DNA from: Ectocarpus siliculosus
Taxonomy: Eukaryota > Sar > Phaeophyceae > Ectocarpales > Ectocarpaceae
Reading direction: 5' to 3'
DNA: 64,000 nt
NCBI GenBank assembly: GCA_000310025.1
Contig: FN649735.1
Coordinates: forward strand, 4,116,556 to 4,180,555
Under the pieces are notes generated by a model, which did not search any database, was not told the origin of the DNA, and saw only the letters and a list, made by a program, of their open reading frames with translations. The translations under genes and the position numbers were made by a program. The number at the start of each line of letters is the position of its first letter. The first letter of the stretch is position 1. This document shows, in pieces, positions 1 through 64,000 of the stretch.

Positions 1-154
1 TTAGGGTTAACGCTAGGGTTGTTAGATGAATCCCAAGGGTGATGGCACGGGCCTCTGAACTACCACTACGGAGTACACATGTAGGTCCAAGCTCGACAAA
101 TGTAGGTCCAAATTCGAGCAGAAACGGAGCAAATGCACTCCAACCGATCCTCAC

Positions 155-3100
155 AATCGGTCGAAGTAGACCTCCGTGCCGACGTGCTTGTAAGGAGAAG
201 GAGGGATGCGCGTGACGATGTCGTTGTTGTTCCTGCCGCGGAAGTACTTGTCCTTCATGCGGGTGCCGTGGTTAGTCTTGGAGTCGAAAATGGCGGCCAC
301 CTCCGAGTCAAAAACCCTTCAAGAGGAAAGAATTCCACAACGAAGTGTGAACAGAAGCACGGTGGAACGTATCAGATAAAGCGCGGTGGAATTGGATGTG
401 GTGATTGAAAAATGATCGGGAACCCCCCTGCGGTATGACAGTCGACGAGGGTTTCAGAAATGGAAATGCTGGGATACTGAAAATAGCAGCCACCGCGGAA
501 GCAATCAATTTCTCGTGTGCCCAGCAACGCAAAAACGCACTAAATCTTACCTAAAAGGATTGCGACAACGTGCTTGGAGGTGTTACTGGCAGCAACGCAT
601 GCACCCTGGAGCAGTGTTATTGTCGTTGATGCACCACTTAGACTTTACAGGATCATGCAACAAAACAACATGACAGCCGATCTGCAAACAGTGCCATGAA
701 CAATCTTCTCGAAAGAGCATAACGACACCAGCTCGGACAACACTACCGTAGCTTGCACAAGATACTTACACCTCCCGAACCGAGTTTTTAACCTCGAAGC
801 TCTGCATCAAAGACAGTGACGGTGTCGAAAATATCGACGATGGAACCGTTTCGTCGAGAGGGTCCCAAAAGCGCATAACTAAATTCCGGGTAGCCTTCTT
901 CGTTGTGGAGTAGTAGAGGTCTGAAACTCGGTGGGCGGTATCTCATACAACCTACGGCGTGCGCCGTGCTATTTGTTGCAGGAACGCTCTCATTCTTGAG
1001 ATGCTCAAGCCAGCCAGACCTCGCTGTCCACAGAAGACCTTGAGCCCGTACCTTGGGGAACCGATGGTGTACAGCGCCGCCACGTTTAAGTCGTCCACGA
1101 ACACCAAGCGGGCCGCGGCGATCGTTGCGAGGGCGCCTCCAAGAGAGTGCCCCGTGACGTACAGCTTGCGGCTCCTGCCTTCCTCGTGGTAGAACCTTTT
1201 GATGACCGCGAGCATGCCTTCGGGGTGGCCGGGGCCGGGATTCCATACCGTGTTCACGCCATCATCGAAGCCCTGCCCACCAAAACAGATTGGGGTTTCG
1301 ACAAGAAGTTCGCGAAGCGTTTCAAGGAGGGTTGACTGAGGTCCTACGAGAAGGCTCACATCTTACGAGATTACCGGCTTGTACAAGTATGGATGGAACG
1401 ATGCACGTCAACCCCAATTCGCCACGATATGGTGATGCACGTATATTTAAAGGAGTTCTACCACCCACCTGGTGTTCTCGGTCGACTAAGTAACCGGAGG
1501 GGGGGCGGGGGGCGGGTGGAGGTTTGTTCGGAACGATATGTTCATAATACCCCTGATAACTAGGCTACAAGGTGGTGCACATTAGACGGAAGTCAAGACC
1601 TTCAACAACGTTTGTGCACGCACTCTTCGACAAAACCATACCAAAAACACCTCGAGTCTCGCCTTCATTCTCGGCGTGTACCCCCACGCAGCCATCGTCG
1701 AACAAACCATCCCTTAACTGCGTGGTTACCGCAAAGAACCCACGTTCCCCAAACGTTCTACATCACACCACCACATACGGCGGTGCACCGATCCCTCAAC
1801 AAACTGCGAAGCTTGTCGCGGTACCGAATATCTCGTGTGGAGAGCCAAAGCCTCACCCGGTGCAGGTCACCCTCGGTTGTCTCGAGCTTCCAATCCTTGG
1901 GGACGTCCCGCGGGAGAATGCTGAAGTTGGTCAGCCAGTCGCTGCCCCCGCTGCTGCCGCGGAACACCACCACTATCGCTCCGTCGTTGACCGCGACAAA
2001 GGCCTCGGTGTCGTGGATGGCATCAAACGTACTTTTATCGACGACTTCATCGTTGGCCTGCATGGATCACAACATTAAACAAGAAGAGCAAAAACAAGTG
2101 CGCAACGCGCCACCACTTCAGAACGTCATAAAAAGGCCGAGGCTCGATTATTATTTTGGCTACCCCCACGCGACAACTATAGATATCAGTGTAGCCGTCT
2201 TGACTGAGCACCTCAATGATGCCGGTGACAAGCTAAGCATTTCACACGGAGGTGGCCTGTCGAGCGCCCGCCTCGGGGGGGATGGACCTCGTGATAGCGA
2301 AAGAGGTGGAGAGATTGCAGCCTCCTAGACCGATTTTGAGAGCTCGACTGCGCCATAGCCAAGATTGTGTCAACACCAACGCCGGCGGCTTTGTAAGCAT
2401 CTCGTCAAGGCCTTTCCGTAGACATTCCGGGTTCTTTTCGCACCCCATTGGTTGTGGAGCAATCAATTGAGTTTTTGAAAAGTCGGTGCAGACGGGGTGC
2501 CTGTTACGTACACACTCGAGAAAAGAGGTCGTGTTCACCTCAAACCACTGAAAGTTGTCACCCGCTGCGGCGCCCTTCCCCCAGAAGGAGAGGGTCTCCA
2601 TGGCGCTCCGAACCTCGTCCTTTGATTGGTAGCAGAGGGCGGACATCCTGGCTAGGAAGTAGGCGTTCTGCTCCGAGAAAGCCGTGGCATCGGTGTCCAG
2701 CTTGAACTCCACCTTCGGAGAACGTGGCAGGAATCGAGTTCACACGCGTGAGTGCTGCAATTCACGAGACCGATGAACCGAACCTATTAACGTTGGCCAA
2801 CTATCCACTGCTACTGGTAGGCGTCGATGGACATTGATCTCAAAAGGAGACGGAGTTCCTGCCCGACTGGACGCAAACATTGAATGGGGAACTCAAGAAC
2901 TAAGGGGATGTTAACACTCACGCAAGCAGGTGTAACTGAAATGCTAAACACGAAGGGGCTTGGTCCTAAAACCACCAAGGGCTTGGTCCTAAAACCTCCC
3001 CCTGGAGACAGCCCCAGACTATGTATCCGAAGGCATTGATTGACGCATGACAACCAAGAGACAGACGTCGGTACCGCCTTCGACTGCTGTGAAAGAAATC

Positions 3101-3255
3101 CGTACACACCGGGCAGCATCCTTGCTCACCTCCTCCTCTGCGTCCCCCGCTGAGTAGACGGGGACAACGGGGACGTCGTCTGCGCTCGGAGCACTGCCAG
3201 ATATCAGCAGGCAGACCGAGAAACACAGGGCGGAGAGAGGGAAACGTGTCTCTTG
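155..3255 (-). CDS. Secreted class 3 (alpha/beta-hydrolase) lipase, copy A, 3' end outside window
   Basis: Predicted triacylglycerol-type lipase. Coding exons read on the minus strand are 2712-2539, 2057-1857, 1272-1052 and 316-155, all with GT-AG borders and matching phases. They have near-identical lengths to the four equivalent exons of the plus-strand paralogue at 8.6-12.3 kb (201, 221 and 162 nt are exactly shared). The nucleophile elbow GHSLGG lies in exon 1272-1052. The likely catalytic Asp is in RNNNDIVTR and the His in YKHVGTE, both in exon 316-155, so a Ser-Asp-His triad is complete. A candidate N-terminal exon at 3255-3130 encodes a hydrophobic signal-peptide-like stretch (ALCFSVCLLISGSAPSA) and ends in phase 0, as needed; its ATG was not found and probably lies in a small upstream exon. 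The last two exons seen in copy B would fall left of base 1. The lipase family call is strong; the N-terminus is inferred. Confidence 0.85.
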
Positions 3256-3340
3256 CTATGCATACATGACGCGGTACGGCAGTAGTGGCGGGCCGCAGCC
3301 AAGAACCATATTGTAGTCCTCACAAGAACGAGCGGCATGG

Positions 3341-3948
3341 ATGTTAAGGGCGCGGCGGGGATCGCAGTACCTCCTTTGAAGAATCCAGGAATTGCCTGTA
3401 TATCGCAGTTTTCCAAAGTCTAATTCCAGCACGAAACTACCATCGCAAATTAAACGGTCCGCCGCGGTCGCTTGTGTACAAGGTAACTGTCGGAGATTGG
3501 AGCCCTTGTGCCTCCTTTCATCGAGATCGGTGAGCTACAAGCATACAGCAACGGCGAATCAGCGCAGCTCTTCCCTCACATTCCCTACTCTTCGCCAGTC
3601 GATTTGAATGCCTGGGGTCATCTATGTGTAGGTCTAGCCAGAAGCAAAGGTGCTTGAAGAGTTTCAAAATCGGACCGCACATCAGCTTAAAAAATCCTGC
3701 TCGCTTGTCGCTCACCCATCTCGATGATAGAAGGATCGGTTGGAACATCGTGGACGGCTTAGTCTGCAGTGTATCACAAGGGCTGCAATCTCCGACACTA
3801 ACAATTTACACGAGCGACCGCGGGCGACGGTTACCTTGCGATTGTACTTTCGTACTGGAGTTAGACTTTGGAAAACTGAGATATGCAGGCATTTCCTGGA
3901 TTTTTTAAGAGGAGACACTGCGATGCCCCCCCCGCGCCCTAAAGACAT
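3341..3948. repeat. Large imperfect inverted repeat (foldback element)
   Basis: The left arm (about 3341-3548) matches the reverse complement of the right arm (about 3697-3948) along nearly its whole length, with scattered mismatches and an extra roughly 55-bp block in the right arm. Shared blocks include CAGTTTTCCAAAGTCTAA and GTCGGAGATTG. The spacer is about 150 bp. A transcript across it would fold into a hairpin of about 200 bp. It could be a foldback transposon or MITE, or a palindromic duplication. It lies between the two divergent lipase genes, just upstream of copy A. Confidence 0.75.
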
Positions 3949-6900
3949 TGGTACGTATGTTATGTCACTGTCACGGCTCTGAATCCTACTCCCATGTTAG
4001 CATAGCAAATTCCTTTGCTTAATGGTTGCGACACCGGGACTACGTATGGCTCAAAGCCTATTAGCCGTGCATTTAAAGGTACACTTGTCATCAGAAACAC
4101 CCGTGCCGCCGCCCTCCAACTACTTATCACATGCTTAGACATCAACTACACATCATATGCATACATATCCTAAGACACAAGACCAATCATCTGCTTGCAC
4201 AGTCTAGAGTCTAGACTAGTCTACAGTTGAAGAGCTGTGGCGCATTTCGGCTGATGTTCTATCAACGGAGTTGACGCTGAGGAGTAGCAGATGTTCCCGT
4301 TTGAAGAATCCCCGGCCACAAAGGCCAACTCGTAAGAATCCCCTGGTCCGTTCCGTGCGGGAAAAATCGAAAGTGCAGGCCCAATGTGTGTTCGTGCGTA
4401 CATGGAAAGTTCCGGAGATCTAGCTAGACTCGTTGTGCAAGTAAATTTTAAACTATAAGACAAGGAGTCGGCAGACTACAGTAATTACAAACCAACATGA
4501 AGGCATGTACAGAACGGGCCCGCAATCAAGAAAAAATCTGTTCAGAAAATGAGGCTCAAATGTTAAATACGAAAAAAGGACTAAGAAACACAGCTCAATC
4601 TCGGCCATAAGAAACGTCCCAATAAGAAACATGACCGTGCGATACCCCCAATACATAAGAAGCAAGGGGTAGGTGGGGAGCGTGTCCAATAAGAAACGTC
4701 CCACTGCTGCTGCTGCGCTGCTGCCATGCTCCCACCCCCTACCTAGCATGTGTTTTTTTTTTTTTGTAGGGGGCGAGAGTGGTTGTTTTTGCGGCGCCCC
4801 CCGCGCCCCTGCGCCGCCGCGGGCTGCGCTACCCACTGCTGCTGTACTGCTGTATCTCCACACATCTCGGAGTACCACACGCTGTCCGCTGTAGTACGGG
4901 TTTGATGGCACTCTCCGCCGCCTCCCGTGAGGGCTTGAACAAGTTGTGAAGGCTTGAACAAGTTGCTAGTCCTCAGAGATCTTCTCCAGAAACAAGAAAA
5001 TATGAAAAATAAGAACATACGGTACTCCGTAAACAAGCAGGATGCGACAGCCCAAAGGAGTAAGAAATCCGTTTTAAGAAAATGGACGACTTCGGCTGGC
5101 CCTTCGACCCAAAATAAGGGACGACAGTCGGGCCCGCTGCATGTGTCTAGACTACATGCATTTCTGTCTTTCATGTGCATATGCATGCATGTGCGTATGT
5201 AGGTATGTGCGGACACATTCGTTCAATGACGTCCAGATGCCAGCTGAACCAATGGGATTCTCTTGATAGGCGGGTTCGCGATGCTGCTAGTATTTCCTCC
5301 TACAGGTGGGATGAGCGCAAGGCCGAGACAAACGCGTGTGAGTTGAGGCGACATGGTGACATGGTGACATGGTGTCGGGACACACAGCGATATCTATCTA
5401 TCTAGCTAGCTAGCTAGCTCCCTTTTTACCCGCTCACTGCTTGTTGCGAGGGTCGAGGGCCCCTCTGCTGCCGAACCGTTAGACTCTGCTGTGGTTCCGA
5501 ATCTGCTAGTCTCCGGCAATGCGTTGAACAGGATGGCCCTGCCCACCGACGATATCATCAACGCATGCATCCGAAGCCTGTGTCTCCCATTATGGGAACC
5601 AGGCTACACCGAAGCTACCTGTTATAAAATAGGGTATCCACTATGGATTGACGCGGAATTTTGACCTTTGAGGATTGACGCCAACATAAAGTGACGGTTG
5701 AGGGTTTTGACGGGAAAAAATTCGCACCGCGTGTGCCCGTTGACACGTGAGAGGTGAAAAAAAAAAAATGGTGGAGGTAGAGTTCAAGGTTGGTTCGGGC
5801 TGCCACCCAGGGTCGACATTCCGAAGCGAAGACTCACACCCCCAGGCTCCCAGGAGACTAGGTGTACCCCTTCGCCTCATCCCGCCGACCTTCCCTCCTT
5901 TGCCGCGGCGACTTTTCCCAGGCGTCAAACTGCGACTTCCCAGGCGGCAAACTGCCGTTCGTTGCTGATGAGTAAGGCAGCTGCTCGCTGCACTGCTGTG
6001 TATATACCGATGTCACTGCGGCAGCAGAGCACCGAACCCCGTGAGGGGGCGGGCGAAATGCACCTACTGACTGGCAAAGTCCGTGTACCCTCCCTTACTC
6101 CTCTCCATGTGCTGCCTTCGAGGGCGAGACTCCCCCAATCACTCCCCTGCCTATGCCCCTTTTTGCTGCTGAAAGCCCGTGCGCAATCGCGACAGCACAT
6201 CTACCGAACGCGCGCGCCGAACACGCGCGTCTGGCCACTTGGCCGCCGTGAGAACTGCCGAGACGCGTGGGTGCAGGACCGCTAGGAGCAATCAGTATAG
6301 GCATGGCCAATGTGTTCGCTGCTGACCGCGCACAGCAGACCGCAGCAGAGCAAGCGTGTGTGAGCCACAGTCTGGCGATGTTTGAAGCGTCAATCTTTTC
6401 GCGTCGTTTTATGTTTGGGTGAAATTTAATTTTGACGCTTCCTCACAAAAATTTCGCCGTCAGAGTTTGCCCCCAAAAAAGCGGCGCAACCTCTTCACGT
6501 CAAAACTTCCTGAAATGTCAATCTTTCACGTCATTTCAACAACACGTGGATTCCCTCTAAAATGTTGTGATGAATGAACCGAATGAACCTGTCGGGGTAC
6601 AGGAGTTGATGGGGGTATGTAGGCAGATGCGATTCACCTGCGGAATGTACGCATTTTGTAGCGGATTCGAGATTTTGGGGCCATGTTAACCTCGGCAAGA
6701 CGGCTCCAAACGCAGAGGAAACGCAGAGGAGACATACCGCAGAGGAGACATACTTCTGTGCGCGTGTTCGCAAAGGGGACCAGCAGTAGGCCTGCCAGGC
6801 CAGGTGCTACCCGCTGGACCTACGTACCAGCCGGGACAGCAGACGTTTTATCTGATAAAATCTCTTCTTCACCCACCTTGCAGCCATAGCTGTCGCCAGT

Positions 6901-7880
6901 GTGTATTCTCCCTTCAATGTGCTGCTCGCTTTTGTGGCGTTGCTTATTCTTTTGCAGGCTACCTATTCAGGACCTCGCCTTCGCTTTGTGTATGTGAAAC
7001 GCGCCCTCGGTGTGTGGAGTGTGTGGAATGATTGCTGTCGGGTACAGCACTGCTGTAGGCGGCAACCAAACCAACCACCAGGAAACAAGTCAAATTTTTC
7101 CATGAAGAGCCGAAAACAAAAACCCGCCAAAACAACAACGGTTGTTCTCTCAGCAGGACTCTCGGGATAACGGCGCAGCCGACAGGTTTGGCTCTCTTCG
7201 TCAGAGAGACCACTGCATTGCCTCCGACAGCCTGAGCAACAACGCAAACGACGGAGGAAAGTAGTCTACCTTGCCCAACACAACAATGTGAGAGTGCGGT
7301 GCAGTTCCCCAACCATTGCGTGAAGACAGCGCACAGCAGACAACACGAAACTGCTGTCCATGGCATTACACTCCGCAGAAAATTTATTTGCATGAGAAGA
7401 AGCATTTACCCGGTGCATGGCTTGGGGTGGCGGTAGGAGTGCGACTCATCGTACAGCCCCTAGATCGACATTCATAGCCCCACCAACAATAGGGCTAGGT
7501 TGGTCTTGGAAAGATCTCGCCGAGACGCGTTGTAGACTATTTTTGTCCGTCTTCTCCAACACACGCACACAAATTCATGGAACAGGCACCTACTCCTGAA
7601 CTTGCAAATTGCGGCACATGCGCCCACGCACGAAGTTTCCCAGTTGTTTCTATAGGCCAAGCAGCTAGGCGCCAGAGTGGTTCGAACCTGCGTGAGAGAG
7701 AGCTGGCCTCGGGATGCGTACAATTGTTCCATTTCGTGGACTACAGTATTCGGTCCAAAGAGGCTTGGGCCGCACGACCTCTGATGCGGCTTCGTCTCGA
7801 ACACCGTTGGAGGAACATCACACCGCGCTCTCGTTCCGAAGCACCATTTATCCAATGGTATCTAACTCGGTAATCCCGTA
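3949..7880. other. Intergenic region between the divergent lipase genes, no supported gene
   Basis: Open reading frames here are short and show no recognisable domain or convincing splice pattern. The region holds scattered low-complexity DNA: a poly-T run near 4747, a CTG-rich patch near 4700 and 4850, and several TTGACG-type short repeats around 5650-5740 and 6380-6530. It should contain the promoters of both lipase genes. Confidence 0.5.
5388..5419. repeat. Compound tetranucleotide microsatellite
   Basis: A run of ATCT units passes into a run of AGCT units (tatctatctatctagctagc and onward). Confidence 0.85.
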
Positions 7881-7937
7881 ACGCCATGCTTTTGGACGCT
7901 TGTTGTTTCGTCCTGGTGTGCTGCCGGGAACACCCAC

Positions 7938-8019
7938 ATCTGGACTCAGTACCGTCAACTCTCCGGTTCGGAACGACGTCACGGTTCCATCGTTTGCCCC
8001 TTCGGCCCCCGTTTCCGAG
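7938..8019 (+). CDS. Candidate upstream exon of lipase copy B
   Basis: This stretch ends with GAG followed by the donor GTAAGC, giving a phase-0 junction. The encoded tail NDVTVPSFAPSAPVSE resembles in position and composition the end of the N-terminal exon of copy A (ADDVPVVPVYSAGDAEEE). The frame is open upstream to a TAA near 7880 without an ATG, so the true start and the signal peptide are unresolved. Left border approximate. Confidence 0.35.
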
Positions 8020-8632
8020 GTAAGCATCATTTTTCCGTGCGGAGACAAATGAAATTTAGATAGTGTACAGTTGACAACAATTCGGACTCACGGATAATCG
8101 GCATGCTGCTACTGTTGTACATTCATAAGAGTCGTTGGGGGTTTTCGTTGGAGACGGGAAACATTCCCCGTTTGGAAGGCGCAGGGGTTGAGCCTCAGGC
8201 AGTGGTGTGTATGAACTTTTGCTGGGTCGTATCGAGCCAACATTGCTTACGTACCGCCAACGTCGACCTGTTCTCTTCTTGGCTCGCTGACGATTGCAAG
8301 ACCTCCGTGTATTGGAACAGCAGTCGCATGAGCACTTTATTCGGAACCAACAGACGCATCGGAGCAATGTTAGCTATGCTTCCAAGCAAAGTTGGCTTGA
8401 CTTGAAACCCATAACACATTATCGAGGGTGGCACAACAACAATCAGAAAGGAAACCTCGAAATCTTGGAGAGGCCGAACACTGTGGTGAGGAGATGCGGG
8501 CTTTTGAACGTGTATTTGCACGTTATTGTTGTACTCACCGCTACCTTTATGAGTATCCCGCGGCACGTCTATTCTTGCATTCGAACACTCTGTCGGCGTG
8601 TCTGAAGCTGCTGCCTTTAACACCCAACAAAG

Positions 8633-11600
8633 GTGGAGCTTAAGCCGGACGTCAAGGCAACGTCGTTCTCGGCTCAAAACGGCTTTTTTTTCTCCAAGAT
8701 GAGCAAGCTTGTGTACTCTCCCCGGATCGAGGTCGAGAGTGCAATGCAGGGCAAGGACGGCATGGGGTACGAGCATTTCCACTGGTTCGAGGTAAGAAGG
8801 GGCGTTGGAGGCAACGCGATGTTTCTTGGTTTGGCCGCTGGGGAACCGTTGGACTTGTTTTGGGGGCATGCTCTTTGACAGAGCAAGGCGCGCGCGTGCA
8901 TGCCTATGAAACGGGTGATGGTCTCATCTCATCTGCGTAGAGTTCTGCACATTTACAAGTTTTCTGCACACTTGGAATCGGCCGGGCGCACCAGAAAGTC
9001 ATCAACTGATACAACAGCAGTACCTCGACAGACGAAAATGGCGCCACGAAGATAAATATCCTGTAAAATTTCCGCACCCCAGCAACGTAAATTTCGAGCT
9101 CGCACAACGCGAACATGCTTTCTTGTTTTCCGCGTTGCCACTATATGGTAAGTATATCCGTGGGAATACGAGTTCAAGAGTGTATCTCGGAATTTCACGC
9201 CCCACTAAGAAATAGCACTCAGATTATGAACTTCTCTCTTTTTTTCTGCATGATGCATACCTCTGTGAGGAAGAGATCCGTGTTTGATTCTCGAGCTCTT
9301 GACAACTACGGATCCGTCTACAACCGCCATTGGCAACATCGTTTCGAATACTGAGTCAAGTAAGGTCTTGGCACGATTCGCCGCCATCGCGCGTGACTTC
9401 TTAACGTTACTCGTAAATACGTCCGCTGGCGCAAGGAAAGGCGGACCCGGAGGTGTCGGGAGCATCAATCTGGGACCGCATCCAAGACACGGAGGCGTTC
9501 GTGGCGGCGAACGATGACGTCATCCTGGTGGTGTTCCGCGGCTCGAGCGAACTCACGGACTGGACGACGAACTTCAACCTGGTCCGCCGACTCGTCCCGA
9601 GCAACTGGGGCCTGGACGGTCTCGGCTGCGACGTGCACCAGGTGATACTACTATAGCAGCAGATGATACTACTACTGTGCTGTTCCCAAAGGTGCAATTT
9701 TTTCTGTGGGTGCAACAGTGAGATAAGGTATGCATATTTCCATACAGTAGTGAACATGACGCCGGTTGAATAATGCCGGTGGCCCATACCGCCGGTGAAA
9801 ATTGCGGGGCACAGACTGAAGGACCAAGTCAGTCTGTACATTGAACAGCGCCGGGTCCCTCTGAAGAGGGTCGGTCAATTCGCCGGGCACGTACCGGCGT
9901 TTTCGAGGGCCCACTACCTGTACTGTTCGAAGTGTGCACTTTTACCTGTGGGTATTTCCGTAGTTCGTTTTCTTTCCGTTTCATGGTCTGATTTTGGATT
10001 CGCCCCCTGGCTGGTTCTACGATATTCACCCGTTGCGCCGAGTCCATCTTACTGCGACACTCGCATGTGTCCACATCCTTGCGATGCGTATATCCCACAA
10101 AGCACACGCTCCAACAAAGCAGACGCCGAAAACTAGTAAGCAAAGAAAACTGCCCAATAAAGGCAAGCTTTCGCACTAACGCCCCAACACCCCATCTCAC
10201 CCACCCTCTGAGTGGACAGGGCTTCGACGATGGAGTGGAGACAGTATGGAACCCGGGCTCCGCTCACCCCTCGGGTATGCGCAACATCATCAAGACCCTC
10301 TGCGAGGAGGAGGGCAAGAACCGCAAGCTGTACCTCGCCGGGCACTCTCTGGGAGGCGCCCTGGCCACCGTCGCGGCGGCCCGCCTGGCGTTCATGGACG
10401 ACGTAAAGATATCTGGGATGTACACGATCGGGAGCCCCAGGTGAGAAGAGGACACGAAGTGCGAAAAGAGGTGCGCGCAAGGGTTGGTGGGGCCGCGTTT
10501 TTCTTCAAGCTCTTCTCCCTTGAACAACTCGTGTTTTCTCCTCATACATAGCGTAGCGTCTGTGGACAACAGCATGGACATGCCGGAGAGCTTAGCGCCC
10601 GCAGCCCTCTAGTTCAGGTCTAGACTCGTCTTCGGCACGCGCTCTGAACCAGTGGCATCGCAACGAGGACGTTGCGGGGGTGGTTTCCATGAGCACTCCT
10701 ACTTTTCGTGAAAATTCAGCGTTATCCTTCTACAATTTAGGGATATAGAGGAAACACTCGTAACGCGAGTGGGTGAAATTGCCGGGGCTTGATGGGTTGT
10801 GAGCCTATGGATGACAAACCTTGTTAAGACTTCGTACGTATCCCGAATTTTGATGCCGCCTTGCGCATATCTACCTCGTTGTTTGTTGCTCTTCGCGAGA
10901 AGAGTGTTCGGTGAGAACATGGCCGACCGCTTCGACGCCAAGTTGAACGACGGCACGCGGATGAAGGACAAGTACTTCCGCTGCCGGAACAACAACGATC
11001 TGGTCACGCGCGGTCCTCTTCGTCCTTACAAGCACGTCGGCACGGAGATCTACTTCGACCGATTGTGAGATTTTTTCTGGTCGTTCCCCCTCGACAAAGT
11101 TGTGTTAGGCTGATATTGATGCCTTTATTTCATGTTGACACCGTCGCGAACGACGGGAACGGTGATAAGGATACCTACTCTTGAATGTTGGCGCGCCTTT
11201 GATACGGGGTGGTCCCTGTCGGGGCCTGCACATAAATAATACTCCGTGATACGTATGTACTGTAGTGGCTGTGTTCTAGCTTCACATTTTACGATATTGA
11301 GCTCTTTCAAATGGTTTCTACATGTACGCCTGTACCACAATCTCACTCCATCATGTGTCTGTGTTCAAGGACTGCACGTTGCTGCCCCTGAACGTCACGC
11401 CAGCTCGACGTTCATTCGGTCGATAGGGTGGAGATGCTCGAGATCGTGCCCCTCATTGATTCAACCAACGTCCTGAAAATATATGTTCTATTGTTCAGGG
11501 TTGTTAATGCCTTGTTGTGGCCCCACTACATGGTACCTATTTTTTCTCGTACAAATAGCCCCAAGACGAAATCGTCCACCCTAGGGGTATAGGGTATAGA

Positions 11601-12296
11601 ATGTCGGTGGTGGCCCCGCCATCCCAAGAGGCGACTGTCTTGATTCTTCCAGCCCCCTTAGTCTCTGTCTGAATTTCCTGACGCTGCGTCCGGTGCAGCG
11701 GCGGCCTCTCGACGAGTACGCTCTTGGACCGTATTCTCGGCCGGATCAGCGCGCTTTTGAGGTTCTCCTTGGTCGACGGCGCCAACGACCACGGGGCCGG
11801 AGAGTACATCCGACTCTTCAAGCAAACCGTCATCGACGAGAGGGTGCCGCTTCTGGACAAGGCCAAGAGCTTGGCGGAGGACGCCGTGCAGAAGGTGGGT
11901 TTCAAACCATGTGTGAACGGCAATCGCCCCATAGACCGGGAACGTTTGTTGGTTCTATCTCTAGGGCAATCGACAGCGCTATGGCTGCCGAAATAAGGTA
12001 CACGCGGTGCGTGTGATAGAGTCAGAACGACGTACTCAAGCTCCCTACTCGCTAATGCCGTTCCGTAGTTTTTTTCTTCCATGTTGCTTGATGGCGATCT
12101 TCTCCCCTGGATGCCGATGACGTTGTTGCCGTTCGATTCCCTCAAGGTTGCTCCCGTCGACAAGGAGGCAGCGAAGACGCAGAAAGACGAGATCGAGACG
12201 GCAAAGAAGGCGGTGCTCAAGGCCTCCAAAGAAACTTTCGTCCCGACCAAAATTCCGGGCTCCGTTCCGGACCACAAGGACACCCCGGAGCTATGA
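8633..12296 (+). CDS. Secreted class 3 (alpha/beta-hydrolase) lipase, copy B
   Basis: Predicted lipase hydrolysing acyl esters, probably secreted or luminal. Exons: 8633-8791, 9441-9641, 10220-10440, 10903-11064, 11699-11894 and 12147-12296 (TGA stop). All introns are GT-AG and phases agree across every junction. Lid/core strand VILVVFRGSS in exon 2; nucleophile elbow LAGHSLGGALATVAAARL in exon 3; likely Asp in RNNNDLVTR and His in YKHVGTE in exon 4. Exons 5 and 6 encode a charged helical C-terminal tail (LLDRILGR... and EIETAKKAVLKASKETFVP), which is not typical of the catalytic core. An upstream exon is proposed at 7938-8019. The gene is a diverged duplicate of copy A in head-to-head orientation, with exon lengths conserved to the base. 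The first exon (VELKPD) begins at a splice acceptor, not at a start codon. Confidence 0.88.
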
Positions 12297-12544
12297 GGGA
12301 GGGACGGGCCACAACGTCGGGGAACCATCCCCATCCACGCGCTTGGGGTTAGTCAACCACTCTTGAGTAAATTATCGACCATTATGCACACTACATCAAC
12401 GATGGATGTGGGGTCTTCCTGTTTCTATATCTGTATCTGGTGTCCTTGTTTGTGATCTGGAATCATCGCGTTTGATGATTTGCTGAGTCTGTTACACTGT
12501 AGTGTTTTCCCTTTTGATGTTTTAGAAAAAAGTGTGTACTTGTT

Positions 12545-12714
12545 AGATTGGTCCGGGACCACGGGAGGCGTCCGCGTCAGTGGGACCGGTACACGGATGG
12601 TAGAAGGTACTGAGTACGGATGGTAGAAGGTACTGAGTACGAATGGTAGAAGGTACTGAGCAGCGACCGGAACGGTTTGTACAATAAATAAAACAACAGC
12701 AACAACAACAATCG
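12545..12714 (+). repeat. 5'-truncated LINE 3'-end fragment with CAA-rich tail
   Basis: Recognisably related to the 3' end of the LINE at 37616-37795: the order GACCACGGGA, CCGCGTCAGT, AGAAGGTACTG, GGAACGG, then a CAA-rich tail is kept. Inside it a 23-bp unit (GGATGGTAGAAGGTACTGAG type) is tandemly repeated three times. Lies 250 bp after the lipase B stop codon. Confidence 0.6.
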
Positions 12715-14344
12715 ACCGGATCCACGAGGAGGCCGGACGAAAATGTATGAATATACAGTACAGTGGATGAATTCGCACCTCAGCTGTGACTGGGGGTTGT
12801 TATATTACAGTATTGGGTTTTTGATCATGGCCGGGCCATGGTCGGGTCATGCATGTCCCATTGCGACGGAGCTAGTACCTTGTTTGACGTGGAAGTCAGT
12901 CATTACTCCTTCATGACTCGGTAATGATCGACTCAGTGAATGAGTTATGACTTCACTCGGTCATGACCGAGGCTCTGCTAGCACATTTGTCATGTGTACG
13001 GGTCCAGCGGTGACTGATTGATCACGACTTCAAATGGACTCGGAAGGCAAAGTTACGAGTGCGTCCAAGGTTCGGTGTGCTGAGGTACTCGTCGACGACG
13101 TCTTACGGTGCTAGTCGTGAGGTGACCCTATTACCCTTTCTTTTGGTTATCTCGCGGTGGGTAAATTGTTCATTCGGTCAATATGACTGATTTCTGAAAA
13201 TACTAAAAGATGGCCAGGTTCAAGTAAAGTCACTTCCAGGTAATTGAAAGCTCATGGCAGAGTCGTCTTTCGTGACAAGGCGTGCATGTGTATGATCTTC
13301 AACTACCTATGTCTTCAACACACAACGCCAGAATGCCACACATATTAGCCGTAAAAGTAAATCGTCCGTACGCTGGTTGCCGAAAGGGGGGCTTATTACT
13401 CATTGCCATGCGTTTCACTATTGTAGAAGTAATCGCAGACATCATGACGTCCACTGTCTGTTCCACTGGTCAAGGAAACAGTTTGGCCACGTCTCTGTAG
13501 GCAGTGAATTTCCAGACGATGAAGCGCTCGCGAAGAATTACTGTACCTGTCAAACCCCTTCTATTTCTAACTGGCGACATTTGTGCTAAACCGTGCAGTG
13601 GCACATGGCTGAACACTTCCCCGCCGTATTCTTGGCCGAAACGTCCAGCACGATTTCCTCGAAATGTGCTGTAATTCTCAGGGTAGCGTAGTCCCGATTC
13701 GACTCACAAAAAACTGCACCTCCTGCTGAACGTACACAGAAAGAGAGTTAGAACACGGGAGCATGCCCACATACACATCATATCTTGGACACCGTTCCAA
13801 TGTAGTGTAGGGCATGTATTCAGACTCATTCCCCTCTCATGGAGTTACTGCAGACACGAGATGCACGGCTACTATCCTGCAAGGCCCTTCCAAGATGCCC
13901 GTCGTTTATCCTCTACACAAACACAAAGTGCTTCCAGCGGGCGCCCACCCCCCCCTCCCTCCATTATAGTCGGAGGTCCGCACTTCTGACAAAGTCCTGA
14001 CGTGCCCGTCCTCGTTGGTGGATGGTGGTCTACGCAGACTCTACGTAGACATGAACTGTAGGGCTCGAACCCCAGTGATTGGCACCCCCCCAACTCACAC
14101 CCCATGTGAAGTGGCAATCACCGTTAATCATCGCTTGTCACCTGGAAGTTGCATTCTTCGTCAGTAGCTTCTCTGAAAAGATTACTTCATTGTGTACCAT
14201 GAAGTTCGTGGAACGAACCGGTTCATGATCCTCGACATCTTCGTCACGTAAGGACCCAGACCTCAAGGGTGAGGGAGTATTTCGCGCGTCAGGTAGGGTG
14301 CGCTTGAAAAACTTGAGGGACTTTCAATGATCTACATTATTTGA

Positions 14345-14512
14345 CATCACTATAGGGGTGTCCACGGACACCGGAAAGACGCCCGTAGACACCTCCAGGG
14401 AATGTCCGCGGGCAGGTCTGTGGACGTCCATGGATGGTGGTCCACGGAAGCTTCCACCCACATCCGTGGGCGGTCCACGGACACGTCGATGGACGTCCAC
14501 GGACGCCCCACG
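14345..14512. repeat. Cluster of degenerate GTCCACGGAC palindromes
   Basis: About ten imperfect copies of the dyad GTCCACGGAC or GTCCATGGAC occur in head-to-head and tandem arrangement. Similar in style to the TTCCATGGAA cluster at 19505-19855 and 34142-34340. Confidence 0.6.
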
Positions 14513-15132
14513 AAGAGATGGATTACTGCAATAATGCAGCAACTCGAAAAATCCGTATTCCGCGCCCAGCAAAACGTCGAAGGCCTGGGCCAGCATCATC
14601 ATGGCTGAGATCATCTTTCCTTTTGCACGAAAAAAACTCGCTCGTTCTCCAGGTTTCTCCACATATTTTCTGCTACTATTGTACATGCGATACTGCATCC
14701 ATGGGCACCATGCGCCATGGGTTGTTGTTGTCTTCACATTAAGAACCCGTTTAAATATTCCGACCTCTCCACCCAGTACCTTCTATATCAAACGAAAGAG
14801 CGCCTTCCACTGGTGGTGGTCTTCTGAGCTGATGGTCTAGAGAGGGGCTTACAACATTTCACCACAAGAACACGATTCTATGTCCAGACGGGAAAAAACG
14901 CAGATGATACGCCCTCTGACTCTCCCCCCTCCCGTTCCGACTTTTTTGTCGGGATGGTAAAGCTAGACCCCAGGTTCCCGCTCGCTTGCAAATGGGCAGA
15001 TAGCGTTATGGGGGGTTTCATCGAGGAGTATTTGGCTGTGTTCATGCGTACTAGATACAACGCGTAGATCAGCAAGCAATCTCGTCGGTAGGATTTCCTC
15101 GCCAGAAGAAGTAGCGCATACGCAATGGCGTG

Positions 15133-15385
15133 GGAAGGGGGGTTTACTCATAGTCGTACATGCCGTACATAGTCGTTAGGCCATTGATCTCGCATCCCTA
15201 CAAAGCCGGGACGGAGCAAGCCGGTTTCTCACCGGACCAGGCTCTCACATCAAGAAGCACGTGGGGGGGGGTGTACTCATAGTCGTGCATGCCGTAGTCG
15301 TTTGACCATTGACCTCGCATCCCTACAAAGCCGGGACGGAGCACGCCGGGTTCTCACCGGACCAGGCTCTCACATCACCAAGCGC
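15133..15385. repeat. Tandem duplication, two units of about 125 bp
   Basis: Units of about 15133-15262 and 15263-15385 share TACTCATAGTCGT, CGCATCCCTACAAAGCCGGG and CTCACCGGACCAGGCTCTCA in the same order, with a few substitutions and small indels. Confidence 0.8.
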
Positions 15386-15733
15386 GAAGCACCGTGAGGT
15401 ATTTGGCGAGTCGAATGAAGGGTGAGCTGCATCCTGCTAAGGGTGTTCGGCATCTTGTGCTTACTGCCTTGCGTACGGATGACAGCTACGTATGACTTAG
15501 TTTATTTTCTGGTGCTTTCACTTCCAGAGACAGTTGTAAGCACCGTGTAACTGCCTCGAGGAAGCTTGACCATTTTAACACAACGTGGTGCGATCATCCC
15601 CCGTTGCGCGGAGTGAGGTTTCTCGACCCCGCACAACATGATCTACTCGACCACCATTATGGTTACCGCCATAAAAAAAACGAGGTAAAAAAAAAACCGG
15701 TAACCTGGTTGCCGAGTTCACGAAGTGGATTAG

Positions 15734-15932
15734 CTTGTTTTACAACGTCGTTGCCAAGCGACGAAAACCCAATCCCGATGGCAAACACCGAGTGGGGGGC
15801 TTGTTTTACAACGTCGTTGCCAAGCGACGAAAACCCAAACCCCGATGGCAAACACCGGGGGGGCGGCTTGTTTTACAACGTCGTTGCCAAGCGACGAAAA
15901 CCCAACCCCGATGGCAAACACCGGGGGGGGAT
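15734..15932. repeat. Minisatellite, three copies of a 66-67 bp unit
   Basis: Three near-identical copies begin at 15734, 15800 and 15867 with CTTGTTTTACAACGTCGTTG and end in a G-rich run. Each unit contains the dyad CGTCGTTGCCAAGCGACG. Short ORFs on both strands through this block are by-products of the repeat. Confidence 0.9.
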
Positions 15933-17358
15933 ACGTGGGGGGGGGAATTCCCCCGTATTTCTGTTCACTGGGTGCCGGTCATGGACTGCTGTTCATTTTT
16001 GGACGGAACTTGAGTCATTCCTTTGTGCAGAAACGCTCTCGACAAGAGCCCGCGAGTGTGACCAACGGCGTGCACGCGCCAACACCTCAAACATGACGAC
16101 ATCGGTTCGACGAGACGCCGACCGCGTGACCGCTGGCGTCATGTTGTGCTGCTGCTGACGGACCACCATATGCCGGGTTGGCTCATGACGCGCGGTTTCT
16201 CAGTCCACCCTCCGTCGCGGCCCTCACAGGAACCGCTCCTGTAGTCGCCGCCCCCATCAACGATGCTGCCGCTCCGTCCGCGAGTGCCTGCGTCCCGATC
16301 GTCCTCCAGGCGCCACCGCCGGGGAAACCATGGCTGCCGATGGTCGCCCTCTCACCGCCGGTGCTGCTACCGATGCTGCCACTCCCGCCGAGCGCCTGCT
16401 CCCCGGCCGTCTCCCCCCCTGCCGCCGCTGCCGCTGCCGCCGCCGCCGGGGGGGGGGGGACCCCTGCTGCCGAGGGTCGCCGCTCTCGAGGGTGAGAAGA
16501 GCTTGAGTCGCTCCCTCGAGCAGAAACGTTCTTGACAAGAGCCCGAGGGCGTGACATCGAAGCATACGCACCGACACCCCAACCTTATGTATGAAAGGGG
16601 CGTTTAAAACCTTCCAAACATTTCTAACGCGTCCTCTACACTCTACCGGCATACCCTCAATACTCTCAATATATTGACCTTCGAATCGCTCGCCGATTTG
16701 TTTGGATGGTCCGCGAAGCACTTCAAATCTGCTCTCTAGAAAACCCATGTGGCGAAGGACAGTGAGCTGTTTCCTTGTGTGTGAGAAAACATTGATTTGG
16801 GTCGATAGCCGCTAGATAGTAGGTGGCCCCGCTATAGTGCAACAGCCCCCATTTGGATGGCGAAACCGACAAGGCCTCTTGTCCGCCACAAGAGGCAGAA
16901 CCTCCTCAAACTCGGGGAGGCGTCATGGTTTGCATTTCCCCACCAAACCATACTCGCGACATCGCGACGTTTGCTCTGTAGCTCTGTAGTTCGAGGTACG
17001 CATTTGGGATCGGGTTGGGCAAGGGGTGGGGAAGCCGAATGAAACACGGATCTGAGAAACTGAACCTAAAATCTCCGGAACTTTTCGACTACCGTACGTA
17101 GAAGGATGGGGGCGTGAAGTTCACGTTTATCTTTTACGTGAAGAACCGAGATGGTCATGGACTTACCGTCCCGGCCGACGAACACCCTCTCTCATCCCGC
17201 TAGAAGGGATTCTTCATGGCAATGGTTTGGTCCCCAGAGACTTTCTGGGAGGGTCGTAGCAGTGATCTATGACTACTTGAGCATATCCGTACAGTTGTTG
17301 GTGACGCATTCAAACTGACCTCGATATTCTCGCGCCATTAATCGAAACGCTCGACGTC

Positions 17359-17778
17359 ATGCATGCACCGTGGTTCTACCGCACGTGCCCAAACTTCATC
17401 CATCATACCAGGCGCACCGAACACGTCGCCGAGAAGGGCCTGTGGGATGTCCAGTCCCCCCACGCCAAATACCAGATCGTCACACCGGCGATCGTCGTGC
17501 GGGTCAACGTCGGGATTGGGCACCAGACTGGTGGCGGGCTCGACTGGAACGGCCGTGTTCTCCCTGGCCTTGATGTGTGGCAGATGGACGTCGGCGTCGT
17601 CGGCCTATCCCTCGAGAACAAAGGTTTGACCGGAAGTCTTGGAGAGACTGCCCGCCCTGTTTATGACAAGGATGGAAAAGCCGCGATGAAGGGAGATGAC
17701 GCGTTCCGCGGAACTGCCGACGACTACCGTGTGTCCGGTGCCCTGGGCGCGGACTTCGCCCTCCTTCACCACACGTGA
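17359..17778 (+). CDS. Hypothetical protein exon, weakly Root_cap/LEA-like C-terminus
   Basis: A 139-codon open frame with non-repetitive, balanced composition. The C-terminal half (GLSLENKGLTGSLGETARP, then FRGTADDYRVSGALG) resembles from memory the conserved end of extracellular Root_cap-type proteins, where a GxLGxTxRP turn is followed by a short Tyr/Ser motif. This is a weak, unchecked likeness. The frame is open for about 70 bases upstream of the ATG at 17359, so the ATG may be internal and an upstream exon may exist; no clean acceptor in frame was found. No signal peptide is visible in this piece. If not real, it is an unusually well-composed chance ORF. Confidence 0.4.
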   Translation: MHAPWFYRTCPNFIHHTRRTEHVAEKGLWDVQSPHAKYQIVTPAIVVRVNVGIGHQTGGGLDWNGRVLPGLDVWQMDVGVVGLSLENKGLTGSLGETARPVYDKDGKAAMKGDDAFRGTADDYRVSGALGADFALLHHT

Positions 17779-18192
17779 TGAGGCGATGCCATACTACGGT
17801 CAGACTCATGGCTTACAAGAAGAGAGCGTCGGCTTTGGCGCCGGACGTCACGGTTACAGAGGTGCGGGGGTCCGTCCTTACCCCCACATCGACTACGAAA
17901 GCAGAATCGTCTGCGCTCCGACCACGATACCATGCCTGCTGATGGCTAAGTCTGACATTACGTACGCTACATTTCAAGTTGATACTGTAAGTAGCCGTTG
18001 CCTCGTTTTGAGTAGAGGGCCCAGAGGGTCTTCGTATCAAGCGTCTTCTCCCAAGTGAAGGCTGGTTGTTGTTGTCAGAGTGCACTTTCATGGCTTGTTC
18101 CGACGGTAGAGAAGAACGATATTGCTTGTATGAATAGAGGTAGGGGTTTTCAGCTCAGGCGCAACTGCGCCCTCGAGCCTTGCAGCGGCCGC

Positions 18193-18477
18193 TCACGGCG
18201 AAGCGACGGAATTAAACCTACTCTCAAATTGACACGATAACTCAAGAGAGCGGCTGGTGAGGTCAAGGAGCGGTTTCTCACCCTCCGTGTCAGCGGGAGG
18301 ACGGCTTGCAACAGCATTGAGTCCCTTGCTTTCTTCGGCTTCGCCACTCCCTACCTGAAACAGTGTTCGCCGTAATGATAAGTGGTCTTGTGCACGCTGC
18401 ACCATCTGTTTTCCCGAACCTCCTCGCGACCCGGACGTCCCTCCAGCCGCGCTCTTCCCGTTGTTAGTCCTCGGCAT
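18193..18477 (-). CDS. Possible first exon of an unidentified minus-strand gene
   Basis: An ATG (18477-18475) opens a 94-codon frame beginning MPRTNNGKSAAGG, Gly/Ser-rich then charged. A good donor (CTGTTTCAG|GTAGGG) would end a coding exon at 18357, so only 18477-18357 may be coding. No domain recognised and no downstream exon found. Low support. Confidence 0.2.
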   Translation of the reverse strand: MPRTNNGKSAAGGTSGSRGGSGKQMVQRAQDHLSLRRTLFQVGSGEAEESKGLNAVASRPPADTEGEKPLLDLTSRSLELSCQFESRFNSVASP

Positions 18478-19183
18478 AGCAAATCCTCTCTCGTAGTGCC
18501 CAGGTAGGCCGCAATCGTGTCAAATCACATCTGCTCACACCCCGACTTCAACGCCACCGACATCGCCACTCCACGCCCGGCGGTTTTGCCCATCTTGTTG
18601 CGAGAGAGAAGGTGACGGAGAACGGATGGATCTTCTGCAGATCAAGGTCCGAATCCTTCCCGGTCATCAGTTAGTTTGACATATCTGTACTCCGTATCTA
18701 ACCCTTGGAACGATATCCTCGACTTACGTGTCCGTTATTGGCTCCCCCGTCTCGTGTAGCTGTTCACGCAGCTATGTTGCCTCGTTATGCTGTCGTCCGA
18801 GTATTGTCCAGAAGATACGCTGGTGGTCGCCATACAGCGTTTCTGTCGTCGGTGGCAGCTTTGTTGCGGGTCGGACGTAGTTGAACATAGTATCACACAT
18901 CGACATGTAAGAACGTTGATTTTCGTCGATGATTGTGCGATGTGATAGCGGAACGGGGTTCGGCGCACCACACGGAACGGAATGATTGAGTACGAATCCG
19001 GAGGCAAAAGGCTATTCATTTTTGTGGAAATCCTATGCGCGCGCGGGTGACTACTACACGGTAGGTTGGGTAGGGTCGAAATGGTTGTCACCGACCGATT
19101 ACACTACTGCGGAGAAGAACGGTTCAAATGTTGTTCCAGATGAATATAGTTTGGATCGGGGGTCAGTGTGCACGCAAAGGGTC

Positions 19184-19372
19184 GACAAGGTTCGTGCACG
19201 GGTAAAGGTAACCCGTGATCACGGGAAGCGACAGCATCAAATGTTGAACCAGTGCGGACAAATGATCAAGTGCTGGGTAGAGAGATCAACGGTTTTTAAT
19301 GTCAACACAGCATCAACACGAAACCCATCACCAACAACACCAGCACCAACAACACCAACAACAACAACGTTC
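19184..19372 (+). repeat. 5'-truncated LINE 3'-end fragment with CAA-rich tail
   Basis: Aligns by eye with the 3' terminus of the LINE at 37616-37795: GTGATCACGGGAA, CTGGGTAGAGAG, the CGGTTTTTAA/CGGCTTTTAA block and a terminal CAA-repeat. No coding sequence remains. Confidence 0.65.
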
Positions 19373-19504
19373 TGTGTTGGAGACGAAGTTTTGGGCCCCT
19401 GCAACACGTGGCGTAACTTGGGCGACATTTGTTTAGCCTGTTTTTCCCTCCAGGGACGGACGGAAAAGAACGGTCGCCCTTCGCGGGGGCATGCACATTT
19501 TCGT

Positions 19505-19855
19505 ACTTTTCTATGAAACGTTTCATGGAAGTCGATGGAATTCCATGGTAGTCCATGGAACGGTTCCATGGCAGTCCATGAAACATTGCATGGAAGTTCA
19601 TGAAACTTCCATGGAATTTCTTGAAAGTTCCATAAACACTTCCATGGGCTTCCATGGAATGAAATGGAAGGCCGAAGGAATTCCATGTAATTCCATGATA
19701 TTTTTTCACGAACGCTCGTGAAAAGTTCCGTGGGTGCCCATAACATTTTAGTCGTGAAACATTCCATGAAAATGTTTCACTTTTATTTTGTCGCGAAACA
19801 TTTCATGGAAAAGGTTCATGGACATTCATGACACGCATTCATGAACGCCGGTGAA
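19505..19855. repeat. Degenerate TTCCATGGAA palindrome cluster, left part
   Basis: Roughly twenty imperfect copies of TTCCATGGAA or TTTCATGGAA-type dyads are spread at 12-20 bp spacing. The same sequence class resumes at 34142-34340, directly beyond the nested LTR insertions, so the cluster was one block of about 550 bp before insertion. Confidence 0.7.
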
Positions 19856-19859
19856 CGAA

Positions 19860-20182
19860 TGTTATGGTATTTGGAGGTAGATATGTGATCGTGGTTGATC
19901 ATGGTTATTTGGCGCCGTTGGATATCAGGACGTGACGTCATGCTAGATCAGGGCTTTATGCCGAGACATGCGCCCTTCTGTTCAGTGTGTGCGTACAGAC
20001 GATCCCTGATGGTGTGTGGGTGGGATATTGTGAGGTGGCTTGGAAAGCGTTAATCAAGAGAAAGAGAACNNNNNNNNNNNNNNNNNNNNNNNNNNNNNNN
20101 NNNNNNNNNNNNNNNNNNNNNNNNNNNNNNNNNNNNNNNNNNNNNNNNNNNNNNNNNNNNNNNNCAAGAGAGTACCACACAG
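19860..20182 (+). mobile_element. Old solo LTR, left portion (split by the chromovirus)
   Basis: Starts TGTTATGGTATTTGG and follows the reverse complement of the 309-bp chromovirus LTR with scattered substitutions, so it is a plus-oriented copy of the same family. It contains the assembly gap. It stops at CCACACAG; the remaining 49 bp continue at 34093-34141. Outer target duplication CGAA is at 19856-19859 and 34142-34145. Confidence 0.85.
20070..20164. other. Assembly gap (95 N)
   Basis: Run of N inside the old LTR. Comparison with the intact LTR copies predicts that only about 36 bp are missing, so the gap length is probably overestimated. Confidence 0.95.
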
Positions 20183-20491
20183 TGTAATGGTATTTGACCC
20201 CTTCCTTCAGAATCAATCACCTTTGAGCTGTGTGGAACTCTCTTGTCCGACCACAGTAGCAGGTTGTTGTTGCTTTCCGTTGTTCTCTTTCTCTTGATTA
20301 ACGCTTTCCAAGCCAACTCACAATATCCCACGCACACACGATCATAGATCGCCTGTACGCACACACTGAACAGAAGGGCACATGTCTCGGCATAAAGCCC
20401 TGATCTAGCATGACGTCACGTCTTAGCATCCGACGGCGCCAAATAACCATGATCAACCACGATCACATGTCTACCTCCAAATACCATAACA
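20183..20491 (-). repeat. 3' LTR of the chromovirus
   Basis: 309 bp, identical by eye to 33784-34092. In element sense it starts TGTTATGG and ends CCATTACA, a TG...CA terminus pair with an inverted-repeat tip. The sequence on its internal side (20492-20512, read on the minus strand) has a short purine-rich stretch AGGGTGGG that may be the polypurine tract. Confidence 0.95.
20411..20418. promoter_or_regulatory. TGACGTCA (CRE/ATF-type) site in the LTR
   Basis: Perfect 8-bp palindrome recognised by bZIP factors in many eukaryotes. Also present at 34012-34019 (5' LTR) and 19933-19940 (old solo LTR), so it has survived in the diverged copy. A role in LTR transcription is inferred. Confidence 0.45.
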
Positions 20492-21677
20492 ATAGCCCAC
20501 CCTGAGTGGACGTAGATGCAGATACAGAAGCAAACCTCGGAGGGACTCTAGTCAATCAAGAGGATTGCGGGATGGATCGAAGATACGACAACTCAAAACC
20601 CTCACCCGCACCTCTCCGTTACCCAAACCAAAGAAGCGGAACCAAGTAAGAAGAAAACACAGAAGCCGGGGCGGCAAAGTCGGTGGATAAAATCGGTAAA
20701 AGGCACATGGGCGCGAAAAATAACCAAAACATCCGAACCGAAAAGACCATAACACGAAGTAACGAAATCGTGAAGAGAAAATCACAAACGATCTCGTACG
20801 GATGAACCGATCGAATACGCAATCAAGTAAGCCAGAACCTTACGGGAAGGGGGGCTACGATGCGATCGAGTGCTGAAATGTAAACATAAAGAATAAGAAA
20901 CGAAAACCGAGCCTGCAAAGGATCAAACGACATGGAAAACCGTTAGGGGTCGACCAAAATCGAGAAAAGCAGGAAAAGAGGGGGTTTCCGGGGAACGTAA
21001 ACAACGGCCAAAGAAAAGGACAGGAACCAACGCCAAAAACAACGTTCGCATGTCACGATACAACGTGCTTGCGATCGGGGTGGGGCGAGGAAAACAATCC
21101 TACGTGTACGTCAAGGCCAATTGTATGAAGAAAAATGCTAAAGAAAGTACCAAGATGGAACACGTTGGCCGTGGCATGCAATTGAAGCACTGACGGAACG
21201 TTGGACCACAAAATATGCAAAGCAAACCATAGGGTGGGGAGTTAAATGATGCACCAAATTTGGGTGTCACCGCAACTAATGACGAACCTAGGTCGCATTG
21301 AAAAATAGGTAAAGGGGAGCGAAAACTTTCGACAACCGACCGAGAAGTGACAAACGGGGCGCGAAAGTACGCAACACAAAAGCAAGAGCCAGTCTCAAAG
21401 AGATTGAGAGGGCGAGCGGAAAGCATAAAGGAGCAATAGCCAGTCTCGAAATATTCGAGAGGGCGAGCTAGAAACATGCAGAAGCAATAGCCAGTCTCGA
21501 AATATTCGAGAGGGCGAGCTAGAAACATGCAGAAGCAATAGCCAGTCTCGAAAATAGATCGAGAGGGCGAGCTGGAAACATACAGACAAACCTACATAAA
21601 CACAAACATGTAACACACAAACATATACACATACATATACATACACATAAAACAAGGAAAACAATGCCACAGTGCTA
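20492..21677 (-). other. 3' untranslated region of the chromovirus
   Basis: About 1.2 kb between the integrase-ORF stop and the 3' LTR with no plausible coding sequence. It holds the 51-bp hairpin repeats at 21387-21590 and A-rich (plus-strand) DNA. Confidence 0.6.
21387..21590. repeat. Four 51-bp tandem repeats, each with a hairpin
   Basis: Units begin at 21387, 21438, 21489 and 21540 with AGCCAGTCTC. Each carries an inverted repeat: TCTCAA/TTGAGA in unit 1, TCTCGAA/TTCGAGA in units 2 and 3, TCTCGA/TCGAGA in unit 4. The stem is kept while its sequence changes. Located in the 3' UTR of the chromovirus. Confidence 0.85.
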
Positions 21678-24600
21678 TCAGGCATCTATAGCCGTACCAC
21701 GCGACTCGTCTACATTGCGTAAGATACCTCGCATGAAGGGACTACTTCGGTGCAGCTGAAGGCACCAAGAACCACAAACAGCTCCCAAAGCTGTCGTGTA
21801 GCGCGAAGGGGCGAGGGTGATCTTGACAGGTCCAGGGTCATCCAGGAAGCGAACGACGAAGACGTTTGTAGTCGGAGTATGTCCGGAGATTTTCCCTAGC
21901 CACCATAGAGCGTCTTGAGCCTTGTACCAGAAGTGTGCGCCTACAGGCAGCACGGTGTTGCGAAAACGGCGGGCCCAAACATCGCGGGGAACATATTCGT
22001 ACCCGGGCGACGAGGACCGCTCGCCTTTGATGCGAGACAGTTCACGTTCCGCTGCGCCAATGCGCATGCGACGATACAGACGGTTAGTCTGCCGGTGTTG
22101 GTCGGGTGTACCAGCCCAATACAGAAGAATCTGTTTTCGGGAGTGTTGGAGGTCCATTTCTCGTTCCCACGAGGGCCGCAGAAGACCTTTCCAGTGGGTC
22201 TCGTACATGACTGCGATAACGCCGCCACGTCCTCGAACCGACTGGTGTCCCGTGATTTTCTCAACCTCGAGCCTGCGGACAGGCGCCGAAACATCGTCCG
22301 CGGTAACATGGTACGGCGGAGACTTCGTCGTGTAGTTGTTGAGAACATACTGCGTGAGGCCTGCAGGCAAGAACCGAGGCATGTCGTCACTATCGTGTGG
22401 GTTCGCAAACGGTTTGCAACGAGCGACAGAAACTCGGCGCTTGGCATCCACTCCGGGCATATCGGAGGGAAGATCCAAATACAGGAGCTTGTCAGCCACC
22501 GGACTGCCATCGGGAGCCTTGTTGCAAGGACCGACTGCGAGGATTTTAAAAGGACCTGTCCAATTCAAGGACAGCTTCTTTTTGAGTACCTGGGAGTCAG
22601 CGTCTGCGCGGGCCTTGGAAGTGAGTTTGGCACCTTGGCGGATGGTAGCCAAATGGTTGTAGACCCATACCCAACCACCGGTAGCGTAAACGGGTAGTTT
22701 ATGTAAGGCATCAGACAGTTTCGAGTTCCGTTTTTCCATACGGGAAACTGTGAGTGCGTGTTGTTCACGCAATAGCTCGTAGGAGCGCCGTTGCCGATCG
22801 GCGGCAAGGTTGCAATACTCGAGCTGATCGCGGGCAAGCGACTGGTGACCACGAGCGTAAATGTTGTCAAAAACGGTCAGTGGAAACCTGGGAAGGCGCG
22901 CCATATGCACCTCATTGGGCGCCAATCCTGTGGCAGCGCTAACGGAGTTGTTGTACGCGAATTCAACACGAGGGAGATGAATGTCCCAATCATCTTGTCG
23001 TTCGTTCACAACCATTGCCAGCATCTGGGCCATGGTGTGGTTCACGCGCTCCACTCCTCCGTTGCCGCTAGGGTGGTACGCGCTCGTCGTAAGTTTTCGG
23101 ACGCGTAGCAATTTTAGGATGGCAACCGACAGTTTGGAGCAAAACTGCAATCCATTGTCAGAAAGAATGCTGAGGGGGCATCCCCAAACAGGCATGTATT
23201 TATTGACAAGGACGTCAGCTGTACCTTCAGCTGTGAACTCGGCGTCAGTCACTGCGTACATATTGGCTCTCCGACTGAAACGGTCAGTGAATAGCAAAAT
23301 ATACGAGAAACCTCGCGGAGTTGTGGGAAGCGGACCAAAATAGTCGACGCAAATCGCGACCCCTGGTGCCGAAGGCAGAGGGATCGTGAGAATCGGCCAG
23401 CGAATAGTCTGGCGCGCAGTTTTGCGGGCCTGACATTTCAAACATCGCCGAATCCACCAACGAGTACTGATACTCATCCCAATCCACCAGTAAAACCTCT
23501 CAAGCAAGCTGAGCGTTCGAGTGGTACCAAGGTGGCAGAGGGCGTTGGCATGACAAGCTTGCATGACCCAAGGTCGCATTAACATGGGCACGTAAATACG
23601 AGTGGGTTCGTCATTCAACAGACGTGCAGCTCGTCCTCCGGGACGGTCAGAAGAGACCGGGGGCTTGGTATTCTTTCGTACCAAGAGGCAAAGGCCATCG
23701 TCAGTGACGAGGCGTCCTTTATCTGCAAGCTCTCGAATATCCTCCAACGAGGGTCTATGCCTGGAGTGATATGACACTCTGGCAAAGAAATCGACAGGTA
23801 GACTCTGAGGGCGTTTGAGGAGAATGTAGCGGATGGTGGCTTCACACACCGGCTCTTTCTGCTGTTCCCGCGCCCAATCGGCACGCGTGTAGCGTTCGAC
23901 GGACTCACGGAATTCTAACTCTGCAGGATTGAGGACCATGGAATCCACTGCGGGCGTTGCCTTACCAGCTGCAGCAGCCGGTTGTGACAAACCCAACAGA
24001 GGACCCGTAGGGGCGTCGGTAACCGTCTCCGGCGGCGCTATGGGCACCGTTGGGACAGGTTCGACAGCAGGCTCAGGCGTGGTGGCAGCTGGTGTCACTC
24101 GTGTTTGACGACGAGAAGCGCCTGCACGCGGAACGTGTGGGGGGATCGACAAATCAGGACCGAAACCGTAGTTTACATCGGGTTGAGGCTGACCCGCAGC
24201 AGCCGCGGTTCGGCGACGCGTACGAATAGAGATCAGTTCCGACGGATCAATACGATGCGGTTGCAACCGAGAGGTCGAAGGCGGCGGCAATGAGTCGGCG
24301 GCATCCAAACGATCAGAGTGGGAGCCGGCGTCGACAGTTGCGGTCGCAGGAGACACGACAGGGGGCAACCGAGAGTTATCGTCGGCGGTCTGTGTGCCGT
24401 GGACAGGGAGCGCAAATGCAGCTGTATCCGTGTGGGGTCGCGCAGACGGTCCGTAAACCGTGGCGGTGTCCCTATACAATGGTCTCATCGGAGACACAAC
24501 AGGAGAAGCTGAAGACCGGAGTTCCGGCACAGCGCCCTGTTTTTTCTGGGTTGCAGCGGAAATAACCTCAGGCACAGCAAATACGGAGTGGTCGGGGCAA

Positions 24601-25010
24601 GACAATGCACGATCATCCGCAAGGTGTCGCAAAGGTCCTCGCGCATTGACGCACGGAAAAACACGAGCGACGAATTCTCCTGCAGGAGCATCAAGGTCGT
24701 CAATCCTCATTCGAGGCCCGTGTTTGCGAAAATCCGCAAAATCATCGGAAGTGAGGGGTAGCCCACCCAAAGCGGCGTTCTCGCTCGGGAGTGCCAGCCC
24801 ACCCAAACCAACGCCAGGCGTGGTTTGTCCGGGTGGTGCGTGGCCTGTCGCTCGGATCAGATACACACCAACGTCTTCTGGGGACGTCAAACGACTGCTA
24901 CCGTTGATGTTGGCGGCAGTAGGCTCAATCGGCAGACGAGACAGCATGTCAGCGTTTCCGTTGGAGGCACCTCGTCGGTACTCCAACGTGTAGCTGTGCT
25001 TCAAGGAACT
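21678..25010 (-). CDS. Chromovirus Pol, C-terminal part: RNase H end, linker, integrase, chromodomain, possible Tudor-like domain
   Basis: Open to 25280, but residues encoded upstream of about 25010 are in the shadow of the RNase H frame. After the RNase H tail (YTLEYRRGASNGNADMLSRL) comes a Pro/Ala/Thr-rich linker of about 330 residues, then a zinc-binding region ending CLKCQARK near 23430. The integrase core follows with D in VDYFGPL (about 23345), D in SDNGLQF (about 23150) and E in NGGVERVNHTM (about 23050), a D-D-35-E pattern. A chromodomain-like segment (VEKITGHQ...THWKGLLRPSWERE) lies near 22290-22170, where chromoviral chromodomains bind modified histones and steer insertion. The last 130 residues include VGAHFWYKAQDALWWLGKI and VVRFLDDPGPVKI, like a small Tudor-type barrel. 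Catalytic residues all present; the frame is joined to the RT/RH frame only by a shift near 25010. Confidence 0.92.
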   Translation of the reverse strand, partial: SSLKHSYTLEYRRGASNGNADMLSRLPIEPTAANINGSSRLTSPEDVGVYLIRATGHAPPGQTTPGVGLGGLALPSENAALGGLPLTSDDFADFRKHGPRMRIDDLDAPAGEFVARVFPCVNARGPLRHLADDRALSCPDHSVFAVPEVISAATQKKQGAVPELRSSASPVVSPMRPLYRDTATVYGPSARPHTDTAAFALPVHGTQTADDNSRLPPVVSPATATVDAGSHSDRLDAADSLPPPSTSRLQPHRIDPSELISIRTRRRTAAAAGQPQPDVNYGFGPDLSIPPHVPRAGASRRQTRVTPAATTPEPAVEPVPTVPIAPPETVTDAPTGPLLGLSQPAAAAGKATPAVDSMVLNPAELEFRESVERYTRADWAREQQKEPVCEATIRYILLKRPQSLPVDFFARVSYHSRHRPSLEDIRELADKGRLVTDDGLCLLVRKNTKPPVSSDRPGGRAARLLNDEPTRIYVPMLMRPWVMQACHANALCHLGTTRTLSLLERFYWWIGMSISTRWWIRRCLKCQARKTARQTIRWPILTIPLPSAPGVAICVDYFGPLPTTPRGFSYILLFTDRFSRRANMYAVTDAEFTAEGTADVLVNKYMPVWGCPLSILSDNGLQFCSKLSVAILKLLRVRKLTTSAYHPSGNGGVERVNHTMAQMLAMVVNERQDDWDIHLPRVEFAYNNSVSAATGLAPNEVHMARLPRFPLTVFDNIYARGHQSLARDQLEYCNLAADRQRRSYELLREQHALTVSRMEKRNSKLSDALHKLPVYATGGWVWVYNHLATIRQGAKLTSKARADADSQVLKKKLSLNWTGPFKILAVGPCNKAPDGSPVADKLLYLDLPSDMPGVDAKRRVSVARCKPFANPHDSDDMPRFLPAGLTQYVLNNYTTKSPPYHVTADDVSAPVRRLEVEKITGHQSVRGRGGVIAVMYETHWKGLLRPSWEREMDLQHSRKQILLYWAGTPDQHRQTNRLYRRMRIGAAERELSRIKGERSSSPGYEYVPRDVWARRFRNTVLPVGAHFWYKAQDALWWLGKISGHTPTTNVFVVRFLDDPGPVKITLAPSRYTTALGAVCGSWCLQLHRSSPFMRGILRNVDESRGTAIDA

Positions 25011-25842
25011 CAATCCAGCGTTGGACGCGTGGGTTGTGCTCGCTGATTTTTGACAAACTTTCCAGCGCCTTATTGTCGGGATAGATGCGGAAGTGTGCGC
25101 CACGAAGGTATTCGCGGAGACGCTTGATCGCCCATACAACGGCTCCTGCTTCGAGATCGAGAGCGGTCCAGTTGCGTTCAGCGTCGAGCGTGGCTCTGCT
25201 GATGAAAACGATCGGCCGTACCGAGCCGTCTTTCTGCTCTTGCTCCAGCGCGGCGCCGAGACCGTCGGAGCTGGCGTCACAGCAAAGACGTAAAGGGCGT
25301 GTACCGTCCGCGATAGCGTCCCAATCAGGAAACACTAAAATGGGCGGTTTCGCGAGCTCAGTAGGCTGCGAACAGTTATTTCCATGTCGCTCGTGAAAGC
25401 GAAGGGAACACCTTTTTTTGAGCAAGTGCGTAATGGACTTCACACGCTTGGCCATGTCTCTGAGGAAACGTCGGTAGTAGCTCAGACCACCCATGAGTGA
25501 CCTGAGTTGCTTGACGGTCGTAGGCATGGGCATACCTGCCAGGGCGGCTACTTTACGGGCGTTAGGGAGGACACCTTTCGAAGATATGGTGTGCCCCAAG
25601 AAGTCAGCCTTGGTGGTACCGATGGTGGCCTTCGAGGGAGAAAGTTTGAGGTCGTACTTTCTCAACCGTTCGAAGAGCGTGCGCATATTACGGACATGCT
25701 GCAGTGGGCCTTCGTCAAAAACAACGACGTCATCGAGGTATGCCTCGACTCCATCGAGTCCTTTGATTACTTCGTTAATCACTTTTACAAAGTGGCCTGC
25801 GGATTGGCTAGCACCCATCGGCATGCGGAGCCATTCGAACAA
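24949..25842 (-). CDS. Chromovirus Pol, RT (second half) and RNase H
   Basis: Starts inside the reverse transcriptase (FEWLRMPMGASQSAGHF), with the catalytic YLDDVVVF box near 25740 and the downstream FLGHTISSKG motif, followed by an RNase H domain (LCCDASSDGLGAALEQ, then NWTALDLEAGAVVWAI and IYPDNKAL). The first RT half is in another frame (25808-26635); the two overlap at about 25905, where a one-base indel separates FSLFDFTG from LQITVHKDT. The downstream border with the integrase frame is another shift near 25010. Confidence 0.93.
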   Translation of the reverse strand: MFEWLRMPMGASQSAGHFVKVINEVIKGLDGVEAYLDDVVVFDEGPLQHVRNMRTLFERLRKYDLKLSPSKATIGTTKADFLGHTISSKGVLPNARKVAALAGMPMPTTVKQLRSLMGGLSYYRRFLRDMAKRVKSITHLLKKRCSLRFHERHGNNCSQPTELAKPPILVFPDWDAIADGTRPLRLCCDASSDGLGAALEQEQKDGSVRPIVFISRATLDAERNWTALDLEAGAVVWAIKRLREYLRGAHFRIYPDNKALESLSKISEHNPRVQRWIEFLEAQLHVGVPTRCLQRKR

Positions 25843-26635
25843 ACGAGTGGGGGTCGCAAAAGCCGTAAGGGGGATAGTGTCCTTGTGGACAGTGATCTGG
25901 AGAACCCGTGAAATCGAATAGCGAGAAAATCGAACCTCTGTTGAGTTTCGTTAGAATCTCGTCGACTCGGGGGATGGGAAGTTGACCAAAGCTGCTGATA
26001 TGGTTCAACTTTCTGTAGTTAACCGTGATGCGTATTCCACCAGACTTCTTGGGTATAACCACGATGGGGCTGGAATAAGGAGAGGTCGAGTGCTGAATTA
26101 GGCCAGCAGCTAGATACTGGTCCAAAATGGCATCGACTTGCTTTGCAACCAAAGGATTCATACGGTATGATTTGGACGTCACAGGGGGACAATCCGGAGG
26201 TACTTTGATCTCAAACGGCATCAGGGAACAGGACCCTAAATCCGTCGAGGATGTGGAAAACACGTCTTGGAAATCATGCAAAAGATCACCAAGTTCTGTG
26301 ATGACCTCTGGTGACCAACCAGGACCGTGTAAATCAAACTTTACCAACTTCAGGTGAGGCGGCAAGCGATTCCACAATGACTCAAAGCTAACTCTCTGAT
26401 CAGCGCTCAACCGCTCCATCACATGCTGTGGTGGCGGCGAGGGCGAAGTGTGAGCGGGGGCAGGGGCCGCAGGGGGTTGATTTCCCTGGGTCCGGCACAG
26501 GAGGATCTGTGGATCGTAGGTTGTGCACGAAGGGATCGTGGCAACGCACCTGCGGATCGACGGTCCTGTCCGCGTTATCCTCGGTAGACCCCAAAATAGG
26601 TCCAGGCACCGAACATGAAGTGTCAGCTTCGTCAC
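25808..26635 (-). CDS. Chromovirus Pol, RT N-terminal half
   Basis: Contains the thumb-proximal approach region (FEIKVPPDCPPVTSKSYRMN) and the first RT motifs (IVVIPKKSGGIRITVNYRKL, QLPIPRVDEIL, then FSLFDF). The frame becomes coding-like only downstream of about 26510 (from DPQILLCRTQG); the first part is in the shadow of the protease-region frame. It ends in an artefactual tail after the frame change at about 25905. Confidence 0.9.
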   Translation of the reverse strand: MTKLTLHVRCLDLFWGLPRITRTGPSIRRCVATIPSCTTYDPQILLCRTQGNQPPAAPAPAHTSPSPPPQHVMERLSADQRVSFESLWNRLPPHLKLVKFDLHGPGWSPEVITELGDLLHDFQDVFSTSSTDLGSCSLMPFEIKVPPDCPPVTSKSYRMNPLVAKQVDAILDQYLAAGLIQHSTSPYSSPIVVIPKKSGGIRITVNYRKLNHISSFGQLPIPRVDEILTKLNRGSIFSLFDFTGSPDHCPQGHYPPYGFCDPHSFVRMAPHADGC

Positions 26636-27255
26636 TAAACTGTTGTTCTAAATGCTCTACCGGGACGCGCATCAGCGGGGCGGCAGCAGTACCGAGCAAG
26701 TCTCCTGGCTCAAGTTCTGCAGCGCCCGCGAGCGGCACAAACTGACGCCCGTCGGAGACAAAGATCTCTTCGTTCGACGAAACATCAGGCAACATGTCGA
26801 CAAGGTATTGACCGGTCAGAGCCGGTGTACCGTTGGAACGCACCAAGTTGACTTCAATCATTTGGTGGTCGTCTGACAATGAAGTACCCGTTGGCCCTGC
26901 ATAACGGAGCTGGAATTGGTCCGCCGGGGCTGTGAAATCGGGCACATACGCGACCGCACCAGAATCATCCTGGTGGGCAAGCGTATATTCACCAAAAACG
27001 CGATTGTCCAGTGGCCTCGGAGGCAACATACGGTACGTGCGAGTGTTAAATCGCATGAAACTATCGCGTCCCAATAGGATGGGAAACTGCATGGTGTTTG
27101 CAGGGACGATGTGCGCCCAAACGGCAAGAGAAGCCGAAGGCGTATCACCGTGGAAAAATTGCACACTCAGACTCTTGCGTTGCAGGGTTAACCTCATGTA
27201 TTGTATTCCGGAGCTGAGCGTCGGACGAAACTTGTGGTGGAAGTGTCGGCGTCGG
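26400..27255 (-). CDS. Chromovirus protease remnant and PR-RT linker
   Basis: The open frame extends up to 27659, but only from about 27255 does it look coding (HKFRPTLSSGIQYMRLTL onward). It carries the second-half hallmark of retropepsins, FPILLGRDSF, near 27070. The active-site D-[ST]-G motif expected about 80 residues earlier is not in this frame; that place is occupied by the end of the NADAR domain in the neighbouring frame. A DSGA string does occur, but after ILLGRD, so it is not in the right order to be the catalytic motif. Pol-type processing is therefore doubtful in this copy. Confidence 0.6.
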
Positions 27256-28848
27256 CGCGTGCTCTCGGAGTAGGTCTCGAACAACCTGCAGGCTTTTGCC
27301 GAGCAGATTGGAGCCCCGCCATAAAGAGGGTTGGATTGCAGCAGGATCATCCGCGCGATGTCCAATGCCCCATATGGCATCGAATGGGCTAGCTTCGACG
27401 AGCATTTTGTCGCCGGTGCCCAAAAGATGTTGTCGCATAGCGGGATTTTGCGAAAATTTGTAGTAGGAGGCGACACGCACCACGTTTTCACGCTCGCGCT
27501 CCCAAACAGCTTCATCAAACCCTTTAACTTGGCGTCCGTAACGCTTATGTTTAATCGGGTCAGAAACACGCATAATCCGCCGCAACGTATCTTGGTCGCC
27601 AAAGAGACGAGCCTTGGCAGCCGCGAAGAATTGTTCTCCACAAGAGTATTCCACACCATCTACAGTAAAGACGGAGGGCGTCCATTGCGAGAAAAACGAC
27701 GGGGCTTGCCAGAACAACACCATGTCAGGTGTGCAGTACTCCTTGCTCGGATCAAACGCTGGTGGTGAACACCTGGCGTCGGTCGGAGGAGGAGGGTAGA
27801 TACGAATACCAGCTATAGCGGAGGAGGGGGATGTCTGTTTCCCCAAGTCCTCTACTCTTCCAACAGCGCAACCCGGTGGGGGTGTATAGTCTGTAGTGCT
27901 TTCGCTAGAATCCATCACGTTGGAGACATGACGGACCTCCCTTGACGAGGGTCGCGAGTTTTTCGCTGTTTGTTCAGCGAGGGGCGCAATCGGAGCGTCC
28001 TCCGAATACGGTGTTGTCAGCACCTCCGTGGTCGCGGTTGGGGACCGCTCAGTTTTGGTACTCCGCGAATCGCAAACCACGGGAAATCGACGCGTATTTC
28101 TTTCAACGCAATCGGTCATACTCGCTTCACCGTGCGGCGAGTGACTTTTATTACCGTCTCGAGTTCCATCGGTTGTATCGCCGCAGGCTGTCGATGACCC
28201 GTACGTAGTGGACATGTCCAAAGCATCGCTCGAGGTGGCTAAACCCGGCGACATTTCATGTATTGTCGACAACGTAGGTGTCTTAACGGTCTTCCACGAG
28301 GACGTCTGAGCGGACCTCTTGGGCATGCTCGACAATCCCGACCTTCCGTACCCGCACCTCAAACCGACCCTTGCATTCGTGTAGCCAACACGTAATGGTT
28401 CAGGCTGGTTTGCGGGCGGCAACGTGGTGTAATCGTGGGTTGTGCAAGCTGCTCGAGCTGTGTTAAAACTCGGGGAGCCGCCTTCAAGACAGGTCGCTCC
28501 TTGAGTTCCTAACCTTGGGGTATATTTACTGACGACAGCGCTGAAGCTGTCGCGTGTGCAAGCTGCTCGAGCTGTGTTAAAACTTGGGGAGCCGCCTTCA
28601 AGACAGGTCGCTCCTTGAGTTCCTAACCTTGGGGTATATGCATTGACGACAGCGCTGAAGCTGCCGTGATCGGGAGTGTGGGCTACACCATCTTCACCCG
28701 ATGAGGCCGAAGCACTACCGCTTGTAGCGGAAGTGTCGGTTGTAGGAACAGGAGTGGTACACTCGACCGTACCTACTATGCGCGCATCCTGCGACACATA
28801 TCTAGCTGCTCCCTGTTTTGCCATCGGCGGGTCGGGGAGTAACGACAA
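27145..28848 (-). CDS. ORF with YbiA/NADAR-type domain inside the retrotransposon
   Basis: 567 codons. Residues about 368-524 (27745-27275) match the YbiA/NADAR family from end to end: FFSQWTPSVFTVDG, EQFFAAAKARLFGD, GRQVKGFDEAVWERERENVV, KFSQNPAMRQHLLGTGDKML, VEASPFDAIWGIG, WRGSNLLGKSLQVVRDLL. This family is linked to NAD/ADP-ribose chemistry; members act as N-glycosidases, including removal of ADP-ribose from guanine. The N-terminal 360 residues are low-complexity Ser/Thr/Pro-rich and include a 38-residue tandem duplication (SFSAVVxxYTPRLGTQGATC) at about 28450-28670. The frame is the same as Gag's, separated from it by a single TGA (28864-28866) and five codons, with no ATG at its start, so it is probably made as a Gag readthrough product. 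The last 30 codons overlap the protease frame. Confidence 0.88.
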   Translation of the reverse strand: MSLLPDPPMAKQGAARYVSQDARIVGTVECTTPVPTTDTSATSGSASASSGEDGVAHTPDHGSFSAVVNAYTPRLGTQGATCLEGGSPSFNTARAACTRDSFSAVVSKYTPRLGTQGATCLEGGSPSFNTARAACTTHDYTTLPPANQPEPLRVGYTNARVGLRCGYGRSGLSSMPKRSAQTSSWKTVKTPTLSTIHEMSPGLATSSDALDMSTTYGSSTACGDTTDGTRDGNKSHSPHGEASMTDCVERNTRRFPVVCDSRSTKTERSPTATTEVLTTPYSEDAPIAPLAEQTAKNSRPSSREVRHVSNVMDSSESTTDYTPPPGCAVGRVEDLGKQTSPSSAIAGIRIYPPPPTDARCSPPAFDPSKEYCTPDMVLFWQAPSFFSQWTPSVFTVDGVEYSCGEQFFAAAKARLFGDQDTLRRIMRVSDPIKHKRYGRQVKGFDEAVWERERENVVRVASYYKFSQNPAMRQHLLGTGDKMLVEASPFDAIWGIGHRADDPAAIQPSLWRGSNLLGKSLQVVRDLLREHAPTPTLPPQVSSDAQLRNTIHEVNPATQESECAIFPR

Positions 28849-28863
28849 GCCGCCGTTGGGCTG

Positions 28864-30297
28864 TCAGTTACCAGCATTATACGTTACAGGAGTGCGGGCA
28901 TTTGGGTTGGAGTCTACGGGGAGTCGGCTGTTGATTCTTAACGCCGGCTGCGCGTGTGTGGCAGACACTGGAGCAGTACCTGCATGAGGCTGGTATGCTA
29001 CCAATGTGTGCTGTTGGGCTGGTGCACTAGATTGCATCAGGCCCTGTGGTGGCGGTTGATGCCACGTCTGAGTGTATTGTTGCGGGTTTGGAGCGTTACC
29101 AGCGTATTGAACTCTATGAGCTGGTCTGTGGGAACGGCGCCGGTTTTGTTGGCCATTCGAGTTGCGTGAGCCGTGTGTTGTGGCAGTCGCAGGCTTAGTC
29201 CTCGAGGACCGCAAGCGCTCTTGCCACAGGCGAAACGTGTCATCACCATCAGTCAGTGCACCTAAATCTGGGTTCAGGACACCACTAGCATTGGTGAAAG
29301 GCTGTTCACAGTGTTTGATGGAGTGGCCAGACCCGTGACAGTTTAAACAACGGCCAGCATTCGCGCTGAACGCTTGTGCTCGGTCAGCTCTAGTCCTAAG
29401 GAGTGGTGTCCAAAGGGGGGGGAGTTGACGTTTGAAACCCATGGAAACAACAGCATGCACTGTCTCCCAATGATCATCGGTGGCCAGCGGCCAAGCATCG
29501 TAGCTAACACAAAACACATCATGAATTGGCTCTGCCTTAACACGCATGACCGATTTGCCACGTGCTCCCTGGGAGCTCCAAGGCTGCTGCGATTGCGTCG
29601 TCGAACGTCCTTGAGAACGACTACCGCCTTGCGAATGCAACGATAATCCACTAAGCGAGAGCGCAGCATATTGCTCGCCATTCTCTGCCTTCACCTTAGA
29701 GGTCGTGAACTCATTCAGCACTCGCCACATCTCATCCAGACTACTGTAGGGTTCTGCAGCGGTACGCTTTGCACCCGGAAAACAGTCAGACATCATCACA
29801 GAAAACTGGTCGTTGATCTTATTCCTTGTGATCCCGACAATCCAAGTCTCGTTTAGGCTAAAAAGACTGGAATAGTGCGTGATGTTGTTCACGGCAGTAC
29901 GATACTGTCGCAAAAATTCTCCAAACGTAGTTCCGTTGGGAACACCGAACGCATTCAGCGTTGTCAAGGCGTCTCCACGGTCTTCATGCTTGAAGTGAGA
30001 CGCGATCAGACGAAGAAGGTGCTTGAAAGCTTCTCCTCCGTTCATACCGTCGTCCATACGCTGCTTCACCTGCACAAACGTACCATTGATAGAGCTGATA
30101 AGGTCACCAGTGGTTTGCTTGTTTAGGGATACGGCGCTAATGATGGCTTTCTTCAGCGGGTTTTCCCACCCGCGAACCCACGTATCGGATTTGTCAAGAG
30201 TCATGCAACGATAGGGATAGCACATTATGGCCCAGAACCTTCTGTTATTCAGATGAGTAACCAACCAGCGATTGTCGAATATCAACTCCGATTTCAA
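28864..30297 (-). CDS. Chromovirus Gag with CCHC zinc knuckle
   Basis: 477 codons. Residues about 30-200 form a helical capsid-like region (EAFKHLLRLIASHFKHEDRG, GEFLRQYRTAVNNITHYSS), typical of retrotransposon Gag. A zinc knuckle CLNCHGSGHSIKHC (CX2CX4HX4C) lies near residue 320 and would bind the RNA genome. The C-terminus is Gln/Pro-rich. The frame opens after a TGA at 30301-30303 with a non-ATG codon; the first in-frame ATG is at 30225. It ends with TGA followed by CAG, beyond which the NADAR ORF continues in the same frame. Confidence 0.88.
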   Translation of the reverse strand: MKSELIFDNRWLVTHLNNRRFWAIMCYPYRCMTLDKSDTWVRGWENPLKKAIISAVSLNKQTTGDLISSINGTFVQVKQRMDDGMNGGEAFKHLLRLIASHFKHEDRGDALTTLNAFGVPNGTTFGEFLRQYRTAVNNITHYSSLFSLNETWIVGITRNKINDQFSVMMSDCFPGAKRTAAEPYSSLDEMWRVLNEFTTSKVKAENGEQYAALSLSGLSLHSQGGSRSQGRSTTQSQQPWSSQGARGKSVMRVKAEPIHDVFCVSYDAWPLATDDHWETVHAVVSMGFKRQLPPLWTPLLRTRADRAQAFSANAGRCLNCHGSGHSIKHCEQPFTNASGVLNPDLGALTDGDDTFRLWQERLRSSRTKPATATTHGSRNSNGQQNRRRSHRPAHRVQYAGNAPNPQQYTQTWHQPPPQGLMQSSAPAQQHTLVAYQPHAGTAPVSATHAQPALRINSRLPVDSNPNARTPVTYNAGN

Positions 30298-30391
30298 ATT
30301 TCAATCGTGTTTCATCTAGCCCATCGGATTACCTATCACGCAATATTTTCATATTGTGTCAATGTCCATTTCAGGCTGACATATGGAGCTT

Positions 30392-32383
30392 CTAACGTTT
30401 GAAACTCAGAAGGGATTCGTGCACCCCTACCGTTGCATGAGTCTCAAAATCGATGAAAGGGTCAGCCTGTTGCAAGACATCTAAGGCTGCAGCCTTGATA
30501 GAATCTAACAACTGCGGCACTGCCTGTTTCAGGTTTGCCGGCCAAGGGATCGATGGTTGTATACGAATATCCCTAAACTTCGTCTTGATGTACTTCGCAC
30601 TGATCTCTCTCATTCGTGCAGCTTCTGCAAGCGCGTCAGCCTTGTCTATCTCTACTTGGCGAGCACGAGCAGTCGTTGACGACAACGGTTGGGCGTTATG
30701 GCCTACGAATGCACTGTTGCGTGACATCAATGAGTGGTCGCTGGCTGCGACATCACCCAACAACGGTACTTGCCTGTCATCTCGCGGGGCTGTCAGGGGT
30801 TGGTCCAGACGCTCTTCCAGTGGAAGATCGGTGGTCAGGTGCGGTTGGTTTGCGTCAAAGATCTCCTCCGGGGAGTGATCCTCGTGGGCTGGTGCCTCCG
30901 AGCCATCGCTGCTTCGGTGCCCGCGGCGGTGTCCGCGGCGGCGTGGGCTACAGCTCCTGCTATGACTCCGGCTACGGCGGCGGCCACGACTCGTGTCCTC
31001 CTTGCTGACGCTTTTAGTCGCCGAAGGCTTGCGTTCCACAGCGACCTCCTCTCGGCGGCCGTTGGACCCAGAGCGCTTCTTGCCACGTTTGCCTCGATTC
31101 GATCTCTTGGAGCTGCTGGCGGCCACGGAAGCCGACGCGTCACTTTCGCTAGCTGCGGAAGAGCGCGACCCTCGCGAACTTCGTTGACGGTGACCGTTAT
31201 TGTTGCCACGTCCACGGTTGCTGGAAGACCCTCGACCACTACCACGACCACGGCTGCCACGGCTGTGGGAGCTGCTGCTGTCGGTAGCGCGCTCTTTCTT
31301 CACCTTTCGGTGGGTGACGACACCGAAATCGCCGGTCTGCTTGGCGAATGCTGCAGAAGCACCAAACGTCGTTGGCAGAAGCGAAGGGGGAAGGTACCAG
31401 TTGACCTCCGTCGGGCGGTAGCCACCTGTAAGGTTAGCGTAACCTCCTCTGAGCCCGTGCAGAAGGCGCGTTACCGATTCGACTAACGGGGCGTCTACCG
31501 TAGGGGCATGAGCGACGTGATGCATGAATTCACGGAGAGTGACCGTAGGTCTCTCCGAGGTTTCTAACATCGTCGTCAGCACTGTAGCCGCCTTGGTGAC
31601 TTGTATCCTGCATGCTTCCGTGAAGGCCTGCTGGTGCACGTGCGCGAAGTTAGACACCGGAATGTCAAGGAACAATTCATCCCCCGTTCGGAGGCTGAGA
31701 TCCGGCGGTCCTTGCGCCATTTGGCTGTATGACGGTTGGGCCGGGGGCGGTACCACATAACCACCTCTAGCGATGGACAGTGGTGGATTCAGCAACAGCC
31801 CTTGCTGCTGATATGGCATACCGTACCCCGCAGGGCCGGCGTGCTGGGGCTCGGAACCAAGCTCATTCAAGCCGGTGAGCGCCATGTGCTGCGAACCAAG
31901 TCCTGAAGGACCGGTGAGCGGGTGCTCAGCACCAAACCCCTGTGGGTCGGTGGGAGAGTTTCGCGTCGAACCAAATCCCGTAGGATTGGTGAGCGAGGGG
32001 CTCTGCGAACCATACCCAGAAGGGTAAGTGCGAGCCTGCTTCGAACCATGCTCTTGCGAGCCGGTGAGCTGGGAGGGTTTCGCGTCGAACCAAATCTCCC
32101 GTAGGATCGGTGAGCGAGGGGCTCTGCGAACCATACCCCGAAGGGTAAGGGCGAGCCTGCTGCAAACCATGCTCATTAGAGCCGGTGAGCTGGGTGAAGG
32201 TCCAACAGACGAGATTGCATTACCATGGGGTACAACTGGGTGTAGTCGTTTTTCGGTTATTTCATGGGCAGGCACAGGACGCGTTGGAGCGGCCGTTGAC
32301 CGTGCTAGATCGAGAGCGTCAGATGGTGGTTTACCAGCTAGACGCCGTGACCGTCTAACAACAGGCATACTCGTAGTTTGCAC
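30392..32383 (-). CDS. Chromovirus ORF2, RGG/RS-rich protein
   Basis: 663 codons with no ATG at the start; the frame is open further upstream and overlaps the end of ORF1 in another frame, so it may be expressed by frameshifting from ORF1. Residues about 85-200 are a Gly/Pro-rich tandem repeat (YGSQSPSLTNPTGFGS type, unit about 20-40 residues). The middle (LFLDIPVSNFAHVHQQAFTEA) is globular-looking. Residues about 370-520 are basic with RGG and SR repeats (SRGRGSGRGSSSNRGRGNN; RSRSHSRSCSPRRRGHRRGH), typical of RNA-binding or splicing-speckle proteins. The C-terminus is a helical, moderately hydrophobic segment. No enzymatic domain recognised. Could be a matrix or nucleocapsid-like protein. 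Confidence 0.7.
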   Translation of the reverse strand: MQTTSMPVVRRSRRLAGKPPSDALDLARSTAAPTRPVPAHEITEKRLHPVVPHGNAISSVGPSPSSPALMSMVCSRLALTLRGMVRRAPRSPILREIWFDAKPSQLTGSQEHGSKQARTYPSGYGSQSPSLTNPTGFGSTRNSPTDPQGFGAEHPLTGPSGLGSQHMALTGLNELGSEPQHAGPAGYGMPYQQQGLLLNPPLSIARGGYVVPPPAQPSYSQMAQGPPDLSLRTGDELFLDIPVSNFAHVHQQAFTEACRIQVTKAATVLTTMLETSERPTVTLREFMHHVAHAPTVDAPLVESVTRLLHGLRGGYANLTGGYRPTEVNWYLPPSLLPTTFGASAAFAKQTGDFGVVTHRKVKKERATDSSSSHSRGSRGRGSGRGSSSNRGRGNNNGHRQRSSRGSRSSAASESDASASVAASSSKRSNRGKRGKKRSGSNGRREEVAVERKPSATKSVSKEDTSRGRRRSRSHSRSCSPRRRGHRRGHRSSDGSEAPAHEDHSPEEIFDANQPHLTTDLPLEERLDQPLTAPRDDRQVPLLGDVAASDHSLMSRNSAFVGHNAQPLSSTTARARQVEIDKADALAEAARMREISAKYIKTKFRDIRIQPSIPWPANLKQAVPQLLDSIKAAALDVLQQADPFIDFETHATVGVHESLLSFKR

Positions 32384-32436
32384 GGGTGTGGGCGCAAATG
32401 GGAGAGGAGGGGCTGCTGTAGGGGTACGATCTTCGT

Positions 32437-33666
32437 CTACGGCGGGTAAAGATAAGATACATAAGATACAGGTTCTACGTCTCTGCCTGCAATTGCATCG
32501 GTGCGGACAGGGGCAGAAGCATGGTTGCCAGTCGGAACATATTCACTGTCTGTGTATTCACGTGATTGTGGACGCGGGTACACAAGTGCAGCGTCACGTG
32601 CATCATGCGCGGCACCAGGCGGGGCAGGGTTGCTGGAAGCAAATGCGCCGCTGGTGGCTTGCGGTGTCTCACCATCAGCGGATCTCAGGGTATCCGACTG
32701 CTGCGAGGTCGCAGTGGTTCTCAAACTTTGATAGCGAGAGCCATCTCCATCCATCTCCGAAACATTTGTGGTGTTCTCGGAATGCGATAAAGAAGGGGTG
32801 TCGGCATGCAGCCGAGAGAACGTTTTGATAGTTTCTCGGGGGCTTGCGACAGCGAGACCAGGGGCAGAATCGCTCGAGGAGACCGCTCCGCTGGTGCGTT
32901 CTGACGTGCGTTCGACGGAGCTACTAACTCCTATCGAGTGCGTGTGTGAGGCATCGATCAAACTCGTAGAGTGAGAGCCAACACTATCCACATTCGGCAC
33001 ATATCCGCGCACGGAATGGGATGCAGCCGGGCTGGCGTCGGAATAATTCAAACTCTGAGGTTCAAACATGCCGACAGCGACAGCTGGGCTACCAGGGGCA
33101 GGAGTACTAGACTCGACCGCGCCACTGCGGGCGTCCGACACGCGCACAATGGAGCGGTGAGCTTCATTCGTGTGCGTGCGTGAGGCTTCAATCAAACTCG
33201 GAGAGCGAGAGCCTTCACCATCCAATTCCGGCACATTGCTGTGTTCGGATATGGATGCGGGGTGTGAGTGTGCGCGTTGAACCACCGAGCGCATCTGCAT
33301 TTCTGCAGGTGTCTCAAGGCGGTGTGCCACATCTGATGACCAGCGGCGAGCTGAATCACGAGAGGGCACAGATCTGGAGCGCGGCGCGCGACCAAGGCCT
33401 TCAGTGTGCGATCGTGCAACATCATCTTCCTGAGAGTCTACGTCTGCTAACGTGCGTCCGAACTGCGATCGCGATCGTGGCTGCTGCTGCTGCTGAAAAG
33501 TCCGACCGCGAACATGCAAGGAGGCACTCGGCGAATCCTCATCAACACGGAGCGAGCTACGCGACGCATTCGAACCATCATCATCAGGAGTGTTGTGCGG
33601 CGACAAAGGGACCGGGGTCGAGGTAGCAGAGTCGCTGCTACCTCGCGGCTCATCAGGAGCCGACAT
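32437..33666 (-). CDS. Chromovirus ORF1, Ser-rich repetitive protein
   Basis: 409 codons starting with a real ATG (33666-33664), 117 nt downstream of the 5' LTR, so it is the first ORF of the genomic RNA. Composition is rich in Ser, Thr, Ala and Arg and appears disordered. A degenerate unit of about 70 residues is repeated about three times (GEGSRSPSLIEASRTHT; SVGSHSTSLIDASHTHS; GDGSRYQSL), suggesting growth by internal duplication. No known domain. Large extra ORFs upstream of Gag are unusual for Ty3/gypsy elements. Confidence 0.7.
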   Translation of the reverse strand: MSAPDEPRGSSDSATSTPVPLSPHNTPDDDGSNASRSSLRVDEDSPSASLHVRGRTFQQQQQPRSRSQFGRTLADVDSQEDDVARSHTEGLGRAPRSRSVPSRDSARRWSSDVAHRLETPAEMQMRSVVQRAHSHPASISEHSNVPELDGEGSRSPSLIEASRTHTNEAHRSIVRVSDARSGAVESSTPAPGSPAVAVGMFEPQSLNYSDASPAASHSVRGYVPNVDSVGSHSTSLIDASHTHSIGVSSSVERTSERTSGAVSSSDSAPGLAVASPRETIKTFSRLHADTPSLSHSENTTNVSEMDGDGSRYQSLRTTATSQQSDTLRSADGETPQATSGAFASSNPAPPGAAHDARDAALVYPRPQSREYTDSEYVPTGNHASAPVRTDAIAGRDVEPVSYVSYLYPP

Positions 33667-33770
33667 GCCGAAGCAGGGCCAAGGCTGTGGCCTTGCCGCT
33701 ATTCAGCAGACCGCAAAAAAGCGAAAAATCAAAATCAATTGAACTCAAGAATCAAGCAACACGACCAAAA

Positions 33771-33782
33771 CCAACAACGCCA
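33771..33782 (-). promoter_or_regulatory. Probable primer-binding site of the chromovirus
   Basis: One base downstream of the 5' LTR in element sense the sequence is TGGCGTTGTTGG. TGG complements the universal CCA end of a tRNA. The tRNA cannot be named from memory. Confidence 0.6.
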
Positions 33783-33783
33783 G

Positions 33784-34092
33784 TGTAATGGTATTTGACC
33801 CCTTCCTTCAGAATCAATCACCTTTGAGCTGTGTGGAACTCTCTTGTCCGACCACAGTAGCAGGTTGTTGTTGCTTTCCGTTGTTCTCTTTCTCTTGATT
33901 AACGCTTTCCAAGCCAACTCACAATATCCCACGCACACACGATCATAGATCGCCTGTACGCACACACTGAACAGAAGGGCACATGTCTCGGCATAAAGCC
34001 CTGATCTAGCATGACGTCACGTCTTAGCATCCGACGGCGCCAAATAACCATGATCAACCACGATCACATGTCTACCTCCAAATACCATAACA
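33784..34092 (-). repeat. 5' LTR of the chromovirus
   Basis: 309 bp, identical by eye to 20183-20491. Contains TGACGTCA at 34012-34019. Promoter function is expected but the transcription start cannot be placed. Confidence 0.95.
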
Positions 34093-34141
34093 ACAGCTCT
34101 AAGGTGATTGATTCTGAAGGAAGGGGTCAAATACCATTACA
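34093..34141 (+). mobile_element. Old solo LTR, right portion
   Basis: Starts with ACAGCTCTAAGG, repeating the ACAG that ends the left portion, and runs to CCATTACA. Together with 19860-20182 it reconstitutes one plus-oriented LTR, which is flanked by CGAA on both sides. Confidence 0.88.
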
Positions 34142-34340
34142 CGAACGTTCATTAAGTGTTTGATGAAACTTTTCATGGATGGTCCATGAAATTTCCATGA
34201 GCGCCCATGAAACTTTAATGAACGCCCATAAATATTCATGAAATGTTTCTGAACGTCCATGACAATCATGAAATGTTTCAGGGCGTGCCTGAAATCGTGC
34301 TGAAACATTTCATGATTTTCATGGACGTTCGTGAACACTG
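34142..34340. repeat. Degenerate TTTCATGGAA palindrome cluster, right part
   Basis: Continuation of the dyad cluster at 19505-19855 (CATGAAATTTCCATG and similar). It ends where the LINE sequence begins. Confidence 0.65.
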
Positions 34341-34399
34341 GGTCCCCCAGACTTTCCCCAGCAAGCTTTGCTACACAGCTTCGCGCTCCGCGGCTCATT

Positions 34400-34795
34400 G
34401 TATCATAATGCATATCAACTTAGTTGCTGCGTACGCCCCAACCGAGGTTGCCACCAACGACAGCAAGACAGAGTTCTGGGGAAAACTCGACAGTCTCGTG
34501 CGGAGAGTTCCCTCGAAAGAGTGTGTGTATATCCTGATGGACGCCAAAGCTCGGACGGGAGAGAGGATGGATGGGGAGGACGAGGGAGTCATGGGATACA
34601 CGGGTGCGATGAGCAGAACGAGAATGGCCGACTACTGCTGACCTTCGCAGCGTAACACAAGCAAGGGCGGAATATGACACACATACAACGGTGCGTCAGG
34701 GACCGACAGCAGGCGCCTCGACTACATTCTAACGCGGCAGGCATACCGCGGCCGGTGTCTAACGTGGTTGTCATTCCCCAGCCGGTAACCACAAC
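34400..34795 (+). pseudogene. LINE endonuclease domain fragment
   Basis: VAAYAPTEVATNDSKTEFW and CVYILMDAKARTGERMDG match the exonuclease-endonuclease-phosphatase fold of CFDP2-like LINE proteins; further on, in other frames, HTYNG and RRLDYILTRQ are recognisable. Stop codons follow from 34639. The N-terminal part of the nuclease is missing. Confidence 0.8.
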
Positions 34796-36560
34796 ATGGT
34801 GATAGCCACCGTCACCCTCGGTGGCAGGCTTGCCCACAACCGAGCAGTCCGGACCAAACCGAAACAGAAGCAGTTCGACCGACGGGAACTGCAGGCGGTG
34901 GCTGCGCGGTTCCTCCTCAACCTCGACCCACGGCAGGGCGAACGAGCGACCACCACCCCCGAGAAGGCGACCGAGTTCACCAATGCTCTCCTCGAAGCGG
35001 CAAGGGCGATACTACCCGAGGAACCGCGGACACGACGCACGCAAAAATGGTGTGAGACCCCTGAGACAAGAGCAGGGTTGTGGGAGGCCCTTGCCAGGCG
35101 GGGGGAAGCACGTCGAGCGATGAAGGGCAAGTTGAACGCAACATCGTGGAGGGCCCTCAAAGCAGCGTGTGAGGGAGTGGCCGCAGCAGTTAAAACGGGC
35201 GTATATGCCCACCTGGACAGATGTTTGACGGAACTCGAAGCGATCTACAAGGACCGAGATATGAACGCCCTCCACCAACACCTCAAGAGATCAGTGGGGC
35301 TCAGTGGGAGACAAGCGGGAGGACAGCAGTCCGTTGGGGACAAGAGTGGCGTGCTGCTCCGGAGAAAGAGCCCAGACATCATCGAACAAGTGACGCAGCG
35401 ACCGGCGACACGTCCCACCCGACGGTTGGGAGCGGTGCCAGACCTCGAGGAGATGGAACGGGCAACAAAACGACTACAGCACAGTTAGCTGGAAGGCACC
35501 CGGCAATGACTCCCTCCCTGCCGAGCTGCTCAAGATCGACGACGAAGAGGAACCCATCGTTCTGGAGCACCTCCATACCATCATCATTGAGGTGTGGAGC
35601 GGAGGAGAGATCCCCGCAAGTGTGGAAGGAGGTGTTGTACAAGAAGGGCGACTGGTCCAACTGCAACAACTTCAGGTGGATCTTGTTGTTACTTCACGTC
35701 AATAATAAGCAAAGTTCCCGTCAACATCATCACCAGCCGCCTAAGCGCCTATTGCGAAACCAACAGTATCCTCCCGGAGGAACAGTGCGGGTTCCGACCT
35801 GGGCGATCCACTATCGACATGCTGTTCGTCGTGCGCCGATTTCAGGAGCTGGGACGGAGAAGGAAAACACCACTATAAATGTGCTTCGTCGACCTGAAGA
35901 AGGCGTATGATTCGGTGGACCGAGAGCTGCTGTGGAAGGTACTGGCCAAGGCCGGGGCTCCAGAGGAGATGATCGCTGTCATCCGCCAATTTCACGACGG
36001 AATTCGGGCCCGGGTGCGCATGGACGACGGAGAGTTTCGGACTGGTTCTGGGTTACACAAGGCCTACGACAAGAGTGTGTGCTGTCCCCACTGCTGTTCA
36101 ACATCTTCTTCTCCGCGGTCATCGAGGTCGTTGCCATTCGATTCAGCGAGAATAATGCTATCCTGCAGAACCAAATGTACCTGGTGGAGGAGGCGGGAGC
36201 GGGGGCGGGGACACCACTTGGCCGAGTGCGGATGGCGGTATGGGGGAAGCTGTATGCCGATGACGCCAGCGTCGTATCGAGGTCTGCCGAAGGACTGGCG
36301 AGAATGAGGGCCGTCATAGTGGCCGTCATTGTGGAGGTGTTAGGGTAGTTCGATCTGACGTTATCGGAGAAGAAGACGGAGGCGCTCCTGATGGACCTCA
36401 GGCAGACAAAAACACCACCACCCGCCCCGCCGCCCCCGCTGATCATCGAGGCAACAGGGCAGAGGTACGCCCGGACGACTGAATTCCGTTACCTAGGGGG
36501 CTCGTCAACGAACATGGCGACCTCACCCGGGAGATCAACTACAGGAGCGGAGCAGCGTGG
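34796..36560 (+). pseudogene. LINE linker and reverse transcriptase, frameshifted
   Basis: 34796-35488 is an uninterrupted helical linker. RT pieces follow in changing frames: QVWKEVLYKKGDWSNCNNF (about 35620), ILPEEQCGFRPGRSTIDML (about 35770), [20 protein letters not shown] (35882), [19 protein letters not shown] (about 36055), the catalytic YADD in [12 protein letters not shown] (about 36250) and FRYLGG (about 36485). A stop and several frameshifts prevent a full product. Confidence 0.88.
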
Positions 36561-36889
36561 GCGTGAGTGAGAAGGTATGGCCAGGAGCTCTTCGACAGGC
36601 GACGGCTGCATAACATGGGCCCCACGCAAATACCGGGTGTAGCGGTCGATACATCACCGACTGCTCCTGCGAGATATCGGTTACCATCGCAACAAGGGCA
36701 CCTACCGGCAGCTTTCCTGCGCCCAGACCCTGAAGAGGGTAGGGTGCCAGAGCGTGGAAGCCACTGTTCGGCAACGAGGCCTGCTGTTTGCGGGAGCATT
36801 GTCAAGGCATCCAGATGGGCGACTCCCGAAACGGTTGGTGCTTGGCGAGCTGGTGAGGGGGGAGATAAGTCAATCAAGGGATTCAATCC

Positions 36890-37310
36890 GGCACAGCAGT
36901 TCGCGCCACGCGGTCCGCCTCTTCGCGTTTCCTGTCTTCCCTCGCCGTCTCGTCCGTCTGCTGCACCCCTCCCACCCCGGTGGTTGTTGCCGCGTCCGTT
37001 CTGTTGCCGAGCTTCTTGCTTCGCTTGGGCGCTCACTGTCGGCTAGCCTCCTCGTGCTTCTTGTGCCAGGAGGTCATGAACCTCTTAGCTCCCTGCCGTA
37101 CCCCCGTATGCCACGGCACACCCCGCTCCACCTTCGCTGCTTCCATCCAAGTTGTTTCCGGGACTCTGAAGAAGCATGGCTCGGTTTGCGTAGATCCGTG
37201 CTCTGCCTCGAACATCTTGAGGTCGTTCTTCAGGAACTTCTGCCAGTTTTGCTCCGGTCGCCCCCTTCCTGAGCCCTCACCCCCATCGGCACTGCGCCAT
37301 TGCACCAATC
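36890..37310 (-). pseudogene. Inverted C-terminal segment of the LINE protein
   Basis: On the minus strand, 37308-37033 encodes RPEQNWQKFLKNDLKMFEAE ... TTWMEAAKV ... AKRFMTSWHKKHEEASRQ, which looks like the conserved end of CFDP2-like LINE proteins. The segment just before it in the protein (RHPDGRLPKRLVLGELVRGE, ending about 36870) is on the plus strand. So about 420 bp are inverted relative to the rest of the element. Confidence 0.65.
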
Positions 37311-37732
37311 CCCCACGGGCAATGACGTGCGTTTGCTGTCTCGGGTGTCCTGCCTTGTGTTGCTCTGTTTACTTGTCGCTACCGTAGTGACTCTGGCGTG
37401 TGTCGTTCTCTGTATCTTTCTCTTTCTCTTTCCCTTCTCGCTATCTGCTCTCTTTTTTTTTTGTCTTTTCCTTTTTCTTTCTTTTTTTCCCAGTCATTGG
37501 TAACCTCGCATAGCGTGTAGAGACGAGCAGAGTGTCCTAGACTATCTGTCTTTGATTTATATTGACTTGCGGACCCTTCCGGCCCATAGTCTATTATTTC
37601 CGTAACCTTTTTTGGGTACAGGTAAGTGTGCCTGTGATCACGGGAATCGACCGCGTCAAGTGTTAGACTGCTGTAGTACGGACAGAAGAAGGTACTGGGT
37701 AGAGAGAACGGAACGGCTTTTAAGGTGAAGAG

Positions 37733-37770
<38 letters not shown>

Positions 37771-37796
37771 CCACAACCACAACAACAGCAACAAGA
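37733..37796 (+). repeat. AAC trinucleotide tail of the LINE
   Basis: About 20 AAC/CAA units at the 3' terminus. Related but degenerate CAA-rich tails end the fragments at 12714 and 19372. Confidence 0.9.
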
Positions 37797-39648
37797 TAGG
37801 TCAGAGAGACAGCAGTTTTGTGTTTCCTGCTGGACTGCACGATCTTTGATACAACATTGCATACCGTGTGTACTCGCCCGCGTACATCGTGTTCGTCGGT
37901 CGTGGGGTGTCGTCCATCAGTGGCGGAGACCATGGTATCACACATGTGGCGTAAAATCGTTGACTTGTGGTCTACGGAGGTGATACTCAGTATCACCTGG
38001 CTGCTCTAATACTCAGTATCATCATCCCACCCATGTGGATTTGAGTGACACGCAATATCAAACAAAGTGCTGTTGCCGGGGCCTTTGTTTACCTTTTTTC
38101 CACAAGCAAGCACGCTGCCCGATGTTTGCACTTTGCTCTCTCTCTGTGTCTCAGACGCGACGTTCCTCAGTATATGAGCTCCACACCACATGGTAGCCGA
38201 GGTGTGCTTGCGCGGTGCGTGTTCCTGCTACATACATACATACACACATACCTCGGCAAATGTTCGCAGCACAGCAGCAAGAAAATAGATTCTTCCGCAG
38301 GTACGATTTCAACACTTAGGAGAACGAGCATGTTGACTACATGTAGCCTGTAGCCCTCCAGCAATTTGCTGCATGTGTACCACTTTCCTCGATCCCGTCC
38401 GGGCTGAATGAGAAGATTGAATGTACCTTGCAGTACATGGATGGTTGAAAATCGCCGAGCTTGGGTGGGATAGAGTGACTATTGTTCTCGCGCAGGATCG
38501 GGTCAAGGCCAAGCAATCAGGACGGAAGCTGCATGGTCTGCAGCGATCTGTGTGCACGGTGTGATGTGCCGATGACGCTCGCTCCTTTTAGTTGTGGCTG
38601 CGGTAGAGGCCTGCGGTCGCCTCAGACCTTTTCACCGATCTTCGCCCACTTGAGCCGGACAGTCTCTCGATCACAACGCCCTTTGTCACGAGCTCGAAAC
38701 TCCAACAGGCAACCAACATTATTTCACCCATTGAGCTAGACGTTGTGGTGCGGTAAATCGATTTTATTATTAATAATCGGTTTGAAGTGGCAATTTTTCG
38801 GCTGGGTTCGCCGACCTGACCGTGCTGATTTATGTAATACGATCACAACGCCCTTGACGTCGAGACTCCAAGGGCGAGGCGAGTTGCAGCACCACCGTGA
38901 ATACGCCGGAAACTGGGCTGATTATCAGTTTCCTACAGTCCTGTACTGTAGTAAGTAGTATATGACAATGGAACAAATCCATCACATCATCACATCCATC
39001 TCTTCCAATATAAGGGGGAAAAAATAACTCTTTGTCGTCAGCTGCGGCTGGTGTACGTAGTCTACCATAGTGTTCTTTTCCCAATGTAGTTCGAGTTTGG
39101 TTCTCCATCACCGGAACGACACCTGTTGTGCCGCCTTTTCATTCGGTCTACAGCAGTAGAGGCTCCTCGCCCATCCTCGCTCTAGCTTCACTCCGCGGGG
39201 ACGGTCGTATCTGATATTGTTTTGAACGCACTCGGCCGGCAAGCCCATCATGCACTGTTGTCCATATGTATTTCGTATATGGCTTTCTCAAATACAATTT
39301 GGGTGAGATGACTGGAGGACCCACACAACACCACACACTTTTTTTACGTGCACACTCGGCGGGTCGACAGTAATCATCGAACCGACACCATGTCTGTCCT
39401 CACCGCGCTCAGTTCAAAGTTTCGGTTGACGCAACCCTGTTGACATTGGTTGACAGGCAACATTTATATCCCAACAAGCCCCCAGGCACAGACAACCTTT
39501 TGACGCATGACGGACTTGACGCGAGACCGGCAAACGGCAACTGTTCACCGTCCACAAAATGCTCCCACAACCATCCCGCCTCACCTTCACAATCCCTTCA
39601 CTTTCGATTCTGGACGCAAAAAAACTCGACGTGTGGACCAACAAAAAC
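37797..39648. other. Intergenic region, no supported gene
   Basis: Only short ORFs without domain or splice evidence. Contains an ACAT-rich microsatellite near 38230-38255 and probably the promoter of the gene starting at 39649. Confidence 0.5.
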
Positions 39649-42600
39649 ATGAGGTCATCCATCATGCTCTTGCTCCTGCTCTGGACACCTCTCAGTATCG
39701 CTCAAGGGATAGCCTCAACAGCGAGCGAGGCGACATGCGCAGTTGAAGGTGAACGCACCTCAAGGCGACATTCGTCAGAAGCATCAGCAGATTATTGTTG
39801 TACATCCTTCCTTCTTTCCCTCTGACCGTCTAACCTACATTGCACAGCAGAGCAACCATTCGTAAAGTTGACCGAAGGTATTACATTGGTTGGTGTGGGC
39901 GATTTTGGGAAGCGAGAGAGATTGCACCACTTGGTACACAGAGCTGTTCCAGAGTTGAGCCGCTCATCATGTTCCGGCTGTCATATTCGCGCCGTTTCTA
40001 CGAAAAGGTGCGAGCGGATGTACTGTAGAATATTTCGTATCTGCAGTGTTAGACAGCGCTAGCAAAGGTCAAGCCGGCCGCTTTGCCCGCGTGGTGCACC
40101 GAGGTTGTTGCACAGCCGCATCACTGAAGTTGTTGCACAGTACATAGTATGTACATTGGACCAGAAATCGCTTAGGGTGAGGGATAAGCTGACTCCAACC
40201 CCAAGCCTAGGCAGCAAGCGGAGTTTTTGCAGAACACCACAACCTGTTGAGAAGCACGATGACCACTACACCACTAGTCAGCGCTGACTAGTGGTCATCG
40301 TGCGTCTCAACACAACCTTCCGCGCTATTGGAGAGCTAAGGCTTCTCCTCTTTCTTTTTCTCTACATCGTAGAACGCCCCTTGTACTGTAGGTATACTAA
40401 AGAGTATGGCATTCTTCAATATTCCGTTGCCACGAACGGTCTGTGGGTGCATTTGGCTCCGCACAAGCGATAGCGATTGCATGACTCAGTGCAGTATGTT
40501 ACGCCGTCGAGCTGCTCATCATGTTCGGGTACTTAATACGAGCAGGTGCCGTTGCATCAGCAATAAGTGTCTACCGTATCGACAGAGTTTGTGGGTAACT
40601 GAGCGTGATTCTAAGCCGCATGGCCGCGCTAACTAGGTATATGTAAATTAGACGGTAGCAGCAATTTGAGAAGTATTTCCACAACAGTGCGACCGTCCAC
40701 TACCACGTCACCACTCACAACGCGCGCTGACTCTGCTCTCCTCCCCATTCGTGGCTTAACCGTTGGCCTTCAGGCATGCCTGGCATCATGGATTCTTCCG
40801 AAACTCGTTGCTGCCCACTGGTGGGTGTGTCTGAGATTCGTGTTTGGTTTGCCGTACGTGAATAAACAGCAACGAGGCTCTAACTAGCTTGCCATCGTTT
40901 GTAATATCTCCTACACACGTACTTGTACGGTGGTACAGTAAAACAAAACTGAAGAAATATATACGTCGTCCTCGTTGGACAGAAAGAGAGTACTCCCGAC
41001 TTTGCTTTTTATCCCGTACGCTTTCCGAATCACGTCTTCTCCTGCATGGCACTCCATATTCATCACCTCGACTGACTTTGTACAGTACTCGCCCACTCGC
41101 ATATTACGGCCTAACAAAAAAATGCATGAGGCCTCAACAAAAGTCGACGTTCTCACTAAATGGTCACCATGGGTGCGGAACGTGCGGTGGTGCCGGGTGC
41201 GGGTCTATCGACATGGCATTAGTGGCTCCTACGGTGGTAGGAGATGTGCCTGAACACGCCGAATCGTCGGCCTACTGCTGCACGTCTGGCGTGGACGACA
41301 TGGGCGTCATGTGTGGGACTGGACAGGGGGAGGGTTCCCCTCCTTGCTTGATCCCGGCCCCTGGTGAGTGTTGTTTTCTTCGTCACATTGAATCTGGGAT
41401 GATAACAGCACGTTTTGGTCGTCGCCGTCGATTGTTTCGTTGGTGTGTTCTGGTGGCTTTGGAATTGGCAGTGGCTTTTGGATCTGTTTTTTCTGGTGAT
41501 ATGATGTTGGTGCTCTACTGCATTTCGCGTCGTTGCTAGCGTTGATAGGACCAGGGGTGGGCTCTTGCAAGGTGTGTGGACGTGGGGGGAGAATTTACCC
41601 GCGGACGGAACGAGAATACTGTCAGTTCTTGTGGAAGGTGTTCTTTTTCCTTCAGGGGATGTTGTCGCCTGTTTCGCACTTGTTGCGCTAAATCAAACAA
41701 CGCATTGTCGTCCCCCAAAGTGCCGTACGATCTTGCTACCTCTAGTGTGCAACCTGATCGATAATTCGGGTGGCTCGGTTCTTTGTGGTTGGAGCTCAAA
41801 GCGGGTGGCTCATGGCGGAGCGTGGATGGGTAGGAAACGTGTTGAAAACGTAATGCAAAAGTATTGTATTCTTCGGGGGGCGTGCTTGCGCTCGTAAATC
41901 TGTCACGGCATCAAGCACGCGTCACGCTCATCACGGTTAAAGTACCAAACAGACCTATCCGAATCTCCATCAAACTCTTCTCACTTCCAAGGAAAATGTC
42001 CAGAAAGTTCTGGACCCTTCGTACCCCATCACTGCAATTTCCGTAGTTATGTGTACCAAAGATAACCCGTCATACTATGCTACGAGTACCCCCAATATAT
42101 CTAATAGCCCCCCTACTCGTATGCATCGTCATGCTCCGAGAAAAACCAAAATGACCCGTAGTCGACCGTACCACGAAGGCACGCCTTGTCAGCAGTCCTG
42201 CTTACTTCAAAACAAAACAAACCATCAAACCAAATTCCTCTTTACCATCTCTCCAAAACAATCAAGAAAATTCTCAAAACAAACAAAAACCAATATCTTC
42301 GCTACTTGGCGGGCTTCCGCTGCTTGGCGGGCAGAAAATTCTCAAAACAAACAAAAACCAATATCCTCCGCTACTTGGCGGGCTTCCGCTGCTTGGCAGG
42401 CAGAAAATTCTCTAAACAACAAAAACCAATATCCTCCGCTACTTGGCGGGCTTCCGCTGCTTGGCGGGCAGAAAATTCTCAAAGCTCAATTCGTCTACTT
42501 TCAGTCATACGGAGAGTTGCAGGGTGAGGCACTGCACCGATATCCCCTGATGAAGTCTGGAGGCGACCGGCCATGGCAGTCGCAATCGCGTCGGCCAGAT

Positions 42601-45600
42601 CGTCTGCGGAAGGGTTGGGTGTTGGGCCCCCAGGTTCTTGCTGGTGTGGTGCCTCTTGTTCTTCATTTCCTCGCCGGAGATCTTCTGATCTCTGCCGCTC
42701 GGCTCGATGCCGTACCCCCATCTCGGCCATCTTCTTGGCCAGTTTCTCCTCCATCAGCTGCTCCATCCGAGCTGCTACTCTCTCGTTGATTGACCAGTTC
42801 TTCGATCCTGGCGTCCTCCGCTGCTTGGCGGGCTTCCGCTGCTGGGCGGGATTCATCTTCGCGCCTGGTGGCCATCGTGACCCTGCTCTTGATCGCCGCA
42901 AAGCGATGCTCCTAAACCAAGCTCGACCGCGAATCTCGTAGACGACGTGTCATACGCTAGCGTGATCGATAATTCGGGTGGCTCGGTTCTTTGTGGTTGG
43001 AGCTCAAAGCGGGTGGCTCATGGCGGAGCGTGGATGGGTAGGAAACGTGTTGAAAACGTAATGCAAAAGTATTGTATTCTTCGGGGGCGTGCTTGCGCTC
43101 GTAAATCTGTCACGGCATCAAGCACGCGTCACGCTCATCACGGTTAAAGTACCAAACAGACCTATCCGAATCTCCATCAAACTCTTCTCACTTCCAAGGA
43201 AAATGTCCAGAAAGTTCTGGACCCTTCGTACCCCATCACTGCAATTTCCGTAGTTATGTGTACCAAAGATAACCCGTCATACTATGCTACGAGTACCCCC
43301 AATATATCTAATACAACCTACTTCTACCTCAGCTGCTTTGTATCCCGGTAGCTCGTGAGTCGATCCTGATTGATGTGCAGAGAGAGGTGTCGGTGCCTGG
43401 GAGACCACTACTGGGGCACCAACACGAGTTCCATGATTTCGGCTGAAATACCCACGGTTCTCGCATTTCCAGACTGATGTTGTGTGCTGCTATCGACTCA
43501 TAGACACGTAATCCTTTTAGTGCCCGATCAACTTCACAGAAAGCGGAGACGAGAACAACACCAACCGTATTCCACTACGGCGGGGCGATTCCGGTTAGAA
43601 ACTTGCAACGACCAACGCAAGCAATATCTTGCCCTCTCCCCCCGCCGTCCAATATCTTTCCTGCGCACTCCCCCGAACAGACAGCGGCACAGTGTGCAGT
43701 CCATGTACAAGATACAGCGCACTAGGCCCGCCCCGTATCGCCGTTGCAATATGTACACTACAAGCGTGTTACGATACCGTGTAACCCCCCTCCCCCACCA
43801 CCACCGTGCTGAGCAGCCCTTGCTGAAGACACGTGCCACGTGGAAGGTGTAGAGGGCGTGTCGCGCGATGGTGTGCACTGCTGTCCCCTGGGCTGCGGCC
43901 AGTGCGGAGGAACCGGATGCGGTAGCCTCGACGAGTCGCTCATCTTCCGTGATCCTGAGAGGGAACTCCCGGCAGGCGCCGGCACTTCGTCGTACTGCTG
44001 CCTGAGAGCCTTCCATAGCAATACGGCGGTTTGCGGTGATCTGGGCGTCGAGCCTCCCTGCCTTATCCCCGAAGGTGGGGATTTTTTGGAGGCGGACAGC
44101 CTGTTGTCAGAAGCGCAGAGGTGAAGAAAGGCCTCAGAGAACCTTGCTGTTTCTGCTAGAGAGAGAGAGAGAGAAGAGGGAGAGAGTGTCGCCATGCCGG
44201 TGGGGTCGTCGCCCTAGCGCCGTATCACATTCCATCTTGGACCCCAGAGCCCCTGCAGATCAGCACCGGGTGACGTATCCCGGACGGTGGTGGATTTGTT
44301 GCTATAACTGAACTACGAATAGTAGGATATATTGCGCGCCTACCTGAGGTTGTTACCAGTGTTTCGCTTTCCATCCTTATTGCACAACTCGTCAGTATTT
44401 ATTGACGGAAAACCTCAACGTCACTGTGACAGTTATTTTCTGCTGTTTGCAATTTGTTAGTTCCATTCGAATCTAACCCCCAGTCGTTTCTCATGCGAGC
44501 TTGGACGTGCAAGGGTTCGGCATATTTCGGGTGGATACCGTCCACCTACATCATGGACTCAGAGACTGCTGTCTTTCAAATTTGTTGACCCGTTGACATT
44601 CTTCCATTCAGATTTCTTGCGTTCCATTAGTGTGCTGTTGCTTTGTCCCAAAGAGGTACAACGTTTGTAAACCCCACTCGCCGAGCACCTTCTTTTCAAT
44701 GTTGGGACTCCCAAGAAATGATCGGAAGCGGTATCCTGGGAGCTCTACAGCGAGTTTGGTATTCTCACCCCCCCTCCCCCCCCCCGCTCCAATCTTGATG
44801 TTATCCGCGGGATGGTGGCCGAGAACAGGAACGGTTCGCCCGCCGGTCGTGCCTGCGGATGATGATGGTGATGGTGGTGACGGTATCGATGGCACTACCG
44901 ATGGCACTACCGACGGCCCTGATGGCCGTGTGGGCGATGCAAGGGACCGCCCAGCCCAGCCTTGGAGGCACCATGACGGTGAGAAGAGCACTGCTGCTGC
45001 TGCAGGCCGCTGGTGTTGAAGTTGCCAACATTGGTGACGATGTTGATGGTGATTTGTGTTTTCGTGGCCATCACGGGCGTTGTCTTTTCCTTGATTTTCC
45101 GTCGCTGCTGCGCTTGAACACGTGTTGGTGTGAAACCAGGGTGTGCTGTTGTTTTTCGTGCAAGGCACCAAGATATATCAACAACAAGTTAACAAACAGC
45201 ATATTATCCTCAACCTATCCCCTCGTTTCGATATCCTAGGTGCACAAAATGCACGGTCTCAAACCTTCCGTTGCCTGTTCTTCGCCCCCTTCCGCCCCTC
45301 CTTCACCTAGTGTCCGCTCCCAACAGGCCGTCATCGAGTGCGAAGAAAGGCCGATCACGGCTCTCGCGTTAGCACAAGTGAGGGTGGGATTCTCCCTGCC
45401 GGAGAAGAGGGAGTCGGGGTCGGAGTTGGAGATGGCAACGAAGGGGGTGGTTTTGGAGACGAAGGAGATGGTTTCGGAGAAGACGGAGAGGGTTTCGGGG
45501 AAGATGGAGATGGTGTCGGAGATCACGTAGATGGTGTCGGAGAAGACGGAGATGATGACGGACAACAAGAGGACGCAAACAGAGACGGAGCGGGCGACCT

Positions 45601-45649
45601 CTCCCAACCCGGACCGGCGCACCGAAAGGGACACCTCCCCGACTGCTGA
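39649..45649 (+). CDS. Secreted cysteine-rich protein with two CGGxGC modules and a Gly/Asp-rich tail
   Basis: Exon 1 (39649-39748) encodes a clear signal peptide (MRSSIMLLLLLWTPLSIAQG) and ends in phase 1. A possible 30-nt microexon at 39848-39877 follows a strong pyrimidine tract. The first module, ending at 41371, reads HGCGTCGGAGCGS ... YCC ... VMCGTG ... PPCLIP. The second (43853-44074) reads LGCGQCGGTGCGS ... YCC ... AVCGDL ... PPCLIP. Then come an acidic exon (44829-44978, DDDGDGGDGIDGTTDG) and the last exon (45327-45649) with a degenerate GDGFGEDG repeat and stop TGA. All junctions from 41371 onward are phase 1, as expected for shuffled extracellular modules. The acceptor before the first module did not fit phase 1, so an exon may be missing. 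A non-autonomous LTR element (41755-43313) sits in the intron between the modules. Function unknown; likely cell wall or extracellular. Confidence 0.55.
40246..40311. repeat. Near-perfect hairpin
   Basis: GTTGAGA, GCACGATGACCACTA and GTCAGC on the left pair with GCTGAC, TAGTGGTCATCGTGC and TCTCAAC on the right; the left arm has an 8-base insertion (CACCACTA). The core CCACTAGTCAGCGCTGACTA is continuous through the dyad centre. Lies in the first part of the cysteine-rich gene; purpose unknown. Confidence 0.8.
42266..42480. repeat. Three tandem copies of a roughly 70-bp unit inside the small LTR element
   Basis: Units run from GAAAATTCTCAAAAC through AAAAACCAATATC to GGCTTCCGCTGCTTGGCGGG. A related segment recurs at 42815-42850 within the Gag-like ORF, so the array was built partly from coding sequence. 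Confidence 0.8.
42479..42875 (-). pseudogene. Gag-like coiled-coil ORF, frameshifted
   Basis: An ATG at 42875 opens MATRREDESRPAAEARQAAE ... ARIEELVNQRE; the charged helix then continues in a second frame as RMEQLMEEKLAKKMAEMG. One indel near 42780 breaks it. The charged heptad-like pattern resembles the start of LTR-element Gag proteins. No zinc knuckle. Confidence 0.5.
44158..44190. repeat. GA dinucleotide microsatellite
   Basis: AGAGAGAGAGAG run with minor interruptions. Confidence 0.85.
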
Positions 45650-47489
45650 TACGTTTGTCGTCATTTTTCATAGGTTCAACATGCCCTAGCCTGACTATGG
45701 TGTCCGAAAGACGTTGGAGCCATCTTCCCCGTTGCCTCTCCCTTGGTGTTTGCCTTGGGAAATGCCATCTTCAATATTCCCAATGTTTTTCGTTGCATTG
45801 AATTTCTCGAGTCTGTACCTACAATGATGTGGTAGGCTAGCTTCTGCGCTATTGATGTTGTCTTCACATCAAAACCGTTTAACGGTCTCTGCTCAGTATC
45901 TTCTAACGAATCGGTCCAACTGACGCGGGCGTCATTCGTGGTCATGGGGCAACCACCACCCCAAATGGGTGTCTTCTGTTTTCGTCTTAATTTATTATGG
46001 CGACAGTCCCCCCATTTGTCGTGGTGAGATGTGTACTACAATTTACAGTGTATTTTTTCGTACAACAACAACCATCCAGGGTCATACAGGACGAAAGAAA
46101 CACCGGGGCGATGTCCCTCTTTTTATTTTAGTTTCGTGTCCCACCTACCTCCTGCGGTGCGTGCTGAATTTTTTTTTATCGAGAGAAGGGTCCAGCTGGC
46201 CGCCCCTTTCCCTCGTCGACTGACTGTGTTAACGTCGAAGTTTGGCACTCATGAGAGCTTTTCAACTTTATTCCGCGTCCACCTGCTCAGTTGCAATTAT
46301 TTCACTCCAAAGGGGTTCGAACTCACGACTTCGCCACTAGCGGTTTCGAGGTTACCGCTCACTATCTATGTAGACCACCGGCAGCCGGTCGCCCCGGGGC
46401 GACCGGCTTGTTCGTAGTTTGGGGTATTGCACACGAAAAACAATCCACATAACAACAGCAGTCGACATTTTGTTGACATAGTCTAACGAGAGTGACTGGG
46501 AAATCATCACAAACGCGACGATCATGGAGCAACTGACGCGACGTCGAATCTATTTCATAGATCTAAGTTTTCCGAGCCAAAACGCTGCGCCATACGGTGT
46601 GATGCACGCGCACCGTCGGCGTTCACTGCTTGACCCGTCGACATCAGCGTTTCGATCTTCGCCCTTATCCGAAGCAAGATCTACAACGCATAGAAATCAG
46701 TGTACATATATGTCCAATGGGGGTAGACTTATATGTGGAAGCGGAATCCCTTGAAGGGAAGTACAGCGCGTATTTTTTGTGTCATATGATTTTGATCACG
46801 CGCGATGTTATGTAGTCTATCTTGGATATCGCATCTGCATGCATGCCCGTTCCATGGGGACCGTTGTGTTAGGGGATATCGGGATGAGAGGACCGCGAGC
46901 GCCGAGTAACTGCCACGCCGCCGGATGCATGTCACTACAGAAATCCTAACAACGATCCACAGTAATAGCTTAAACCAGGGTAAAGGATTCTGGAGAGCTG
47001 GAAGGGTTTCCCGAGTTTCCCCCGAACAGACGAACCCACCCTGTGAGTGGTGTGTGTGGTGTGGAGGATTCGGGGTATCCTTGGTTAATGAAGCGTCTTG
47101 ATAATTTCTTTTTCAGTAGAGCGATGAAAGAGAGAGAGCCGCCGAGGTTCCAAAGCAAGAGTGGTGCATTGCGTAGAAATCAGGAGAGTACGTCAGCAGC
47201 TACGCTACATTGGAGTCTTTCGTTGGGGCTTGGTCGATTCTTTCTGGGCACAAACAAGGTGTACCCCGCGTTTCTACAGTATAGACTACTGCTGTAAGCG
47301 ATACAATGTGTACAAGTTGTAGACCGTGTTGTTGGACGTTGGTAGCTGGTGATGATGCCAGACAAGATCGACCCGCTGCCAAACAACGCGTTCCACGCCA
47401 GAGAGACCCCAACGGTCCATACTCACGCCAATTGTCGGCCGTTGTGTACGATTTCGTTGCACACACTGGGCCTACAGAAGACGGCAACG
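45650..47489. other. Intergenic region, no supported gene
   Basis: No convincing exon. A tRNA-like B-box (GGGTTCGAACTC on the minus strand near 46325) is present without a foldable tRNA. Contains A/T-rich patches. Confidence 0.5.
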
Positions 47490-47749
47490 AAGGATTCGGT
47501 ATAACCGTGAATCCGTGGTTTGTGGAAGCGTACCGGAAATTTCGTGAAAGAGCGGCGAGAGACAAAAAAGGGTATACGGGGGTATAGCTATGTACAGGGT
47601 ACAGAGAAGAGAGAGAGGTTGGCAGAAGCTTTTGGGATCCTTGGGAAGCCGAGGACCTCGAAGGGAAAAACGTTGCATCGCCCGCAAAGGCAGTGCAGCA
47701 AAGCAGCAGCGAGAGAAAAGAGTTTTCGTTTGGGACTTGATCGAATTTT
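47490..47749 (+). repeat. Split direct repeat A1
   Basis: 260 bp, same as 54296-54555 (constant offset 6806). Begins AAGGATTCGGTATAACC, ends TTGATCGAATTTT. Likely carries the promoter and a recombination core. Confidence 0.95.
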
Positions 47750-47767
47750 GGTCCTAGACACGCCAGA

Positions 47768-49618
47768 GTGACGAACAACGGCAACAACCTGCAGCAGCAG
47801 CGTCAGGGTCCCCCCCAGCAGCTGCAGCCAGCGCAGCCAGCGCAGCCACCGCCACCTCCACCGCCACCACCGCCGCCTCCCAACGGACCACCGCCCGCAG
47901 CTAACCAACAACAGAGCAGCGGCGGCGGAGGAGGAGCAGCAGCGGCAGCTCCCCATGGTGGCGGACAGGCAGTAGCAGCAGGAAACCAGCCAGCAGGGGC
48001 GGTGGGAAACCAACAGGCGGCGGGAAACAACAATGCGCCCCCCGCAGCAGGAGGAGACCAGAATGCGGGCGGAGCCGCGCCAGCCGGGCTGGGAGGCCCA
48101 CCTCCCCCCATCAACCCAGTCCAGCTACTGCTGCAGATGTCTGTACTCCTAAAAGAGCAAAGCGATCGACTCGGCAACCTGGAGCTCAGGATGCAGCAAC
48201 AGCAGCAGCAGCACCCGCAGTACCAACAGCAGCAGCAGCAGCAACAGCAGCAACAGCAGCAGCAGCAGTACCAGCAGCAGCAGCAGCTCCACCAGCAACA
48301 GCAGCATCAGCAGCAGCCGCAGCAGCCTGGCCACCTCCCCCCTGCCGGCCTCCAGCAGCAAGGCCAGCCCCAGCCTATTAATCTCCCGCTAGGCGGCCAG
48401 CTCGTGCTACAGCCCCAGCAAGCACAGGCTCTGGGCCCAAATATTAACGTGTTAAACCAGGGCCTTAACACCCAGGTACAAAAGGAGAGGTTTCGAGGCG
48501 ACACGAAGGCATGGGGAGACGAGCCCGCGGCGACGCTGTTTCTGCTGCGCGGTGGGTGGTTCGTTGGCACCACGCTGTCAAAGAACGCAATTGCCCAGCT
48601 GCTCCGCAAAGTGGCCTATCCCGACGCCGAAATGATCGATTCGTTGATGACCATCGCCAACGTCGATATCGCCAAGTTCTCCCCACCCCTCCCTACCGGG
48701 TGGACCCCGCAGCCACGCGACTTCATCGTTCACCTCGAGACGTTCGCGAAAGCGTTCTTCGCCGTGTTGGACCATGGTACACACGCCGCAGGCGAACCAT
48801 CGACCGGCCGCAGGCAACAGTTGAAAGCCGAGATCAGCCGCATTGTGTCCAACGCCCGGGACTACCTCAGCCTTCATTCGGCGGAAATCATGGGTCAAGA
48901 AGCAGCGGTGAAGACGCGCCTGATCACCGACACCAACACCGACATCAACGAGTATCTCGGGAACATCTCAGACCTTGGCGCCGCGATCCGCGCCGACCAC
49001 GACATATCCCCGCCGGCGGCTGACGACGTGCAACCCGTCCCCCCCCCTGCGTTTTCGCGGCTGCGCGGCCTCACCGCGGAAGGCAACGCCAACGCCATCG
49101 TCGGAAAGCTGAACAACGGCCTGGCCGGGCTCCCGCAGCCACAGAAGAGGAAAGCGTCAGCGAGCAGCGCCACGAGCGGTCATACAGCATCCCGCCCGCG
49201 GATAACCGCAGCACCCGTCGCCAACCAACACGCGGTGGCGACGCTGTCCCCGTTCCAGCAGGACCTCCTCACGTGGGGAACCCCCCACCGCGCGTGTCAC
49301 TCCCACTGGAAAGGACAAAAGTGCACCCGCCCGCATTGCGCCCTCAACCACGTACAGGTTCACCCCAGCGTCGCCCCCCCCGGTCCGCCGCCCATAGCGC
49401 CAGTCCGGGCCCCCGGACCCGCGACCGCCCTTGCCCCTGCCCCCGCANNNNNNNNNNNNNNNNNNNNNNNNNNNNNNNNNNNNNNNNNNNNNNNNNNNNN
49501 NNNNNNNNNNNNNNNNNNNNNNNNNNNNNNNNNNNNNNNNNNNNNNNCTCCTGACAATACGGGCCCCATCCAGAGGTGGGGCCAACGCGGGCGAGGAGGG
49601 CGGATGACCCCACGGTAG
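47768..49618 (+). CDS. YR-retrotransposon Gag-like protein, poly-Q/poly-P, CCCH finger
   Basis: 616 codons including the gap. The N-terminus is low complexity: a Pro run (about residues 28-40), a Gly/Ala-rich part, then long Gln tracts from CAG/CAA repeats (about residues 140-200). The central region (FRGDTKAWGDEPAATLFLLR onward) is globular and helical. Near the C-terminus CHSHWKGQKCTRPHCALNH fits a CX8CX4CX3H zinc finger, common in DIRS/Ngaro Gag proteins for RNA binding. The frame opens at a GTG after an upstream TGA at 47738; no ATG precedes the first tracts, and the first in-frame ATG is near 48136, so a non-ATG start or a spliced leader is possible. 100 N interrupt the C-terminus. Confidence 0.85.
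   Translation: MTNNGNNLQQQRQGPPQQLQPAQPAQPPPPPPPPPPPPNGPPPAANQQQSSGGGGGAAAAAPHGGGQAVAAGNQPAGAVGNQQAAGNNNAPPAAGGDQNAGGAAPAGLGGPPPPINPVQLLLQMSVLLKEQSDRLGNLELRMQQQQQQHPQYQQQQQQQQQQQQQQQYQQQQQLHQQQQHQQQPQQPGHLPPAGLQQQGQPQPINLPLGGQLVLQPQQAQALGPNINVLNQGLNTQVQKERFRGDTKAWGDEPAATLFLLRGGWFVGTTLSKNAIAQLLRKVAYPDAEMIDSLMTIANVDIAKFSPPLPTGWTPQPRDFIVHLETFAKAFFAVLDHGTHAAGEPSTGRRQQLKAEISRIVSNARDYLSLHSAEIMGQEAAVKTRLITDTNTDINEYLGNISDLGAAIRADHDISPPAADDVQPVPPPAFSRLRGLTAEGNANAIVGKLNNGLAGLPQPQKRKASASSATSGHTASRPRITAAPVANQHAVATLSPFQQDLLTWGTPHRACHSHWKGQKCTRPHCALNHVQVHPSVAPPGPPPIAPVRAPGPATALAPAPAXXXXXXXXXXXXXXXXXXXXXXXXXXXXXXXXXXPDNTGPIQRWGQRGRGGRMTPR
49448..49547. other. Assembly gap (100 N)
   Basis: Run of N between the CCCH finger and the end of Gag. 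Confidence 0.95.
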
Positions 49619-51270
49619 CAGCTTTTGTAGACAGGAGCAGGACCGTGGCGCTAACTGAAGCGCCTCTTCCCGGGTTGGTGGCACCGAACGTGTTCTACGG
49701 TGAGAGAAGAAGTACCCGCCCGAGTAAATCAAGTACGAGTAGTGAGGAACATGAAATTACTGCAGACCCAGAGCTATTGGACCCCTCTAACGAAGGAGTA
49801 GAACAACCGTGTACTCGTAGAAGTACCAGCCAAAGTAGACCACGCACCAATAGTGATGAACATGAAATTACTGCAGAACCAGCGCTAATGGACCCCTCTA
49901 ACCAAGGAGTAGAACAACCGTGCGCTAGACTTGAACAAGTGAGAGAAAAAGACCCCCGTAACACGGGAGAAAACAATAGACCCGGCGTGAACGCTGGAAA
50001 AGACCCCCGTTACCGGGGAGAAAAAGACCCCTCGCACCAGGGAGAAGATCGCAAGAGTGCTAGACCCAATACGTGTATTGGAGACAAAGACAGAGAAAGA
50101 CCTAGTGGGAACACTAGAGAAGACCCCCGTTACCGGGGAGAAAAAGACCCCTCGCACCAGGGAGAAGATCGCAAGAGTGCTAGACCCAATACGTGTATTG
50201 GAGACAAAGACAGAGAAAGACCTAGTGGGAACACTAGAGAAGACCCCCGTTACCGGGGAGAAAAAGACCCCTCGCACCAGGGAGAAGATCGCAAGAGTGC
50301 TAGACCCAATACGTGTATTGGAGACAAAGACAGAGAAAGACCTAGTGGAAACACTAGAGAAGACCCCCGTTACCGGGGAGAAAAAGACCCCTCGCACCAG
50401 GGAGAAGACCACAAGAGTGCTAGACCCAATACGTGTATTGGAGACAAAGACAGAGAAAGACCTAGTGGTAACACTAGAGAAGACCCCCGTTACCGGGGAG
50501 AAAAAGACCGCTCGCACCAGGGAGAAGATCACAAGAGTGCTAGACCCAATACGTGTATTGGAGACAAAGACAGAGAAAGACCTAGTGGAAACATTAGAGA
50601 AGACCCCCGTTACCGGGGAGAAAAAGACCCCTCGCACCAGGGAGAAGATCGCAAGAGTGCTAGACCCAATACGTGTATTGGAGACAAAGACCCCTACGGC
50701 AAGAGGGACTCGGCTAGTGACGGGTCGGCAGCCTTGCCACCTCCTTATGGGAAGCTACTGGCTGAAATGTGGAGAGAACAAAAGGAATGCCTAGCACGTG
50801 GTACACGACTTGACGAAAAAAAGGAAATCATTCACGAACTTGCGAAGACTGGTAGCATGCTTCTAAAAACGAACGACGGAAAGTTGGGAGACGTCGCGAG
50901 GGAAATCGGCGGCACCTTGGTGTCACCGCCGCTAAACCTGAGCGACCTCGAACAACACTTCGGAACCAAAAAACACTTCCCAGACTTAGCGAATCTCATA
51001 GACATCGTAGACAACGGTGTGCCAGCAAAAACGCACGACAGCCCGCCTAACCTCGAGAGCGCTCTTCGATACGGAAATCACAGTACGATAGACGCCCACA
51101 CGGAACTGGTGTGGAAGAAGCTGATAGACGACGTCGAACAGAACAGATGCCTCGTATTCGACGTAGCGGACGCGGCTCGCATGAAGGGCGTTCGCGTATC
51201 GCCGCTAGGAGCTGTGGTAGGAAAAAAAAAATCAGAATCATCAACGATTTTTCTTTTGACCCCAAACTAA
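49576..51270 (+). CDS. YR-retrotransposon pol N-terminal region with hairpin repeats
   Basis: Open upstream into the gap (GTG at 49576 is not a real start). A 37-residue duplication (EHEITAxPxLxDPSN) spans 49708-49929. Then six 40-residue repeats (DPRYRGEKDPSHQGEDRKSA...) run from 49999 to 50692, encoded by 120-bp units. The last 190 codons (KLLAEMWREQKECLARG onward) are globular and lead into RT (DVADAARMKGVRVSPLGAVV). The frame is lost at a run of ten A (51222-51231), where a -1 shift enters the RT frame. So this ORF is the N-terminal extension of the RT polyprotein. Confidence 0.75.
   Translation: MGPTRARRADDPTVAAFVDRSRTVALTEAPLPGLVAPNVFYGERRSTRPSKSSTSSEEHEITADPELLDPSNEGVEQPCTRRSTSQSRPRTNSDEHEITAEPALMDPSNQGVEQPCARLEQVREKDPRNTGENNRPGVNAGKDPRYRGEKDPSHQGEDRKSARPNTCIGDKDRERPSGNTREDPRYRGEKDPSHQGEDRKSARPNTCIGDKDRERPSGNTREDPRYRGEKDPSHQGEDRKSARPNTCIGDKDRERPSGNTREDPRYRGEKDPSHQGEDHKSARPNTCIGDKDRERPSGNTREDPRYRGEKDRSHQGEDHKSARPNTCIGDKDRERPSGNIREDPRYRGEKDPSHQGEDRKSARPNTCIGDKDPYGKRDSASDGSAALPPPYGKLLAEMWREQKECLARGTRLDEKKEIIHELAKTGSMLLKTNDGKLGDVAREIGGTLVSPPLNLSDLEQHFGTKKHFPDLANLIDIVDNGVPAKTHDSPPNLESALRYGNHSTIDAHTELVWKKLIDDVEQNRCLVFDVADAARMKGVRVSPLGAVVGKKKSESSTIFLLTPN
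49999..50692 (+). repeat. Six tandem 120-bp repeats within coding sequence
   Basis: Units start at about 49999, 50119, 50239, 50359, 50479 and 50599 (the last partial). Each contains short inverted repeats: CCCCGTTACCGGGG, CCAATACGTGTATTGG and CTAGTG-NNNN-CACTAG. Because the period is divisible by three, an open frame also exists on the opposite strand; it is a by-product. Confidence 0.95.
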
Positions 51271-52901
51271 TGCGCGGACAGAAGGGAGGAGTCAACGTGG
51301 ATACGGTAACAGAAGAAGTACCCGACTGTTTGTGCGGAGAGACTCTACCTGCTTTCCTTGCTGAAATAACGCGATTGAGAGTCAAATGGCCTGACAAGAG
51401 GATACTAGTGTCCACAGCGGACGTGAACAACGCTTACCGAAACGTGAGAGTTGCGCCAGACGATGCACAAAAATTCTGCTATGTGATAGGAGACGTACTA
51501 GTCGCCGACTTTAGACTGACGTTTGGATGGGCAGGTTCGCCCGGTTTTTGGGGAGTCATGGCGTCCGCTGCTGAACACTCACACCGCAACACCAACGTAC
51601 ACAACGTACAACTAGTAGACGAAGGGATCGAAATGATGTCACATGTAAAAATAGTCGAGCCGTGGGAAGACGGACCACCCGCCCGAGTGCCCCGAGACGC
51701 CAATGTGAAACCGCATGACGGAGGCGGACCCCACGACGATTTCTCGTGCGGGGTGTACGTAGACGATTTCGCTTTACTGAAAGTACAACATGCGCCAGAC
51801 GACGCTTCAGCGCTGGTAGCCTCCGCGTCATTAGCGTCTGACTGTGTGAGACTCTTCGGGCCAGCAGAGGCGGGCCCAACGCCCATTCTCGCCCCGAAGA
51901 AAAGCACAGACTGGAACACGAAAGTGGACTTTCTTGGACACACGATAGACACCCATAAAATGACGATCACAACAACACATGAGAGGATCGATGCGATAAG
52001 GACCGCGCTAGAGAACGATTGGCCACAGACCAGAGAATTCGCTAGTGTGCAAGAAGTCCTGAGTATGGCTGGAAAACTCTGGAACATGACATATGTCATG
52101 AGGGCGGGGAAATATTTCGTGTGGCACCTCTTACGCCTCACTGGCCTACACGACAAGGCTAACAGACGGTCGAGAGAGAAGAGGCAGGTACGTCTCGGTT
52201 GGGAGTTCCATGGAGACCTAGACTTCTGGAGATGGGCGCTGAAAGTTAAACTGGCGGAGAAAGGAGAGTCACTTAGCGCGTTTTTCTTTAACCACGTCCA
52301 ACGCACGCCTTTCCGTCACTACCTGTCGGATGCTAGCTTCGACGCAGTCGGCGGACACTGTCCCGAACTAAAGGTATTCTGGCGGTATCGATTTAAACCC
52401 GCGTTTACCGCGGAGCTGAAAAGGAAAGCGGAAGCCAAAGAAACCAGCGCGATCACGATCAACACGCTAGAACTGCTCGGAATGATAATTACATGTTGGG
52501 TGGTCCAAATGGTCGTGGGAGAAAAGCCGACGCAACACGGACAAGCTATCATGATGAGGGGAGACAATATGTCGGCGGTGTCGTGGGTGAACAGATGTGG
52601 GGGCTCGAGAGACAGGCGAGCGGGACTGCTCATGAGACTGCTTGGTCGCATGGAGATTGAAAACGGATGGTGTCATGTGGCAAAACACATCCCGGGACGC
52701 GAGAATACCCTCGCGGACGGGATATCTAGATGGACGTCAGAGGACGTAGAAGTCAATGTGGAAAGACTCACGCATGATAATAACTGGCGAATGCAAGACA
52801 TCGGAGACACCGGAAGAGAGCTGATTGAAATGATACTGCAAGAGAAACTCCAGAACCAAAGAACGGATGGCCTCGTATGGAGCCGCATGGCAAGCGTGTA
52901 A
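51222..52901 (+). CDS. YR-retrotransposon reverse transcriptase and RNase H
   Basis: From the A10 run the frame reads IRIINDFSFDP, then the catalytic-Asp motif VSTADVNNAYRNV, FGWAGSPGFWGVM, the YVDDFALL box (about 51756) and FLGHTID. RNase H follows: SDASFDAVGG (52326), TINTLELLGM, MRGDNMSAVSWVN and ENTLADGISRW provide the D-E-D-D set. The open frame extends upstream to 51111 only as a shadow. The stop at 52899 overlaps the ATG of the recombinase ORF by 25 nt. Domain order and lack of integrase are typical of DIRS/Ngaro elements. Confidence 0.93.
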   Translation, partial: KKKIRIINDFSFDPKLMRGQKGGVNVDTVTEEVPDCLCGETLPAFLAEITRLRVKWPDKRILVSTADVNNAYRNVRVAPDDAQKFCYVIGDVLVADFRLTFGWAGSPGFWGVMASAAEHSHRNTNVHNVQLVDEGIEMMSHVKIVEPWEDGPPARVPRDANVKPHDGGGPHDDFSCGVYVDDFALLKVQHAPDDASALVASASLASDCVRLFGPAEAGPTPILAPKKSTDWNTKVDFLGHTIDTHKMTITTTHERIDAIRTALENDWPQTREFASVQEVLSMAGKLWNMTYVMRAGKYFVWHLLRLTGLHDKANRRSREKRQVRLGWEFHGDLDFWRWALKVKLAEKGESLSAFFFNHVQRTPFRHYLSDASFDAVGGHCPELKVFWRYRFKPAFTAELKRKAEAKETSAITINTLELLGMIITCWVVQMVVGEKPTQHGQAIMMRGDNMSAVSWVNRCGGSRDRRAGLLMRLLGRMEIENGWCHVAKHIPGRENTLADGISRWTSEDVEVNVERLTHDNNWRMQDIGDTGRELIEMILQEKLQNQRTDGLVWSRMASV

Positions 52902-54064
52902 AGAAAAGAAGTAATAAGAGTAAGACGAGAATGATGGGCAAAAGAACTAAAGAAGGTGTAATGACCCTAACGTGTTCAAGTACAGGAAGCGAACACGGGA
53001 CGAAAGGAACGAGCGATGAAGGCGAAAGGCTCCTCAGGATAATGGAGCACGGCTCCCTGAACGCGAGCACGCTGAAAGGATACCACAGCAAGTGGGACAC
53101 GTGGACAGATGAAAGAGCTAAAGCGAATCTGAGTCCATGGTTGTACGAGGAGGACGGCGTGGATAGCGCAGTGAGAGAGCTGACTGTGTTTATGGCATCG
53201 AGGTGCTTAGTGTATAAGAACCAGAGCCAAACGGTGAAGGGGTACCTCGCGGCTATCAAGTACTTCCATAAACTGTACGCAGGCTGGGAGCTGCCCACGT
53301 CGCACTTCAGAGTGGCAGCTGTTGGGAACGCAATAGACAGACTGCATGCGAGGGCAGAGACGAAACAGTTGGTAAGGCAACCGCTCACCGTGCCGATGAT
53401 TATAGCAGGGAGAGAAAGAGCGCTGACGGATGTTTTCAGACTAGTGACGTGGATGGGGATCGCTCTCTCGTATTTCTTGCTGTGCCGAGCGTCTGAGCTG
53501 TGGGCCTACCACAACGGATTAGTACACGCCGATTTTTGTCGTACGAGGGGGAACCTTGTATTCTTCGAAGGATCGTGTCGGCTAGCGTGGGACGAAAGAA
53601 GGCGGGCAGACAGAGTAGAAGTGACTTTTCGCGCATCAAAAGCGGACCAAAAGAGGCGAGGCGCGGTAGTGACGAGAGAGAGAGTAACGCGGGACGAGGA
53701 AGTGGGACAGATGGCTGAGAAGATGGGGGCGCTCGAGATTTTGCTGAATCTGCTTGACGTGCACCCAGAGTTAGGAAGTACCGCGCCGCTCATGCAGTCG
53801 GTCAAGCAGGGACGGTGGGCAGTAGTGTCGAGGTCGGAAGCAACAACAGCGTTGAGAGACATGGCGAGAAGAGTAGGAGAAAACCCAACGCACTTCGCGC
53901 TACACTCAGGGAGGATAGGTGGTGCGACGCAACTAGCAAAGCAGGGCGCATCGGTTATTCAGATTCAGAGGGCGGGAAGGTGGAAGTCAGGAGCCTTTAT
54001 GACGTACGTTAGGGCAGGAGGGGAAGGCGCTAATTATGTATCGCGCGCACTAGCGTCTAGTTGA
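52877..54064 (+). CDS. YR-retrotransposon tyrosine recombinase
   Basis: 395 codons from a true ATG that overlaps the RT stop. A basic N-terminus is followed by a SAM-like core-binding domain (LNASTLKGYHSKWDTWTDE; SQTVKGYLAAIKYFHKLYAG). In the catalytic domain the first Arg is in LLCRASELWA (about residue 205), the HxxR pair is HSGRIGGAT (about residue 343), and the nucleophile Tyr is in RWKSGAFMTYVR (about residue 376). All catalytic residues are present and the ORF is intact. It would integrate circular cDNA by site-specific recombination. Confidence 0.95.
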   Translation: MEPHGKRVKKRSNKSKTRMMGKRTKEGVMTLTCSSTGSEHGTKGTSDEGERLLRIMEHGSLNASTLKGYHSKWDTWTDERAKANLSPWLYEEDGVDSAVRELTVFMASRCLVYKNQSQTVKGYLAAIKYFHKLYAGWELPTSHFRVAAVGNAIDRLHARAETKQLVRQPLTVPMIIAGRERALTDVFRLVTWMGIALSYFLLCRASELWAYHNGLVHADFCRTRGNLVFFEGSCRLAWDERRRADRVEVTFRASKADQKRRGAVVTRERVTRDEEVGQMAEKMGALEILLNLLDVHPELGSTAPLMQSVKQGRWAVVSRSEATTALRDMARRVGENPTHFALHSGRIGGATQLAKQGASVIQIQRAGRWKSGAFMTYVRAGGEGANYVSRALASS

Positions 54065-54112
54065 AGGGGAGAAACAGCGTGGACAAGAGCGCCGAATATC
54101 GGGCCGCGCAGT

Positions 54113-54294
54113 GGGATATGACCTGGGCATAGACGTCGGGTTGGCCCGATAAGTGATACCTAGTGAGTCCGAGAGGAAGTCAATGGTTCGGTTCATAGGT
54201 TGGATTTTGGTTTTGATATTTCTTGGTTTCGGCGTTTCTGATTTCTTGTCGCTTTTTCTAATAATCCAAATTTCTTGAGCAAATCCACAAAACG
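54113..54294 (+). repeat. Split direct repeat B1
   Basis: Starts GGGATATGACCTGGGCATAG, ends CTTGAGCAAATCCACAAA; the same sequence is at 54662-54838. Confidence 0.94.
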
Positions 54295-54295
54295 A

Positions 54296-54555
54296 AAGGA
54301 TTCGGTATAACCGTGAATCCGTGGTTTGTGGAAGCGTACCGGAAATTTCGTGAAAGAGCGGCGAGAGACAAAAAAGGGTATACGGGGGTATAGCTATGTA
54401 CAGGGTACAGAGAAGAGAGAGAGGTTGGCAGAAGCTTTTGGGATCCTTGGGAAGCCGAGGACCTCGAAGGGAAAAACGTTGCATCGCCCGCAAAGGCAGT
54501 GCAGCAAAGCAGCAGCGAGAGAAAAGAGTTTTCGTTTGGGACTTGATCGAATTTT
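54296..54555 (+). repeat. Split direct repeat A2
   Basis: Second copy of A1, directly adjoining B1. The A2/B2 spacer (54556-54661) is CCCACC-rich at its start. Confidence 0.95.
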
Positions 54556-54661
54556 CCCACCCACCCACCCTGTCGCTCAAGAGAGGAGGGATCAATGGGA
54601 AGAGAAAAATCTGTCTAGTGCCAAATTTGTTCTCCAATTTGCGTTGACTTTTGTGTGTATG

Positions 54662-54838
54662 GGGATATGACCTGGGCATAGACGTCGGGTTGGCCCGATA
54701 AGTGATACCTAGTGAGTCCGAGAGGAAGTCAATGGTTCGGTTCATAGGTTGGATTTTGGTTTTGATATTTCTTGGTTTCGGCGTTTCTGATTTCTTGTCG
54801 CTTTTTCTAATAATCCAAATTTCTTGAGCAAATCACAA
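54662..54838 (+). repeat. Split direct repeat B2, right end of the YR element
   Basis: Second copy of B1, ending at GCAAATCACAAAT with a one-base indel relative to B1. Host DNA resumes after about 54838. Confidence 0.93.
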
Positions 54839-55878
54839 ATCCATTTTCACTTTGCGGCGGGACTGTCGGGTTTCGCCCAGTGGTTTACCTCGACCATCTG
54901 ACGCCCACAAGAAGCACCGAGCAGACACCGCACACCACGTAGCAGATTGCCGTAGATTATGTGACACATAACAGCGCTTGCGTAGATGTGTCGATACCTG
55001 TTTCCCACCAGAAAATGAAAAGAGTCTGAATGCAAGCGCCATAAGAGGAGATGTACGAGGTTTCGTGTGAACGCTCACGCCACTCGCCGCCTCTTTGAAC
55101 AGACGCTCACATTTATCTTACATTTTTTTTTGTTCCGACTGCGTCTTTTCCACAATAATTTTTCCCGCGCCTTGATCGTGTGCGAGATCGCACATGGGGT
55201 ATCCGAGACACCCGCCCACCCTCTTGTCTCTGGCCCACCAGCTCACACACTCCATCATATCGCCCCATCTGTACTCCTGACCAGCGCAACATACCTTCGA
55301 CCCCCAAAAAGGCACTGTGAGTATGATGCGGTTGTTCGACGTAGCGGCAGCCTGTGTCCGTGTAGATGGCCTGGTACGTGTTGTGTATTGTTTTCGTTCT
55401 ACATGTACATTCACCGCTCCTTATAAAGTGCAGTCAACCCGATTCTGTTCTATACAACAAGAGAACAAGCAATTTTTTCCACTGGCAAGAGTGTGTAAAT
55501 GATGTTGGGTATTTTGGGGTCTTTCTATGTATGATGCTTCATAGAATCTATCGAGTGGAAGGCGGTGCCAGCCATGATCGCCTCGCCCACAAAGAGGAAA
55601 GAAAACAGCCATGTGCTGTAGACTACCCTGTAGACTACATAGTCTGAGAACGTCGGGTCTTTCTTCACAACAAACTCCGCCCCTAGTAAAGGGAGAACTC
55701 GTGAAGACTGTCGGAGAAATACACTGCGCTGTGTCAATTACCCCGAGCACTGGTTAGCCCTCCCCCGATGCCTGGAAGTTTGCCCCGCCTCGTGATGACT
55801 TGGGTCATCTTTCGTACGCCTAACGTACGATGATCTTTCCTATTCAGGTGTTCAGTTCTCAGCAATCTCAAGGTCAAG
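54839..55878. other. Intergenic region upstream of the WSC gene
   Basis: No convincing exon seen. It should contain the WSC gene promoter; no clear TATA or Inr is called. Confidence 0.45.
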
Positions 55879-58800
55879 ATGCATCTCCTTTCACTGGCGC
55901 TACCGATGATCCTTCTTGGGGTCGTCATTGGTGAGAGATAAAGATAAAGCGTGCACACAAAGACCGGATTAAACGGTCGTCCTCTCAATGTCTGAACAGT
56001 ATCATGGATGCTTTCTCGGGGCTGAACAGGTGCGTGCTCGTTACCTCAGCACCCAGAATTTACCGCTCCGAGAACTTGGGCGATAGAGTCGGGCACCCCG
56101 CGCTCACGGCAAAAGGGCGGGGTTCGCCAATGGTCTTGGAGATCTTATTCGCACACGAGTGTGCCCTAAGTTGGTCGTTTCAGAGTTCTTGGGTTGTGCA
56201 TGAGATCTCCGGACCCCATAATCATGCCAACATTCTCAACGACTGTCGACCACCAGCAGCAGGGCAGCGCCAGAGACAGGTTTCTCGCCACTCGGTTGGC
56301 GGTATCAGAGTTCTTGCGTTGTGCATGAGATCTCCGGACCCCACGATCATGCCAAGAATCTCAACGACTGTCGACCACCAGGAGCAGGGCAGCGCCAGAG
56401 ACAGGTTTCTCGCCACTCGGAGGAGCTGCGTCGATTCTCGAAGGGAACTGTTGTATTCTAACCGTAGCCATAACTACGGATAAACGTGTCCAACCTCGGA
56501 CAAATGGGTCTAACTTGTAGCAGCAACGCAATGATCATTGTGGTCCCTCATCCACTTGACTATAAAATGTTCTATTCTTCGAAGGATCAAAGGAAGCGCC
56601 CGACGCCCGGGGCATAACCTCTCATGTAGGCAAAACCACTGCTCACCTCCGATTCTACGTACAGCCATCCCCCGAGGGTAGTAGCATATATGTTCGTCCC
56701 TCGTGGGCCTTTGCACATGGGGCGTCTTGACAAAGGGTCTCTGCTCAGTTCGTGAGATCCGCGTCGTCCGATTGATGCCGGAGAAGGTCAGTCCGATGAC
56801 CCATCTTACCTCGGGTGCTTCTCCGACCCTGCTGGCAACCGCGTCTTCGAGATCTCGGATTCTACCTCCGCTATGACCGCAGAGGCGAGTGACCGATCGA
56901 TGGGCGGAAATACAATACATAACATGTTGTGCGCGTGTGTTTGGTTGCTTTGCGTTGTCAGCGGGAAGGTTATAGGCGAGATGGATAGCGCTCTTCGCGT
57001 TGCCCGCTTGCGGCGGTTGTTGTTGCTGATGCTCTGCGGTATTCGCGAAGGATTTGTCCACCCTCTCGAAATAGCTGCCAGTGACCCACCACCCCAGCGC
57101 TGCCATATTTCCATCTGCGAACGTCACCCCTTCCCTGTGCGGACTTTCGACCGCCTCGCGTGCATACACACGACCCTTCGACGACAGGCCTGTTCCGAGC
57201 TCTGCCCTGACTCGGCTTTCTATGGCACCCAGTACTCGACAGAGGTAAGAATGTCAGATTCGAAACTATCTGCGTCAGGCACTGATCAACGGTGGGGTGG
57301 CGTACGAAAGATCGCGACAGCAAGGTTTAGATGTGGTGCTGGTACCGGGGATGGACGTTGCGGACCCACGTGCATGATTACATGGTCACACTTGGGCGCC
57401 ATGCCTTCTCTATACCTGCAAACAACGACAAGGAGGTCTCAACGTTTCAGCCGTTGCACTTTGGCTTCCCTAAGCCATCGGGTTTGGTAGGTCCCCGCTA
57501 TGCGTCTCTTGGCTGGTTGTTCGCTTCTTGATACGCTAACCTTCCCTTTGCGCCACACAACATCAGAGGTCAGCGTTTTTTCCTTTAGCATGACCATATC
57601 GGACTGTATAGACTAGATGAAAACACACACACACACACGCACAAGTTGAAACCGTTGCCTCACGATCGGGACCACTCCGTAGACGCGTCCTTCGTGAATC
57701 CAGATATATTTCATTTGTTACTTTTCTCGGCCGTTGCTCAGCGGCACCGCCACCGCCAAGCATACCCTTCTCCGCTCACTCTGCATATCACAGAGCGCCG
57801 CATGCCACTCTCGAACCCACGACACCATCTCACACCACCCTTTGCACCCAAAACCTTTCGCCGTTCCCCCAAAACAGTGCTGGTGCGGTGACAACGTCGG
57901 ATACGCCGACAACGGCGACGGCGTCTGCGACATGGCCTGCTCCGGCAACTCTGATGAGATATGCGGCGGATCCTACGCCCTCTCCGTATACTCGAACGAC
58001 CCCAATTACCTTGGATGCTGGAGCGATCCCCACACGGCGGACACGCGGCTGTTTTCCATCCAGATCGCTTCATCGGAGGACATGACTACTGCGGTGAGGG
58101 GCCAGCGCATGTAGAATAGCGATTGTTCTTATACAACTACCGCGCTGTAGTTGAGTTTGGGTTTCATCTCTCCGCAATGTCGGCACTGTCCGGTGGTGTT
58201 GTTCCATGTTTTGAAGCCAAGCCGTATTTGGTACGTGAAGAGCAACGTGGGGTTGCAGTATTGCCCACCAGCATGGCCGAAGAGGCCAGGAAATATCAAT
58301 CACCTTGCATGCTATGGCCGGGGATGGAGATAGAAAAAATGTTGACCATCTTCCTATCCGGGTGGTAGACGAGTCGAGTCGCCATCTCGAAACCACTCGC
58401 GGCATAAAATATTGATAACGAGTGGTTTATACAACGAAAGAGAAGTTTCATTGCCGTGCACAAGACTGAGCGGAAGCTGCAGAGCGCGTGAAGAAACGGA
58501 AGGACAGCAGTGGCGACCCAACATGCTGTAGGTGGCGGCAGACCGGCATTTTCCCGCCCTCCTACAATCGGTTTTCTTCGAAATCCGGGTAACACGTTCG
58601 GGGATATTCGGGCTCTAATCGAGGAGTTGGTCGCGTGGTGCGTATCAGTTGGGGACTTCGCCTGTTTCAGTCCTTCTGTGGCGAGATGATGTACGTTCCG
58701 TGTGGTTCTCTTGCGAGCGTGTCGCCGAGAAACCGAAATGTCACACGACGCCATTGGCAAGAAGAACCATATGCCGGGGTTATCAATACGTCTCTCTTCA

Positions 58801-61800
58801 GTGCCCACGGCGACGACAGCGCAACTGTCAAGTCGACGTCACAACACAATACGAATTGCATGCAGACGTCGACGCACGTACCTTGTATCATCATGTTGAC
58901 TTGGCCTGTGCGCCACTCCTGATGGGCACATAGATGCTCACTCAGCTCGGAAAACACCGCCATACGACGCCCTTCTGTTTCGCCACACTGCAGGTCTGTG
59001 AAGGTCTCTGCGCCGACTATCCGTTGTACGGGACGCAGTATTCCACTGAGGTGAGAAGAGAGATACACCAGTAGAGTGAACTTCTCGGACGCCTGACGCT
59101 TGGAGAGAACAAGCTGGCTGAAACAGAGAATGTGCACGCACACGTATGGCAGAAACCGACGCAATCATGCCGTACGCATCTTTGTGAAGACGAAACGTAC
59201 TTGTCCTTTCTCTCTCTGCCCCGGCCATATCTGCTCGTATGTGGCATGCGTTGTTTTCTCGAGACAGTGCTGGTGCGATGACGGGACGGCCGACTATGAG
59301 CAGAACGGTCCGGCCGTCTGCGACTTCGACTGTGTTGGATCCTCCGACGGCGAGTTCTGAGGCGGGTATGACGCCATGTCTATTCGCCAACACGAAGTAG
59401 ATAACCCCTACTACCTTGGATGTTTCTACGACCCCCCCGACAACCACATCTTCGAGCTGGTGGCTTCCTCTAGTGACATGACCGCGGAGGTGAGCAACAA
59501 GCAAGCCTGGGGTCGTGGGTTGAGCTATTGATGTGGTCATGCGCCGCTGTCACAAGGCGTGGTATTGTTGCGGATTCGTGGTATTTCGTTGCTCACCCGT
59601 TGTCACGAAGTGTTCACGGATCATCGTCGGACCAACACGCCACCGCCGCCCACCACACTTCGATGTCGCTCTCCGTTCGCTTGGCTTCCTCACATCGACA
59701 ATTGGCTTCGCCCCCACGTGAAAAACCGACCCAGGTCTGCTCGGAGCTCTGCAGCGCGTACCAGTATTACGGAACGCAGTACTCGACCGAGGTGAGGCGT
59801 CCACGATGCGCCACGAGTAACCAAGCGTGGATCGTGGGTCGTGAATGTAGCGAGTGGTGGTGGAACTGCACCATGGACGTTGCAATGGGCTTTCAGCAAC
59901 CACGCCATTGCCCTTGTCCTGGTGGCTTTTGTGAGTCACCGATGTTCCTCGGATCATGTCGGTTCCGCACGCTGTCGTTCGCTCCTCTGTGCACCGACTC
60001 GTTACTGAATGCACCACCCATGGGAGTTGTGGCGTACGCGCATGCCGTGCGCCACGAACACTGTTCTGAATATACAACTAGCCCACATTGAACAAGGTCG
60101 CCGCACGGTGTGGAGGACCAGCGGGTCGGCGCTTCCTTCGACCACACTTGTTAACTGGAAATCGTGTGCTGTTCTCTCCCGCCAGTGATTAAAAAAGTCG
60201 GGCTGTTTGGTTCCCGTCCGCGTCTCTCGCTGTCTATTTGGTTTTGATAAAAGTCTCACGAAGGCGAGCTACAGTAGTACATATCACCCGTCCCAGAAGC
60301 TGTCGCGGAACGTGCTGGTTCGGAGGAAAAGCTCAAAATATTATTGTTCTCGCTCGGTCAGTATGCAGGTTATGGGACGGACGTTTGTTATTTTTCCAGC
60401 ATATCGGCTGACTCACGACCGCTTGCACGCACCCCAGACCCTGCTGTTTCTTGGTCTGCTGCTGCTATGACAACCGTTCTCGAACTCCGCACCATCACGA
60501 TATCGCCCACCTACCACACGTTTCCGTATTGTAGACTACATGTCATGTACGGCACAATGTCGCCATGAAACTCCTGCCCTCCCGGTCACTGTACCCTCTC
60601 CCCCCGTTCTCGACAATACCGAACGCAACAGTGCTGGTGCGGTTATGATTTCACCGGCTACTCCTACACTGTCGAAGCCGTCTGCGACATGCCCTGCTCG
60701 GGCGACTCAACCGAGATTTGTGGAGGCTTCGACAGCAAGAGTGTCTACGAGACCGAAAACATCATTCTGAACACATACCGTGGCTGCTACTCCGACCCCG
60801 CCGACAACCGCGTTTTCGTGCAAGACGATTCTTCTGACGCCATGACCGCAGAAGTGAGCGGGAGAGCGATAGATGCGTGAAAGCGGTCGTTTTCGGTCGC
60901 GTGTATTTGTTTAGCATTGTCCTGACGTGGGCGGCATGCCCTGTGGTAGGGTTTGGAAAAATGTGAATTTGCCGCTGCATGATTCCCGATGTCGATACCG
61001 CGTTGGCATCGCCCGTGAATGGTCAGAGGCTCTCGAAATCGACGCGGAAGTCACCTCACCATCGCTGCAACCAGCCCTCGACGGTGCTCTTGGTTGGCAA
61101 TGCCCCTATAATGACTACTCCTTTCCCCGTCGTCCTGATGATCGATCATTGGGTTACGAAATGTTTACAGCTCTGCGCGTCGCAATGCTCCGACTCGGCC
61201 TTCTATGGAACGCAGTACTCGACAGAGGTGAGGTCGTTGTCACAGTGTACTGCTGTAGTCTCAGACTACGCCATCGGGATGGGTTCGGGTCTGTGAACCT
61301 TTCCGCAGTCACTCTTCTTGCCTCTTGGTGCTCTGTCGCGGTTGATCTGGTATGGCCCTATATCGTGTGTCCCCAAAGGGTGTTCTCAAAAGGGGACAGA
61401 CATATATACCCGGGTCGGGATACCCGGGTCGGGCATTAGGGGCGCTTTTGGTTGTTCCTGCTGCCTCCCGTGTTGCGTCACTCGTCCTGACACCACGGCA
61501 CACATCAATACGCCTTCCTTCATTTTGTCCAAGCGTCAACACCATGAATATGCATCATCTTGCCTCATGAGAAGACCAAACCCCCCTCTCCCCTGTATGT
61601 ACCACCCTTGTCGCCTCACTGTACCACCCCGTCGAAAACAGTGCTGGTGCGGGGACATCAATGCCCCATACTCGGTCAACGGCGAAGGTGTGTGCGACAT
61701 GCCCTGCTCGGGTAACTCCGACGAAACCTGTGGGGGGTCCTACAACATGGATGTCTACGCCCACGACCCCGCGTACCTTGGGTGCTTCTCGGACCCAGCC

Positions 61801-63035
61801 GACGGCCGCGTTTTCGTGTTGGAGAGCTCTACCTCCTCTATGACGGCAGAGGTGACTCAATTTTGTTTCCGATCAAAAGTCGTTTCGTCGTTTCCAGCAC
61901 GCTAACCTGTCAACAGGAATAATGCGCAGTCGAAATGTGTGCTTCGTTTTTGTTGTTGCTGTCGTTGTTGTTGCTTTTCTTGTTTTCCCGACATCGTTTA
62001 GTGCTGGTACACAAAGCGTCAAACGCGTTCGCAACCAACACACCCCGACCTTCTCCCGTTTCGATTTGGTCCTCACTTCTTCCCGGCCCCCTACCCGAAC
62101 AATCGACCATTGCTTGCGCACGCTCGCACATGACCAAACAACCAGGTCTGCGCCTCGCTCTGCAGCGGCTCGGCCTACTATGGAACCCAGTATTCTCAAG
62201 AGGTACGGACTCTTCTAGGGTGTCGACCGTTCGTTATGGGGTAGTGTTGCACAAGAAACATGGTCTTAGGAGCGTGTCGAGCGCTCTCGTGGGCCGTGGG
62301 TGACAATGGCGGTCAGTGTAACTTGGTTCCGAAGCTTTTGGCAAGGATTGCGGTTTGGCGTACTGTAGTTGCTGGCCCATCCTCGATGAATCTCAAATGC
62401 CTCAAAACCGTGCCCAGTCATGATGACGTGCCTGTTCCCTTGAGAATGGAAAACGTGTTGGCTTCACCCCGTCGTACCTTGGCTACTCCAAGTCACCGAG
62501 GGACGTACCAGGACCGTTTCTGTGTAGTTTTTCTGCCTTCACTCACCGTCTTTATGCCGACGAAATACGTGCGAAAGGATTGGAAATGATACTTGCAGAT
62601 GAGTCTGTTTCTGGACAATTAAAGGATGACGAATGGCACGAACGGAGCATCGCCATGATTTAGCGACTTGATTTGCTCGTCGCGTTCTCCAGAACCAGTC
62701 AGGAGCGCAACCTGTATGCATTGATTTCGAACATTGCAGCCGCATCTCGGTGCTTTTGTTCTGAAACCGCCACCACTGCCGCATCACCAATCTCACCTGG
62801 CTTCGTGCAACACCGTACCTCGCCAATGCGGTTCATCTTCAGCATGATGAGACCCGTGCGCTCCTCCTGTTCATACCCCCTTGCATACTGATGCCGCTGC
62901 ATGAAACAGTGCTGGTGCGGTGACAACGCCGACTACGCTGCCAACGGTTTCGGCGTCTGCGACATGCCCTGCTCGGGCAACTCCGACGAGATGTGTGGTG
63001 GTGCCTACACCATGTCGGTGTACCAAGCACTCTAA
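55879..63035 (+). CDS. Secreted protein with five WSC domains, interrupted by an in-frame TGA
   Basis: Exons: 55879-55930, 56787-56884, 57188-57244, 57878-58093, 58994-59050, 59268-59489, 59735-59791, 60632-60853, 61171-61227, 61642-61851, 62146-62202, 62910-63035 (TAA). Exon 1 is a signal peptide (MHLLSLALPMILLGVVIG) ending in phase 1; all later junctions are phase 0. Each WSC domain is spread over three exons: YLGCFSDP..MTAE at the end of one, a constant 57-nt exon (VCSELC..YGTQYSTE), and CWCGD..CDMPCSGNSDEICGG opening the next. WSC domains are Cys-rich carbohydrate-binding modules common in brown-algal cell-wall proteins. No transmembrane segment, GPI signal or enzyme domain is present. 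Exon 6 has TGA (59358-59360) where the sister exons have a TGC Cys codon, so the gene is truncated, a pseudogene or misread. The first long intron starts with GC instead of GT. Confidence 0.87.
56180..56420. repeat. Tandem duplication of 126 bp in WSC intron 1
   Basis: Units from 56180 and 56306 share CAGAGTTCTTG, TGCATGAGATCTCCGGACCC and GACAGGTTTCTCGCCACTCG with few changes. Confidence 0.88.
57622..57642. repeat. CA dinucleotide microsatellite in a WSC intron
   Basis: Nine or so CA units with one interruption (ACACACACACACACACGCAC). Confidence 0.85.
61405..61440. repeat. Short tandem ACCCGGGTCGGGAT repeat in a WSC intron
   Basis: Two 14-bp units containing the palindrome ACCCGGGT. Confidence 0.7.
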
Positions 63036-64000
63036 AATCCCGTCCACGTGTTTGCTTCATCGAGGTATGCAGCCACCATCCTTCCCTCGGAAGATAACAA
63101 GACGGGCAAACATTTTCTCATGGATAGTAGACGGCAGAACTATACCGCGCGCCTGCAATTGTTCGTAGAAGGTTCCTTCTTCTGCTCGAGCAGGACGCGC
63201 GGAAGGAAGATCCATGAGTACGGCAAGCAATGTGGTCTAGTAGAGGAATCGTGATCTCCAAAATCTAGCAGGTTGGATAGTCCATCTATGTAGCGACAGT
63301 CTGATTGGCTGCTGCAGGACACAAGCGATATTTCTTGAGTGCTGCCCCTGGCGATGGCGACGCTCCGTCGACACAACTCTAGGGATACTGCCCGTGCCTT
63401 CAATCCCTCCACCAGCCAGTCAGCATGCCAACGACACCAGCCGCGACGAGCCGGTGAACGTCGGGCCCACAAATCGCGTGTTAGGCGCTATTGCAGTGAA
63501 TCATGGAGGTTTCCTAGGGTCACGTGACAACGCTCGTAGTGTAGCCCTAACCCTAACCCTAACCCGAAGTGATGCGATTACTTCCGGTCTCTCTGGCAAA
63601 AGTGACCTCTAATCATGTACACTAATCCTCGATGCTGCCATGGACTCTTTGTTCTCCGGCAGAAACGTCGCCGACTTCGGGCTGTTCCACTAAACTTGGT
63701 GTCCGCACGAGCGAAGCGAAAGCCAGTCGTGCTCCTCGACGCACGAAGTGAAGCTCGGTCGGTGTTGGAACATGTGCGACATCAACAAGGGTTAAGGATG
63801 CACTGCACGAATTGAAGTAGAGGGACAGGTTTCCCAAGATATATCGGCAACGTAGAGTATGTCGGGCTTTTGGCTTTGGAGGGGTATCGAAAGCGCACGC
63901 GGAGGAAGGATTGGTGATGTACCGTTCGACCGGTGCTTGAATGTCGAGTGCTCGGATTGTTCCTGAATAGTTAACGGGCCCGGGGTGAGAAGGAAGGTCA
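63036..64000. other. Right flank, no supported gene
   Basis: Short open frames on both strands near 63615-63837 show no recognisable domain or splice context. Contains the telomere-like array at 63545. Confidence 0.45.
63545..63565. repeat. Interstitial telomere-like repeat, (CCCTAA)3CCC
   Basis: 21 bp of perfect TTAGGG-type repeat on the minus strand. A degenerate form (TTAGGGTTAACGCTAGGGTTG) is at window positions 1-21. Confidence 0.85.

Follow-up and report, generated by a model that had tools for sequence, protein, structure and literature searches.

Why retroelements should keep an enzyme acting on ADP-ribose is a question raised by a long terminal repeat (LTR) element in the 64 000 nucleotides of Ectocarpus siliculosus DNA (contig FN649735.1) that we refer to as the window. 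The element runs from 34092 to 20183 on the minus strand (13.9 kb), and its assignment to the Ty3/Gypsy order of LTR retroelements is supported. An earlier sequence-only reading had described it as a bounded LTR element, and this is borne out: the 5′ LTR (33784..34092, minus strand) and the 3′ LTR (20183..20491, minus strand) are 309 bp long with TG...CA ends and are identical at 309 out of 309 bases (100%), and a CTGT target-site duplication, read from the sequence, flanks them (left copy at 34093..34096, right copy at 20179..20182). Two neighboring stretches were noted by eye. One is an inverted piece of the same LTR at 20000–20164, past a 95-N gap adjoining the 3′ LTR, and may mark a further copy or a join made in assembly; the other, at 34796–36348 and adjoining the Gypsy element, holds open frames resembling a LINE-type reverse transcriptase (RT) (the motif is in the ORF at 35879–36307).

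The same reading had claimed a NADAR/YbiA domain along its full length, at 27275–27745, and a profile search agrees, with the domain placed at 27265..27714 (minus strand). The Pfam family NADAR (PF08719.17) matches residues 379–528 of the 567-codon ORF at 27145–28848 (minus strand) over profile positions 2–163 of 163 (E 6.2e-47; 160.3 bits, above the gathering cut-off of 35.1); it is the only NADAR domain found by Pfam in this ORF, and the motifs that had been quoted for it are present in the translated sequence. Structural prediction, which had been proposed as a check, gives a YbiA-like fold: the AF2 model, built from 27 sequences, has a pLDDT of 94.3, and a Foldseek search with it finds the NADAR of Phytophthora nicotianae (8bau; TM 0.85) and YbiA (2b3w; TM 0.75), the other 43 matches having E > 1. 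With 8bau the algal domain has in common the fold (33% sequence identity) and most of the ADP-ribose pocket.

Alignment with 8bau places the active-site region at 27370..27636 (minus strand; residue roles as given in PMC11543638), with the equivalents of E43 at 27634–27636, K50 at 27613–27615, K75 at 27544–27546, R79 at 27532–27534, W89 at 27502–27504, R93 at 27490–27492, E125 at 27394–27396, D130 at 27379–27381 and W133 at 27370–27372, all on the minus strand. To call E125 the superfamily glutamate is the numbering and assignment of the present analysis, not that of PMC11543638. We aligned 49 domain copies (48 of the 150 genomic places discussed below; L004 is that of the window): 47 of them retain E43, 48 retain K50, and all retain E125, D130 and W133, and the window copy has both E43 and K50. 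All ten of E43, K50, K75, G78, R79, W89, R93, E125, D130 and W133 are kept in 45 out of 49 domains, while site residues are lost in four (L019, L020, L026 and L028) and three (L001, L027 and L028) have a stop inside the domain. The algal domains differ from 8bau at Y84, which is F in 47 out of 49, and at D86, which is variable.

The domain had been placed between Gag and Pol; in fact the Pol frame itself contains it, as its first folded domain. A single reading frame holds both Gag and Pol, with one TGA between them. The C-terminal part of Gag in the window (28864..30297, minus strand), a 477-codon ORF with a CX2CX4HX4C zinc knuckle and no Pfam match above chance, ends in this TGA, which is followed by C (28864..28866, minus strand) and is predicted to be a readthrough stop. 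Upstream of Gag is a 663-codon ORF (30392..32383, minus strand; no Pfam match). Because residues 498–651 of this ORF and the Gag ORF share one open frame in the sister copy L009, Gag of the window copy is interrupted by a frame change. A further ORF of 409 codons (32437–33666), between the 5′ LTR and Gag, has no tblastn match in another copy, L187, in which the next ORF starts ∼100 bp after the LTR; the 409-codon ORF may be an insertion or a variant leader.

Among 29 rows examined for the Gag–Pol junction, TGA followed by C is found in nine out of nine copies whose upstream frame has the Gag zinc knuckle (L009, L010, L011, L012, L015, L017, L023, L025 and the window); the remaining rows either have a different stop at the end of the frame preceding NADAR or come from loci that are too short. 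These nine copies belong to four sequence families (three copies in that of the window and four in that of L010), and so do not amount to nine independent events. NADAR starts 283–436 codons into the Pol frame of these copies, past a low-complexity spacer that occupies 27715..28863 (minus strand) in the window. UGA-C is a leaky stop context. As Pol lies behind an in-frame UGA-C, we infer that it is expressed by readthrough, and NADAR is, as far as can be judged from the sequence, probably a low-dose enzyme of the particle.

Following NADAR in the window (all on the minus strand) are an RT region split by a frame change (25585..26056; mapped from the RVT_1 match of L009, with a partial RVT_1 match in the window itself), RNase H (25000..25302; PF17917, E 4.7e-31), the zinc-binding H2C2 domain of the integrase (23418..23591; PF17921, E 2.4e-13) and the integrase core, rve (23070..23372; PF00665, E 1.5e-9). 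The full order of protease, RT, RNase H and integrase is found in L009: RT, RNase H and integrase are matched by Pfam, and the protease, for which Pfam matches no protease family, is seen as an LLDSG motif at residue 652. Compared with the open 2175-codon Pol frame of L009, Pol of the window copy is in pieces in several frames, and ∼140 codons just after NADAR, including the LLDSG motif, are missing at a junction at 27170..27172 (minus strand; by mapping against sister copies). This gap is absent from all eight other family members examined (L003, L005, L006, L007, L009, L017, L024 and L026). The window copy, lacking the protease segment and with broken frames, is not intact. Given its identical LTRs, it either lost the stretch shortly after it had inserted or, having lost it earlier, was moved by the proteins of other copies; an assembly error is a further possible cause.

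The label 'chromovirus' given to the element is not supported and, in our view, is better dropped. The whole 1200-codon integrase ORF has no Chromo match at E 0.1 in Pfam. Shorter pieces match PF00385 weakly, at 16.9 and 19.0 bits (cut-off 25.1), the latter giving a putative chromodomain 3′ of the integrase at 22116..22268 (minus strand; E 0.0013). The predicted model of the integrase C-terminus is unusable (pLDDT 34.8), and a PDB sequence search with it gave one match, with E 1. According to PMC12477816 (Genome Biol 2025), the chromodomain Gypsy lineages of Ectocarpus are phylogenetically not chromoviruses. The stretch of the window past the putative chromodomain (21681–22100) is conserved with proteins P0123 and P0124 and has no Pfam match; by eye it looks Tudor-like.

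PMC12477816 also describes Ectocarpus Gypsy families that have chromodomains and in which the N-terminus of Pol holds a NADAR of the YbiA family. The sequence-only reading was therefore wrong in holding that no element of this type had been described, and the presence of NADAR in Ectocarpus Gypsy elements is not new as such. The closest known system is the NADAR–chromodomain Gypsy lineage of Ectocarpus sp. 7 (Gypsy-12_Ec32 and its kin) as that paper describes it, from which the window copy differs in lacking the protease segment. A protein of Ectocarpus sp. CCAP 1310/34, P0124, matches copy L012 at 95% identity over 572 residues of Pol. Among the papers listed by our literature search, PMC12477816 is, by title and abstract, the only one on NADAR in retroelements, and within that search we found no published account of NADAR in Copia elements or beside Tpt1 in a retroelement. 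A term search of the main text of PMC6338049 and PMC5890265, two papers dealing with additional domains and with methyltransferases in retrotransposons, did not find NADAR named. For the algal lineage, what we add to PMC12477816 is the UGA-C junction, the selection data and the residue data.

The NADAR domain recurs in the genome: at least 150 matches were collected (189 Mb, 492 contigs), and all 150 that were scored, out of 230 candidates, are over the NADAR cut-off. Restriction of the domain to this one copy, which the sequence-only reading had named as the sign of a chance insertion, is thus not what we observe. Identities to the window domain range from 40 to 100%, and the copies form several families. 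An RT matching that of L009 is present in 19 of the 20 copies that were fetched at 8–8.5 kb (hand-picked, most of them because their open frames are long, together with some low-scoring ones); the 20th, L025, contains 3132 masked positions (N).

A comparison of dN/dS across copies had also been suggested, and it indicates purifying selection, with NADAR more constrained than the adjacent spacer. We calculated pN/pS for three families (13 copies; the second family includes L021, which is ∼77% identical to the rest, and the third includes L026), with the spacer as internal control (L022, L024 and L026 span it only partly). The values are 0.127, 0.211 and 0.493 for NADAR, 0.716, 0.707 and 0.750 for the spacer, 0.247, 0.284 and 0.576 for the protease region and 0.289, 0.120 and 0.309 for RT–RNase H. 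NADAR is below the protease region in all three families and below RT–RNase H in one; its constraint is comparable in magnitude to that of protease and RT. Constraint on NADAR is weakest in the family of the window itself (0.493), most of whose changes are recent and presumably arose after insertion. Median pairwise dN/dS is 0.437 at dS < 0.05 (66 pairs), 0.136 at dS 0.05–0.2 (47 pairs) and 0.124 at dS > 2 (17 pairs); these medians come from 35 distinct sequences out of the 49 (six were identical, and eight were excluded because they had stops or frame damage, lacked site residues, were short or duplicated the window), and 457 pairs were saturated in dS. On copy number and selection we ruled out the single-copy capture of a host gene.

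NADAR domains are carried by other retroelements and large proteins as well. A search of protein regions with the Pol NADAR returned six proteins: four Gypsy proteins (P0121–P0124), P0125 (NADAR with a DNA cytosine methylase, Pfam-confirmed) and P0126 (NADAR with RVT_1, Pfam-confirmed). Both P0125 and P0126 end in what we take, by eye alone, to be a tyrosine recombinase. A search with P0126 returned nine proteins, itself and P0127–P0134. Among these, P0133 (2335 a.a.) is a Gypsy polyprotein with protease, RT, RNase H, NADAR, Tpt1/KptA and integrase, in this order (the Tpt1/KptA domain, PF01885 with 105.7 bits, lies between RNase H and integrase), and P0134 (2178 a.a.) is a Copia polyprotein with NADAR near the N-terminus, followed by integrase, RVT_2 and a PTM/DIR17-like Tudor domain. 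P0129–P0132 are large NADAR proteins that share long related stretches, and Pfam finds no RT in them: P0130 and P0131 match SET and, weakly, phage integrase (20.4 and 23.4 bits; cut-off 27.1), P0131 has a nucleoside kinase and NUDIX besides, and NADAR is the sole Pfam domain seen in P0129 and P0132. The Haliotis proteins P0127 (4719 a.a.) and P0128 (4240 a.a.) show NADAR-like stretches at eight and seven places, respectively (BLAST matches of P0125).

A NADAR tree of 71 rows (35 out of 52 viral representatives and 14 of the 120 listed relatives were entered) unites the algal Gypsy domains and P0125 in one group (99/92), P0125 being a long branch whose place among the algal rows is unsure. P0126 and P0129–P0132 form a second group (100/100), and P0133 (with low support) and P0134 fall elsewhere. 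On this tree, being carried by a retroelement is a state that changes no fewer than four times, if the short proteins P0001, P0004 and P0006 are counted as retroelement rows and P0005 is not; these three short proteins show no RT and fall with the algal Gypsy domains. With groups that were named after seeing the tree, a single clade of algal Gypsy and P0133 is rejected (AU p 0.025), and one of algal Gypsy and P0126/P0129–P0132, with P0125 in neither group, is not (AU p 0.20). The rejection, together with the different position of the domain, supports a separate acquisition of NADAR for P0133. In viral contigs, none of 138 loci matched six RT, integrase and Tpt1 queries at E 1e-3; this search took 80 of 472 relatives and says little about the rest. 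As judged from these sequences, NADAR looks to have been recruited repeatedly by retroelements, perhaps to counter the ADP-ribosylation of their nucleic acid.

The algal group adjoins P0005 and the Corallococcus protein P0007, the latter step with 96/67 only. P0007 is the nearest named bacterial row of the tree (55% identity; Streptomyces P0008 has 58%) and is not established as a partner of YarT. The algal domain shares the YbiA subfamily with the myxobacterial antitoxins of the YarT–YbiA pairs (PMC11125620); those antitoxins, however, stand alone beside their toxin, whereas the algal NADAR is inside a polyprotein and no linked transferase was found. Going by the published descriptions, on which the comparison is based, the NADARs in ORF1 of Tx1 LINEs of Crassostrea gigas (PMC12477816) are retroelement-borne too, but in non-LTR elements and in a different ORF, and the polyproteins of eukaryotic positive-strand RNA viruses (PMC9503650) likewise embed NADAR with a polymerase, but without reverse transcription.

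The biochemistry reported for NADARs is varied. Removal of ADP-ribose from guanine is described for the P. nicotianae NADAR and the E. coli C7 NADAR (PMC11543638) and for a myxobacterial YbiA (PMC11125620); K-12 YbiA and the C7 NADAR did not relieve YarT, so specificity differs among close NADARs (PMC11125620). NADARs also act on riboflavin intermediates and have been proposed to act on small ADP-ribose derivatives (PMC9503650). The retained superfamily glutamate proves little, since it is not required for guanine-ADP-ribose hydrolysis by the C7 NADAR (PMC11543638). Exon-by-exon searches of the whole Ectocarpus genome, by which genes can be missed, returned no match to DarT (PF14487) or to Tpt1/KptA; on these results we set aside both as partners encoded in the genome, and with DarT the idea of a DarT–NADAR toxin–antitoxin pair. 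PARP has four exon-sized matches (26–33 bits, two with a stop).

While the identity of the domain, its predicted fold, the retained active site, the many copies and the constraint are established, the function that we propose is conditional. A brown-algal Ty3/Gypsy lineage would have acquired a YbiA-type NADAR, most likely from a bacterial-type gene, and kept it as the first folded domain of Pol; the enzyme would be made at low dose by UGA-C readthrough and packaged with protease, RT and integrase. Less surely, NADAR in the particle would take ADP-ribose (most likely from guanine) off element RNA or new cDNA, and thereby undo a host or stress-induced modification that otherwise would block reverse transcription or integration. 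That NADAR could reverse host ADP-ribosylation, as the sequence-only reading suggested, is plausible given the active-site residues kept and the guanine activity reported for other NADARs (PMC11543638 and PMC11125620), and de-ADP-ribosylation of element RNA or cDNA is the role that we hold most likely. To the whole reading, that of a Pol-borne particle enzyme which clears ADP-ribose from element nucleic acid, we give a probability of roughly 0.45. Counted against it are the differences in specificity and substrate among NADARs and the dispensability of the glutamate in the C7 enzyme, the lack of a clear host modifier in the genome (no DarT match and only the four weak PARP matches), the weak constraint in the family of the window and the high median dN/dS among the closest pairs, the missing protease of the window copy, and the domains with lost site residues or stops.

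In the main rival, RNA repair, NADAR would clean up the ADP-ribose derivatives or RNA ends that arise as element RNA is cut and mended, and would thereby secure an intact template for copying. It draws on P0133, in which NADAR is followed by an NAD-dependent RNA 2′-phosphotransferase (Tpt1/KptA), on the proposal that NADAR and KptA act in viral RNA repair (PMC9503650) and on the suggestion of RNA-intermediate processing in Ectocarpus elements (PMC12477816); but Pol of the algal lineage shows no Tpt1 match in Pfam, the genome shows none at the exon level, and the NADAR of P0133 falls outside the algal Gypsy clade by the AU test above, so we regard RNA repair as possible but doubtful. NADAR might also destroy a small NAD- or ADP-ribose-derived alarm or toxin of the host, a role put forward for the NADARs of viruses, phages in particular (PMC9503650); we think this unlikely, as readthrough-limited expression within Pol would fit an enzyme of the particle better than a bulk scavenger.

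Still less likely, in our judgment, is a purely structural or binding role, in which the retained fold would attach to RNA or ADP-ribosylated chromatin and catalyze nothing. The element does have its putative, weakly matched chromodomain at the integrase end, but E43, K50, E125 and D130 are near-invariant across families whose representatives are 53–77% identical, more than binding alone would seem to need. The weak constraint in the window's own family is what could be said for a chance passenger, a host gene that a single copy picked up on one occasion; against 150 scored matches, families down to 40% identity to the window domain and purifying selection, we consider this highly improbable.

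Returning to the clearing of ADP-ribose from element nucleic acid, we tentatively extend it to the other carriers of the domain: unrelated elements that use reverse transcription, among them large proteins resembling tyrosine-recombinase elements (P0125, P0126, P0130 and P0131), may have acquired NADAR on several occasions and at differing positions in their polyproteins, because retroelement RNA or cDNA is marked with ADP-ribose in a eukaryotic defence still undescribed, to which NADAR would be the elements' answer. We hold this joint reading to be a conjecture with the odds against it. The selection data, the readthrough stop and the relatives in Copia, in the Tpt1-bearing Gypsy element and in the large proteins make the question testable. 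If it is true that NADAR clears ADP-ribose from the nucleic acid of these elements, the finding would point to an undescribed NAD-based defence of eukaryotes against reverse transcription.
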